A stretch of DNA of 38,826 bases from SAR202 cluster bacterium (GTDB taxonomy: Bacteria; Chloroflexota; Dehalococcoidia; Lucifugimonadales; OSU-TB39): assembly GCA_009392195.1 (NCBI GenBank), contig VFGY01000031.1:1-38826 (forward strand). Reading direction: 5' to 3'. This document shows positions 1-38,826 of the stretch, piece by piece. The notes below the pieces were generated by a model, which saw only the letters and a program-made list of their open reading frames with translations, did not search any database and was not told where the DNA came from. A program made the position numbers and the translations under genes. Every line of letters begins with the position of its first letter. Positions within the stretch are counted from its first letter, which is position 1.

Positions 1-37
1 GAACCTAAATTAAAGCCAATTTCTGAGGACAAGATAG

Positions 38-3000
38 TCATTCAATTTTTATTGTTGGAATGCCCATTTGACCTATAAGATCTACTACTTCTTTAATTTG
101 TTCTTTATAAATCTTATCCAACTCGTTGAATTTTTCTTCTAACCTTGTGCTCAAATCCTCTAGCAATTCGTAAGAAGGAGCAGTCGGTGCGTAATCACCA
201 CTAGCTACAACTCCCATCAATTCCTTTAACTTAAAGTAAAGGCCAACTGGAATCCCCCTCGGTTGCGTACCAGCAGATTTAAACGGAACGAAATGATTTT
301 CAATATCTGCAAGGGCAGTTTCTATTTGGTTAATTTTTTCGGCTAGCTTATTTTCATCTTTTAAACCTTTAGCCTTAGTTAGCCAATCGTTAAGTTGCTT
401 CCTGACAGACCTTAATTTTTGTACGTTTTCATAAGTTTCGGAATATTTCTCTCTTATTTTATCTTGAAGTCTATATTGCTCATTTAAGTCCTCTGTTGAA
501 GCATCAGTTCGCGGATCCTTAACAACCTGTAAAACCGCTGATGATTCAAATCCTTTAGAAGTCATTTTTAACTTGTAATCTCCAGGAGGAAGTAATATAC
601 CTGTATTTTGTGCTCCAAATGGGCTCGCTCCACCGACCGAGTCATCTAACTCCTTAACTTCTTCATCGCGCAGGTCCCATACCAATCTATTTATTCCCTT
701 TTTAGACGATAACTCACTACAGGAAATCGAAGAAAACGATTTCAATAGTTTATTTTTCGAATCAGTTATATCTACCTTAATTTCATCGCTTACATCTTCA
801 TTAAGGTAGTAATAAATAATAGCTCCATCTGGAGGATTAGTACCTGCATTAAGATATTTATTACCACCTCCATTTGCTGACTCCGTGTAAGTCGCTGGTT
901 CACCTAAAATAATCGACATATAATGCTTCCCTTCCCCTTGAGCTTCAATTCTGGAACCAATCTGTTCTAAAACTCTAGTGTATTTCCTTGGATTAAACAA
1001 AAAAGACTCACTAAGGTTTTTATTGGGTAATTCAGATAATGCTGAAATATCATCCAAAATCCAAAATGATCTGCCATGAGTTGCGGCTATTAAATCGCCA
1101 TCTTTTATTTTCAAATCATAGATTGGCACCACTGGCAAATTAAATGTTAAAGATTCCCACTTCTTGCCATCATCTAAAGAAATATAAACACCAGTCTCAG
1201 TTCCTGCATAAAGTAATCCTTGCTTGGAAGGGTCTTCCCGTATAACCCTAGTAAAATCCTCTGACGGAATACCATCTACTATCACCTCCCAATCTTTACC
1301 GTAATTGCTAGTTTTATACAGATATGGAGTATTATCATCATTTTTATATCCAGTAGCAGCCACATATGCAACACCAGGATCATGAGAAGAAGGTTCTATG
1401 CAACTAACCATTGTAAATTTAGGCAATCCGGGAGGGGTTATATTATCCCAAGATTTACCATCATTTTTAGTAACATAAATCAATCCGTCATCTGTACCTG
1501 CCCACAAAACACCTTTAGAGTGTGGTGATTCAGCCAACGTGTATACAGTGCAATAAATTTCTGCCCAAGGACCCTCAGATGTTATAGGCCCTGATATTTG
1601 CTGCTTAGACTTATCATCATAGGTTAAATCTTCACTGATAGGTTCCCAAGTAGTACCTTCGTCTGTAGATTTAAAAACAACATTTCCTGAAACATACAAT
1701 GTATTTGGATCATGTATTGAAGCAATAATTGGAAATTCCCAACCGAACCGATATTTATATTCTGCTGCGGCGGAATTTTGCGAATATTCAGGCCAAACCA
1801 TAATTACTCTCACCTGACCGGTTTTATGATCATACCTTTGTAAAGTACCCCCGGGATATGCTGAGTATATGATATTTGAATCGCCTGTTTTGACAGCTAT
1901 CTTACCACTTTCTGACAACCCAACGACATAACACTCGCTCCAAGGAATCGACCCAAATATTGATCTACTAGGGACACTTACGGCACTGTTATCCTGTTGT
2001 GTACCGTAAAGTCTGTATGGAAATTGATAGTCAGTTGCCACATAATACATTTCAGAAGTAGGTTGGTTATAAATAGTCGACCAAGTTTCCCCACCATTAA
2101 AAGACACACAAGCACCACCATCATTTCCTTCTATCATACGTTGTGTATTATCAGGATCTATCCAAATATCATGGTTATCGCCATGGGGCATATTCATCTT
2201 CTTGAAAATTTGCCCTCCATCGGTTGATTTCCATGCGCCAGCGGCAAGCACCCATACAGTCTCACTATCTTTGGGATCAGCGAAAACATGAGTGTAATAC
2301 CAGGGACGACTTCTTACATCTTCATTATCATTAACAAGTTGCCAATTTTTCCCATAATCATCGGACCTAAATAATCCGCCATTTTCAGATTCAATCAAAG
2401 CCCAAATCCGTCCTGGCAAAGCACCTGAAGCAGATACACCTATTCTGCCCATCATTCCTTTGGGCAATCCAGAACTTGCAGTCAAGTTTTCCCAAGTATC
2501 TCCTCCATCCAAAGACCTATATAAACCACTTTTCTTCCCACCACTTTTCATTTCCCAAAAAGAGCGTTTACCTTCCCACATAGCAGCATACAAGATTCTT
2601 GGGTTATTCGGATCCATACACAAATCAGCTGCACCGGTTTCATCATTAATGAACAAAATATTATCCCAAGTTTCACCACCATCAATAGACCTAAATATCC
2701 CTCTCTCATTATTATTACCAAAAGCGTGACCCAAAGCAGCTACATATACCAAGTCAGGATTTTCAGGATGAATTCTTACTCTTGAAATATGTCTAGAATC
2801 AGACAACCCCAAGTGTTTCCAACTAGCTCCAGAATCAGTAGATTTATAAACGCCATCCCCATGGGTTACATCAACACGTATGCAAGCTTCTCCGGTACCT
2901 ACATAAATGGTGTTTGGATCTGAATTCGAAACAGCTAGCGCACCAATAGATGCAGTATCTAGAAACCCATCTGTAATATTTTCCCAGTAAGAACCACCAT

Positions 3001-3151
3001 CATGTGTTTTCCATACCCCACCTGCAACAGCTCCAAAATAAAACACATTATCTTCATTAGGATGACCTGCCACAGCTACTACCCTGCCGCCTCTAAACGG
3101 ACCCACACACCTCCATTCCATAGATTTACCTGCTAATTCGTTAACTACCAT
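38..3151 (-). CDS. BNR/sortilin-type beta-propeller repeat protein
   Basis: A 1037-residue protein built mostly of BNR (Asp-box) repeats of the form S-x-D-x-G-x-x-W. At least ten are visible, for example KSTDSGASW, RSIDGGETW, RSLDGGDTW, KSTDEGTTW and ISLDDGKKW, over roughly residues 45-690. Such repeats make the blades of large propellers in the sortilin/VPS10 and GH74-like families. After the motif ATHGRSFWILDD (about residue 700) comes a non-propeller tail with an Ig-like stretch ending LPPGDYKLKM, then a charged helical region. An in-frame TTG/ATG lies 12-15 bases upstream of the chosen start, but GGAGG at 3157-3161 sits 5 bases before the ATG at 3151, so I start there. No signal peptide or membrane helix is visible, although many relatives are exported. 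Substrate is unknown; GH74 catalysis cannot be claimed from the repeats alone. Confidence 0.85.
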   Translation of the reverse strand: MVVNELAGKSMEWRCVGPFRGGRVVAVAGHPNEDNVFYFGAVAGGVWKTHDGGSYWENITDGFLDTASIGALAVSNSDPNTIYVGTGEACIRVDVTHGDGVYKSTDSGASWKHLGLSDSRHISRVRIHPENPDLVYVAALGHAFGNNNERGIFRSIDGGETWDNILFINDETGAADLCMDPNNPRILYAAMWEGKRSFWEMKSGGKKSGLYRSLDGGDTWENLTASSGLPKGMMGRIGVSASGALPGRIWALIESENGGLFRSDDYGKNWQLVNDNEDVRSRPWYYTHVFADPKDSETVWVLAAGAWKSTDGGQIFKKMNMPHGDNHDIWIDPDNTQRMIEGNDGGACVSFNGGETWSTIYNQPTSEMYYVATDYQFPYRLYGTQQDNSAVSVPSRSIFGSIPWSECYVVGLSESGKIAVKTGDSNIIYSAYPGGTLQRYDHKTGQVRVIMVWPEYSQNSAAAEYKYRFGWEFPIIASIHDPNTLYVSGNVVFKSTDEGTTWEPISEDLTYDDKSKQQISGPITSEGPWAEIYCTVYTLAESPHSKGVLWAGTDDGLIYVTKNDGKSWDNITPPGLPKFTMVSCIEPSSHDPGVAYVAATGYKNDDNTPYLYKTSNYGKDWEVIVDGIPSEDFTRVIREDPSKQGLLYAGTETGVYISLDDGKKWESLTFNLPVVPIYDLKIKDGDLIAATHGRSFWILDDISALSELPNKNLSESFLFNPRKYTRVLEQIGSRIEAQGEGKHYMSIILGEPATYTESANGGGNKYLNAGTNPPDGAIIYYYLNEDVSDEIKVDITDSKNKLLKSFSSISCSELSSKKGINRLVWDLRDEEVKELDDSVGGASPFGAQNTGILLPPGDYKLKMTSKGFESSAVLQVVKDPRTDASTEDLNEQYRLQDKIREKYSETYENVQKLRSVRKQLNDWLTKAKGLKDENKLAEKINQIETALADIENHFVPFKSAGTQPRGIPVGLYFKLKELMGVVASGDYAPTAPSYELLEDLSTRLEEKFNELDKIYKEQIKEVVDLIGQMGIPTIKIE

Positions 3152-3282
3152 TAAATCCTCCATCAATTGTACTGACTTGTCATAATAGTTCTAATATTAC
3201 ATTTATATCAAGTCTATATCCAATCATTTAAATTTAAAGGCATTAAATGTTAAAACCTGCAAAAAAAACAATCTCCACACTG

Positions 3283-3288
3283 TATAAT
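3283..3288 (+). promoter_or_regulatory. possible -10 box upstream of the dehydratase gene
   Basis: An exact TATAAT lies 63 bases before the dehydratase start, in the gap between divergent genes. I see no good -35 hexamer at 16-18 bases, so this is a weak promoter candidate. Confidence 0.3.
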
Positions 3289-3351
3289 CTTATCGAACCG
3301 GTTACGCAACATTACTGAAGAAATTAATAATAATGACTAATTGGAGCCAAC

Positions 3352-4509
3352 ATGAAAATCACAGCAATTAAACCATATCCAATATGGGACGGTGGGCGAA
3401 ATTTAATGATTGTAAAAATAGAGACTGATGAAGGTATTAACGGTTGGGGTGAATCTGGAATATCTAGTAGAGAATTAGCTGTAGAAGGAGCTATCAAGCA
3501 TTATAGAGAATACCTTATCGGGCAAAACCCCATGCAAATAGCTTCTCACTGGCAGCGGATGTACAGAAGCCAATACTTTGAGGGAGGACGAGTTTTAACC
3601 GCAGCAATATCTGCAATCGATATAGCACTACATGACATCAAAGCAAAATCGTTAAACATGCCAATATATGAATTATTAGGAGGCAAGCAAAGAAATCATG
3701 TACCTTGCTTCGGCACAACAGATAAACCTATGGGTGAAAACATGATAAAACAAGCACAAGAATTCATAGACAGTGGGTGGCAGGCAATCCGACTTAGTTG
3801 GAAACAAAATACAGACCCTAAAAACATTAATGTTTTTGAACCTAGAGAGTCGATATCAGAAACTGCTCTATGGATGATTGAAGCAAGAAAAAAGTTAGGT
3901 ACCAGCATTGTATTAGGTATAGATTATCACCATAGACTCAGCATAGCGGAAGCAGCATCATTTTGCCAAAAATTACCAGCCGGCACATTAGATTTCATTG
4001 AAGAACCAATAAGAGACGAATCCCCTCAAGCATATAAATCTTTAAGAAGCATGACCGAAATTCCATTTGCGATTGGAGAAGAGATGTCATCAAAATGGCA
4101 ATTCATCCCTTATATTGAAGAAAACCTAACTCAATTTGCTCGTATTGACATATGCAACGTAGGAGGATTTACAGAAAGCGCCAAAGTTACTGGATGGGCT
4201 GAAGCCCATTATATTGATATGATGCCACATAACCCACTTGGACCTATATGCACTGCAGCGTCAATACAAATGGCTGCAGCTACGGCTAATTTCGCATGGT
4301 TAGAAGCCCGCGCAACTCCAGATGGTACAGACATATTTGATTCGGCTATTTTCCCCAAGAAACCTGAAGTTAAAAATGGCAAATATGTTGTTAGCGATGA
4401 ACCAGGGCTTGGAATAGAAATTAACGAAGAAGCTCTAATTGAATATAATTTCAAATTTTGGGAGGCACCACACCTGCAAAAATCTGATGGCTCTTATACT
4501 AACTGGTGA
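3352..4509 (+). CDS. Mandelate racemase/galactonate dehydratase-like enolase-superfamily enzyme
   Basis: A 385-residue enolase-superfamily protein with an N-terminal capping domain (about 1-115) and a TIM barrel. Putative Mg2+ ligands are D191, E217 and E243. Their 26-residue spacings match those of mandelate racemase and galactonate dehydratase. H193, two residues after the first ligand (DYH), and H293 in MPHNPLGP, 50 residues after the third, are the expected general acid/base pair of the acid-sugar dehydratase type. The KxK lysine of mandelate racemase is not seen (the region reads AIRLSW), which favours a dehydratase over a racemase. The likely role is dehydration of an acid sugar to a 2-keto-3-deoxy acid in the cytoplasm. 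The start follows GGAG with 6-7 bases. Substrate cannot be read from the sequence. Confidence 0.9.
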   Translation: MKITAIKPYPIWDGGRNLMIVKIETDEGINGWGESGISSRELAVEGAIKHYREYLIGQNPMQIASHWQRMYRSQYFEGGRVLTAAISAIDIALHDIKAKSLNMPIYELLGGKQRNHVPCFGTTDKPMGENMIKQAQEFIDSGWQAIRLSWKQNTDPKNINVFEPRESISETALWMIEARKKLGTSIVLGIDYHHRLSIAEAASFCQKLPAGTLDFIEEPIRDESPQAYKSLRSMTEIPFAIGEEMSSKWQFIPYIEENLTQFARIDICNVGGFTESAKVTGWAEAHYIDMMPHNPLGPICTAASIQMAAATANFAWLEARATPDGTDIFDSAIFPKKPEVKNGKYVVSDEPGLGIEINEEALIEYNFKFWEAPHLQKSDGSYTNW

Positions 4510-4628
4510 TTGTATAAAATCTCCTTTAGAATAAACAATTTATTTTAAATATATTCATACTTTCTTAATATCTTATTGATAAAATTTACCGAAAAATTCA
4601 TAGTTAATACTTATCAAAGAAATAAATT

Positions 4629-5321
4629 ATGTCTGTAAAATTACTACTAGTAGACGATGATCCTGATTTACTTTATACATTAGAGAGATACCTTCAACAG
4701 TCTGGATACTCTACTGTTACCGCTAACAATGGTAAATCTGCAATTAATATATTTGAAGCCGAAAAACCACAAGCGGCTCTTATTGACGTTATGATGCCAG
4801 AACTCGATGGATTTGAAGTTGTTAAAAAAATCCGCTCCGTGTCGTCAATTCCAATCATCCTATTAACCGCAAGGTCAGATGAAACAGATAAAATAGTGGG
4901 TCTTGAACTAGGTGCAGACGATTATGTTACCAAACCATTTAGCCCGAGAGAAGTTGTGGCACGCTTAAAAGCTATAATGCGAAGAGGAAATCAAAATCAA
5001 CAAGAACTAAAATCAAAAATAATCATTGATGAGATTACGGTCGACAAAAATACAAGATCCGTAATGCGTGGTGAGTCTGAGATTCAGCTAACCAAAACCG
5101 AATTCGATATACTCATTACCCTTATGGAATCTCCGGGACAAGTGTTCACGAGGGACCAAATTATAGACAGAGTTTTAGGATACACATACGAAGGGTTTGA
5201 ACGTACGATTGATGCACATGTAAGAAATCTAAGAAAAAAAATCGAACCCGATTCTAACAACCCCACTTATATCAAAACTGTTTTTGGAGTCGGCTACAAA
5301 ATAGAATCTTCCGGGAAATAA
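4629..5321 (+). CDS. OmpR/PhoB-family response regulator
   Basis: A 230-residue two-domain regulator. The receiver domain (about 3-118) has the acidic pocket DDD at residues 9-11, phosphoacceptor D53 in LIDVMMPELDG, T80 in LLTA and K102 in YVTKPF. The C-terminal winged helix (about 130-228) carries the family pattern LTKTEFDIL, then RTIDAHVRNLRKK and VFGVGYK. It is followed at once by a histidine kinase, so it is the DNA-binding half of a two-component system. Its target promoters and signal are not shown by the sequence. The Shine-Dalgarno is weak (AAAGAAA). Confidence 0.95.
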   Translation: MSVKLLLVDDDPDLLYTLERYLQQSGYSTVTANNGKSAINIFEAEKPQAALIDVMMPELDGFEVVKKIRSVSSIPIILLTARSDETDKIVGLELGADDYVTKPFSPREVVARLKAIMRRGNQNQQELKSKIIIDEITVDKNTRSVMRGESEIQLTKTEFDILITLMESPGQVFTRDQIIDRVLGYTYEGFERTIDAHVRNLRKKIEPDSNNPTYIKTVFGVGYKIESSGK

Positions 5322-5387
5322 TCAATAAGTATATATTGGAAAATAATAGGCTCTCTGGTTATTGTAGTTACTGTCACAGCAGTAACA

Positions 5388-6833
5388 ATGGGCGTTTTTG
5401 TCAATTTTTATTTCGGCACCCAACTCAACGTCTATGTTGATAATGTTGCCGAAAACCAAGCAATACAAATTGCTCCTATACTACAATCTTATTATGCAAC
5501 AACAGGAAGCTGGGATAATGTTGACCAATTATTGAAAGGAGAAGTTGAATTTGCAATAGAATCTAGATCGAACATTAGAGGAGGATTGGGAAGAGCTGGC
5601 ATTAACACTTATCGCCGTATGGGTCCTTTAAATCTACCGTTATTTTTGAGAGGACAGAGATTAATTCTTACCGATGAAAATGAAATTGTAATATTTGATT
5701 CAATCAAAAAAGCTACGTTAACTACTGTAGATATAGATTCTAGAGATATGACGGGAGTTACTATTTCTGGAGCCTTAAGTTGGAACGCAAACCAAGATTT
5801 AAATAATGTAACCTTAAATAACAAGATTACAGAAAAATTAAAACTTTCATCTTTGGAAATGTACCATGGAAACCAGTTTATTGGATTCCTATTTATTGGC
5901 AAAGCTTTCGAAAGTAATATTGAAGAAGGTTTTGTAAATCGTTTCAATATTGGGTTGATAATTACCGCTTTTACTTCAAGCGGATTTGCAATCATTATAG
6001 GGCTAGTCCTTTCAAGAAGGATAACAGCACCAATGAGAAACCTTATTAAAGCAACTGAAATGTTCTCTATAGGGCAATTCAAACAAAAAATCGAACCCCA
6101 AAGTACTGATGAATTAGGTCAACTAACTAAATCATTTAATACAATGTCAGAACAATTAGAGATGAATGAAAATCAGCGCAGGAGACTATTTGCCGATGTT
6201 GCCCATGAACTACGAACCCCTTTAGCGGTTATCCAAGCAACTATGGAAGGAATGGCTGAAGGTGTAATAGAAACGAATCAAAAAGAATTGATTAGAGCTT
6301 TGGACCAAACAAAAACACTTAATAGGATTGTAGAAGATTTAAGATTATTATCCCTGGCTGAATCAAAACAATTAGATTTGAAAAAAGAAAATATAAACTT
6401 AGAAGAATTGGTAAACGACGTGATTGAAGATCTAAGTCCAATAGCTGAAGAATCCGCGAGTGAAATAGTTTTTAAAAATCCTCTAAATACCACTTTGTTT
6501 GTCGATCAACATCGGATAAAACAAGTACTATCTAACCTCATTGTAAATGCCTTGAAACAAGCAGATTCAAGTCCTATCCAAATAGATGTATCTCGTAGTG
6601 ATAATTATTGCCAAGTTTCAGTTAGTGACTCAGGAAACGGGATTAGTGAAGAAGATCAAAAATATATATTCGATAGGTTTTACAGAGTAGATAGTTCTAG
6701 GTCTAGAACTTCAGGAGGCAGTGGTTTAGGACTCGCAATAGTAAAAAGTCTGGTAGAAGCACACGGTGGTAACATTTCAGTTATAAGTTCAGCGGGAAAC
6801 GGCACTACTTTTTCTTTCACTATACCTGTATAA
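5388..6833 (+). CDS. Membrane sensor histidine kinase, partner of the upstream regulator
   Basis: A HisKA/HATPase kinase with 481 residues from the first ATG. A variable extracytoplasmic sensor occupies about 15-183 and a second membrane helix about 187-208. A HAMP linker follows (about 209-262), then the H-box with H273 in FADVAHELRTP. The N-box has N383 and N387, the G1 box is DSGNGI (414-419), the F-box is FDRFYRVD and the G2 box is GGSGLGLA. It should autophosphorylate H273 and pass phosphate to D53 of the regulator. The start is uncertain: the open frame continues 22 codons upstream to the regulator stop at 5321, and those codons encode a hydrophobic stretch (residues IIGSLVIVVTVTAVTMG) that completes the first membrane helix. 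No ATG, GTG or TTG lies in that stretch, only ATA and a CTG at 5355. The true start is probably upstream of 5388. Confidence 0.92.
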   Translation: MGVFVNFYFGTQLNVYVDNVAENQAIQIAPILQSYYATTGSWDNVDQLLKGEVEFAIESRSNIRGGLGRAGINTYRRMGPLNLPLFLRGQRLILTDENEIVIFDSIKKATLTTVDIDSRDMTGVTISGALSWNANQDLNNVTLNNKITEKLKLSSLEMYHGNQFIGFLFIGKAFESNIEEGFVNRFNIGLIITAFTSSGFAIIIGLVLSRRITAPMRNLIKATEMFSIGQFKQKIEPQSTDELGQLTKSFNTMSEQLEMNENQRRRLFADVAHELRTPLAVIQATMEGMAEGVIETNQKELIRALDQTKTLNRIVEDLRLLSLAESKQLDLKKENINLEELVNDVIEDLSPIAEESASEIVFKNPLNTTLFVDQHRIKQVLSNLIVNALKQADSSPIQIDVSRSDNYCQVSVSDSGNGISEEDQKYIFDRFYRVDSSRSRTSGGSGLGLAIVKSLVEAHGGNISVISSAGNGTTFSFTIPV

Positions 6834-7027
6834 ATTCGAGTCGCGACCCAATTAAATTAATGTGTTTATACAAGTTCTACCACAAACTACAATTAATAAA
6901 AAAATGGACATATACTGTACCCATAAAATACTATCAGGTTATTGTAGGTCAATAAGACACCTTATATATTAATATTAAATCGTACTTTTTATGATAATTA
7001 TTATCTGAAAATAACTTAGAGGGAATC

Positions 7028-7747
7028 ATGAAAATTCTTTTACTCGGCTGTGAATACACTGGAACAACAACATTAGCACAAAATATTTTTGAGTGGGGTC
7101 AAAATAATATGGGAGCTGATTTCGGACTATTTCATGACCACTGGAAAATACCTCACGTCACAGGACACTGGCCAATAGATACCGATTCGTACGCTACAGA
7201 CCAAGAACAGAATGAATTAATTAATTTAAATCCTAAAATGAAAGAACAAATGCAAAGACATAACATCTATTACCACATACAACCAGGTGCTTTCAAAAAA
7301 GGAGAAGAGGAAAAACAAGGATTCTATCCGGATTATTTAGCTATAGGTATGCATTTGGAGGATGCGGTTTATGGACCAATGTATTTCGGATATGGTAGAG
7401 AAGGACAACCGGCACCAAGAACAATTTTAACGAAAACTGTTGAACGTGCTCTACTTCAATACGCTTCAGATTTCGTGTTGGTTCTACTAAAAGCATCAAT
7501 AGAAACGATCAAAGAGAGAATGCGAAGCAATCCCCATCCACATCAAGTAATCAAATCATCTGATATTGAAATATTACTTCAAAAGTTTGAACACGAATTT
7601 TCAAATTCTCAAATTCGCAACAAGTTTGTAATAGATACAACCAGCAAAGATAAAGAACAAACCCTAAATGAATTTATTACCAAGATTGAACCCTTTTTAT
7701 CTCAAGATGATATCGATAGAAGAGATCAATTTATCAAGTCAACTTAA
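7028..7747 (+). CDS. P-loop kinase-like protein with an altered Walker A motif
   Basis: A 239-residue protein whose N-terminus, MKILLLGCEYTGTTTLA, has the strand-loop-helix look of a Walker A motif (residues 8-16). The usual lysine is a threonine (GTTT instead of GKTT). A later segment, DFVLVLLKASIETIKERM (about 149-166), resembles the strand and LID start of nucleoside/nucleotide kinases. A His/Trp-rich segment FHDHWKIPHVTGHW (about 36-49) is unusual. I do not recognise a characterised family. A phosphotriesterase-like gene follows after about 40 bases on the same strand, so the two are probably co-transcribed. The start has GAGGG 5 bases upstream. Confidence 0.7.
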   Translation: MKILLLGCEYTGTTTLAQNIFEWGQNNMGADFGLFHDHWKIPHVTGHWPIDTDSYATDQEQNELINLNPKMKEQMQRHNIYYHIQPGAFKKGEEEKQGFYPDYLAIGMHLEDAVYGPMYFGYGREGQPAPRTILTKTVERALLQYASDFVLVLLKASIETIKERMRSNPHPHQVIKSSDIEILLQKFEHEFSNSQIRNKFVIDTTSKDKEQTLNEFITKIEPFLSQDDIDRRDQFIKST

Positions 7748-7788
7748 TATATAAAATACGTTATCAACCAATATAAACATTTTTGAAC

Positions 7789-8742
7789 ATGACAAAAATA
7801 AATACAGTACTTGGCCCGATAGATAGTTCAAACCTTGGATTCACTTTAAGTCATGAACACATTTGTAATGGCTTCGGTGGTTCTCCTTTTACTTTCCCAG
7901 AATTTCTTGACATAGAAGCTACACTCGAACGAGCTTCAATTGACCTTTTAGAAGCTAAGGATGAAGGGTTAAAAACAATAATGGATGTCGCACCGCACGA
8001 TCAAGGTCGGAACATTAAGCTTCAGCAGGAAGTTTCGAAAAGGTCTGGTATCAATATAATAACTTGTACTGGAACCTGGCTTGATGTACCTCGCTTTTTT
8101 GAGGGATTACACCCTAACAAAATAGCAACTCTATATATACGTGAAATTGAAGAAGGCATAGAAGGAACTGAAGTAAAAGCATCTATAATCAAAGTAGCTA
8201 GTGACAAAGGTGGGGTCAAACCACAAGAAGAGTTGGTGTTACGAGCGGCCGCTAGAGCTTCAAAATCGACAGGTGTTCCCATCATGACTCACACTTGGGC
8301 CCCAGACCGTATAGGTGAAGAGCAAGTACGAATTTTTAAAGAAGAAAATCTAGATATGAATTTAGTATGTATTGGACACAGTAATGATTCAACTGACATT
8401 CAATATCTAACAGGGTTACTCGAGCAAGGGGTTTGGCTAGGAATGGATAGATACCCAGGAGGACAATTAGGAACCCCTTTATGGAAACAAAGAACTAAAA
8501 TCATCAAATCCCTAATAGAACTTGGGTGGGGTCACCGTATAATGTTGGCTCATGATTGGGATTCATCAATTGGGCTGCATTCTCCAGAATTTAGAGCAGC
8601 TAGAGAAGCATATAATCCAGATAATTATCTGTTCATTACTAGAAATGTCCTCCCATACTTACGTCAATTAGGTGCTACAAATACCGATATAGAAAATCTA
8701 ACCACCCATAACCCACAAAAGTACCTAGAGGGAACAAGATAA
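7789..8742 (+). CDS. Phosphotriesterase-family metal-dependent hydrolase
   Basis: A TIM-barrel amidohydrolase of the phosphotriesterase family. Numbering from an in-frame TTG at 7783, the metal ligands are H24 and H26 (SHEH), K137 (IIKVAS, the expected carboxylated lysine), H170 (MTHTW), H199 (IGHS) and D258 (LAHDWD). Their order matches the PTE metal site, and the 29 residues between the two later histidines equal the spacing in phosphotriesterase. Family members hydrolyse organophosphates or, more often, lactones; PTE-like lactonases are common in catabolic clusters, so lactone or ester hydrolysis is a reasonable inference. I chose the ATG at 7789; neither start has a clear Shine-Dalgarno. 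It follows the P-loop gene closely. Confidence 0.88.
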   Translation: MTKINTVLGPIDSSNLGFTLSHEHICNGFGGSPFTFPEFLDIEATLERASIDLLEAKDEGLKTIMDVAPHDQGRNIKLQQEVSKRSGINIITCTGTWLDVPRFFEGLHPNKIATLYIREIEEGIEGTEVKASIIKVASDKGGVKPQEELVLRAAARASKSTGVPIMTHTWAPDRIGEEQVRIFKEENLDMNLVCIGHSNDSTDIQYLTGLLEQGVWLGMDRYPGGQLGTPLWKQRTKIIKSLIELGWGHRIMLAHDWDSSIGLHSPEFRAAREAYNPDNYLFITRNVLPYLRQLGATNTDIENLTTHNPQKYLEGTR

Positions 8743-8763
8743 ATCAAAATCAGTCATGTAAGC

Positions 8764-9738
8764 CTAATTAAAAATCTTTTGGTCCCAATCAACCCACTCT
8801 AAAAGTCCACTCTTGTGTATAAATCGTTTGTATACTTCTAGATTTTCACCTTCTATTTTCATTTGAGCAGGAAACGGCGGACCAATATCCATTCCCATGG
8901 CTGACAAAATCATGTTCGAAGCAGTACCCTCACCCATAAAATTAGCGGGAGATTTAGTATGCCCAATTAGTTTTGTTTCAGGATCAAACTCCAATTTGAG
9001 TTCAAATTCGTCTAATTCGTTATATAGCTTATTCCTATATAAATCCCATAACTTTACCGTAAGTCTAGGAGCCACGTTACCATAAAATTCTGTGAATCCC
9101 ACCGACCCCATTCTGGCACCATGACTAAATATACGATTATTGTCTAAAAAATTAAACCTATCTTTAAAAAGTCTTATCATTTGCAAAACATGTTTAGTGT
9201 TAAATCCAGACCATTTAATACCCACCATGTTTCCTAGATCTGAAAATCTCTCAAATAGGCTTCTGGTAAATTCATATCCAGGATTTGGCATTGCCCATGG
9301 AGTATTATAGGAAATTATTCCAATCTCAGCGGAATCATTGATGTATTTATAGTGAGCGAAAATTTCATCTTCGTTAGGCAAAAGATAATGTGGAGGAGTA
9401 AGTTGAATGAAATCGATGCCAGCCGTTGCAGCATATTGGGCTTTTTTTGCCGCAGATCTAGCACTCATTTCATAAATTCCTACACATGTTGGAACTGAAC
9501 CACCTGTTGCAGATGCCAACGTGTCTACTAGTTTCCTCCATTCTTCATCATCTAAGAAATATCCTTCTCCCATTCCCCCAGCAATTGCCAACGTTCCAAC
9601 ATCCGCTGTAAATCCATTGTCTAGTAACCACTCGATATGAATACGCTGTCTATCTAGCAAAAGGTTGAAATCAGAATCCTTAAAAGTTGGTAACGACAGT
9701 AAAGCTCCTCTAGGTTTTTGATTTAAATTAATACTCAT
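8764..9738 (-). CDS. DapA-like (dihydrodipicolinate synthase/N-acetylneuraminate lyase family) enzyme 1
   Basis: A 324-residue class I aldolase-type TIM barrel. The Schiff-base lysine is K175 in MVGIKWSG, and the conserved tyrosine is Y144 in IISYNTPW, followed by a Pro as in many family members. The ligand-binding motif around residues 54-58 reads GGMGE, as in lyase/dehydratase branches, rather than the GTTGE of lysine-pathway DapA. The family cleaves or dehydrates 2-keto acids, so a catabolic sugar-acid or keto-acid role is more likely than lysine biosynthesis. A Shine-Dalgarno (GGAGG) lies 4 bases before the ATG. It is divergent from the glycosidase gene, and a paralogue lies on the other side of that gene. 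Confidence 0.87.
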   Translation of the reverse strand: MSINLNQKPRGALLSLPTFKDSDFNLLLDRQRIHIEWLLDNGFTADVGTLAIAGGMGEGYFLDDEEWRKLVDTLASATGGSVPTCVGIYEMSARSAAKKAQYAATAGIDFIQLTPPHYLLPNEDEIFAHYKYINDSAEIGIISYNTPWAMPNPGYEFTRSLFERFSDLGNMVGIKWSGFNTKHVLQMIRLFKDRFNFLDNNRIFSHGARMGSVGFTEFYGNVAPRLTVKLWDLYRNKLYNELDEFELKLEFDPETKLIGHTKSPANFMGEGTASNMILSAMGMDIGPPFPAQMKIEGENLEVYKRFIHKSGLLEWVDWDQKIFN

Positions 9739-9844
9739 TTTCCCTCCAATTTCTCAATAAAGACGTAAATTTAGTTTATCTTTTCCGTAAATAATACCTG
9801 ATTTATGCTAAAGTCGTTTAATTATACATGCTTGAGGCTTAGCG

Positions 9845-11944
9845 ATGTCTTATAAAGAAAATTTGTTCCCCCACCCAACAAAAACTTTTCCTATTGGAGT
9901 TGAATATTACCGTGGTGGATCACCTAGTCCAGATGTTTGGGAAAAAGACTTTAAAAGAATAAAGGAATCGGGATTTACTATTATTCGAAGTGCTTCATAT
10001 TGGAATTGGATGGAGCCAGCTCCAGGAAAATATGACATGTCAGACTACGATTTATTTTTCGATTTAGCTCAAAAAAATGGTTTATACGTTTGGCTAGACA
10101 TTATGCTTGCGACACATGGAGCCTGTCCTGAATGGTTGATTAAAAAATACCCTGACATGAATACTGTAAATCATCTAGGTCAAAAAATAATGCCACATGC
10201 TCATCCTGCATATCCACAAGGTGGAGTCATACATTGCTATGACCATCCAGCATGGAAAAAACATGGAGGAGCATTATTACATCATGTGATAAATCGATAT
10301 AAAGATCACCCTGCATTACATGTATGGGGACTTTGGGATGGTATTGCTTTGCCCTCAATGTGGTCTGAACAAGGAGATCAATCTCCATGTTATTGTGACA
10401 ATTCAATAAAAAAATATTTTGAATGGCTAAAATCAAATTTCACCTTAAGCGAATACAACACCAAGACCCTTAGAAAGTATCAAGATTGGAATCATGTAGA
10501 TGTCCCAAGATCAAATAATAATGTGCTAGAAATGCTCCTTTACCGACGTTTCCATTATGAAAACTTATCAGAACAATTAAAATGGATGATTGATGAAACA
10601 AGAAAACTCGATACCATTCATGAAACTAGAACCCACGGTTCACAACCTCGTCCTTGGGACGAAATATGCGCTCAATATGCAGATAGCTGGGGCATGTCAA
10701 TGGCATCAAATAATCTATTAACATCAAATAACCCATACAAAATAGCAGAACGTGCTTTTGTTTTTGATTGGGCGAGATGCCTTGGTAAAAATGGACGTTG
10801 GTGGAACGAAGAAATATATTCAGGGATGTCTAAAGGCGGAGTAACATGGAAAAAACAAACTGACCCTAAAGAACTACTTATTCTATTGTGGATGACATTA
10901 GCGCACGGAGCATCGGGAGCAATGTTTTGGCAATATCGACCAGATTATGTATCATTTGAATCCCCTGGATACAATTTAATTAGCCTAGACGGAAATCCAA
11001 CTGAAAGGTTCAAAGCCGTATCAAACGCCATTGGGCAAATAGATAATTTGAGCAAACATCTACCTTTATCTATACCTAAATCTGAAGTAGCTTTGGTAAA
11101 CCACCAATTTTCGCACGAACTTTTTTCATATAATGATGAAGGAGAACGATTTCTTAGTGACATAAGGGGCACTTATAGAACACTATGGGAACATGGAATT
11201 CCCATTGACATTGTAACCCCAAAAATGGATTGGTCTGATTACAAATTAGTCATAATGCCTAATTTAGCCCTTATGACCAATGAGGTCGCTAATCGTATTA
11301 CTACAACCTTAAACCAAAATGAATCAACATCATTAGTTGCAGAAGGAAATTTTGGTCTTTATGCAGAAAATGGATTATCCAGCTACAAACCTCCAGAAAA
11401 TTTCAGCAACCAATTTGGAGTTAGAATCAGCGATTTCTCTAGAGTAACAGATGAAGAAATTGATAGAGAAAATCATTTTCTACAGACAAAATATGGTGAT
11501 ATACAATTAACTTCTTCGTTTGGATATGCTGTACTTGAACCTAAAGGCAAAACTAAAACAATCGCTACTTACAAAAATAATCCAATAGCCATACAAACAC
11601 AAGACAAGCGGTTCACATGGTATTCAACAACCTTTTCTGAAGGATTTAGGGATATAGGTTCTAAAGATTTACTTCTCGGAATAGTTAATGAAAACAATAT
11701 TCATATACCATTGGAAATGGCAGGAGATAAATTAATCTCATTAGTTAGAAAATCTAAAATGGGTGGACATTTAGTATTCCTATTTAATATCGAAAGAACC
11801 CAAGCTACAACAACTATCAAACCAAACTGGAAATATACTCATATTGAAGACAAACTAGGCAATGCCAGTTCAAATAAACCTAACTCAAATTCAATCAATA
11901 TAGAAATTGAACCATGGGATTTAAATATTTTATATTTCGAATAA
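9845..11944 (+). CDS. GH42-like beta-galactosidase-family glycosidase, atypical active site
   Basis: A 699-residue protein with the GH42 layout. A TIM barrel starts at FPIGVEYYRGG (about 15-25) and includes SYWNWMEPAPGKYD (51-64). A beta-galactosidase trimerisation-type domain spans about 405-600, and a small beta domain ends the protein. The cysteine-containing segment CYCDNSIKKYFEWL (182-195) corresponds to the CxC-H-C-F region after the acid/base in GH42. The acid/base itself, normally Glu in W-x-x-D-N-E, reads WGLWDG (161-166), so that glutamate is absent. The nucleophile candidate is E322 or E323 in WWNEEIYSG. There is no signal peptide. It may act on oligosaccharides in the cytoplasm, or may be a non-hydrolytic relative. 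Family assignment is good; activity is uncertain. Confidence 0.8.
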   Translation: MSYKENLFPHPTKTFPIGVEYYRGGSPSPDVWEKDFKRIKESGFTIIRSASYWNWMEPAPGKYDMSDYDLFFDLAQKNGLYVWLDIMLATHGACPEWLIKKYPDMNTVNHLGQKIMPHAHPAYPQGGVIHCYDHPAWKKHGGALLHHVINRYKDHPALHVWGLWDGIALPSMWSEQGDQSPCYCDNSIKKYFEWLKSNFTLSEYNTKTLRKYQDWNHVDVPRSNNNVLEMLLYRRFHYENLSEQLKWMIDETRKLDTIHETRTHGSQPRPWDEICAQYADSWGMSMASNNLLTSNNPYKIAERAFVFDWARCLGKNGRWWNEEIYSGMSKGGVTWKKQTDPKELLILLWMTLAHGASGAMFWQYRPDYVSFESPGYNLISLDGNPTERFKAVSNAIGQIDNLSKHLPLSIPKSEVALVNHQFSHELFSYNDEGERFLSDIRGTYRTLWEHGIPIDIVTPKMDWSDYKLVIMPNLALMTNEVANRITTTLNQNESTSLVAEGNFGLYAENGLSSYKPPENFSNQFGVRISDFSRVTDEEIDRENHFLQTKYGDIQLTSSFGYAVLEPKGKTKTIATYKNNPIAIQTQDKRFTWYSTTFSEGFRDIGSKDLLLGIVNENNIHIPLEMAGDKLISLVRKSKMGGHLVFLFNIERTQATTTIKPNWKYTHIEDKLGNASSNKPNSNSINIEIEPWDLNILYFE

Positions 11945-11948
11945 TTAA

Positions 11949-12878
11949 TTATTTGACCGGCCAACCAAAGCCACGAACTATTTCTCTCAATTCGTTAAGT
12001 TCTTCTAGATTTAGTGGCTTCGATGGAGGTCTAGACGATCCTACAGAATTACCCATAACATGCATCAACCCTTTTTTAACTCTTCCCTGTCCTCCTGATC
12101 TAACAGCCGTTTTTCCATAAAAATCACGTAAGGGATTATTCACTGAATCAAATAAATCCTGTGCTTCAGAGTAATCTCCATTTTCCATTAGGTTCCAAAT
12201 CTTTAAATCGTGGGGGGGATATACTTCGGCTGTTAAGTTAATATAACCATCACCACCATTTTTGTGACATAAAATGGGTTGGCTTGTATTATCGATTATA
12301 TTGAATGAATCTGATAATTCGAAAATATCTTCGTATTCGGCATTAATAACTTTATTGCTCCATTTTATAGCAACAATATTTTCAAAATCAGCCATCTCTC
12401 TGTAGGTATCCAAACTAATCGGGCAATCCATTCCTTGTGTTACATACACCATAACCCCTATATCAATCGCTTTAGACAAATCACAGAAATAATCAGCAAT
12501 ATCTTTTTGACTTGGTAAATTAAAAATTGGAGGGCAGACTTGTAAGCCAATTGCTCCCATATCCTGTGCTTTTTTTGCATCCTCTATCGTTCTTTTTGTA
12601 TCTTTAAAATGTAATCCGCACATTACAGCCGCATCTCCTTTCGCAGCCTGAACCACGGTTCGTAATAAAGCAGGCCATTCTGAATCAGACAACATTGGAC
12701 CTTCTCCCATTGCAGCGGCGACTTTAATGACCGCTTTACCTTTAACAAGACCTTGTTCAACCCACATTTCAGCCAATTCAGCCATGCGTCCATAATCAAT
12801 TTCAAAATTTTCATCAAAGGGTGTTGGGACCGTAGCTATCGGACCTTTAATCAATTTCTTTATCTCAGTGGTTTTCAT
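11949..12878 (-). CDS. DapA-like (dihydrodipicolinate synthase/N-acetylneuraminate lyase family) enzyme 2
   Basis: A second class I lyase/aldolase barrel, 309 residues from the chosen start. The Schiff-base lysine is in IVAIKWSN and the catalytic tyrosine in VMVYVTQG. The N-terminus KGPIATVPTPF is typical of the family. The loop near residue 60 reads AAMGEG, again not the GTTGE of lysine DapA. An ATG 15 bases further upstream is open, but GGGAG lies 8 bases before the ATG at 12878, which I prefer. It ends 5 bases from the convergent glycosidase gene. It is a divergent paralogue of the gene at 8764-9738. A catabolic keto-acid substrate is inferred; the specific compound is unknown. Confidence 0.86.
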   Translation of the reverse strand: MKTTEIKKLIKGPIATVPTPFDENFEIDYGRMAELAEMWVEQGLVKGKAVIKVAAAMGEGPMLSDSEWPALLRTVVQAAKGDAAVMCGLHFKDTKRTIEDAKKAQDMGAIGLQVCPPIFNLPSQKDIADYFCDLSKAIDIGVMVYVTQGMDCPISLDTYREMADFENIVAIKWSNKVINAEYEDIFELSDSFNIIDNTSQPILCHKNGGDGYINLTAEVYPPHDLKIWNLMENGDYSEAQDLFDSVNNPLRDFYGKTAVRSGGQGRVKKGLMHVMGNSVGSSRPPSKPLNLEELNELREIVRGFGWPVK

Positions 12879-12941
12879 AGCCTTTGCTCCCATATATATT
12901 TGATTCGAATAGATTTAATCATATTATACATCTGCGAAATT

Positions 12942-13673
12942 TTATCCAATTAGCTTTTTTAGTTGCATATACCAATGAGTTTTGCTGCCAAAAACCGGTG
13001 GAGGGAAAGGCACTATTTTTTTTGGAGATTGCCAATTAAACATCTCATTATCAACGCCAATGCAATGGGCAAAAATAGACCAGTCTCCAGATAAATAGGG
13101 GAATTCAATCGTTCCAGAATTCACTGCTTCTATAAATTCCAAACGTCTTTGTTTGCTTTTCCAAGGGTTGTAGACTAACAAACCATTTAAAAAATTCAAT
13201 ACATTGTTAATTTTTAGATTTGGATTAATTATATGACTATTGCTTTGCGTATTTAGTTTTTCAATGCTAGCTATACGTTCTTCATGTGCATATAAAGAAG
13301 CTATGCTAAATAGATCATTGTAAGAAAATTTCCGGTAAGTCCGATTTATCAACCAACACCACTTTGCAATCCTTTCACTAAACTGCCCTATTTGAGTATC
13401 GGTTATCAATTTCGTATCCCAGGCATGTTTACATTCCAACAAAAATTGTAGGTCTGAGATTTTATTTGTCGGAGTGTCTGCCAACCAATTCCAGCTCGAT
13501 TCCTCTTGTATATTTTCATCGTACATTTTTAAATACCTAGCTACAGTACGACGTTCAGGCAATCCGGTACTGCCGTCTTTGACCAAAAACCAAATTTCGT
13601 CAAGTTTCTTACCTTCACCACGCAAGACCCCAATTCTTGATCTTGTATAAACATCTATTGGCCGTCTTCCCAT
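12942..13673 (-). CDS. Unrecognised protein with N-terminal helix-turn-helix
   Basis: A 243-residue protein that I do not recognise. The N-terminus (about 1-50) is basic, GRRPIDVYTRSRIGVLRGEG, with a following RRTVARYLKMY segment, and looks like a homeodomain-type HTH of the resolvase/transposase N-terminal kind. The rest is Trp/Tyr-rich and probably helical, without a recognisable catalytic motif such as DDE. GGAGG at 13681-13685 lies about 7 bases before the ATG at 13673, which decides the start over the TTG two codons upstream. It is divergent from the HTH/coiled-coil gene at 13877. It could be a regulator, but a remnant of a mobile-element protein cannot be excluded. Confidence 0.65.
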   Translation of the reverse strand: MGRRPIDVYTRSRIGVLRGEGKKLDEIWFLVKDGSTGLPERRTVARYLKMYDENIQEESSWNWLADTPTNKISDLQFLLECKHAWDTKLITDTQIGQFSERIAKWCWLINRTYRKFSYNDLFSIASLYAHEERIASIEKLNTQSNSHIINPNLKINNVLNFLNGLLVYNPWKSKQRRLEFIEAVNSGTIEFPYLSGDWSIFAHCIGVDNEMFNWQSPKKIVPFPPPVFGSKTHWYMQLKKLIG

Positions 13674-13710
13674 GACCAACCCTCCATAATTGCATTTTTG
13701 AATATTTTTT

Positions 13711-13762
13711 TGTCATTTTATATGTTTCTTATGTCATTTGCAATCATCGGAAAGTTGCAAAT
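13711..13762. promoter_or_regulatory. Candidate operator: direct and inverted repeats between divergent genes
   Basis: The 200-base gap between the two divergent HTH genes holds an 8-bp perfect inverted repeat, ATTTGCAA (13736-13743) and TTGCAAAT (13755-13762), with an 11-base spacer. It also holds a direct repeat TGTCATTT at 13711-13718 and 13733-13740, 22 bases apart, about two helical turns. In AT-rich DNA some of this may be chance. The position between two putative DNA-binding proteins makes it a reasonable operator candidate. Confidence 0.35.
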
Positions 13763-13876
13763 AATCTTCTTATTTATATTAAATTGTTAACCCCAAAAAT
13801 AGTTTTTTTTTCTATCTTCCAATGGTATTAATCAATATTATAAATTTAGCTTAACTTCGAAAGGAGTATCGATAAA

Positions 13877-14278
13877 TTGTCAAGAATAAAAATAAAACAA
13901 GCTGCTGAGATCCTAGGGGTATCTGAAAAGACTATTCGTCGGAGAATAGCAAAAGGCCAAGTCCAAGCAACAAAAGGTAAAACACCACAAGGATTCATAT
14001 ACCTGATAGATATAAATGACGATATATCTCCTACTACACAAAACCCAGAGGAATTAAATACTGAAAACAATGCCAGCAATCTCCCTCCAAACATTCTAGA
14101 TATGGAATTATTGAAAAAACAGTTCGATTTAAAAGACCAACAAATTGAGTCACAAAAAAAACAGATCGAATCTCAAATCAACCAAATCGAAGAGCTTTAC
14201 AAGATTATTCCAAAACTACAGTCCGATATAAATAAAATATCCGATAAATCTCGTTGGTGGAAATTTTGGGCAGCATGA
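13877..14278 (+). CDS. MerR/excisionase-type HTH protein with coiled coil
   Basis: A 133-residue protein starting at TTG, with AAAGGAG at 13860-13866 about 10 bases upstream. Residues 1-50 form a MerR/excisionase-like HTH: IKQAAEILGVSEKTIRRRI, then a wing-like basic stretch. A Ser/Asn/Pro-rich linker follows, then a clear coiled coil (about 85-122) with repeating Q-I-E-S-Q heptads. The tail is RWWKFWAA, an aromatic end often seen on small coiled-coil HTH proteins. It probably binds DNA as a dimer or oligomer. Its stop overlaps the next start as ATGA (14275-14278), so the downstream serine hydrolase is translationally coupled to it. Confidence 0.8.
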   Translation: MSRIKIKQAAEILGVSEKTIRRRIAKGQVQATKGKTPQGFIYLIDINDDISPTTQNPEELNTENNASNLPPNILDMELLKKQFDLKDQQIESQKKQIESQINQIEELYKIIPKLQSDINKISDKSRWWKFWAA

Positions 14279-15162
14279 GCAAATCCAATAACCAAAACTT
14301 AAGTGAAATCAAGTCTTTAGTTTCAGAAATAAATGGTGAAGTTGGAGTTGCAGCGCTAAACCTCAAAAATGATAAAAACATTTATATAAATGAAAATGAA
14401 TCATTTTTTATGGCCAGTGTATTTAAAATACCTTTACTAATCACGCTATATAAACAAGTTGACCTTGGGAATATAGATATGGACCAAAGAATCACACTGG
14501 CACAAGATTTAAAAACAGGAGGTTCTGGAGTACTAAGAGAACTTACACCTGGCATCCAACCTACACTTTTCGACTTGGCTATGCTGATGATAATTATTAG
14601 TGATAACACTGCAACTGATATTCTATTTAATATGTTAGGCAAAGATAAAATCAATTCTCTTATGCGTCAGAATAACTTATCGAAAACTTTTACTCCAATG
14701 TCATGTCAAGATCTCTTATCTAGTCTAGCAGGTATTGAGCCACCACAAGAAGCTACCTATGAAGACCTTGCTAGAATAATAGACGGACATTACATACCAC
14801 CAAATAATTGTTCTGCCTTGAATGAGGATAAATCAAACGTATCTACTGCATATGAAATGGTAACACTCATGAAATTATTGACAACTGGAAAAATTCTATC
14901 CGAATCTTCGACTAATTCAGTTTTATCAATTTTGAAAAGCCAAAAGCTGAAAACTATAATTCCACATTACATACCTAAAAACATCAAAATAGCTAACAAA
15001 ACTGGTGGAGTTTATAGCGTTAGGTCTGACGTAGGAACAGTTTGGTCTCCAAAAGGTCCGTACACAATTGCACTCATGGCAAAGAATGTTACAAATGAGC
15101 CAGACATAGATACCAAACTAGCAAAAATATCACTATCAATATATGAATATATGACTTCTTAA
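14275..15162 (+). CDS. Class A beta-lactamase-like serine hydrolase
   Basis: A 295-residue protein of the beta-lactamase2 family. Motifs are S48-V-F-K51 (nucleophile and lysine), S109-D-N111 and K242-T-G-G, with STAYEMVTLMKLL (190-202), a pattern conserved in class A enzymes. The omega-loop ExxLN motif of true class A lactamases is not evident; the nearest region reads TYEDLARI (161-168). There is no signal peptide, so the protein appears cytoplasmic, unlike resistance beta-lactamases. It may be an esterase, amidase or peptidase. An in-frame GTG exists at 14254, but the ATG at 14275 overlaps the upstream stop (ATGA), which I take as the start. I would not call it a resistance gene. Confidence 0.83.
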   Translation: MSKSNNQNLSEIKSLVSEINGEVGVAALNLKNDKNIYINENESFFMASVFKIPLLITLYKQVDLGNIDMDQRITLAQDLKTGGSGVLRELTPGIQPTLFDLAMLMIIISDNTATDILFNMLGKDKINSLMRQNNLSKTFTPMSCQDLLSSLAGIEPPQEATYEDLARIIDGHYIPPNNCSALNEDKSNVSTAYEMVTLMKLLTTGKILSESSTNSVLSILKSQKLKTIIPHYIPKNIKIANKTGGVYSVRSDVGTVWSPKGPYTIALMAKNVTNEPDIDTKLAKISLSIYEYMTS

Positions 15163-15255
15163 TTTATCTAATGTAACATACTTTCTAAAACAATATCATG
15201 ATTTGTTCTTCTTTCATAAATAACAAATGAAACATGAATAAAGAGAGGTGGGATT

Positions 15256-15489
15256 TTGAAGGTAATCACCAAGATAGGAATAGTCACAACACTTACGGGA
15301 CTGGGTATATTGATAGCAATATCACTATACTATGGCATTGTAGGTTTGTTTTTTTCCGAAAACGTTCATTTCATCTATAAGATTGCAATACCACTTGTTG
15401 TACTCGGAATATTAACAATATTTGCAGGAATTATACGAGAAAATATAAAAAATAAGCCTGACAGTAAAATAAACGAGGTGAAAAATTGA
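15256..15489 (+). CDS. Small two-helix membrane protein
   Basis: A 77-residue protein with two membrane helices (about 8-33 and 42-62) and a short charged tail, RENIKNKPDSKINEVKN. It starts at TTG with GAGGTGGG at 15245-15252 just upstream. Its stop overlaps the start of the YbjQ-family gene as TTGA (15486-15489), so the two are translationally coupled. The function is unknown; membrane anchoring or partnering of the YbjQ protein is an inference from the coupling. Confidence 0.7.
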   Translation: MKVITKIGIVTTLTGLGILIAISLYYGIVGLFFSENVHFIYKIAIPLVVLGILTIFAGIIRENIKNKPDSKINEVKN

Positions 15490-15806
15490 AAATAGTCACA
15501 ACCCCCACCCTTGAAGGATACAAGGTTACAAAAGTCATCGGAGTTGTCAGTGGAAGTACAGTTAGAGCAAAAAACGTTGGAAGAGATATAATTGCAGCTT
15601 TCAAAAACTTAGTTGGTGGAGAAATAACTGAATATACCCAACTCCTTGGACAATCTAGAGAGGAAGCATTGTCACGAATGGTTTCAAAAGCAGAAGATAT
15701 GGATGCAAACGCCGTTATCAATCTAAGATTCATGACTTCTATGGTATCTCAAGCAGCTAGTGAGATTCTCGCATATGGCACAGCTGTAGTAATTGAAGAA
15801 GAATGA
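15486..15806 (+). CDS. YbjQ/UPF0145 family protein
   Basis: A 106-residue protein matching the YbjQ (UPF0145, putative heavy-metal-binding) family along its whole length. Features are the N-terminal TTPTLEGYKV, then GVVSGSTVRAKNVGRDI, the helix containing REEALSRMVSKAEDMDANAVI, and the C-terminal AYGTAVVIE. Family members form small oligomeric alpha/beta proteins of unclear function. The start is TTG, preceded by GAGGTG (15475-15480) and overlapping the upstream stop by four bases. Confidence 0.88.
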   Translation: MKIVTTPTLEGYKVTKVIGVVSGSTVRAKNVGRDIIAAFKNLVGGEITEYTQLLGQSREEALSRMVSKAEDMDANAVINLRFMTSMVSQAASEILAYGTAVVIEEE

Positions 15807-15859
15807 TTTCAGCAAAAAGCTATCCAATTTAAAATTAGGCCCATATACGAAAGTCTCAC

Positions 15860-16348
15860 ATGTTTAACTTGATCAATCAAAATTCTTTGGTGATAGTATT
15901 TGTCCTATTATCAATCATTTTTAATTTGCTCATAGGGAAACATCTCGGATACAAGTGGACAGTATTTAGTACTGTAATATCAATAATATTCATTAGCGGG
16001 TTACTTTTTCTAACTTCTACAAAAAATAGCAAATTAGAAACTATTGATAATTTGAACCTAGCTTTTACAAAAAACGGTCCAATATTGATATATGTTTATT
16101 CAGACTGGTGACTAGCATGCACTGCTGCAAAGCCTGCCGTGAGCAGGCTTGAAACCAACCTTTCTAATGAAATCAGGGTTCTAAGAGTCGACGTTAAGTC
16201 AAGTGTTGGTAAACATATATGGAATGAATATAACGTCAGATCTGTGCCCACTTTCATATTATTTATTAACCAAAAACCCGTATGGAGAACAGTAAGCAAC
16301 GTACCAAATTCCAACATTATCCGAGAGAAAATTGCTAACGACACATAA
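15860..16348 (+). CDS. Membrane-anchored thioredoxin-like protein, candidate selenoprotein (TGA at CxxC)
   Basis: One reading frame of 163 codons interrupted only by TGA at 16109-16111 (codon 84). Residues 10-24 and 33-51 are membrane helices; the thioredoxin domain starts at about residue 66. The active site reads YSDW-TGA-LAC-TAAKP, so TGA occupies exactly the first cysteine of the W-C-x-x-C motif, with C87 as partner and P91 matching the helix-2 proline. After the TGA the fold continues intact: IRVLRVDV, YNVRSVPTF with cis-Pro P130, and FINQKPVW. This argues against a decayed gene. A SECIS-like hairpin follows at 16130-16150. The likely product is a 162-residue U84-x-x-C87 thiol-redox protein. 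The alternatives are a nonsense mutation or a base-call error from TGC/TGT. No Sec machinery gene lies in the window. The Shine-Dalgarno is poor. Confidence 0.75.
16130..16150 (+). promoter_or_regulatory. Candidate bacterial SECIS hairpin
   Basis: A perfect 8-bp stem, AAGCCTGC (16130-16137) with GCAGGCTT (16143-16150), closes a five-base loop CGTGA. There are 27 bases between the TGA at 16109-16111 and the loop G at 16139. Known bacterial SECIS elements have a small apical loop with a G in the first two positions and lie roughly 16-37 bases after the UGA. This hairpin meets both points and carries the GU pair that SelB recognises in E. coli fdhF. It lies inside the coding sequence, as bacterial SECIS elements do. 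Confidence 0.65.
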
Positions 16349-16363
16349 ATTACTTTGGTACAG

Positions 16364-16774
16364 TTATTTGTATGATAACCCAGCCTTTGATATGGCATAT
16401 CCAACAACTTCTTCATCTTCAACAGGTGTTCCACCACTAGCTCCTACAGCTCCGACCAATTCACCTTCAATATAAACAGGTAAAGCACCTTGTCCCATTA
16501 TAAACATCCCATTTTCAGCAACAGTAAACGCCTGAAAAATTGGAGACCCTGCACGGCTTTCAAGTTCCTTTGTTGACAACCCAAAACAAGCTGCTGCTAC
16601 AGCTTTACCTCTAGAAATCGTTGGAGTTCGCCATGAAGCACCATCACACCGAATCATAGCAATCAAATCACCCCTATCATCTGTGACAGTAACGCTCATT
16701 TTAACACCTAGCTCAGTGATTTTCTCTTTGGAAAAAGATATGATTTTTTCTGCTTGATCTAAAGTTAGTTTCAA
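16364..16774 (-). CDS. GlcG/HbpS-family (DUF336) protein
   Basis: A 136-residue protein of the GlcG/HbpS (haem-degrading domain) family. Family hallmarks are MSVTVTDDRGDLIAMIRCDGA (about 26-46), the SRGKAVAAACFGLST helix, and the glycine-rich end YIEGELVGAVGASGG. Members bind haem or are found with glycolate, diol and aromatic catabolism; the role here is unknown. The start is TTG, with AGGAG 6 bases upstream. It is convergent with the thioredoxin-like gene, with only 15 bases between them. Confidence 0.88.
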   Translation of the reverse strand: MKLTLDQAEKIISFSKEKITELGVKMSVTVTDDRGDLIAMIRCDGASWRTPTISRGKAVAAACFGLSTKELESRAGSPIFQAFTVAENGMFIMGQGALPVYIEGELVGAVGASGGTPVEDEEVVGYAISKAGLSYK

Positions 16775-17009
16775 TTTTCACTCCTATATTTTCAATTTAG
16801 TTATGTTTATTTTAATATTGTTCTCTATCTTCAGTTTCTAATGTGAAATCATATAAGTCAACGAGATTCAACAATCATGAATACATAAGATTAAATGGAA
16901 TTTAATTACATTTTAATACAAGGTACAAAGCAAGCAGAATATGCTTCTCATAGACACAACATGATACAGCATATTAAAATAAATTTATTAAACTTTACAA
17001 GGATTCCAG

Positions 17010-17468
17010 ATGAAATTAACAGCGGGTGATGTTGCTCCAGATTTTTCTTTACCTAGTTCAAGTGGACAAAAGGTTAGCTTAAATTCACTTAAAGGACAAA
17101 AGGTAGTGATTTTCTTTTATCCAAAAGATGACACTCCTGGTTGCACTATAGAAGCATGTGAATTCCGTGATAGATCCAAAGAAATCTCGGATAAAGGCAC
17201 CAAAATATTTGGGGTTAGCCCAGACAATTTGGAATCTCATGATAAATTCATCAATAAATTTGACCTTAACTTCGAGCTTTTAGCTGATGAAGATAACACC
17301 GTATCTACAAATTACGGTGCTTGGGGTGAGAAAAACATGTACGGTAAAGTGACGATTGGTATGAAAAGAATGACTTTTCTCATAGATGAAAATGGTAATA
17401 TTGAAAAAATATGGGGTAAAGTTAAACCTGAAGGCCACGCACAACAAATAATTGATGCAATAAGCTGA
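17010..17468 (+). CDS. bcp: Thiol peroxidase of the BCP/PrxQ type
   Basis: A 152-residue peroxiredoxin. The peroxidatic cysteine is C45 in DDTPGCTIEAC, and C50 five residues later is the resolving cysteine typical of the atypical two-Cys BCP/PrxQ group. FFYPKDDTPGCT and the later MKRMTFLIDENG are family-typical. It reduces peroxides in the cytoplasm and needs thioredoxin for recycling; a thioredoxin-like gene lies about 0.7 kb upstream, though that one is membrane-anchored. The start follows AAGGA by about 6 bases. Confidence 0.93.
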   Translation: MKLTAGDVAPDFSLPSSSGQKVSLNSLKGQKVVIFFYPKDDTPGCTIEACEFRDRSKEISDKGTKIFGVSPDNLESHDKFINKFDLNFELLADEDNTVSTNYGAWGEKNMYGKVTIGMKRMTFLIDENGNIEKIWGKVKPEGHAQQIIDAIS

Positions 17469-17471
17469 GTT

Positions 17472-18698
17472 TCAACTTTCTACTGCAAATACATCTATTT
17501 CAAAATCCAACTCTTCGCTTGCCAAAGATTCAACGACTAACCCAGTCGATGCGGGATACACTCCATTGAGATATTTGGCGATGACAGGATAAACAATGTC
17601 CCTCGTATCTTGACTTTTAACATAAGTTATTACTTTGCATACATCTTTCATATTGGAACCTACCCTCTCCAACAAAACCTTTACATTTTGCATCGCTACT
17701 TCAGCCTGTAACTTAGCATCACCTTTGCCAATTAGCTTACCTGTCTCCAACGATAATCCTGTTTGGCCTTGCAAAAATATCGACTTGCCCGCCTTAACCA
17801 CTTTACTTAATGGGAAATTTAATCCTGGTAAATAATTTGGTTTAGATTGAAAATATCTTTCATGCTTCTTACTAGAAGCGGAATATGCAAATACGTCTAT
17901 CTCCACGGCCAATTCTTTTTTAGCTAATCCTTTTACAACAACGCCTGTAGAAACTGGCGCAATATCTCCAAGATGTTTTGCGATAACCGGATAAACTTGA
18001 GACCTATACGATAAATCAGTGACATAAACCGTGATTTTACATATATCTTCTACTGATGAGCCAACTTCGCTTAATAGTTCTATTATATTTTGCATTGCCT
18101 GTTCGGTTTGAATGGCAGGATCACCTTCTCCGATAAATTCTTTACCATTTAAACTTAATCCTGTTTGTCCTTGTAAAAATATATTGTCATTAGCTTTTAT
18201 TACTCTAGAGTTTTGAAATTCCAATTTGGGCATTAAATACCCATCCTTCGCATTAATACAAGATAACCTTTTGTGTTGGTCACCCATTTTTTGAGGCAGT
18301 ATCGCCCATACGTCAATCTCAAAATCCAAGTATGGCTTAGCTAAAGATTTAACCACTATTCCTGTTGATACTGGATTTACTCCTTCTAGGTGCTTTGCAA
18401 TAACAGGATAAACATCATTCCTATACGAACGCTCAGTCGTATATGGAATTATTTTACAGATATCACTCATACTTGCACCTGATTCTTCAAGCAACATTTT
18501 AACGTTCCTCATAGCATTTTCAGCTTGTTCAGCTGGATTTCCTTCACCAACAAAACCTTTACCGTCAAGCGTTAAACCAGTCTGGCCCAAAACAAAAACT
18601 TGGTCATGAGCTACAACCACCTGACTTGAACCATATCTCAATCCAGGCATCAAATATCCACCTTTGGTATTAGATTTTCTTACTCTAGAGTGTGTCAT
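17472..18698 (-). CDS. Three tandem Rid (YjgF/YER057c/UK114) domains in one protein
   Basis: A 408-residue protein made of three Rid-family domains at about 15-135, 153-273 and 288-407. Each repeats the same landmarks: GQTGL (38-42, 177-181, 311-315), a helix ending D-[IV]-C-K, YPVIAKxL, then P-[VA]-STG (STG at 111, 250, 384) and a final EIDV[WF]A strand. Rid proteins are homotrimers with active sites between subunits, so this chain probably folds as a built-in trimer. The catalytic arginine of RidA (PAR-S in E. coli) is serine in all three (PVS/PAS), so classical enamine/imine deaminase activity is doubtful. The start overlaps the msrA stop (ATGA at 18695-18698), so the two are translationally coupled. 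Confidence 0.88.
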   Translation of the reverse strand: MTHSRVRKSNTKGGYLMPGLRYGSSQVVVAHDQVFVLGQTGLTLDGKGFVGEGNPAEQAENAMRNVKMLLEESGASMSDICKIIPYTTERSYRNDVYPVIAKHLEGVNPVSTGIVVKSLAKPYLDFEIDVWAILPQKMGDQHKRLSCINAKDGYLMPKLEFQNSRVIKANDNIFLQGQTGLSLNGKEFIGEGDPAIQTEQAMQNIIELLSEVGSSVEDICKITVYVTDLSYRSQVYPVIAKHLGDIAPVSTGVVVKGLAKKELAVEIDVFAYSASSKKHERYFQSKPNYLPGLNFPLSKVVKAGKSIFLQGQTGLSLETGKLIGKGDAKLQAEVAMQNVKVLLERVGSNMKDVCKVITYVKSQDTRDIVYPVIAKYLNGVYPASTGLVVESLASEELDFEIDVFAVES

Positions 18699-19228
18699 TG
18701 GTATCCTGTTTGCTCCTTAAATTTTGCTAATTTAGGTGAGATCACAAACTGACAATAGGGATTATTTGGGTTCATTTGGTAATAATTTTGGTGATAATCT
18801 TCAGCTCGATAAAATATTCCTAATTTCTTGATTTCTGTCACAATTGGATTAGGCCATAACCCATATTCATCTAATTTTTTGATTGTATTTATAGATATTT
18901 GCATTTGGGTTTCATCATGGTAAAAAATCGCTGACCTATATTGGGTACCTATATCATTTCCCTGTCGATTTAAAGTAGTAGGATCATGTATTGAGAAAAA
19001 TATATCCAACACATCTTGAAATCCTATAACACCTAAATCGAACTTTATCTGTACAACTTCAGCATGTCCTGTATCACCAGTACAAATATCTTCATAGCTC
19101 GGTTGGGGAGTCTTACCTCCTGTATATCCAGATACCACATCTGTCACACCATTGACTCTAAGGTACACCGCCTCCAAACACCAAAAACAACCTCCACCTA
19201 AAGTTGCCGTCTCATATCCATTACCCAT
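18695..19228 (-). CDS. msrA: Peptide-methionine (S)-S-oxide reductase MsrA
   Basis: A 177-residue MsrA with GGGCFWCLEA, catalytic C14, followed by VSGYTGGKTPQPSYEDICTGDTGHAE and SAIFYH, all family-typical. It reduces methionine-S-sulfoxide in proteins and free methionine, using thioredoxin. Cys residues at 17, 48 and near the C-terminus (YCQF) could resolve the sulfenic acid. The start follows AAGGAAAAGTT. It overlaps the triple Rid gene by four bases. No MsrB is fused to it or lies next to it. Confidence 0.95.
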   Translation of the reverse strand: MGNGYETATLGGGCFWCLEAVYLRVNGVTDVVSGYTGGKTPQPSYEDICTGDTGHAEVVQIKFDLGVIGFQDVLDIFFSIHDPTTLNRQGNDIGTQYRSAIFYHDETQMQISINTIKKLDEYGLWPNPIVTEIKKLGIFYRAEDYHQNYYQMNPNNPYCQFVISPKLAKFKEQTGYQ

Positions 19229-19546
19229 AACTTTTCCTTAAACTTATTAGCCCCAAATTGTACATGCTTATCTTATTCCTAAGTATCTCAATAATATACC
19301 AATATTTTAGCAAATGATATTATGCTACAATTACGTCACATTTTAATTCTGGCACAATAAATCACAAATTATTTATGCATGTATATAAGGTCTAACAAAT
19401 GAAAATTGTAGGTTGCTTAACCTTACCTATAAATATCTTGTTGATACTACTATTAACCGGGTATTATCAAGCGCTAATATACCTTAGATTCTCTACATCT
19501 AATTTCTTAAAAATATCAAAAATATTACTCACGCTTAATAAAAATC
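19229..19546. other. 318-base divergent intergenic region
   Basis: This AT-rich gap separates msrA (-) from the deacylase-like gene (+) and must hold both promoters. I find no confident -35/-10 pair, no RNA gene and no strong hairpin. The only coding signal is a possible short hydrophobic open frame starting at 19399. Confidence 0.5.
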
Positions 19547-19554
19547 ATGTTTGA
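19399..19554 (+). CDS. Possible 51-residue hydrophobic peptide, uncertain
   Basis: A short open frame encodes MKIVGCLTLPINILLILLLT and then a more polar end, giving one hydrophobic helix. AAGG lies about 8 bases before the ATG, and the frame ends at 19554, overlapping the start of the deacylase-like gene by eight bases. It could be a leader peptide, a small membrane protein or chance. No family is recognised. Confidence 0.25.
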   Translation: MKIVGCLTLPINILLILLLTGYYQALIYLRFSTSNFLKISKILLTLNKNHV

Positions 19555-21133
19555 CATCATTATAGTAAACGGAACAATTATTGACGGAACTGGCAAACCT
19601 AAATTCGATTCAGATATCGGAATAAAGGGTGAACGCATTGAAGCAATATCCAATCTCAAAAATGTCGAAGCTAAGCGCATAATAGACGCGACTGATCTAA
19701 TTGTATCACCTGGATTTATAGATACACATACTCATTCAGAAGGAGATTTATTGATAAATCCAGATCATGAATACGGGTTGCGGCAAGGTATTACTACAGA
19801 ACTTTTAGGTATTGACGGTATGTCTTATGCACCTTTATCTCAAAATAATTATTTAACCTATAGACACTGGCTTAGCGGATTGCTCGGATACCCTCCAGCA
19901 AATTTAGATATGAGTTCTGTTAGCTCATTCAAGCAGCATTATCATAAAAAAGTTAGTATCAACACCGCTTACTTAATACCTAATGGTACAGTAAGACTCG
20001 AGGTTGCTGGATTTAAAGATGTTCCTCTAGATAATACTAGTATGGGAAAATACAAAAAACTCGTTGAACAGGGATTCGAACAAGGAGCTGTAGGTTTTTC
20101 TACGGGCTCTAGTTATTATCCAGGACCTTGGACTAGTACAAATGAATTGATAGAAATTTGCAGTTTGGTAAAAGACTTAAATGGCGTATATATGTCAGAA
20201 CCAAGAAGAGCTAATCCCGAAAGAGCCTTTAAAGGCGGAGGTGTTGCCGAAGCGTTAGAAATAACAGAAAAATCTGGTGTCAAGCTTCATATTGCCCATT
20301 ATAGAACTGACCCAACCAACGCTGGAGACATCGAGTCTCATATGAAGTTAATAGATGAATCGAAACGTAATGGAAGCGATATAACTTTAGACATTTATCC
20401 ATATCCCTCTGGAAGTACAATACCTATCAGTTATGTTCCTAGCTGGGCGCAAGACGGTGGCCCTGATAAATTGTTAGAAAGATTGCAAAATCCATCTGAT
20501 AAGAAAAAGATTGTTGACGAACTAGAACAAAGTATAAATTATTCAAGAAGTGTGGAAGATATGCTTTTCTCTTATTCTCCAAACCACCCAGAATTAGAAG
20601 GGGAAACATTACCGGATTTAGCTAGATCGAAAAATATTTCCATTGGCGAAGCACTATGCAATCTGCTTATATCGGAAAACTTGGAACTAGGATATGTGAT
20701 GCCTCCTCCGGTAAACTTATCATTGTGGCGTCAAGTAAGTAAAGACTGCATGGAACTTCTCGCACGGGATGATTATATGGTATGCAGTGACATAACTCCT
20801 GCCGGAAGCATGCCCCATCCTAGATCATATGGGGCTTTCCCTAGAATATTGGGCAGGCTACACAGAAAATACAATACGATGTCACTTGAAGATTTAATAC
20901 ACAGAATGACAGAGAGACCTGCATCAAGATTTGGTCTAGCTAATAGAGGGAAATTACACAAAGGATACTTCGCTGACATCACTATATTTGATGAAAATAA
21001 TGTTATAGATACATCTACATATGATGATCCTAAACAATATCCATCAGGAATCCCCTATGTTCTCGTAAACGGAGATATTTCCATAGATAATCAAGTATAT
21101 ACTGGAGTTAAATCAGGTAAAGCAATCCCTTAG
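19547..21133 (+). CDS. N-acyl-D-amino-acid deacylase-like amidohydrolase
   Basis: A 528-residue member of the D-aminoacylase branch of the amidohydrolase superfamily. The N-terminal beta domain has VNGTIIDGTG. H61-T-H63 in FIDTHTHSEGD, H251 in LHIAHYR and D415 in VCSDITPAG align with family metal/catalytic residues. The C-terminus has MTERPASRFGL, typical of the family, and a DADITIFD-like strand (FADITIFDE). Two classical positions differ. The metal cysteine in GNCG is D90 (GIDG), with the usual 27-residue spacing from H63. The histidine of the YxxHxR segment appears to be E218 (YMSEPR). Both replacements could still bind metal, but the substrate may not be an N-acyl-D-amino acid. Confidence 0.85.
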   Translation: MFDIIIVNGTIIDGTGKPKFDSDIGIKGERIEAISNLKNVEAKRIIDATDLIVSPGFIDTHTHSEGDLLINPDHEYGLRQGITTELLGIDGMSYAPLSQNNYLTYRHWLSGLLGYPPANLDMSSVSSFKQHYHKKVSINTAYLIPNGTVRLEVAGFKDVPLDNTSMGKYKKLVEQGFEQGAVGFSTGSSYYPGPWTSTNELIEICSLVKDLNGVYMSEPRRANPERAFKGGGVAEALEITEKSGVKLHIAHYRTDPTNAGDIESHMKLIDESKRNGSDITLDIYPYPSGSTIPISYVPSWAQDGGPDKLLERLQNPSDKKKIVDELEQSINYSRSVEDMLFSYSPNHPELEGETLPDLARSKNISIGEALCNLLISENLELGYVMPPPVNLSLWRQVSKDCMELLARDDYMVCSDITPAGSMPHPRSYGAFPRILGRLHRKYNTMSLEDLIHRMTERPASRFGLANRGKLHKGYFADITIFDENNVIDTSTYDDPKQYPSGIPYVLVNGDISIDNQVYTGVKSGKAIP

Positions 21134-21144
21134 GAAATTTGAAG

Positions 21145-21831
21145 TTATTCTCTTAACTCATTAATTATGTCATCAGCCGTTTCTACTCGTCCGAAACATC
21201 TAGCATGAACCATCAGTGCATCAATATGGGCTCTTTGGGTTAAAGTTGCACATGCATCTTCGCATATCAGTGAATTGTATCCTATCTCAGATGCGACTCG
21301 CGCGGTGCCTAAGACGCACATATCAGTTAATATGCCCGTCATCACTATATCTTCTATGCCCATATTTCTTAATGCATGATCTAGAATGGAGAAATTAAAA
21401 GCCCCAGAGGTCAATTTATCGATAACAAGCTCATTCTCTACAGGTTGAATTTCTTGAGCAATCTCATATGCATCTATTCCTCTATATCTAGCAGCTTGTT
21501 TTAATTTCCGCTTAACTCGTAACCTCCTAGACATCTCCTTCCCGGTTCTAGTAATTGCTCCGTTTCTGGTGTAAATAACTGGCAAATCAAATTTACGGAA
21601 AAATGAAATCAACGTGCTAGTATTTGGCAAGACAAAATCTGCAATCCGTTTATTCCAATATTCAACTATGTAGGGGTATTTGACGCCATATTCAGAGGTT
21701 GGATCTTTTACTAAATCACCTTTTTGTATATCTATAACTAACAAGGCCGTCTTATTATTCCGTAATTCAAATTTAGTCCCTTGTTCATCAAATGGCCAAT
21801 CAGAATCAAAATCCTCAGCATTCCAACCCAT
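21145..21831 (-). CDS. Isochorismatase-family cysteine hydrolase
   Basis: A 228-residue protein with the family triad D34 (LVIDIQKG), K139 (DKLTSGAF) and C172 (TDMCVLGTAR). It probably hydrolyses an amide such as a carbamoyl or nicotinamide-type compound; the substrate is unknown. The region between about 90 and 120 is unusually basic (SRRLRVKRKLKQAARYRG). An in-frame ATG 18 bases upstream exists, but AGGAGG at 21838-21843 lies six bases before the ATG at 21831. It sits 29 bases downstream of the HTTM membrane gene and is likely co-transcribed with it. Confidence 0.9.
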   Translation of the reverse strand: MGWNAEDFDSDWPFDEQGTKFELRNNKTALLVIDIQKGDLVKDPTSEYGVKYPYIVEYWNKRIADFVLPNTSTLISFFRKFDLPVIYTRNGAITRTGKEMSRRLRVKRKLKQAARYRGIDAYEIAQEIQPVENELVIDKLTSGAFNFSILDHALRNMGIEDIVMTGILTDMCVLGTARVASEIGYNSLICEDACATLTQRAHIDALMVHARCFGRVETADDIINELRE

Positions 21832-21860
21832 TACATACCTCCTAAACAATCTATATACGG

Positions 21861-23711
21861 TTAATCACTAATAGTATTTGGCACTACAAAACACCAATGG
21901 CTCCATAACGGAGTCTTAACAATCTCACCTACTGGCTCATCTGGAGGCTTTGAAAGTTCCAGCATAAAATAAATATCAAATCTATTTAATTGATTCCCAT
22001 CGGTTTGTGAAGAATTCCAATCTCTACAAAGATATTGGGCATAATTTTCCATTTGGGTAGTATCTGATTTACGTCTTATCGACGTTAAATATTTACGCCA
22101 CCTATTATTTTTGTAAGTGGAAGAAACAACATCAGGTTTGTCCCAATCCACTTCACCGATTACATTATTGTATACATCAACTTTCGGTCCGCTCACCAAC
22201 TCACCCTCTATTACATACCAACCATCATCCATGATTGGATAAGGGGCAAACAAATTCCATATTTGATACAAATGCAGACTGTGGCCGGGTATATACAAAA
22301 ATGAAGGCCCTGTTGCAAAGGGTTTCATACTTTCAAAGCGAATACCGAGAGTTCCCATATTCCAAAAAATTATATATATGATAGATATACCAGCCAATAC
22401 ACTTGCAAATTTTGTCAAAATATACCGATTTTGTTTAAATTGTAATTTAGAAATTGCGAAAACCACAAAGGTTTTCGTATATCTGATAAACTCGCATATC
22501 TCCGAAACAATAAACTGCCTTACACTTTTGGGAAGCCAAAACAACAAAACAGCAGTTAGAGGAGAAATCTTAACCAACATTTTAATAACATCGAATCCAT
22601 AATATGATTTTCCTGTATTATTTTCTAACACAAATATTTGTCTATGCTCCTTAACACCCAACTCTTCAGCTTTATTCGGAGTTACTTCCTTAATTTCAAG
22701 ATTCCTAAAGCTTAGAAAGGAACAAAGTAACAAAGCGATTTTATAAGTAGATGATGGACTTTTCTCACAATATAAAACCAAATTTTCCGGCACTATTCTG
22801 TTACCAAATCCAGACAATTTGTCCCAAAATACGGCAGGAATGAATATTAGCCATGACATCATCGAAATGTAAGGAAACAAACCTAAAGCCATAAAAAGTG
22901 CAAAACCTAAATGCATCAATATGAATGAAGAAGAAACAACAATCTTCCAATATTTGTTAAACCAAGGTACAAAAATTAAAAACGGTCCAATTAATTCTAA
23001 ACCAAGGCTGGAAACAGTCAAAAACGGGAAAATTACTTCATTTTTTGCCAAAACCAAACCTAAACTTGAAACGAATATCTCAGCATTCAATATATAGTGA
23101 ACGGCCGAGTAATCCTCTGTCCACACAGGGTGAGTTTTAAATAAAAAGGTTGCAAGGTAAATTATTACCACTTGTAAGATTAATCCAAAAGAAGCTACAG
23201 AAAAATGGTATTTACCCTCAGGTCTTTTTGCAGTATCGAGTGCTGAATCGATAGACCAAATCGCACCCAACGGCAAAAATATTGACCAAAACAAGAAAAG
23301 CCTTAATATATCATCTCCTCCATTTAAAATGAGAGGGTTTCTAGCATGAAGAGAAACAGTAAAAAGAAAAAGTAAAATAGTAGTTATACGCGTTCGGTAA
23401 CCGACAAGTAACAAGAAAGCAAGAGCTATATTGATTGCAAAAAGTATTATCTGAAACAATTCACTACCATTAGCTAAGTGAAAAGAGATAAAAAATTGAT
23501 TTGCAACAGCATTAACTTCATCAAAACGTTGCAATACCCCTAAATCAGTATAATGTGCAGTTAAATCGGTCGCTCGCATGCTCAAATCAATTATCAATAT
23601 AATTGACATGACTACTCTGACCAAGGCCAGTGACCTGTAATCAATACCTAATATCTCAGATAATGAATCTAAGCAGAATTTATTCTGAATCTTTCTTATA
23701 TTAAAAACCAA
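21861..23711 (-). CDS. HTTM-domain (vitamin K-dependent carboxylase-like) membrane protein
   Basis: A 616-residue polytopic membrane protein. The HTTM domain covers about residues 20-300, with membrane helices near 28-45, 85-104, 109-120, 136-155, 172-192, 212-222, 230-250, 258-278 and 280-295. The signature LHARNPLILNGGDDILRLFLFW (split near 121-142) is conserved in this family, which is related to the membrane part of vitamin K gamma-glutamyl carboxylase. Another helix lies at about 432-449, and the C-terminal 165 residues are soluble. Bacterial HTTM proteins mostly have no assigned reaction. The start is TTG with AGGTGA about five bases upstream. It precedes the isochorismatase-like gene on the same strand. 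Confidence 0.85.
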   Translation of the reverse strand: MVFNIRKIQNKFCLDSLSEILGIDYRSLALVRVVMSIILIIDLSMRATDLTAHYTDLGVLQRFDEVNAVANQFFISFHLANGSELFQIILFAINIALAFLLLVGYRTRITTILLFLFTVSLHARNPLILNGGDDILRLFLFWSIFLPLGAIWSIDSALDTAKRPEGKYHFSVASFGLILQVVIIYLATFLFKTHPVWTEDYSAVHYILNAEIFVSSLGLVLAKNEVIFPFLTVSSLGLELIGPFLIFVPWFNKYWKIVVSSSFILMHLGFALFMALGLFPYISMMSWLIFIPAVFWDKLSGFGNRIVPENLVLYCEKSPSSTYKIALLLCSFLSFRNLEIKEVTPNKAEELGVKEHRQIFVLENNTGKSYYGFDVIKMLVKISPLTAVLLFWLPKSVRQFIVSEICEFIRYTKTFVVFAISKLQFKQNRYILTKFASVLAGISIIYIIFWNMGTLGIRFESMKPFATGPSFLYIPGHSLHLYQIWNLFAPYPIMDDGWYVIEGELVSGPKVDVYNNVIGEVDWDKPDVVSSTYKNNRWRKYLTSIRRKSDTTQMENYAQYLCRDWNSSQTDGNQLNRFDIYFMLELSKPPDEPVGEIVKTPLWSHWCFVVPNTISD

Positions 23712-23784
23712 TAAATCACCTGATGAGATTTTTTTTGTATCGGGTTAAACTAAATATATATAATATCAGGGCTAAATCAGCGTT

Positions 23785-24480
23785 TTAGAATTTTTCACTC
23801 CAATTTTCAGGCCAATCATTGTCCCCTGGATATTCCAAATCTGAATGCCATAATTCATATTTTGACATAGTGTATTTCTTATTGTTAGGAACGTCTAACT
23901 TAGTTGGTAAAGGATAAATTTTACCAGGAACACCCATAACCAAACTTCTTGGAGGAACATCTTTAGTTACCACTGCTCCACCAGCTACAAAGCTTCTTTC
24001 GCCTATTGTAATCCAAGGCATAACTGTAACGCCACCTCCAATAACAACATCATCTTCGATAGTTGCACCAATGGTAGGATAATCATCAGGATATCCTCTA
24101 AATGGATATTTCCCATTAGTAAATGTACTCCCAGGCCCAATAAAAACATTATCTCCTATCCATGTCCTAGAAGGTATATAAACATTAGACATAATCCGCA
24201 CACCACTTCCTATTCTCACAATCCCTTCTATTGTTGAGTGATTCAATATACTGCAATAATCCCCTAATTTAACACGAGACCTTATAACTACATAATGTTG
24301 ACTCTGAAAATAATGCCCGATTTTTACATCACCATAAATCACAGTACCTTTTCTCAAGAAACAATTGTCACCAATTACTGTAGGACCGCATTTTTCATTT
24401 ACCTTAAATCCAAGCGAAACATCATCCTCAATCTTTGCTCCCGGACCTATAACAACATTTTCGAACAGTTTTTCCCCCAT
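23785..24480 (-). CDS. Left-handed beta-helix (hexapeptide repeat) acyltransferase-like protein
   Basis: A 231-residue protein of hexapeptide repeats ([LIV]-G-x-x-x-x), for example VIGPGAKIEDDVSLG, VIGDNCFLRKG, VRIGSGVRIMSN, WIGDNVFIGPGS and VIGGGVTVMPWITIG. These form a left-handed beta-helix that trimerises. Relatives acetylate sugar nucleotides or polysaccharides (WlbB/WbbJ-like); a candidate active-site histidine is in ILNHSTIEG. The tail after VMGVPGKIYP is Trp/Asp-rich and specific to this protein. The Shine-Dalgarno AGGAG is well placed. The gene lies 74 bases upstream of the HTTM gene on the same strand, so it may lead that operon. Confidence 0.87.
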   Translation of the reverse strand: MGEKLFENVVIGPGAKIEDDVSLGFKVNEKCGPTVIGDNCFLRKGTVIYGDVKIGHYFQSQHYVVIRSRVKLGDYCSILNHSTIEGIVRIGSGVRIMSNVYIPSRTWIGDNVFIGPGSTFTNGKYPFRGYPDDYPTIGATIEDDVVIGGGVTVMPWITIGERSFVAGGAVVTKDVPPRSLVMGVPGKIYPLPTKLDVPNNKKYTMSKYELWHSDLEYPGDNDWPENWSEKF

Positions 24481-24651
24481 AATATCTCCTAATTGGCAAT
24501 TTATTGATTCAAATGATTAAGGAAACCATATTTAGCAACCCAATTTTCGACTATGTTTGGCCATAGCTTGGCTTAAAAACGTTTTAAAATATTTCCATTA
24601 ATTTTATTGTTAATATATCCTTTTAACTAACTTATTTGTAGAGTATCCAAT

Positions 24652-25185
24652 TTGATTCAAACTTTATCAACATTCTTGTCATCTGTCATTCATCGATTAT
24701 TTGAGCCAGCCAAATTCAAATTAGAAACGGACAAGGAAAAATATTTGATTGGCGAAACAATAATGACCGAAATATCTATAAACGCTAATCGTGATTTACT
24801 AGTTCAAGATTTATCTTTGGCGATTGTCTGTTTCGAAAATTTTTCGGAAATATTCACTCGATCAGAAGTACCTAAAGCTGGACCAGGCATTTTAACGAGA
24901 AACCAACAAGATATCCCTCTTGATCCTATAACTACTCAAGTCATTAAAGAAACCTCCAAAATACTTTTGGAGCAAAAAGAGAAATCACACAAGAACATTC
25001 AGATCGATAAAAATCAACATTTTAAGACCACAATAAATCTCAAAATACCCCATAACTTACCACCACATTCGGTTGGTAGTAAATTAAAATGGGAGTTACA
25101 TTTAACAATCTTTTTAGAACACCACAAACAAAGTCGGGTTCTTAAATACCCGGTAGAAATCGTATCCACTCGAGGAACAAATTAA
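24652..25185 (+). CDS. Hypothetical beta-rich protein, possibly arrestin-like
   Basis: A 177-residue protein without a clear family. Residues 18-60 (FKLETDKEKYLIGETIMTEI, then alternating hydrophobic strands) resemble the opening strands of arrestin/Spo0M-like beta sandwiches, and the C-terminus (KWELHLTIFLEHHK, then RVLKYPVEIV) also looks like paired strands. It starts at TTG; no ATG exists near the N-terminus and the Shine-Dalgarno is weak. There is no signal peptide. Function is unknown; the fold suggestion is inference. Confidence 0.6.
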   Translation: MIQTLSTFLSSVIHRLFEPAKFKLETDKEKYLIGETIMTEISINANRDLLVQDLSLAIVCFENFSEIFTRSEVPKAGPGILTRNQQDIPLDPITTQVIKETSKILLEQKEKSHKNIQIDKNQHFKTTINLKIPHNLPPHSVGSKLKWELHLTIFLEHHKQSRVLKYPVEIVSTRGTN

Positions 25186-25291
25186 TATCCTAGTACCGTA
25201 AAACCAAGAAACATTTTCGCTAATACATTTTTAGATGAACCCGCAGTAAACTCACTCTTCAGCAACTATGTTTAGCGAATATCATAAAAGT

Positions 25292-25332
25292 AAAGAAGAA
25301 TAAGAACAGGTATACTGTTCAAATTCTTCTTT
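25292..25332. terminator. Long hairpin between convergent genes, likely bidirectional terminator
   Basis: AAAGAAGAAT (25292-25301) pairs with ATTCTTCTTT (25323-25332), and GAACAG pairs with CTGTTC inside it. A 2x2 AA/AA internal loop separates the two stems, and the apical loop is GTATA. The hairpin lies between the ends of the hypothetical gene (+) and the zinc-ribbon gene (-), where a terminator serving both is expected. Confidence 0.6.
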
Positions 25333-25377
25333 AAAATCGTCTATTCTTTTTCTAAATAAAGTTAGAAAAACTAGTGC

Positions 25378-25518
25378 TTAACTTTTTCCAATTCGGAATA
25401 TTTTAGTTCCGCAATTTGGACATTTGCCCTGAGTAGCAGGACGTCCATTTTTCAAAGTTACGCTTTGAGGATCACTAATCTCTCTTTTTTCTCGGCATTT
25501 TAAACAATAAGCCTGCAT
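25378..25518 (-). CDS. Small zinc-ribbon protein, DUF5679-like
   Basis: A 46-residue protein with two CxxC knuckles: Y-C-L-K-C at residues 5-8 and K-C-P-N-C-G at 33-36. The intervening KNGRPATQG and the end TKIFRIG match small DUF5679-type zinc ribbons known from Chloroflexota and Actinobacteria. AGGGGG lies seven bases before the ATG. It probably binds one Zn2+; its partner is unknown. It is transcribed towards the long hairpin at 25292-25332. Confidence 0.8.
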   Translation of the reverse strand: MQAYCLKCREKREISDPQSVTLKNGRPATQGKCPNCGTKIFRIGKS

Positions 25519-25687
25519 ACAAATTCCCCCTATCTGAATTTTGTTTATTCTAATACAAATAAATACTAAAACAATAGGTATTTTGGTTCAAATACAGCCT
25601 ACAATTACAAAATACGTATATAAATATGTGTTTAAATTGAAAAATGATTAATTTTGTTCGGCATTAAACTAGCCAAAAGAGTTGGAT

Positions 25688-26563
25688 ATGCTTACTAAAA
25701 ATAAATGTAAAACCTTAGACTGCATCGTATTTGGAGAAATAATTTATGATATATACGACGGCATGCCTCAACTTGGAGGTGCACCTTTAAACTATGCTTG
25801 GTATTTGTCACAATTTGGAATGGAAGTATTATTTATTAGTTCAGTAGGCAAAGATAAACTTGGTAGACAAGCATTGGAAAAAATCGAATCAAACAACCTA
25901 ATATTTTCTTCAATTGCTATTAGTGACATTAAGACAGGAATTGCTCAAATAAGTGGAACTCCAGAAAATCCTGAATTCATAATAAATAAAGGAGTTGCCT
26001 GGGACAAAATAAATTTGCCACATGATATATCAAAATATCAAGCTAAGTGTATTTATTTTGGAACATTATCACAAAGAACAACATTTAACCAAACCTCTCT
26101 GAAAAATCTTCTCAAACTAAAACTTAAATCCTCCAAAATGTTTGACTTAAATTTACGCAAAGACTACCATACAAAACCCATTATAGAATATTCTTTAAAA
26201 CAATCTGATTTTGTCAAAATGAATCAAGTTGAATTTGAATATATTTGTAAATTATTAAAAATACACTCACCAGATGATCTATTAAGTGTTTATGACATAA
26301 ATACCATTTTAATCACAAATGGGGATAAACAAGTTAATCTAATAAATAAGCAAACATCAATGACTGCCCTACCTCCTAAATCCAATACAATAGACACAAT
26401 AGGAGCTGGCGATGCATTTTTCGCTACATTCACAGCAGGTCTAATTAAAAACCTACCCCTAAACCATATCCTATCAAAATCCTGTGAAATCGCTTCCTAC
26501 ATTACTGAAACCCAAGGAGCCATAGTCAACTTACCTCAAAATCTCAAGAACCTTAAATATTAA
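25688..26563 (+). CDS. PfkB-family sugar kinase
   Basis: A ribokinase/PfkB-fold kinase of about 291 residues. The N-terminal substrate motif is QLGGAPLNYAW, and the C-terminal PfkB signature is DTIGAGDAFFATF with the catalytic base D244 (numbered from the TTG at 25682). FGEIIYD at the start and ITNGDKQV before the signature fit fructokinase-type members. It phosphorylates a sugar or sugar-like alcohol with ATP; the specificity is not readable. I prefer the ATG at 25688, 6 bases inside an upstream TTG. The thioesterase gene follows after 11 bases and should be co-transcribed. Confidence 0.88.
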   Translation: MLTKNKCKTLDCIVFGEIIYDIYDGMPQLGGAPLNYAWYLSQFGMEVLFISSVGKDKLGRQALEKIESNNLIFSSIAISDIKTGIAQISGTPENPEFIINKGVAWDKINLPHDISKYQAKCIYFGTLSQRTTFNQTSLKNLLKLKLKSSKMFDLNLRKDYHTKPIIEYSLKQSDFVKMNQVEFEYICKLLKIHSPDDLLSVYDINTILITNGDKQVNLINKQTSMTALPPKSNTIDTIGAGDAFFATFTAGLIKNLPLNHILSKSCEIASYITETQGAIVNLPQNLKNLKY

Positions 26564-26574
26564 AGGATTAATCA

Positions 26575-27072
26575 ATGACAACTAATAACTGCCATTCTCA
26601 AATATCTCTCAATGACTTTAGTGATTACGGATTTTGTTTTGCCTGCGGACCCAAAAACAGTTCTGGGTTAAAGTTATTTTTCAAACATAAAGATAAAGGA
26701 GTCGAAACAAGTTTCGAATTTGACTCAAGGTTCCAAGGATTCCCAAATTATATGCACGGAGGGATAATAAGTACTATCTTAGACGAAACCATGAATAGAG
26801 CCGCGCTAATACAAAATTACTGGGTATTAACTGCAAAAATGGAAGTCAAATTCAAAAAACCAATTATCATCACCGAAAAAATTACTTCATACGGCGAAAT
26901 CAAACGAAAAATAGGCAAATTACTTCTAATCGAATCCTCAATCAAATTACAAGATAATTCTATAGCGGCAATAGCAAGCGGACATTTTGCTATAATACCT
27001 GAAAATAAATTAAAAGATATGACGAAAGATTATCCACGACTAGCTAATCAATGGATGCATTATCCTGATTAA
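26575..27072 (+). CDS. Hotdog-fold thioesterase (PaaI-like)
   Basis: A 165-residue hotdog protein. The N-terminal C-F-A-C-G-P-K-N-x-x-G-L (about 22-33) and the central helix HGGIISTILDETMN (about 61-74) are hallmarks of PaaI-like acyl-CoA thioesterases; the D in LDE is the likely catalytic acid. It should hydrolyse an acyl-CoA or related thioester in the cytoplasm. The Shine-Dalgarno AAGGA is eight bases upstream. It lies immediately after the PfkB kinase; I see no pathway that would link the two. Confidence 0.87.
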   Translation: MTTNNCHSQISLNDFSDYGFCFACGPKNSSGLKLFFKHKDKGVETSFEFDSRFQGFPNYMHGGIISTILDETMNRAALIQNYWVLTAKMEVKFKKPIIITEKITSYGEIKRKIGKLLLIESSIKLQDNSIAAIASGHFAIIPENKLKDMTKDYPRLANQWMHYPD

Positions 27073-27093
27073 AACGGGCTTTTAGTAGATTAT

Positions 27094-27909
27094 TTATTTG
27101 AAAAACAACTTAGCAGGTGTATCATTTAATATTTTCTGTTTATCAGTATCCGACAACCCCAGTTTATCTCGAACAAGAGAAATAGAGTCTTCATAAGTTG
27201 CTAAAACAACTTGATATGGAGAATCGCTTCCCCACATAAGCCGGTCTGGCCCAAATGCATCTATAATCCGATTTACAACAGGAATCAAATCTTCGTAAGG
27301 AGGAGTTTTCTTCCCTTGTGAATGGAGCCTCGAGATTTTAACATAGACATTAGGAAATCGAGATAAGGCACAAAGCTGATCAATATTATGGTCATTTGCT
27401 GGTTGCATCTCTGCCAATCTAGTCATATGGTCAATTACAACAGTTGTATCTGGATATTCGCCACACATCCGATCTATTTCAGGTACTCCTGGAGGATGAG
27501 TTATAGGACAAATAGCTTGACCAGTTTGTGCAGCTACTTTGAACATCTGTTCATAACCGGGATGTTGAAGCCAAGTTTCAACATCTGACCCAGCTCCAAT
27601 TCGAAAACCGGTTATACCTTGTTCCAAAAGCCCTTTCATATCAGATTCTATAGTCTCACCATCATGGTCAACTTGGCCTATCCCGCCAAAAACACCGGGG
27701 AATCTCTTTATAGTATCAGTCAATATACTATTATCTGGTCCATAGTTCCCTATTTGAACCATTACTATCCGGCTTACTCCAGAAGGCTTCGCATGCCTAA
27801 GTATATCTTCTGGCATAAATTCTTTCGGTTCAAAATCTTCTAAGTCACTCCCAGGATATTTTTTTGTATCTTGAGTCCATATATGAATGTGAGTATCTAT
27901 CCAAGTCAT
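27094..27909 (-). CDS. Amidohydrolase-2 family TIM-barrel hydrolase
   Basis: A 271-residue metal-dependent hydrolase of the amidohydrolase-related (ACMSD/LigI-like) family. D5-T-H7-I-H9-I-W at the N-terminus, VVIDHMTR near the middle and GSDSPYQ towards the end supply the expected metal ligands and catalytic Asp. Members decarboxylate or hydrolyse lactones and aromatic acids, so a lactonase-type role is plausible. An upstream in-frame start exists, but GGAGG (27918-27922) sits eight bases before the ATG at 27909. It is the last gene of the six-gene minus-strand cluster, 56 bases after an NHL gene. Confidence 0.88.
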   Translation of the reverse strand: MTWIDTHIHIWTQDTKKYPGSDLEDFEPKEFMPEDILRHAKPSGVSRIVMVQIGNYGPDNSILTDTIKRFPGVFGGIGQVDHDGETIESDMKGLLEQGITGFRIGAGSDVETWLQHPGYEQMFKVAAQTGQAICPITHPPGVPEIDRMCGEYPDTTVVIDHMTRLAEMQPANDHNIDQLCALSRFPNVYVKISRLHSQGKKTPPYEDLIPVVNRIIDAFGPDRLMWGSDSPYQVVLATYEDSISLVRDKLGLSDTDKQKILNDTPAKLFFK

Positions 27910-27965
27910 TAATTTTTCCTCCATTTAAAAAACATATTGAATCTTAAAATAATTGGATTTTACAT

Positions 27966-28991
27966 TTAGGGATTTGTTTCGTATATCTGAACGCGATGTC
28001 TATTAGATTCAACAACGTAAAAGTAACCCTTCGAATCTATATGTAATCCAACCGGCCCCCAAAAATATGGTTCAGTTTGGGAAGATATTTGATATCGAGA
28101 TTTATTCAAATGCTCAGGCAATTCAGGCGTCAAATCAGAATTAACCCGATGCTCCCATTCATCTGGATTGGAATCAAAAAAATCTTTAGCCCACTTAGAT
28201 AATGTAGCTTCTCCATTTAATATCTGTACAAGGTCTCCTTCTTGGTCAAATATTTGGACACGCTCATTACCCCAATCCGATATATACACATCACCTAAGT
28301 TATCTACCACAACTCCTGAAGGTCTTGTTATTGGATTTATCCGATTATTTTCGGACCCGAACATCATTATAAAATTTCCGTTATTATCAAATTTTTGCAC
28401 ACGATCATTTCTCCAATCAGCGATGTAAATATTGTCTTCTTTATCAACGCCAATACCCCAAGGCATATTGAATTCTCCTATAGAATCGCCTTGCGTGCCC
28501 CATTGAAGGATAAAATTGCCAGATGAATCATATTTTTGTATTCTGTGATTAAATTGGTCCGCAACAAAAGCATTATCATTTGAATCAAATGCTATACCTG
28601 AAGGACCATCAAATTCACCCTCTCCATTCCCTTTATCCCCCCATTTAAACAAAAATTTTCCAGACAAATCAAAAACTGAGACCCTGTGCAAATATTCATC
28701 AGTAACATGTAATCTATCCTGGTTATCAAAAGCAATAGCTACTGGCAACATAAATTGTCCATCTTCAGATCCACCACCACTTCCAAATTCTCCGATATAC
28801 TCTTCTTCTAAATCAAAAAACCCAATCCTAATAGCTGCGCGTCTAGTGGTATCACAACGGTTTACAACATATATATTCCCGTTACTTGCTACTGAAACGC
28901 TGTAAGGATTTGCGAACCCTCTACCATTAAATCCATTATTGCAAATCCCAATTGTTTTGAAATATTTCACTCTATCAATGTTATTTTCCAT
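27966..28991 (-). CDS. Six-bladed NHL-repeat propeller, copy 2
   Basis: A 341-residue protein of six NHL-type blades at about 24-67, 78-117, 126-165, 173-212, 220-258 and 308-338. Typical lines are DQFNHRIQKYDSSG, DWRNDRVQKFDNNG and DWGNERVQIFDQEG. Between blades 5 and 6 is an insertion (about 259-307) containing SKWAKDFFDSNPDE, which is also present in the NHL protein encoded at 30481-31494. NHL propellers bind proteins, RNA or ligands; a few are enzymes. There is no signal peptide. It pairs with the DUF1800 gene 53 bases upstream, and this pair is a divergent copy of the pair before it. Confidence 0.88.
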   Translation of the reverse strand: MENNIDRVKYFKTIGICNNGFNGRGFANPYSVSVASNGNIYVVNRCDTTRRAAIRIGFFDLEEEYIGEFGSGGGSEDGQFMLPVAIAFDNQDRLHVTDEYLHRVSVFDLSGKFLFKWGDKGNGEGEFDGPSGIAFDSNDNAFVADQFNHRIQKYDSSGNFILQWGTQGDSIGEFNMPWGIGVDKEDNIYIADWRNDRVQKFDNNGNFIMMFGSENNRINPITRPSGVVVDNLGDVYISDWGNERVQIFDQEGDLVQILNGEATLSKWAKDFFDSNPDEWEHRVNSDLTPELPEHLNKSRYQISSQTEPYFWGPVGLHIDSKGYFYVVESNRHRVQIYETNP

Positions 28992-29044
28992 TACTACTTC
29001 TTCAACTAATTTAAATAATATACTTTAAGAAAAGTACTGAAACA

Positions 29045-30460
29045 TTACGCCATTTGAAATTCTGGCGATGCTCCGATAAGGCTTAATAGTTCCCCTATCC
29101 TTTGATCGTTTTTATCTTTGTTTTTCTCATCTGAGAAATCAATATCTCCGTCATTCGAGACGTGCTGTATCAAAACTTCTCTTGTTTGACCAGACACCTC
29201 TATAGGACCCACCAAATCCAAACAAGAATCCAAAAGTTGTTCTGGGGTAAAACTATGTTGATTAGATTTTTTCAAACAATCCAATATATACTTAATCCCT
29301 GGATTATCAGTGTTACCTAGCTCTTGAACTACAAAATTGATTCTTTCTACTAAAGCTCCACTATCAATCCACTCAACTCCCTCATGCCATCCTTCCACCG
29401 TCGGTGGCTGCAATAACCCCTGTCCCATGAAGAAACATATTTTTGCAACTTGTTCAATATCTAATGTTGGAGAGTTATAAGAACCAGCTATTTTTATAGC
29501 TCCAACAACTAATTCTACTGGACCTTTTACCCGATCATAACGACATTCACGTGATTTGAAATATTCTGAATTAAACAAGCAGCGCAACACGGATCTTATT
29601 TCATGATTTGATTTGAAATATTCATCTACCATTTCATCTACTACTTTTCTTTTCAGATCGTCATCTATCTCATCAGCAGCAAAAAACTGGAAAAGACGAG
29701 AGCAAATAAACTTAGCAGCATCGGGGTTTTTACAGATAATACTTACAATTTCTTCTCCATCAAATCGACCTTTTTCTCCAAGAAACTCCTTTTCTTCGCC
29801 ATCATGATCATCCTCATTATAAGCAAAGTGCCATGCAATCCTACCGTAAGGCCATATCGAATCCTTAGTAGCTCTCATGCTCATATATTCCGCATTACCT
29901 AGCGTCCAGCCAGTAAATGCCCGCGCACACTCTTTTATATCGTCTTCCGTATATGCTCCTATTCCTAAAGAAAATAGCTCAAGGAGTTCCCTTCCATAAT
30001 TTTCATTTATCGCTCCTTTATGATTATCCTGATTATCTAACCACACAAGCATTGCGGGATCTTTAGAAAGTTGAACAAGTATTTCATCAAATTTCCCAAG
30101 TCCATATTCCCTGAACATATCAATTTGATTAAGCAAGGACCTTGCTTGATTTAATTTAGAGTATCCAGTAGCAAATAACCCATGCCAAAACAACGCTATT
30201 TTTTCTTCCAAAGGGCTAGTAGTTGTTATCATTCTGTACATCCAATAAGCTGCAGCTCCAAAAAGCTCCCTCAATTCTGATTGATCAACGTGGTACCTTC
30301 TAATTATGTCATCAGGAAGATAATCAGTTCCTACTGGATTCAATAATTTTTCAACAGTAGATTCATACCCGATTTGCTGGTATGTATCTAATTCTGACCT
30401 ATTAGCAGTGAACCCTGCTCTTCTCAACAAATGTGCTAATACTAAATTGTCACATTCCAT
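29045..30460 (-). CDS. DUF1800 protein, copy 2
   Basis: A 471-residue DUF1800 protein. Family landmarks include LAHLLRRAGFTA at the N-terminus, then ALFWHGLFATGYSKLNQ, ENYGRELLELFSLGIG, DDIKECARAFTGWTLG, EFLGEKGRFDGEEIV and PPTVEGWHEGVEW. The biochemical role of DUF1800 is unknown; it is regularly found next to DUF1501, as here. Family members often carry an export signal, but this one starts directly with the conserved helix. GAGGTGA lies about seven bases before the ATG at 30460; an in-frame TTG sits one codon upstream. The gap to the preceding NHL gene is 20 bases. Confidence 0.9.
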   Translation of the reverse strand: MECDNLVLAHLLRRAGFTANRSELDTYQQIGYESTVEKLLNPVGTDYLPDDIIRRYHVDQSELRELFGAAAYWMYRMITTTSPLEEKIALFWHGLFATGYSKLNQARSLLNQIDMFREYGLGKFDEILVQLSKDPAMLVWLDNQDNHKGAINENYGRELLELFSLGIGAYTEDDIKECARAFTGWTLGNAEYMSMRATKDSIWPYGRIAWHFAYNEDDHDGEEKEFLGEKGRFDGEEIVSIICKNPDAAKFICSRLFQFFAADEIDDDLKRKVVDEMVDEYFKSNHEIRSVLRCLFNSEYFKSRECRYDRVKGPVELVVGAIKIAGSYNSPTLDIEQVAKICFFMGQGLLQPPTVEGWHEGVEWIDSGALVERINFVVQELGNTDNPGIKYILDCLKKSNQHSFTPEQLLDSCLDLVGPIEVSGQTREVLIQHVSNDGDIDFSDEKNKDKNDQRIGELLSLIGASPEFQMA

Positions 30461-30480
30461 CAATACTCACCTCAATAAAA

Positions 30481-31494
30481 TCAAATATTCTCGTTAATCT
30501 TAAGGACCTGCATCCTATGTCTATTTCTATCCACCACAATCACTAAATCGTCATGGTAATTTTCTACAGAAATTGGTGACCAGAAAAATTTCTCTGTATG
30601 GTAAGACTGTTCATTCAAATCCCAATTATCTGTATCCAATTCTGGTTCTAAATCAGATTCTGCCCTAGCTGCGTTTTCATCTGGATTAGAATTTAAGAAA
30701 TCTTGGGCCCACTTCGAAATGCTTGCATCTCCTCGCAAATCCTGAATAGCACTACCATCTGCAGCTATAACTTTAAGCCTATGATTACCCCAGTCAGTTA
30801 CATACATGTAACCATTAGAATCAACACTAATATCGGATGGTCTTCTCAGATTATTTGAATTCGAATAATCATTCCCATATTCTCCGATAAATTCGCCAGT
30901 ATTTGTGAATTTCTGTATTCTATCATTACCCCAATCAGCGACATAAACATCACCTGAATTAGAAATCGTTATACCCCAAGGCATATTGAACTGACCTTGC
31001 CCATCACCTAATTCACCAAATTCAAGTAAGGTTTCTCCTTGGGGACTAACTTTTTTAATATTACTAGCCCCATTATCTACAACCCAAACAGAGTTTTCTT
31101 TGTCAGTAGCAATCCCAGCCGGTTTAAGTAATTTAACTCCAGAACCATTTCCAGACTCCCATTTTCTGACGAATTTTCCGTCAAGGTCAAAAATGCTGAT
31201 TCTATTTAGATATTCATCTGTTACATAAATTAACCCATCTCCAGAAATCGAGATTGAAGTCGGCCATATGAACTGACCATCATCTGAACCGTGAGAAGAA
31301 AAAACCCCATAATATTCGCTTTCAATATCGCACATTAAAATTTGGACACCTCTAGGATCCCCATCATGTCCTCTACCTAGAACAAACAATTTATCGTCAG
31401 GTGCAACTGCAACATCCACTGGGTAATAAAAACCCCTACCTTCCATGGCCGCTACCCCAATAACAAAATTGTAATCAAGCCTTTCATTAACCAT
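30481..31494 (-). CDS. Six-bladed NHL-repeat propeller, copy 1
   Basis: A 337-residue NHL propeller with repeat lines DEYLNRISIFDLDG, DWGNDRIQKFTNTG and DWGNHRLKVIAADG. Like its neighbour it has an insertion before the last blade with SKWAQDFLNSNPDE and a following acidic stretch. The two NHL proteins align along their full length, so they are paralogues. No signal peptide is seen. It sits between the two DUF1800 genes, 51 bases after one and 20 bases before the other. Confidence 0.88.
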   Translation of the reverse strand: MVNERLDYNFVIGVAAMEGRGFYYPVDVAVAPDDKLFVLGRGHDGDPRGVQILMCDIESEYYGVFSSHGSDDGQFIWPTSISISGDGLIYVTDEYLNRISIFDLDGKFVRKWESGNGSGVKLLKPAGIATDKENSVWVVDNGASNIKKVSPQGETLLEFGELGDGQGQFNMPWGITISNSGDVYVADWGNDRIQKFTNTGEFIGEYGNDYSNSNNLRRPSDISVDSNGYMYVTDWGNHRLKVIAADGSAIQDLRGDASISKWAQDFLNSNPDENAARAESDLEPELDTDNWDLNEQSYHTEKFFWSPISVENYHDDLVIVVDRNRHRMQVLKINENI

Positions 31495-31545
31495 AGAATT
31501 CCCTTAATTAATACTTTTTATACGTGCCTAGAATCGAGAGGAACA

Positions 31546-32976
31546 TTATGCTCTCTGGTAATCTGGAGTAGAAGCAATCATGCGTAAAATATTAGCAACA
31601 TCATTTTCACCCAATTCCAGTGAATTGAACCCATCATTATTTTGAGCAGACAAATAATTTATTAATTCTTTTCTACTCTTATCCGTTAAATAAACGAACC
31701 CCAATTCATCAGTACATCTATCAATGAATTCACTAGGATCTGTACATTCAGATTCGATTAATCTTAATATGGCATTTTTGATTCCCGGCTTGGTAGAATC
31801 TCCAATCTGTGCTGAAGAAAAGTTAACTCGCTCAACTGTCGTACCAGTATCAATCCACTCCAATCCTTGGTGCCAACCCTCTACAGATGGAGGGTTGATT
31901 AGTTCCTGCCCCATCACGTTGACCTGAGAGGCATATTTCATCATTGAGGGATTAGGACCAGTTATTTCTCCCGTCACTCTCAAAATACTTGCAACCAGTT
32001 CAGCTGGGCCTTTTATTTTAGTGTTTCTAATATTTGATGATTTAAAGAATTCTGAATTGAATAAAAACCGTAAAACCTCCATGATATTGTAGCCACTTTC
32101 TAAATAAACCTTTGTAAGAGCTTCAATCGCTTTTCCATCCCTAGGTTCCTCATATGGCCATTTAGTAACAGGGGGTTCATCAGCGACAAAGAAGCTATAA
32201 AGATGCCTAGATATAAACCTCCCAGTTGCCTCTTGTTTGCAGATTATTCTAATTATATCTTCACCGTTGAAATTACCTTTCTCGCCTAGGAAGGTTTTTT
32301 CTCCATCGTCATGGTCGTCTGCAATATACTGAAACTCAAAAGAAGTTCTTCCATAAGGCCAAAGAGAATCATTTTGAGCTTTTAATCGAACATAATCTTT
32401 ATTTCTTATAGTCCAACCCGTAAAAGCTCTAGCACATTCTTTTATATCATCCTCGGTGTAATTGCCCACACCCATAGAAAACAATTCCAACAACTCTCTT
32501 CCATAATTTTCGTTAATTGCACCCTTATGATTATCATCATTATCTAACCACATCATCATTGCAGGATCGGTGGAAATCCCCATCAAAATATCATGCATAT
32601 TGCCTAAAGCAAGCCGACGAAACATCTGAATTTGATTGTTCATTATCTTGCCTTGAGTTAATTTTGAATATCCAGTTGCGAAAACGCCATGCCAAAACAA
32701 AGCCATTTTTTCAATCAATGGAGTATCCGAAACAACCATACGATAAAGCCAACTCGATTGGGCTCCAGCCATACCTAAGCCACCTGAAAAATCAGGACAA
32801 TGCCTGTAAAGGACATCGTAATCTATACCATCTCCTGCATCAGGATCCAATAAATCATCAACAATCTGTCCATACGACTTCGAATCAATTATTTCTAGTT
32901 GACTTGCCGTAGTCCCAAATGCCGCTCTTCGAAACAAATGAGCCTTTAGTTGTAAATCCGATTGAGTTGATACCAT
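31546..32976 (-). CDS. DUF1800 protein, copy 1
   Basis: A DUF1800 protein of about 476 residues, with AHLFRRAAFGTTASQLE, then ALFWHGVFATGYSKLTQ, ENYGRELLELFSMGVG, DDIKECARAFTGWTIR and PPSVEGWHQGLEW. It is a full-length paralogue of the gene at 29045-30460. Starts at TTG 32994, ATG 32979 and ATG 32976 are all open. AGGGGG at 32981-32986 favours 32976 (4-base spacing), though that spacing is short. No export signal is seen. It lies 65 bases after the DUF1501 gene. Confidence 0.9.
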   Translation of the reverse strand: MVSTQSDLQLKAHLFRRAAFGTTASQLEIIDSKSYGQIVDDLLDPDAGDGIDYDVLYRHCPDFSGGLGMAGAQSSWLYRMVVSDTPLIEKMALFWHGVFATGYSKLTQGKIMNNQIQMFRRLALGNMHDILMGISTDPAMMMWLDNDDNHKGAINENYGRELLELFSMGVGNYTEDDIKECARAFTGWTIRNKDYVRLKAQNDSLWPYGRTSFEFQYIADDHDDGEKTFLGEKGNFNGEDIIRIICKQEATGRFISRHLYSFFVADEPPVTKWPYEEPRDGKAIEALTKVYLESGYNIMEVLRFLFNSEFFKSSNIRNTKIKGPAELVASILRVTGEITGPNPSMMKYASQVNVMGQELINPPSVEGWHQGLEWIDTGTTVERVNFSSAQIGDSTKPGIKNAILRLIESECTDPSEFIDRCTDELGFVYLTDKSRKELINYLSAQNNDGFNSLELGENDVANILRMIASTPDYQRA

Positions 32977-33041
32977 CATGCCCCCTGATTGCAAAGAGAT
33001 ATTTGCTTATAAAACTTATCCAACAATAAAAACTAATATAA

Positions 33042-34190
33042 TTAGTGTCCGTTCTTTATAAAGTCAAATTTATCAAAATTCCCATTCACAATTTCTGGGG
33101 CATCTAAATGCAACCAGTCCTCAAGCAACGTTGTATATGTCTGCCTAAAGTCATTATTGAAATGTAAATCTCCGTCCAGGTGATCTTCAGGTTTTAGCGA
33201 AGGATATTCGCCATACATGCCACCCTTTACAGAATCTCCAATAATCATCGCTATCCCACCTGAACCATGATCAGTACCAGAACCATTATCTTTAATTCTC
33301 CTACCAAATTCGGAAAACAAAAATAGAGTTGTTTCTTTACCTTTACCATGTTCGTGCACATCGTCCATAAAGTCGCCAACTGCTCCAGATACTTCTTTCC
33401 AAAGTTTTTCATGGGTTTCCAACTCACCAGCATGAGTGTCAAAACTACCATGCTGAGTATAGAAAACCCTGGTACCTAAATCAGCAAACATTACTTGTGC
33501 AGCGCTCTTTAAACTTTGTGCCATTGGGTCACTAGCATATTCCACTGAAGATTCATACATAGCTGGAGCTGTTCTTAAAATATCAGCTCCTTTTAATGCG
33601 TCTGTACCAGTTTGCCCTAGAAAGTCCATTACAGAGTCTTTACCTTGAGCTCCTCCATACATCTTTGCAAAAGTGTCAAGAGCAAATTTCCTCAAAAAAT
33701 CATCCTGTATATCTGGAAACAATCCATAAGTTTCTAAATCACCTACAGATGCTACCGGCACCCCTCTGCATCCCAATGCTCTTGGCAAGCCCCTACCAAA
33801 ATTAACACCCGTGAGCACATTATCGCTTTTCGGGTCAATATCTCTTATAGCTCTACCAAGCCAGCCTTCGGTCCCAACATCATCTGGTAAAGCTGTGTGC
33901 CAAATATCCATCGACCTGAAATGCGACCTATTAGGCTGAGGATATCCAATACCATGAATAATTGCTACTTTACCTTCATCCCATAAACGTTTAATAGCTT
34001 CCATACCAGGCCGAAAACCTAATTCGTCGTTTATAGGAAGAACTTCTTCAGGATTTATCTTAACGCTAGTCCTGAAATCATTATAAAAACCATTCGTATA
34101 AGGAACGATTGTGTTTAAATAATCATTTCCTCCAGATAATTGAAGAACAACTAAATTATTGTCTACAGATGTTTTGCCATTAGTAGCCAT
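33042..34190 (-). CDS. DUF1501 protein
   Basis: A 382-residue DUF1501 protein with LVVLQLSGGNDYLNTIVPY (13-31), HFRSMDIWHTA (90-100), TQHGSFDTHAGE and FSEFGRRIKDNGSGTDHG. These metal-site-like residues place the family in the alkaline phosphatase/sulfatase fold clan, but no reaction is established. Many DUF1501 proteins start with a Tat signal; this one starts MATNGKTSVDN and shows none. It heads the cluster, with GGAGG six bases before its ATG and a 65-base gap to the first DUF1800 gene. Confidence 0.9.
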   Translation of the reverse strand: MATNGKTSVDNNLVVLQLSGGNDYLNTIVPYTNGFYNDFRTSVKINPEEVLPINDELGFRPGMEAIKRLWDEGKVAIIHGIGYPQPNRSHFRSMDIWHTALPDDVGTEGWLGRAIRDIDPKSDNVLTGVNFGRGLPRALGCRGVPVASVGDLETYGLFPDIQDDFLRKFALDTFAKMYGGAQGKDSVMDFLGQTGTDALKGADILRTAPAMYESSVEYASDPMAQSLKSAAQVMFADLGTRVFYTQHGSFDTHAGELETHEKLWKEVSGAVGDFMDDVHEHGKGKETTLFLFSEFGRRIKDNGSGTDHGSGGIAMIIGDSVKGGMYGEYPSLKPEDHLDGDLHFNNDFRQTYTTLLEDWLHLDAPEIVNGNFDKFDFIKNGH

Positions 34191-34884
34191 AGCTACCTCC
34201 CTATTACAATCATGATTTGGTTTATTTAATATTAAAATAATTTGAAAATAATCTACACTAAGGATTATCTGGATTCAATACAAACCAACATCAAACTTGC
34301 AATTAATTTTCTGATATTGCCTAAATAAACATCCTAAAAAGTATAGCGCCATAGCTTTAACTACAAGATATTTATAAGAATAGCATTTTCAAATTACTAG
34401 TGTTTTAAAACCAGACATCATGATTAATAAATATAAGTTGAAACATTTAATCCACCAACCTGAAAATATAATGTCACAAGTAACTCCGCCTAATAGCAAA
34501 ACCGTTGAGGGTACAATTTTACCCTTTCCCCAATTTGTAAAGAACCAAAATAAAGAAATTTTTGCAAACAATAAAACCACAAAATTTGTTGTATACAGAC
34601 CAAATCAACATAAATCAAATGAATGCACTCAAAAAGAAACTATTAAAAACAAATCTCATCTAAATAGCTACAAACTAATTGCCGCAGATATTAAAATAAG
34701 TACAATTAGCGAAACATTCGAATCGGTGAAAATTAAATGCACAAATTATTTCAATTCAAAAGCAGGCTAAAACAAGTAAAATAATGTACCAGTAATCTTC
34801 TTGTACACCTTCGTTGCTTCGATCAATTTACCACCTAACAGTAATCTTGACACACATTACCAAGAACCCATAACATGGTCGTAG
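34191..34884. other. Gene-poor stretch before the tRNA pair
   Basis: About 690 AT-rich bases lie between the DUF1501 start and tRNA-Phe. The only extended open frame is the doubtful one at 34420-34770. The left end must carry the promoter of the minus-strand DUF1501 cluster, but I cannot point to convincing -35/-10 boxes. I see no repeats or RNA gene. Confidence 0.4.
34420..34770 (+). CDS. Doubtful 116-residue open frame
   Basis: An Asn/Lys-rich open frame without a Shine-Dalgarno and without a recognised family. An internal ATG (residue 18, MSQVTPPNSK) is an alternative start. Composition follows the AT-rich background, so it may be chance. The segment EGTILPFPQFVKN is the only part that looks protein-like. 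Confidence 0.25.
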   Translation: MINKYKLKHLIHQPENIMSQVTPPNSKTVEGTILPFPQFVKNQNKEIFANNKTTKFVVYRPNQHKSNECTQKETIKNKSHLNSYKLIAADIKISTISETFESVKIKCTNYFNSKAG

Positions 34885-34957
<73 letters not shown>

Positions 34958-34988
34958 CACCTTATTAGAATATTGACACAACTGAATA

Positions 34989-35063
<75 letters not shown>

Positions 35064-35173
35064 AAACATAAACCAACAGTATTGAGGGTTAAATCCCCCT
35101 ATCTTGAACGGGTCTTGCTCAAATGCTAAACTCGACGCATTTCGAATTAATTTGATTACTAGGAGATTTCCAA

Positions 35174-36052
35174 ATGGAACCTAAAATAATAGTTGATTAT
35201 CTTAATGAAGTAGGAGAAGGTCCTTTATGGCATCCATACGAAAAACGTCTTTATTGGGTTGATATTACTGGAGGTAAAATGTTCTGGTACGAACCTTCAA
35301 CAAACACTCATGACCAATTTTTCGAAGGCAAAACAATAGGCGGATTTACCATACAAAAGGATGGGTCATTCTTGCTGTTTTTAGAAAACGGTTCTATTGC
35401 GTCCCTTAAAAACAATACCATGGAATATCTTGTATCCGAAATATTAGAAGAAAGAGGCATGAGATTTAATGACGTAGTTACCGATCCGGAAGGAAGAGTT
35501 TTTGCAGGAACCATGCACCAAAATTCCGACTTAGCTTTGAACGGAGAAAAACTAGGAAATTTATATAGAATTGACAAAGACATGTCTATCAACAAAGTAT
35601 TACAAGGAACTAAAATCCCGAATGGGATGGGGTTCAGCCTAGACCATAAAACAATGTACTACACAGATTCCGGTAATAAATCAATATATTCCTTCGATTA
35701 CGATAAAAACACAGGAAATATATCAAACCAAAAGAGTTTAATAACTGTACCAGATGGTGAAGGATTACCAGACGGCATGACCGTAGATTCAAATGGAGAC
35801 ATTTGGTCCGCAAGCGCAGGTGGTTACAGTTTAAACCAATATAGTTCTTCAGGTGTACAAAAGCAATCTATAAAGTTCCCAGCCTCCATGGTTTCAAGTC
35901 TTACATTCGGAGGAGATAACCTAGATGACATGTTTATTACTACTATCGGCGGAGAAAACAAAAAAGACAATGGAAGTGGAGCGGGAGCACTTTTCCATCT
36001 AAATTTAGGGGTTAAAGGAAATCCTGAGTTTCTTTCTGAAATTTTAACTTAA
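35174..36052 (+). CDS. SMP-30/gluconolactonase-family lactonase
   Basis: A 292-residue six-bladed propeller of the SMP-30/gluconolactonase family. Metal and active-site residues are E15 (GEGPLWH), N99 (RFNDV), N150 (IPNGMGFS) and D200 (LPDGMTVD). These correspond to E18, N103, N154 and D204 of SMP-30, including the identical 50-residue spacing between the last two. It should hydrolyse a sugar-acid lactone with a divalent cation. AGGAG lies eight bases before the ATG. It is convergent with the HpaI-type aldolase gene. A lactonase, an acid-sugar dehydratase (3352-4509) and keto-acid aldolases in one window fit a sugar-acid oxidation route. Confidence 0.92.
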   Translation: MEPKIIVDYLNEVGEGPLWHPYEKRLYWVDITGGKMFWYEPSTNTHDQFFEGKTIGGFTIQKDGSFLLFLENGSIASLKNNTMEYLVSEILEERGMRFNDVVTDPEGRVFAGTMHQNSDLALNGEKLGNLYRIDKDMSINKVLQGTKIPNGMGFSLDHKTMYYTDSGNKSIYSFDYDKNTGNISNQKSLITVPDGEGLPDGMTVDSNGDIWSASAGGYSLNQYSSSGVQKQSIKFPASMVSSLTFGGDNLDDMFITTIGGENKKDNGSGAGALFHLNLGVKGNPEFLSEILT

Positions 36053-36082
36053 CCTGTATAACTAAAAAATAGACGCAGTATG

Positions 36083-36097
36083 CCACCTTAATGGTGG
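36083..36097. terminator. Small hairpin between convergent genes, weak terminator candidate
   Basis: CCACC (36083-36087) and GGTGG (36093-36097) enclose the loop TTAAT, between the end of the lactonase gene (+) and the end of the aldolase gene (-). No long T-tract follows, so termination is only suggested by position. Confidence 0.3.
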
Positions 36098-36173
36098 ATA
36101 AAAAGTGTTATACCAACTTTATCAAATCTATAACGGCCATTGGTAGTAAAAAGTCATTCCCATTAAGGATTTT

Positions 36174-36950
36174 TCATCTATTGATATTTTTCAATAATGA
36201 ATTTACTTCTTTCAATGTATCTTCAGCACCTTGCGCAACCCAACCAAAGTCACCACCAACAACGCCAATTTGACCACCTTTTTTGAACCATTGTTCCGCA
36301 ATTTCTAAAGTTACCGTAAACATTCCCCATGGAACATTGTATTCTTTACACTTATCTAAAACTTGTTGAAATATCGGTTCAGTTTCTTTTTTACCTATCC
36401 CGGGGTTCATCCCGAAAGACATACCTAAATCATTCGGCCCAATCATTATCCCATCAACTCCGTCTACCTGCAAAATACTATCTAGATTTTCCATAGCTTG
36501 AACCGTTTCTATCTGGGGAAACACTAAAGTTTGGTCATTGGCATTTTCCCAATATTCATCTGGAGTTTTACCATATCTATCTGTATACCTTGGGCCCCAA
36601 CTCCGGATTCCTCTAGGTGGATATTTTGCTGCAGTAATAGCTTGTTCTACTTCATCAGCTGTATTAGTAAAGGGTACAATAACACCATCTGCTCCAAAAT
36701 CAAGCGCTTGATTTATCAAAGCCCTATCGTTCCAAATAACTCTCACAATTACTTCAGATTCAGTTGGGTTGAGACCCTTAATTATGCTGAAAAGAGTATC
36801 AGTACCAATAACGGCATGTTGAGTATCTACAAGCAAATAATCGAAACCCGCATTAGCCATCACATGTAATGTCAAAGGATCGTTAACAGTTACTATAGCA
36901 CCCATAACTGCTTTACCCTGTTTGAGTTTTTGCTTAACTTTGTTTTTCAC
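36174..36950 (-). CDS. HpcH/HpaI-family class II aldolase
   Basis: A 258-residue aldolase. Base H45 (VDTQHA) and R70 (VIVRV) fall at the same residue numbers as in E. coli HpaI. The metal ligands are E148 (PQIETVQA) and D174 (IGPNDLGMS). PPRGIRSWGPRY (111-122) is the family loop. It cleaves a 4-hydroxy-2-keto acid, probably into pyruvate and an aldehyde, using a divalent metal. The start is GTG with AGGAG six bases upstream; ATG is not available in that frame. Sugar-acid-derived keto acids are plausible substrates, but this is inference. Confidence 0.9.
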   Translation of the reverse strand: MKNKVKQKLKQGKAVMGAIVTVNDPLTLHVMANAGFDYLLVDTQHAVIGTDTLFSIIKGLNPTESEVIVRVIWNDRALINQALDFGADGVIVPFTNTADEVEQAITAAKYPPRGIRSWGPRYTDRYGKTPDEYWENANDQTLVFPQIETVQAMENLDSILQVDGVDGIMIGPNDLGMSFGMNPGIGKKETEPIFQQVLDKCKEYNVPWGMFTVTLEIAEQWFKKGGQIGVVGGDFGWVAQGAEDTLKEVNSLLKNINR

Positions 36951-37131
36951 ATCAATCTCCTGAAATCCAATTTACACATAGGCTAGATGAGTATTTAATT
37001 TTTGTAAATAGAAGATCCTAAATTAATAATTGATTCTTGGTATGAAAAATAATTCACAAGAAGACTTCACATATGTCTTTAATGCAAATAACATGAGTAC
37101 AAGTTTTAATTCATCCTAAAAAGAGAAACAA

Positions 37132-38526
37132 ATGCAAACAGATATAACATCATTTGATGCTACAGAATTAGCTCATCTTATTGTCACTAAACAATTATCT
37201 CCTGTGGAAGTTATGAAATCTCATCTTGAAGTTATTGAAAAAACAAACCCTCAAATCAATGCGTTAGTTACTCTCGCAGATAATTCAATGGAAAAAGCAA
37301 GGGAATCTGAAATTTCACTACTCAAAGGAAACATACGCGGACCCTTACACGGAGTGCCTTTTACTGTAAAAGACTGCTTTGACACTGAAGGAATTCTTAC
37401 GACCCGCGGTTCGAAATTATTTTCTAACAATATACCAAGCAAAAATGCTACTGCAGTAAATAGAATGCTTAACTCTGGTGCAATCATTATAGGCAAATCC
37501 AACATGCCAGAATTCGCATTATGGTGGGAAACTGGGAATTTGGTTTTTGGCACCACAAATAATCCTTGGGATTTAACAAAAACAGCTGGAGGATCAAGCG
37601 GTGGAGAGGCGGCTGCCATAGCAAGTGGGATGTCACCTATAGGATTAGGAACAGATGTAGGCGGTTCTATAAGACAACCAGCGCATTATTGTGGGATAGT
37701 AGGTTTGAAACCTACCCACGGAAGAATCCCTTTAACCGGTCAATGGCCAGAAGTTTTATTGCGATATTTTCACGTAGGGCCAATGGCAAGGACAGTAAGA
37801 GATGTTGCGTTGGGATTAAAAATACTTTCCGGCAGAGATGGCATAGACCCATATTCAGTACCCTTAGATAAACCTGAATTACCAAATTTTGATTTACAAC
37901 TTCCAAAATTAAAAATAGGTTATTGTCAAGAAGGACCATTTGAACCAGTTTCAAAAGACATACAATCTTCCGTTAGAGAAGCTGCATATCAGTTTGCCGC
38001 TCTGGGTTGTAGCGTTGAAGAAATTGATTTATCACATTGGAACTCTTGGCCTTCTCAAAGCATTTCTATGGCATTTTTCTTAGGAGAAGGGGCATATTAC
38101 CTTGATCCTTTTATTAAAGGAAAGGAAAAAAGCCTTGCACCTTCAATGCAACAAAGATTAAACCAACGTACGCCCACAATACACGAGTATCTTGAAGGAT
38201 ACGAACATTGTGAAAATTTAAGAAAAGATATTACTTCTATAATGGATAAATTTGATATATTGCTATGTCCAACAAGTCCAACAACAGCGCATCCACACAA
38301 TCAAAATAAAATATCAATTAATAACCAAGAAGTACCTGGTCGAAATTCATTGAGGGCAACAATACCTTTTGACCTAAGTGGCTCACCTGCTTTGAGTCTT
38401 CCTTTTGGGCTAAACAATAATGGGTTACCTATAGGGATTCAGCTTGTAGGGAGACATTTTGAAGAAACTAAGCTTCTACATGCAGCTTCAAAATTAGAAA
38501 CTAAATATAAATCCCCAAAATTATGA
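37132..38526 (+). CDS. Amidase-signature family amidase
   Basis: A 464-residue amidase-signature enzyme. The Ser-cisSer-Lys triad is K80 (FTVKDCFDT), S155 (AGGSSGGE) and S179 (DVGGSIRQPA), with the 75- and 24-residue spacings of this family. LKPTHGRIP follows the nucleophile as usual. No GatB or GatC gene is adjacent, so a free-standing amidase acting on a small amide, rather than the Glu-tRNA amidotransferase subunit, is more likely. A weak GAGAAA precedes the ATG. There is no signal peptide. Confidence 0.9.
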   Translation: MQTDITSFDATELAHLIVTKQLSPVEVMKSHLEVIEKTNPQINALVTLADNSMEKARESEISLLKGNIRGPLHGVPFTVKDCFDTEGILTTRGSKLFSNNIPSKNATAVNRMLNSGAIIIGKSNMPEFALWWETGNLVFGTTNNPWDLTKTAGGSSGGEAAAIASGMSPIGLGTDVGGSIRQPAHYCGIVGLKPTHGRIPLTGQWPEVLLRYFHVGPMARTVRDVALGLKILSGRDGIDPYSVPLDKPELPNFDLQLPKLKIGYCQEGPFEPVSKDIQSSVREAAYQFAALGCSVEEIDLSHWNSWPSQSISMAFFLGEGAYYLDPFIKGKEKSLAPSMQQRLNQRTPTIHEYLEGYEHCENLRKDITSIMDKFDILLCPTSPTTAHPHNQNKISINNQEVPGRNSLRATIPFDLSGSPALSLPFGLNNNGLPIGIQLVGRHFEETKLLHAASKLETKYKSPKL

Positions 38527-38626
38527 ACAAAGATAATGCTTGACCAAAAGATTACACGAATCTATAATCCAAAATCAAACGTAGATTGGCACTAAACTAA
38601 ATAAATCAAACAAAAAGGAAACCACA

Positions 38627-38826
38627 GTGAGTTATTTACGTGAAAGAGTCTTTCAATTTGGAATCATAGGAATAGTGCTAGGTGTCTTTATTGGAATACT
38701 AGTTCCAATCTTTATTGGGGGTAGCGGATCTAATACATCAGTTGGAGATAGGCTTCTATTAACTGGGAACACACAAACATCTGGTCTTAACATACCTCTT
38801 TCCACTATTGATGCCTCTGCAGAAGG
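38627..38826 (+). CDS. Start of a membrane-anchored protein, truncated by the window end
   Basis: Sixty-six codons are open to the window end, starting at GTG with AAGGAA six bases upstream. The N-terminus SYLRERVFQFG is followed by a hydrophobic helix (about 12-33, IIGIVLGVFIGILVPIFIGG), then a Ser/Thr/Gly-rich polar stretch. This is a signal anchor with the bulk of the protein outside. The family cannot be told from this part. Confidence 0.7.
   Translation, partial: MSYLRERVFQFGIIGIVLGVFIGILVPIFIGGSGSNTSVGDRLLLTGNTQTSGLNIPLSTIDASAE

What the first reader, a model, noticed from the sequence alone, without database searches (positions are those of the whole stretch)
15860..16348. Candidate selenoprotein: thioredoxin-like gene with TGA at the first cysteine of CxxC
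The frame runs 163 codons with one TGA, at 16109-16111. It reads W-TGA-L-A-C-T-A-A-K-P, which places TGA exactly where thioredoxins have the nucleophilic Cys. The domain after it is intact (VLRVDV, SVPTF with cis-Pro). An annotator would split this into an 83-residue membrane stub and a headless fragment starting at GTG 16139. A two-helix membrane anchor on a U-x-x-C thioredoxin domain would be an uncommon arrangement; I know of no described example.
Basis: partly seen in the sequence, partly recalled or inferred. Interest (0 to 1): 0.93.

Follow-up and report, generated by a model that had tools for sequence, protein, structure and literature searches.

The report
Membrane-anchored selenocysteine thioredoxin in Chloroflexota
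The apparent stop codon in this gene is almost certainly read as the rare amino acid selenocysteine, which sits at the reactive centre of a thioredoxin domain held on the membrane by two helices; many relatives across a bacterial phylum keep the same codon and RNA signal.

Summary
The observation and the selenoprotein reading both hold. Frame 15860-16348 encodes two membrane helices and a thioredoxin domain, with TGA at the first Cys of CxxC. In 100 family genes from the same order (window's own included) the site is TGA in 55 and TGT/TGC in 45; 28 further loci gave 20 TGA and 8 Cys. Eighteen bases after the TGA lies a hairpin with a short G-containing loop, as in bacterial SECIS elements. It covaries and exceeds a codon-preserving null in TGA genes but not in Cys genes. 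The genome has SelA, SelB, tRNA-Sec (UCA) and a SelD that itself has an in-frame TGA. Sequence after the TGA is under purifying selection. Decay, sequencing error and chance are excluded; no protein was measured. The fold is ordinary thioredoxin, and UxxC thioredoxins are a known selenoprotein class. New here: the two-helix anchor, probably with the domain outside the cytoplasm; phylum-wide spread; no NCBIfam cut-off met by the 7 members scored; no DsbD_TM/CcdA or VKOR match in this genome. Electron partner and substrate are unknown.

The parts
15860..16348 (+). selenoprotein gene: 162 residues, two transmembrane helices plus thioredoxin domain, Sec at residue 84
15884..15946 (+). first predicted membrane helix (residues 9-29)
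   Evidence: AlphaFold2 helix; hydropathy
15950..16015 (+). second predicted membrane helix (residues 31-52)
   Evidence: AlphaFold2 helix; hydropathy
16043..16342 (+). thioredoxin-fold domain (residues 62-161)
   Evidence: Pfam PF00085; AlphaFold2 and Foldseek PDB hits to thioredoxins
16109..16111 (+). TGA read as selenocysteine (residue 84, first position of UxxC)
   Evidence: TGA or Cys codon in 100 of 100 order-level family genes
16118..16120 (+). resolving Cys87 of the UxxC motif
   Evidence: invariant in the 19-row alignment A1
16130..16150 (+). SECIS-like hairpin: 8-bp stem AAGCCTGC/GCAGGCTT, loop CGTGA
   Evidence: fold; codon-preserving null; covariation
16247..16249 (+). Pro130, position of the thioredoxin cis-proline
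   Evidence: invariant in the 19-row alignment A1; cis geometry recalled from thioredoxins, not measured

Best explanation
The gene makes a full-length selenoprotein. SelB and Sec-tRNA(UCA), recruited by the hairpin at 16130-16150, decode TGA 16109-16111 as selenocysteine (shown by comparative evidence, not by experiment). The product is anchored by two membrane helices whose connecting loop is positively charged. Both ends and the thioredoxin domain therefore most likely face outside the cytoplasm (inferred, about 75%). There Sec84 attacks a disulfide or another oxidised group on a substrate, and Cys87 resolves the adduct as a Sec-S bond (inferred from thioredoxin chemistry). What recharges or oxidises it is unknown; the usual partners DsbD/CcdA (PF02683) and VKOR (PF07884) gave no match in this genome.
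For: Site codon TGA/TGT/TGC only: 55/24/21 of 100 genes in 98 fetched loci, the window's own gene included; 20 TGA and 8 Cys of 28 further loci. Hairpin: core pairs 5.20 of 6 against 3.70 in a codon-preserving null for 55 TGA genes (53 above the null mean, 26 at p<0.05), and 3.02 against 2.93 for 45 Cys genes (28 above, 0 at p<0.05); window hairpin -13.2 against -2.9 kcal/mol, 0 of 300 null draws as low. Covariation over 60 distinct hairpins: 70 compensatory cells against a shuffled mean of 24.4 (0 of 500 as high); G at loop position 1 or 2 in 57 of 60. Sec machinery over the curated cut-offs: SelA 529.6, SelB 329.5, SelD 364.8 with its own TGA, tRNA-Sec 69 bits. dN below dS after the TGA in 13 of 13 hand-picked close pairs. 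Loop charge 2.18 positive per TGA protein against 0.45 at the N-terminus and 1.11 after helix 2. Structure.
Against: No experiment. 11 of the 55 TGA genes have four or fewer of the six core pairs at the standard place; of 12 genes re-folded more widely (those 11 and L133), 1 reached p<0.05. In one search, 5 of 47 TGA genomes have no SelB over the cut-off (55-88% complete; G181 has a partial 229-bit match), and 23 of 33 Cys-only genomes have SelB too, so co-occurrence is only modest support. G002, a TGA genome, has no tRNA-Sec at E<=1e-8. The shuffles do not control for relatedness, and 7 of 500 reached the number of pair types. No neighbouring gene suggests a partner. Orientation rests on charges alone; 4 of 55 TGA proteins do not show two clear hydrophobic stretches.
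Confidence: 0.9

Rival explanations
1. Same selenoprotein, but the thioredoxin domain faces the cytoplasm and is recharged by thioredoxin reductase, acting as a membrane-held reductant for cytoplasmic enzymes such as the peroxiredoxin and MsrA encoded nearby.
For: No DsbD_TM or VKOR match in the genome; AhpC/TSA peroxiredoxin at 17010-17468 and MsrA at 18695-19228.
Against: Positive charges lie in the loop between the helices in TGA and Cys forms alike, which by the positive-inside rule (recalled) puts the domain outside. None of the 22 largest neighbour clusters holds a window gene, so the peroxiredoxin/MsrA proximity is not a recurrent one there.
Confidence: 0.2
2. Pseudogene, or sequencing error at a TGC/TGT codon.
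For: An in-frame TGA by itself; mechanical ORF calling ends the gene there.
Against: TGA at the same codon in 54 other order-level and 20 further phylum-level genes; purifying selection after it; pairing beyond the codon null only in TGA forms.
Confidence: 0.01
3. TGA is read as tryptophan or another standard amino acid in this lineage.
For: None beyond the open frame.
Against: 6 of 26 long window ORFs end in TGA. Homologues without TGA have Cys at the site, 45 of 45. A full Sec pathway is present.
Confidence: 0.01
4. A regulatory stop: the 83-residue membrane peptide is an important product, and full-length protein appears only when selenium is available.
For: Competition between termination and Sec insertion is general knowledge for UGA decoding (recalled). 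The 26 codons before the TGA have dN below dS in 12 of 13 pairs, though this holds for any coding gene; the helices themselves were not tested.
Against: Cys forms have no stop at the site and so make only the full protein; nothing shows a function for the stub.
Confidence: 0.08

Closest known systems
Sec-containing thioredoxin (Trx, PF00085, UxxC), listed as experimentally verified in PMC13188914 (passages read)
   Same: Thioredoxin domain family, UxxC with Sec at the first position.
   Different: The review's passage describes thioredoxins as small; this one has two N-terminal membrane helices, and the window protein is well under the thioredoxin TIGR01068 cut-off (49.6 against 96.8 bits).
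GOS 'Trx-like 3' (cd02950 at e-value>0.001, UxxC, 212 sequences, more abundant in marine samples; PMC2398784, passages read)
   Same: Weak thioredoxin-like match, UxxC; may well contain members of this family.
   Different: No membrane anchor is mentioned (the word 'membrane' does not occur in the main text); its sequences could not be compared here.
GOS_C (NF045500, UxxC, Trx-like fold)
   Same: UxxC thioredoxin-like selenoprotein from marine metagenomes (PMC2398784, PMC13188914, passages read).
   Different: NF045500 is not among the matches at E<=1 for 7 members or E<=0.01 for 19.
TlpA/ResA/CcmG and thylakoid TxlA/HCF164-type membrane-anchored thioredoxins (recalled)
   Same: Thioredoxin domain tethered to the membrane.
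   Different: Those have one anchor helix and depend on CcdA/DsbD (recalled); no DsbD_TM match here. The dsbE, TlpA and ResA models that appear score below their cut-offs.
Rhodanese/DsbD fusion-like selenoprotein TsoB (NF045694)
   Same: Weak match of the thioredoxin part.
   Different: 21.5 bits against a cut-off of 805, over 35-139 of this 162-residue protein only.

Membership tests
Bacterial selenoprotein | in-frame TGA aligned to a conserved redox Cys, with TGA homologues elsewhere | tested here: met
Bacterial selenoprotein | SECIS stem-loop downstream of the TGA: apical loop 16-37 nt away, G among the first two loop bases (model as given in PMC13188914) | tested here: met
   window loop CGTGA starts 26 nt after the TGA; G in 57 of 60 distinct hairpins; 11 of 55 TGA genes have a poor stem at this place
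Bacterial selenoprotein | genome encodes SelA, SelB, SelD and tRNA-Sec (UCA) | tested here: met
Bacterial selenoprotein | selenium in the full-length product | not testable with these tools
   needs mass spectrometry or 75Se
Thioredoxin domain (PF00085) | profile score over the gathering cut-off | tested here: met
   47.3 against 23.5 bits; fold
Thioredoxin equivalog (TIGR01068) | curated score cut-off | tested here: not met
   49.6 against 96.8 bits for the window protein; the other 6 members scored lie lower
GOS_C (NF045500) | match to the NCBIfam model | tested here: not met
   no match at E<=1 in 7 members
GOS Trx-like 3 (cd02950) | sequence similarity to the 2008 set | not testable with these tools
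   the set's sequences are not held here
DsbD/CcdA-dependent extracytoplasmic thioredoxin | DsbD_TM partner in the genome | tested here: not met
   0 matches to PF02683 in a 97.9%-complete genome; controls ring in 10 of 14; related families such as DsbD_2 were not searched

The most novel reading that the evidence does not exclude
A phylum-wide family of extracytoplasmic, membrane-anchored selenothioredoxins in Chloroflexota that works without DsbD/CcdA or VKOR, so that an unrecognised electron route (perhaps involving the invariant Asn6/Ser9 at the membrane anchor) drives selenium-based thiol chemistry on the outside of these cells.
Probability: 0.3. Interest if true: 0.75.

Novelty: new variant of a known kind. 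Interest (0 to 1): 0.55.

Why it matters
Mechanical ORF calling truncates this gene, and would truncate the 74 other TGA genes read here in the same way. It adds a membrane-anchored form to the selenoprotein list, gives a family with both Sec and Cys members (8 changes on the tree, at least 4 forced by well-supported branches) for studying why Sec is kept or lost, and raises a concrete question: what passes electrons to or from it where neither DsbD_TM/CcdA nor VKOR was found.

Tried and rejected
The first genome-contig scan found no relative; one of its patterns used Cys at the TGA. Rfam gave four matches at E<=10 around the hairpin, all below gathering score. The dinucleotide-shuffle z-score of the 57-base fold is weak (-1.63, 13 of 200 shuffles as low); the codon-preserving null is the test I rely on. 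My first reading of the relatives took minus-strand loci in the wrong orientation and was replaced. Gene neighbours gave no evident partner (the 21 neighbour proteins printed were judged by eye, not scanned). Plasmid and phage collections hold only partial thioredoxin matches: 0 of 15 and 0 of 4 matching records cover 80% of the query. Frameshift decay, Trp recoding and chance were rejected as above. Other in-frame TGAs in the window were listed, not tested against homologues.

Full report
The frame is as described. Window 15860-16348 encodes 162 residues with a single TGA at codon 84 in YSDW-TGA-LAC. The thioredoxin model PF00085 matches across it, and AlphaFold2, with Cys standing for Sec, predicts two helices, then a thioredoxin fold with residue 84 at the catalytic position; Foldseek's best PDB matches are thioredoxins. 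TGA is a normal stop in 6 of 26 long window ORFs.

Relatives. A search of 59 genomes (the window's own and 58 of the same order) gave 18 full-length relatives whose loci I aligned, 14 with TGA and 4 with Cys at the site, at 24-37% identity. I took 98 loci whose matches resemble the two-helix family and read the site in all: 100 distinct genes, the window's included, 55 TGA, 24 TGT, 21 TGC. One partial match of this kind (G137) was not fetched, nor were the plain-thioredoxin matches. TGA genes occur in 20 of the coded families of the order (my tally). In 400 genomes drawn from the phylum, 49 matched at E<=1e-18, 7 of them of the order (own included) and 42 outside it. Of the 25 new loci held from there plus 3 named loci, 20 have TGA and 8 Cys. 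The named relatives are Chloroflexi and Anaerolineales MAGs, so I infer the phylum Chloroflexota; no call names the order.

SECIS. The window hairpin is AAGCCTGC-CGTGA-GCAGGCTT, starting 18 nt and with its loop 26 nt after the TGA, within the bSECIS model quoted in PMC13188914 (passages read). Because the stem also encodes protein, I redrew synonymous codons with local codon usage. TGA genes have more core pairs than the null (5.20 of 6 against 3.70; 53 of 55 above the null mean, 26 of 55 at p<0.05); Cys genes do not (3.02 against 2.93; 28 of 45 above the mean, 0 of 45 at p<0.05); a hairpin below -5 kcal/mol is found in 40 of 55 and 4 of 45. Over 60 distinct hairpins from 75 TGA genes 85.6% of core pairs are standard (shuffled mean 71.8, 0 of 500 as high), with 70 compensatory cells (shuffled mean 24.4, 0 of 500 as high) and 15 further pair types (11.6, 7 of 500 as high); sliding the partner by -3, -2, -1 or +1 columns gives 10-22 compensatory cells. 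These shuffles do not control for relatedness. Against the reading, 11 of 55 TGA genes have four or fewer core pairs; of 12 genes re-folded more widely, 1 (L067) reached p<0.05. They may use other SECIS shapes.

Machinery. SelB (C20, 329.5 bits), tRNA-Sec UCA (C16, 69 bits), SelA (C25, 529.6) and SelD (C25, 364.8) are present in the assembly. SelD has its own TGA, read as U in CAGUAAK. The assembly is rated 9.2% contaminated, but G+C of these loci (0.33-0.37) matches the window (0.36), and relatives repeat the pattern. Of 80 genomes searched (of 96 wanted), SelB is over the cut-off in 42 of 47 with a TGA gene and 23 of 33 with Cys genes only. Among the 59 genomes, tRNA-Sec at 59 bits or more occurs in 14 of 15 with a full-length TGA gene (not G002) and 2 of 5 with a Cys gene only (my tally; one search used strict filters).

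Selection and evolution. In 13 of 13 hand-picked close pairs dN is below dS after the TGA, for example 0.04 against 0.42; in the 26 codons before it this holds in 12 of 13. On a tree with the site masked, Sec and Cys need 8 changes, at least 4 forced by well-supported branches, against a shuffled mean of 33.

Topology and function. Two clear hydrophobic stretches are seen in 51 of 55 TGA and 43 of 43 Cys proteins scored (2 of 45 Cys fragments dropped out). The loop between them carries 2.18 positive charges per TGA protein, against 0.45 before helix 1 and 1.11 after helix 2; Cys forms show 3.02, 0.23 and 1.00. By the positive-inside rule (recalled) the thioredoxin domain faces outward. The genome has no match to DsbD_TM or VKOR; DsbB and DsbD_2 were not searched. 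Neighbouring genes recur within some coded families (f28, f34), but none of the 22 largest neighbour clusters holds a window gene, and I saw no redox partner in the 21 neighbour proteins read by eye. I therefore commit to thiol-disulfide chemistry at the outer face of the membrane with unknown partner.

Known context. No NCBIfam cut-off is met by the 7 members scored, and NF045500 (GOS_C) is not matched. Reviews of 2022 and 2026 (PMC9312934, PMC13188914; passages read) list UxxC thioredoxins and many Trx-like families; in the passages I saw none is described as having a two-helix anchor, and 'Chloroflexi' does not occur in either main text. 'Trx-like 3' of PMC2398784 (passages) could include this family. 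I also saw passages of PMC1088965, PMC12013277, PMC5330540 and PMC5736913 (Sec formate dehydrogenases in Chloroflexi); none describes it. Ten paper searches showed no description of it; supplements could not be read.

Noticed in passing
L002, L009 and places listed: A plain thioredoxin gene lies within 1 kb of tRNA-Sec in 40 of 47 genomes tallied, a recurrent trxA-selC linkage; in the window's own genome they are about 21 kb apart.
   Followed up: partly
L125/L112 (G130) and L126/L105 (G142): Two genomes carry both a TGA copy and a Cys copy; their four-gene TGA clade is nested in a Cys clade and has a poor stem at the standard place.
   Followed up: partly
L061 and L062: Two adjacent family copies in G031 and G231, both with TGA at the site; G282, G326 and G553 also have neighbouring copies, each with one TGA.
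   Followed up: no
window 17010-17468 and 18695-19228: A peroxiredoxin (AhpC/TSA) and MsrA lie within 3 kb of the gene; both enzyme types usually use thioredoxin (recalled).
   Followed up: no
window 15875-15886: Asn6 and Ser9 at the start of helix 1 are invariant in the 19-row alignment although the helices vary.
   Followed up: no
window 17472-18698: One protein matches the Ribonuc_L-PSP (RidA-type) domain in three stretches.
   Followed up: no
window 14254-15162: A protein matching the Beta-lactamase2 enzyme family lies upstream on the same strand.
   Followed up: no
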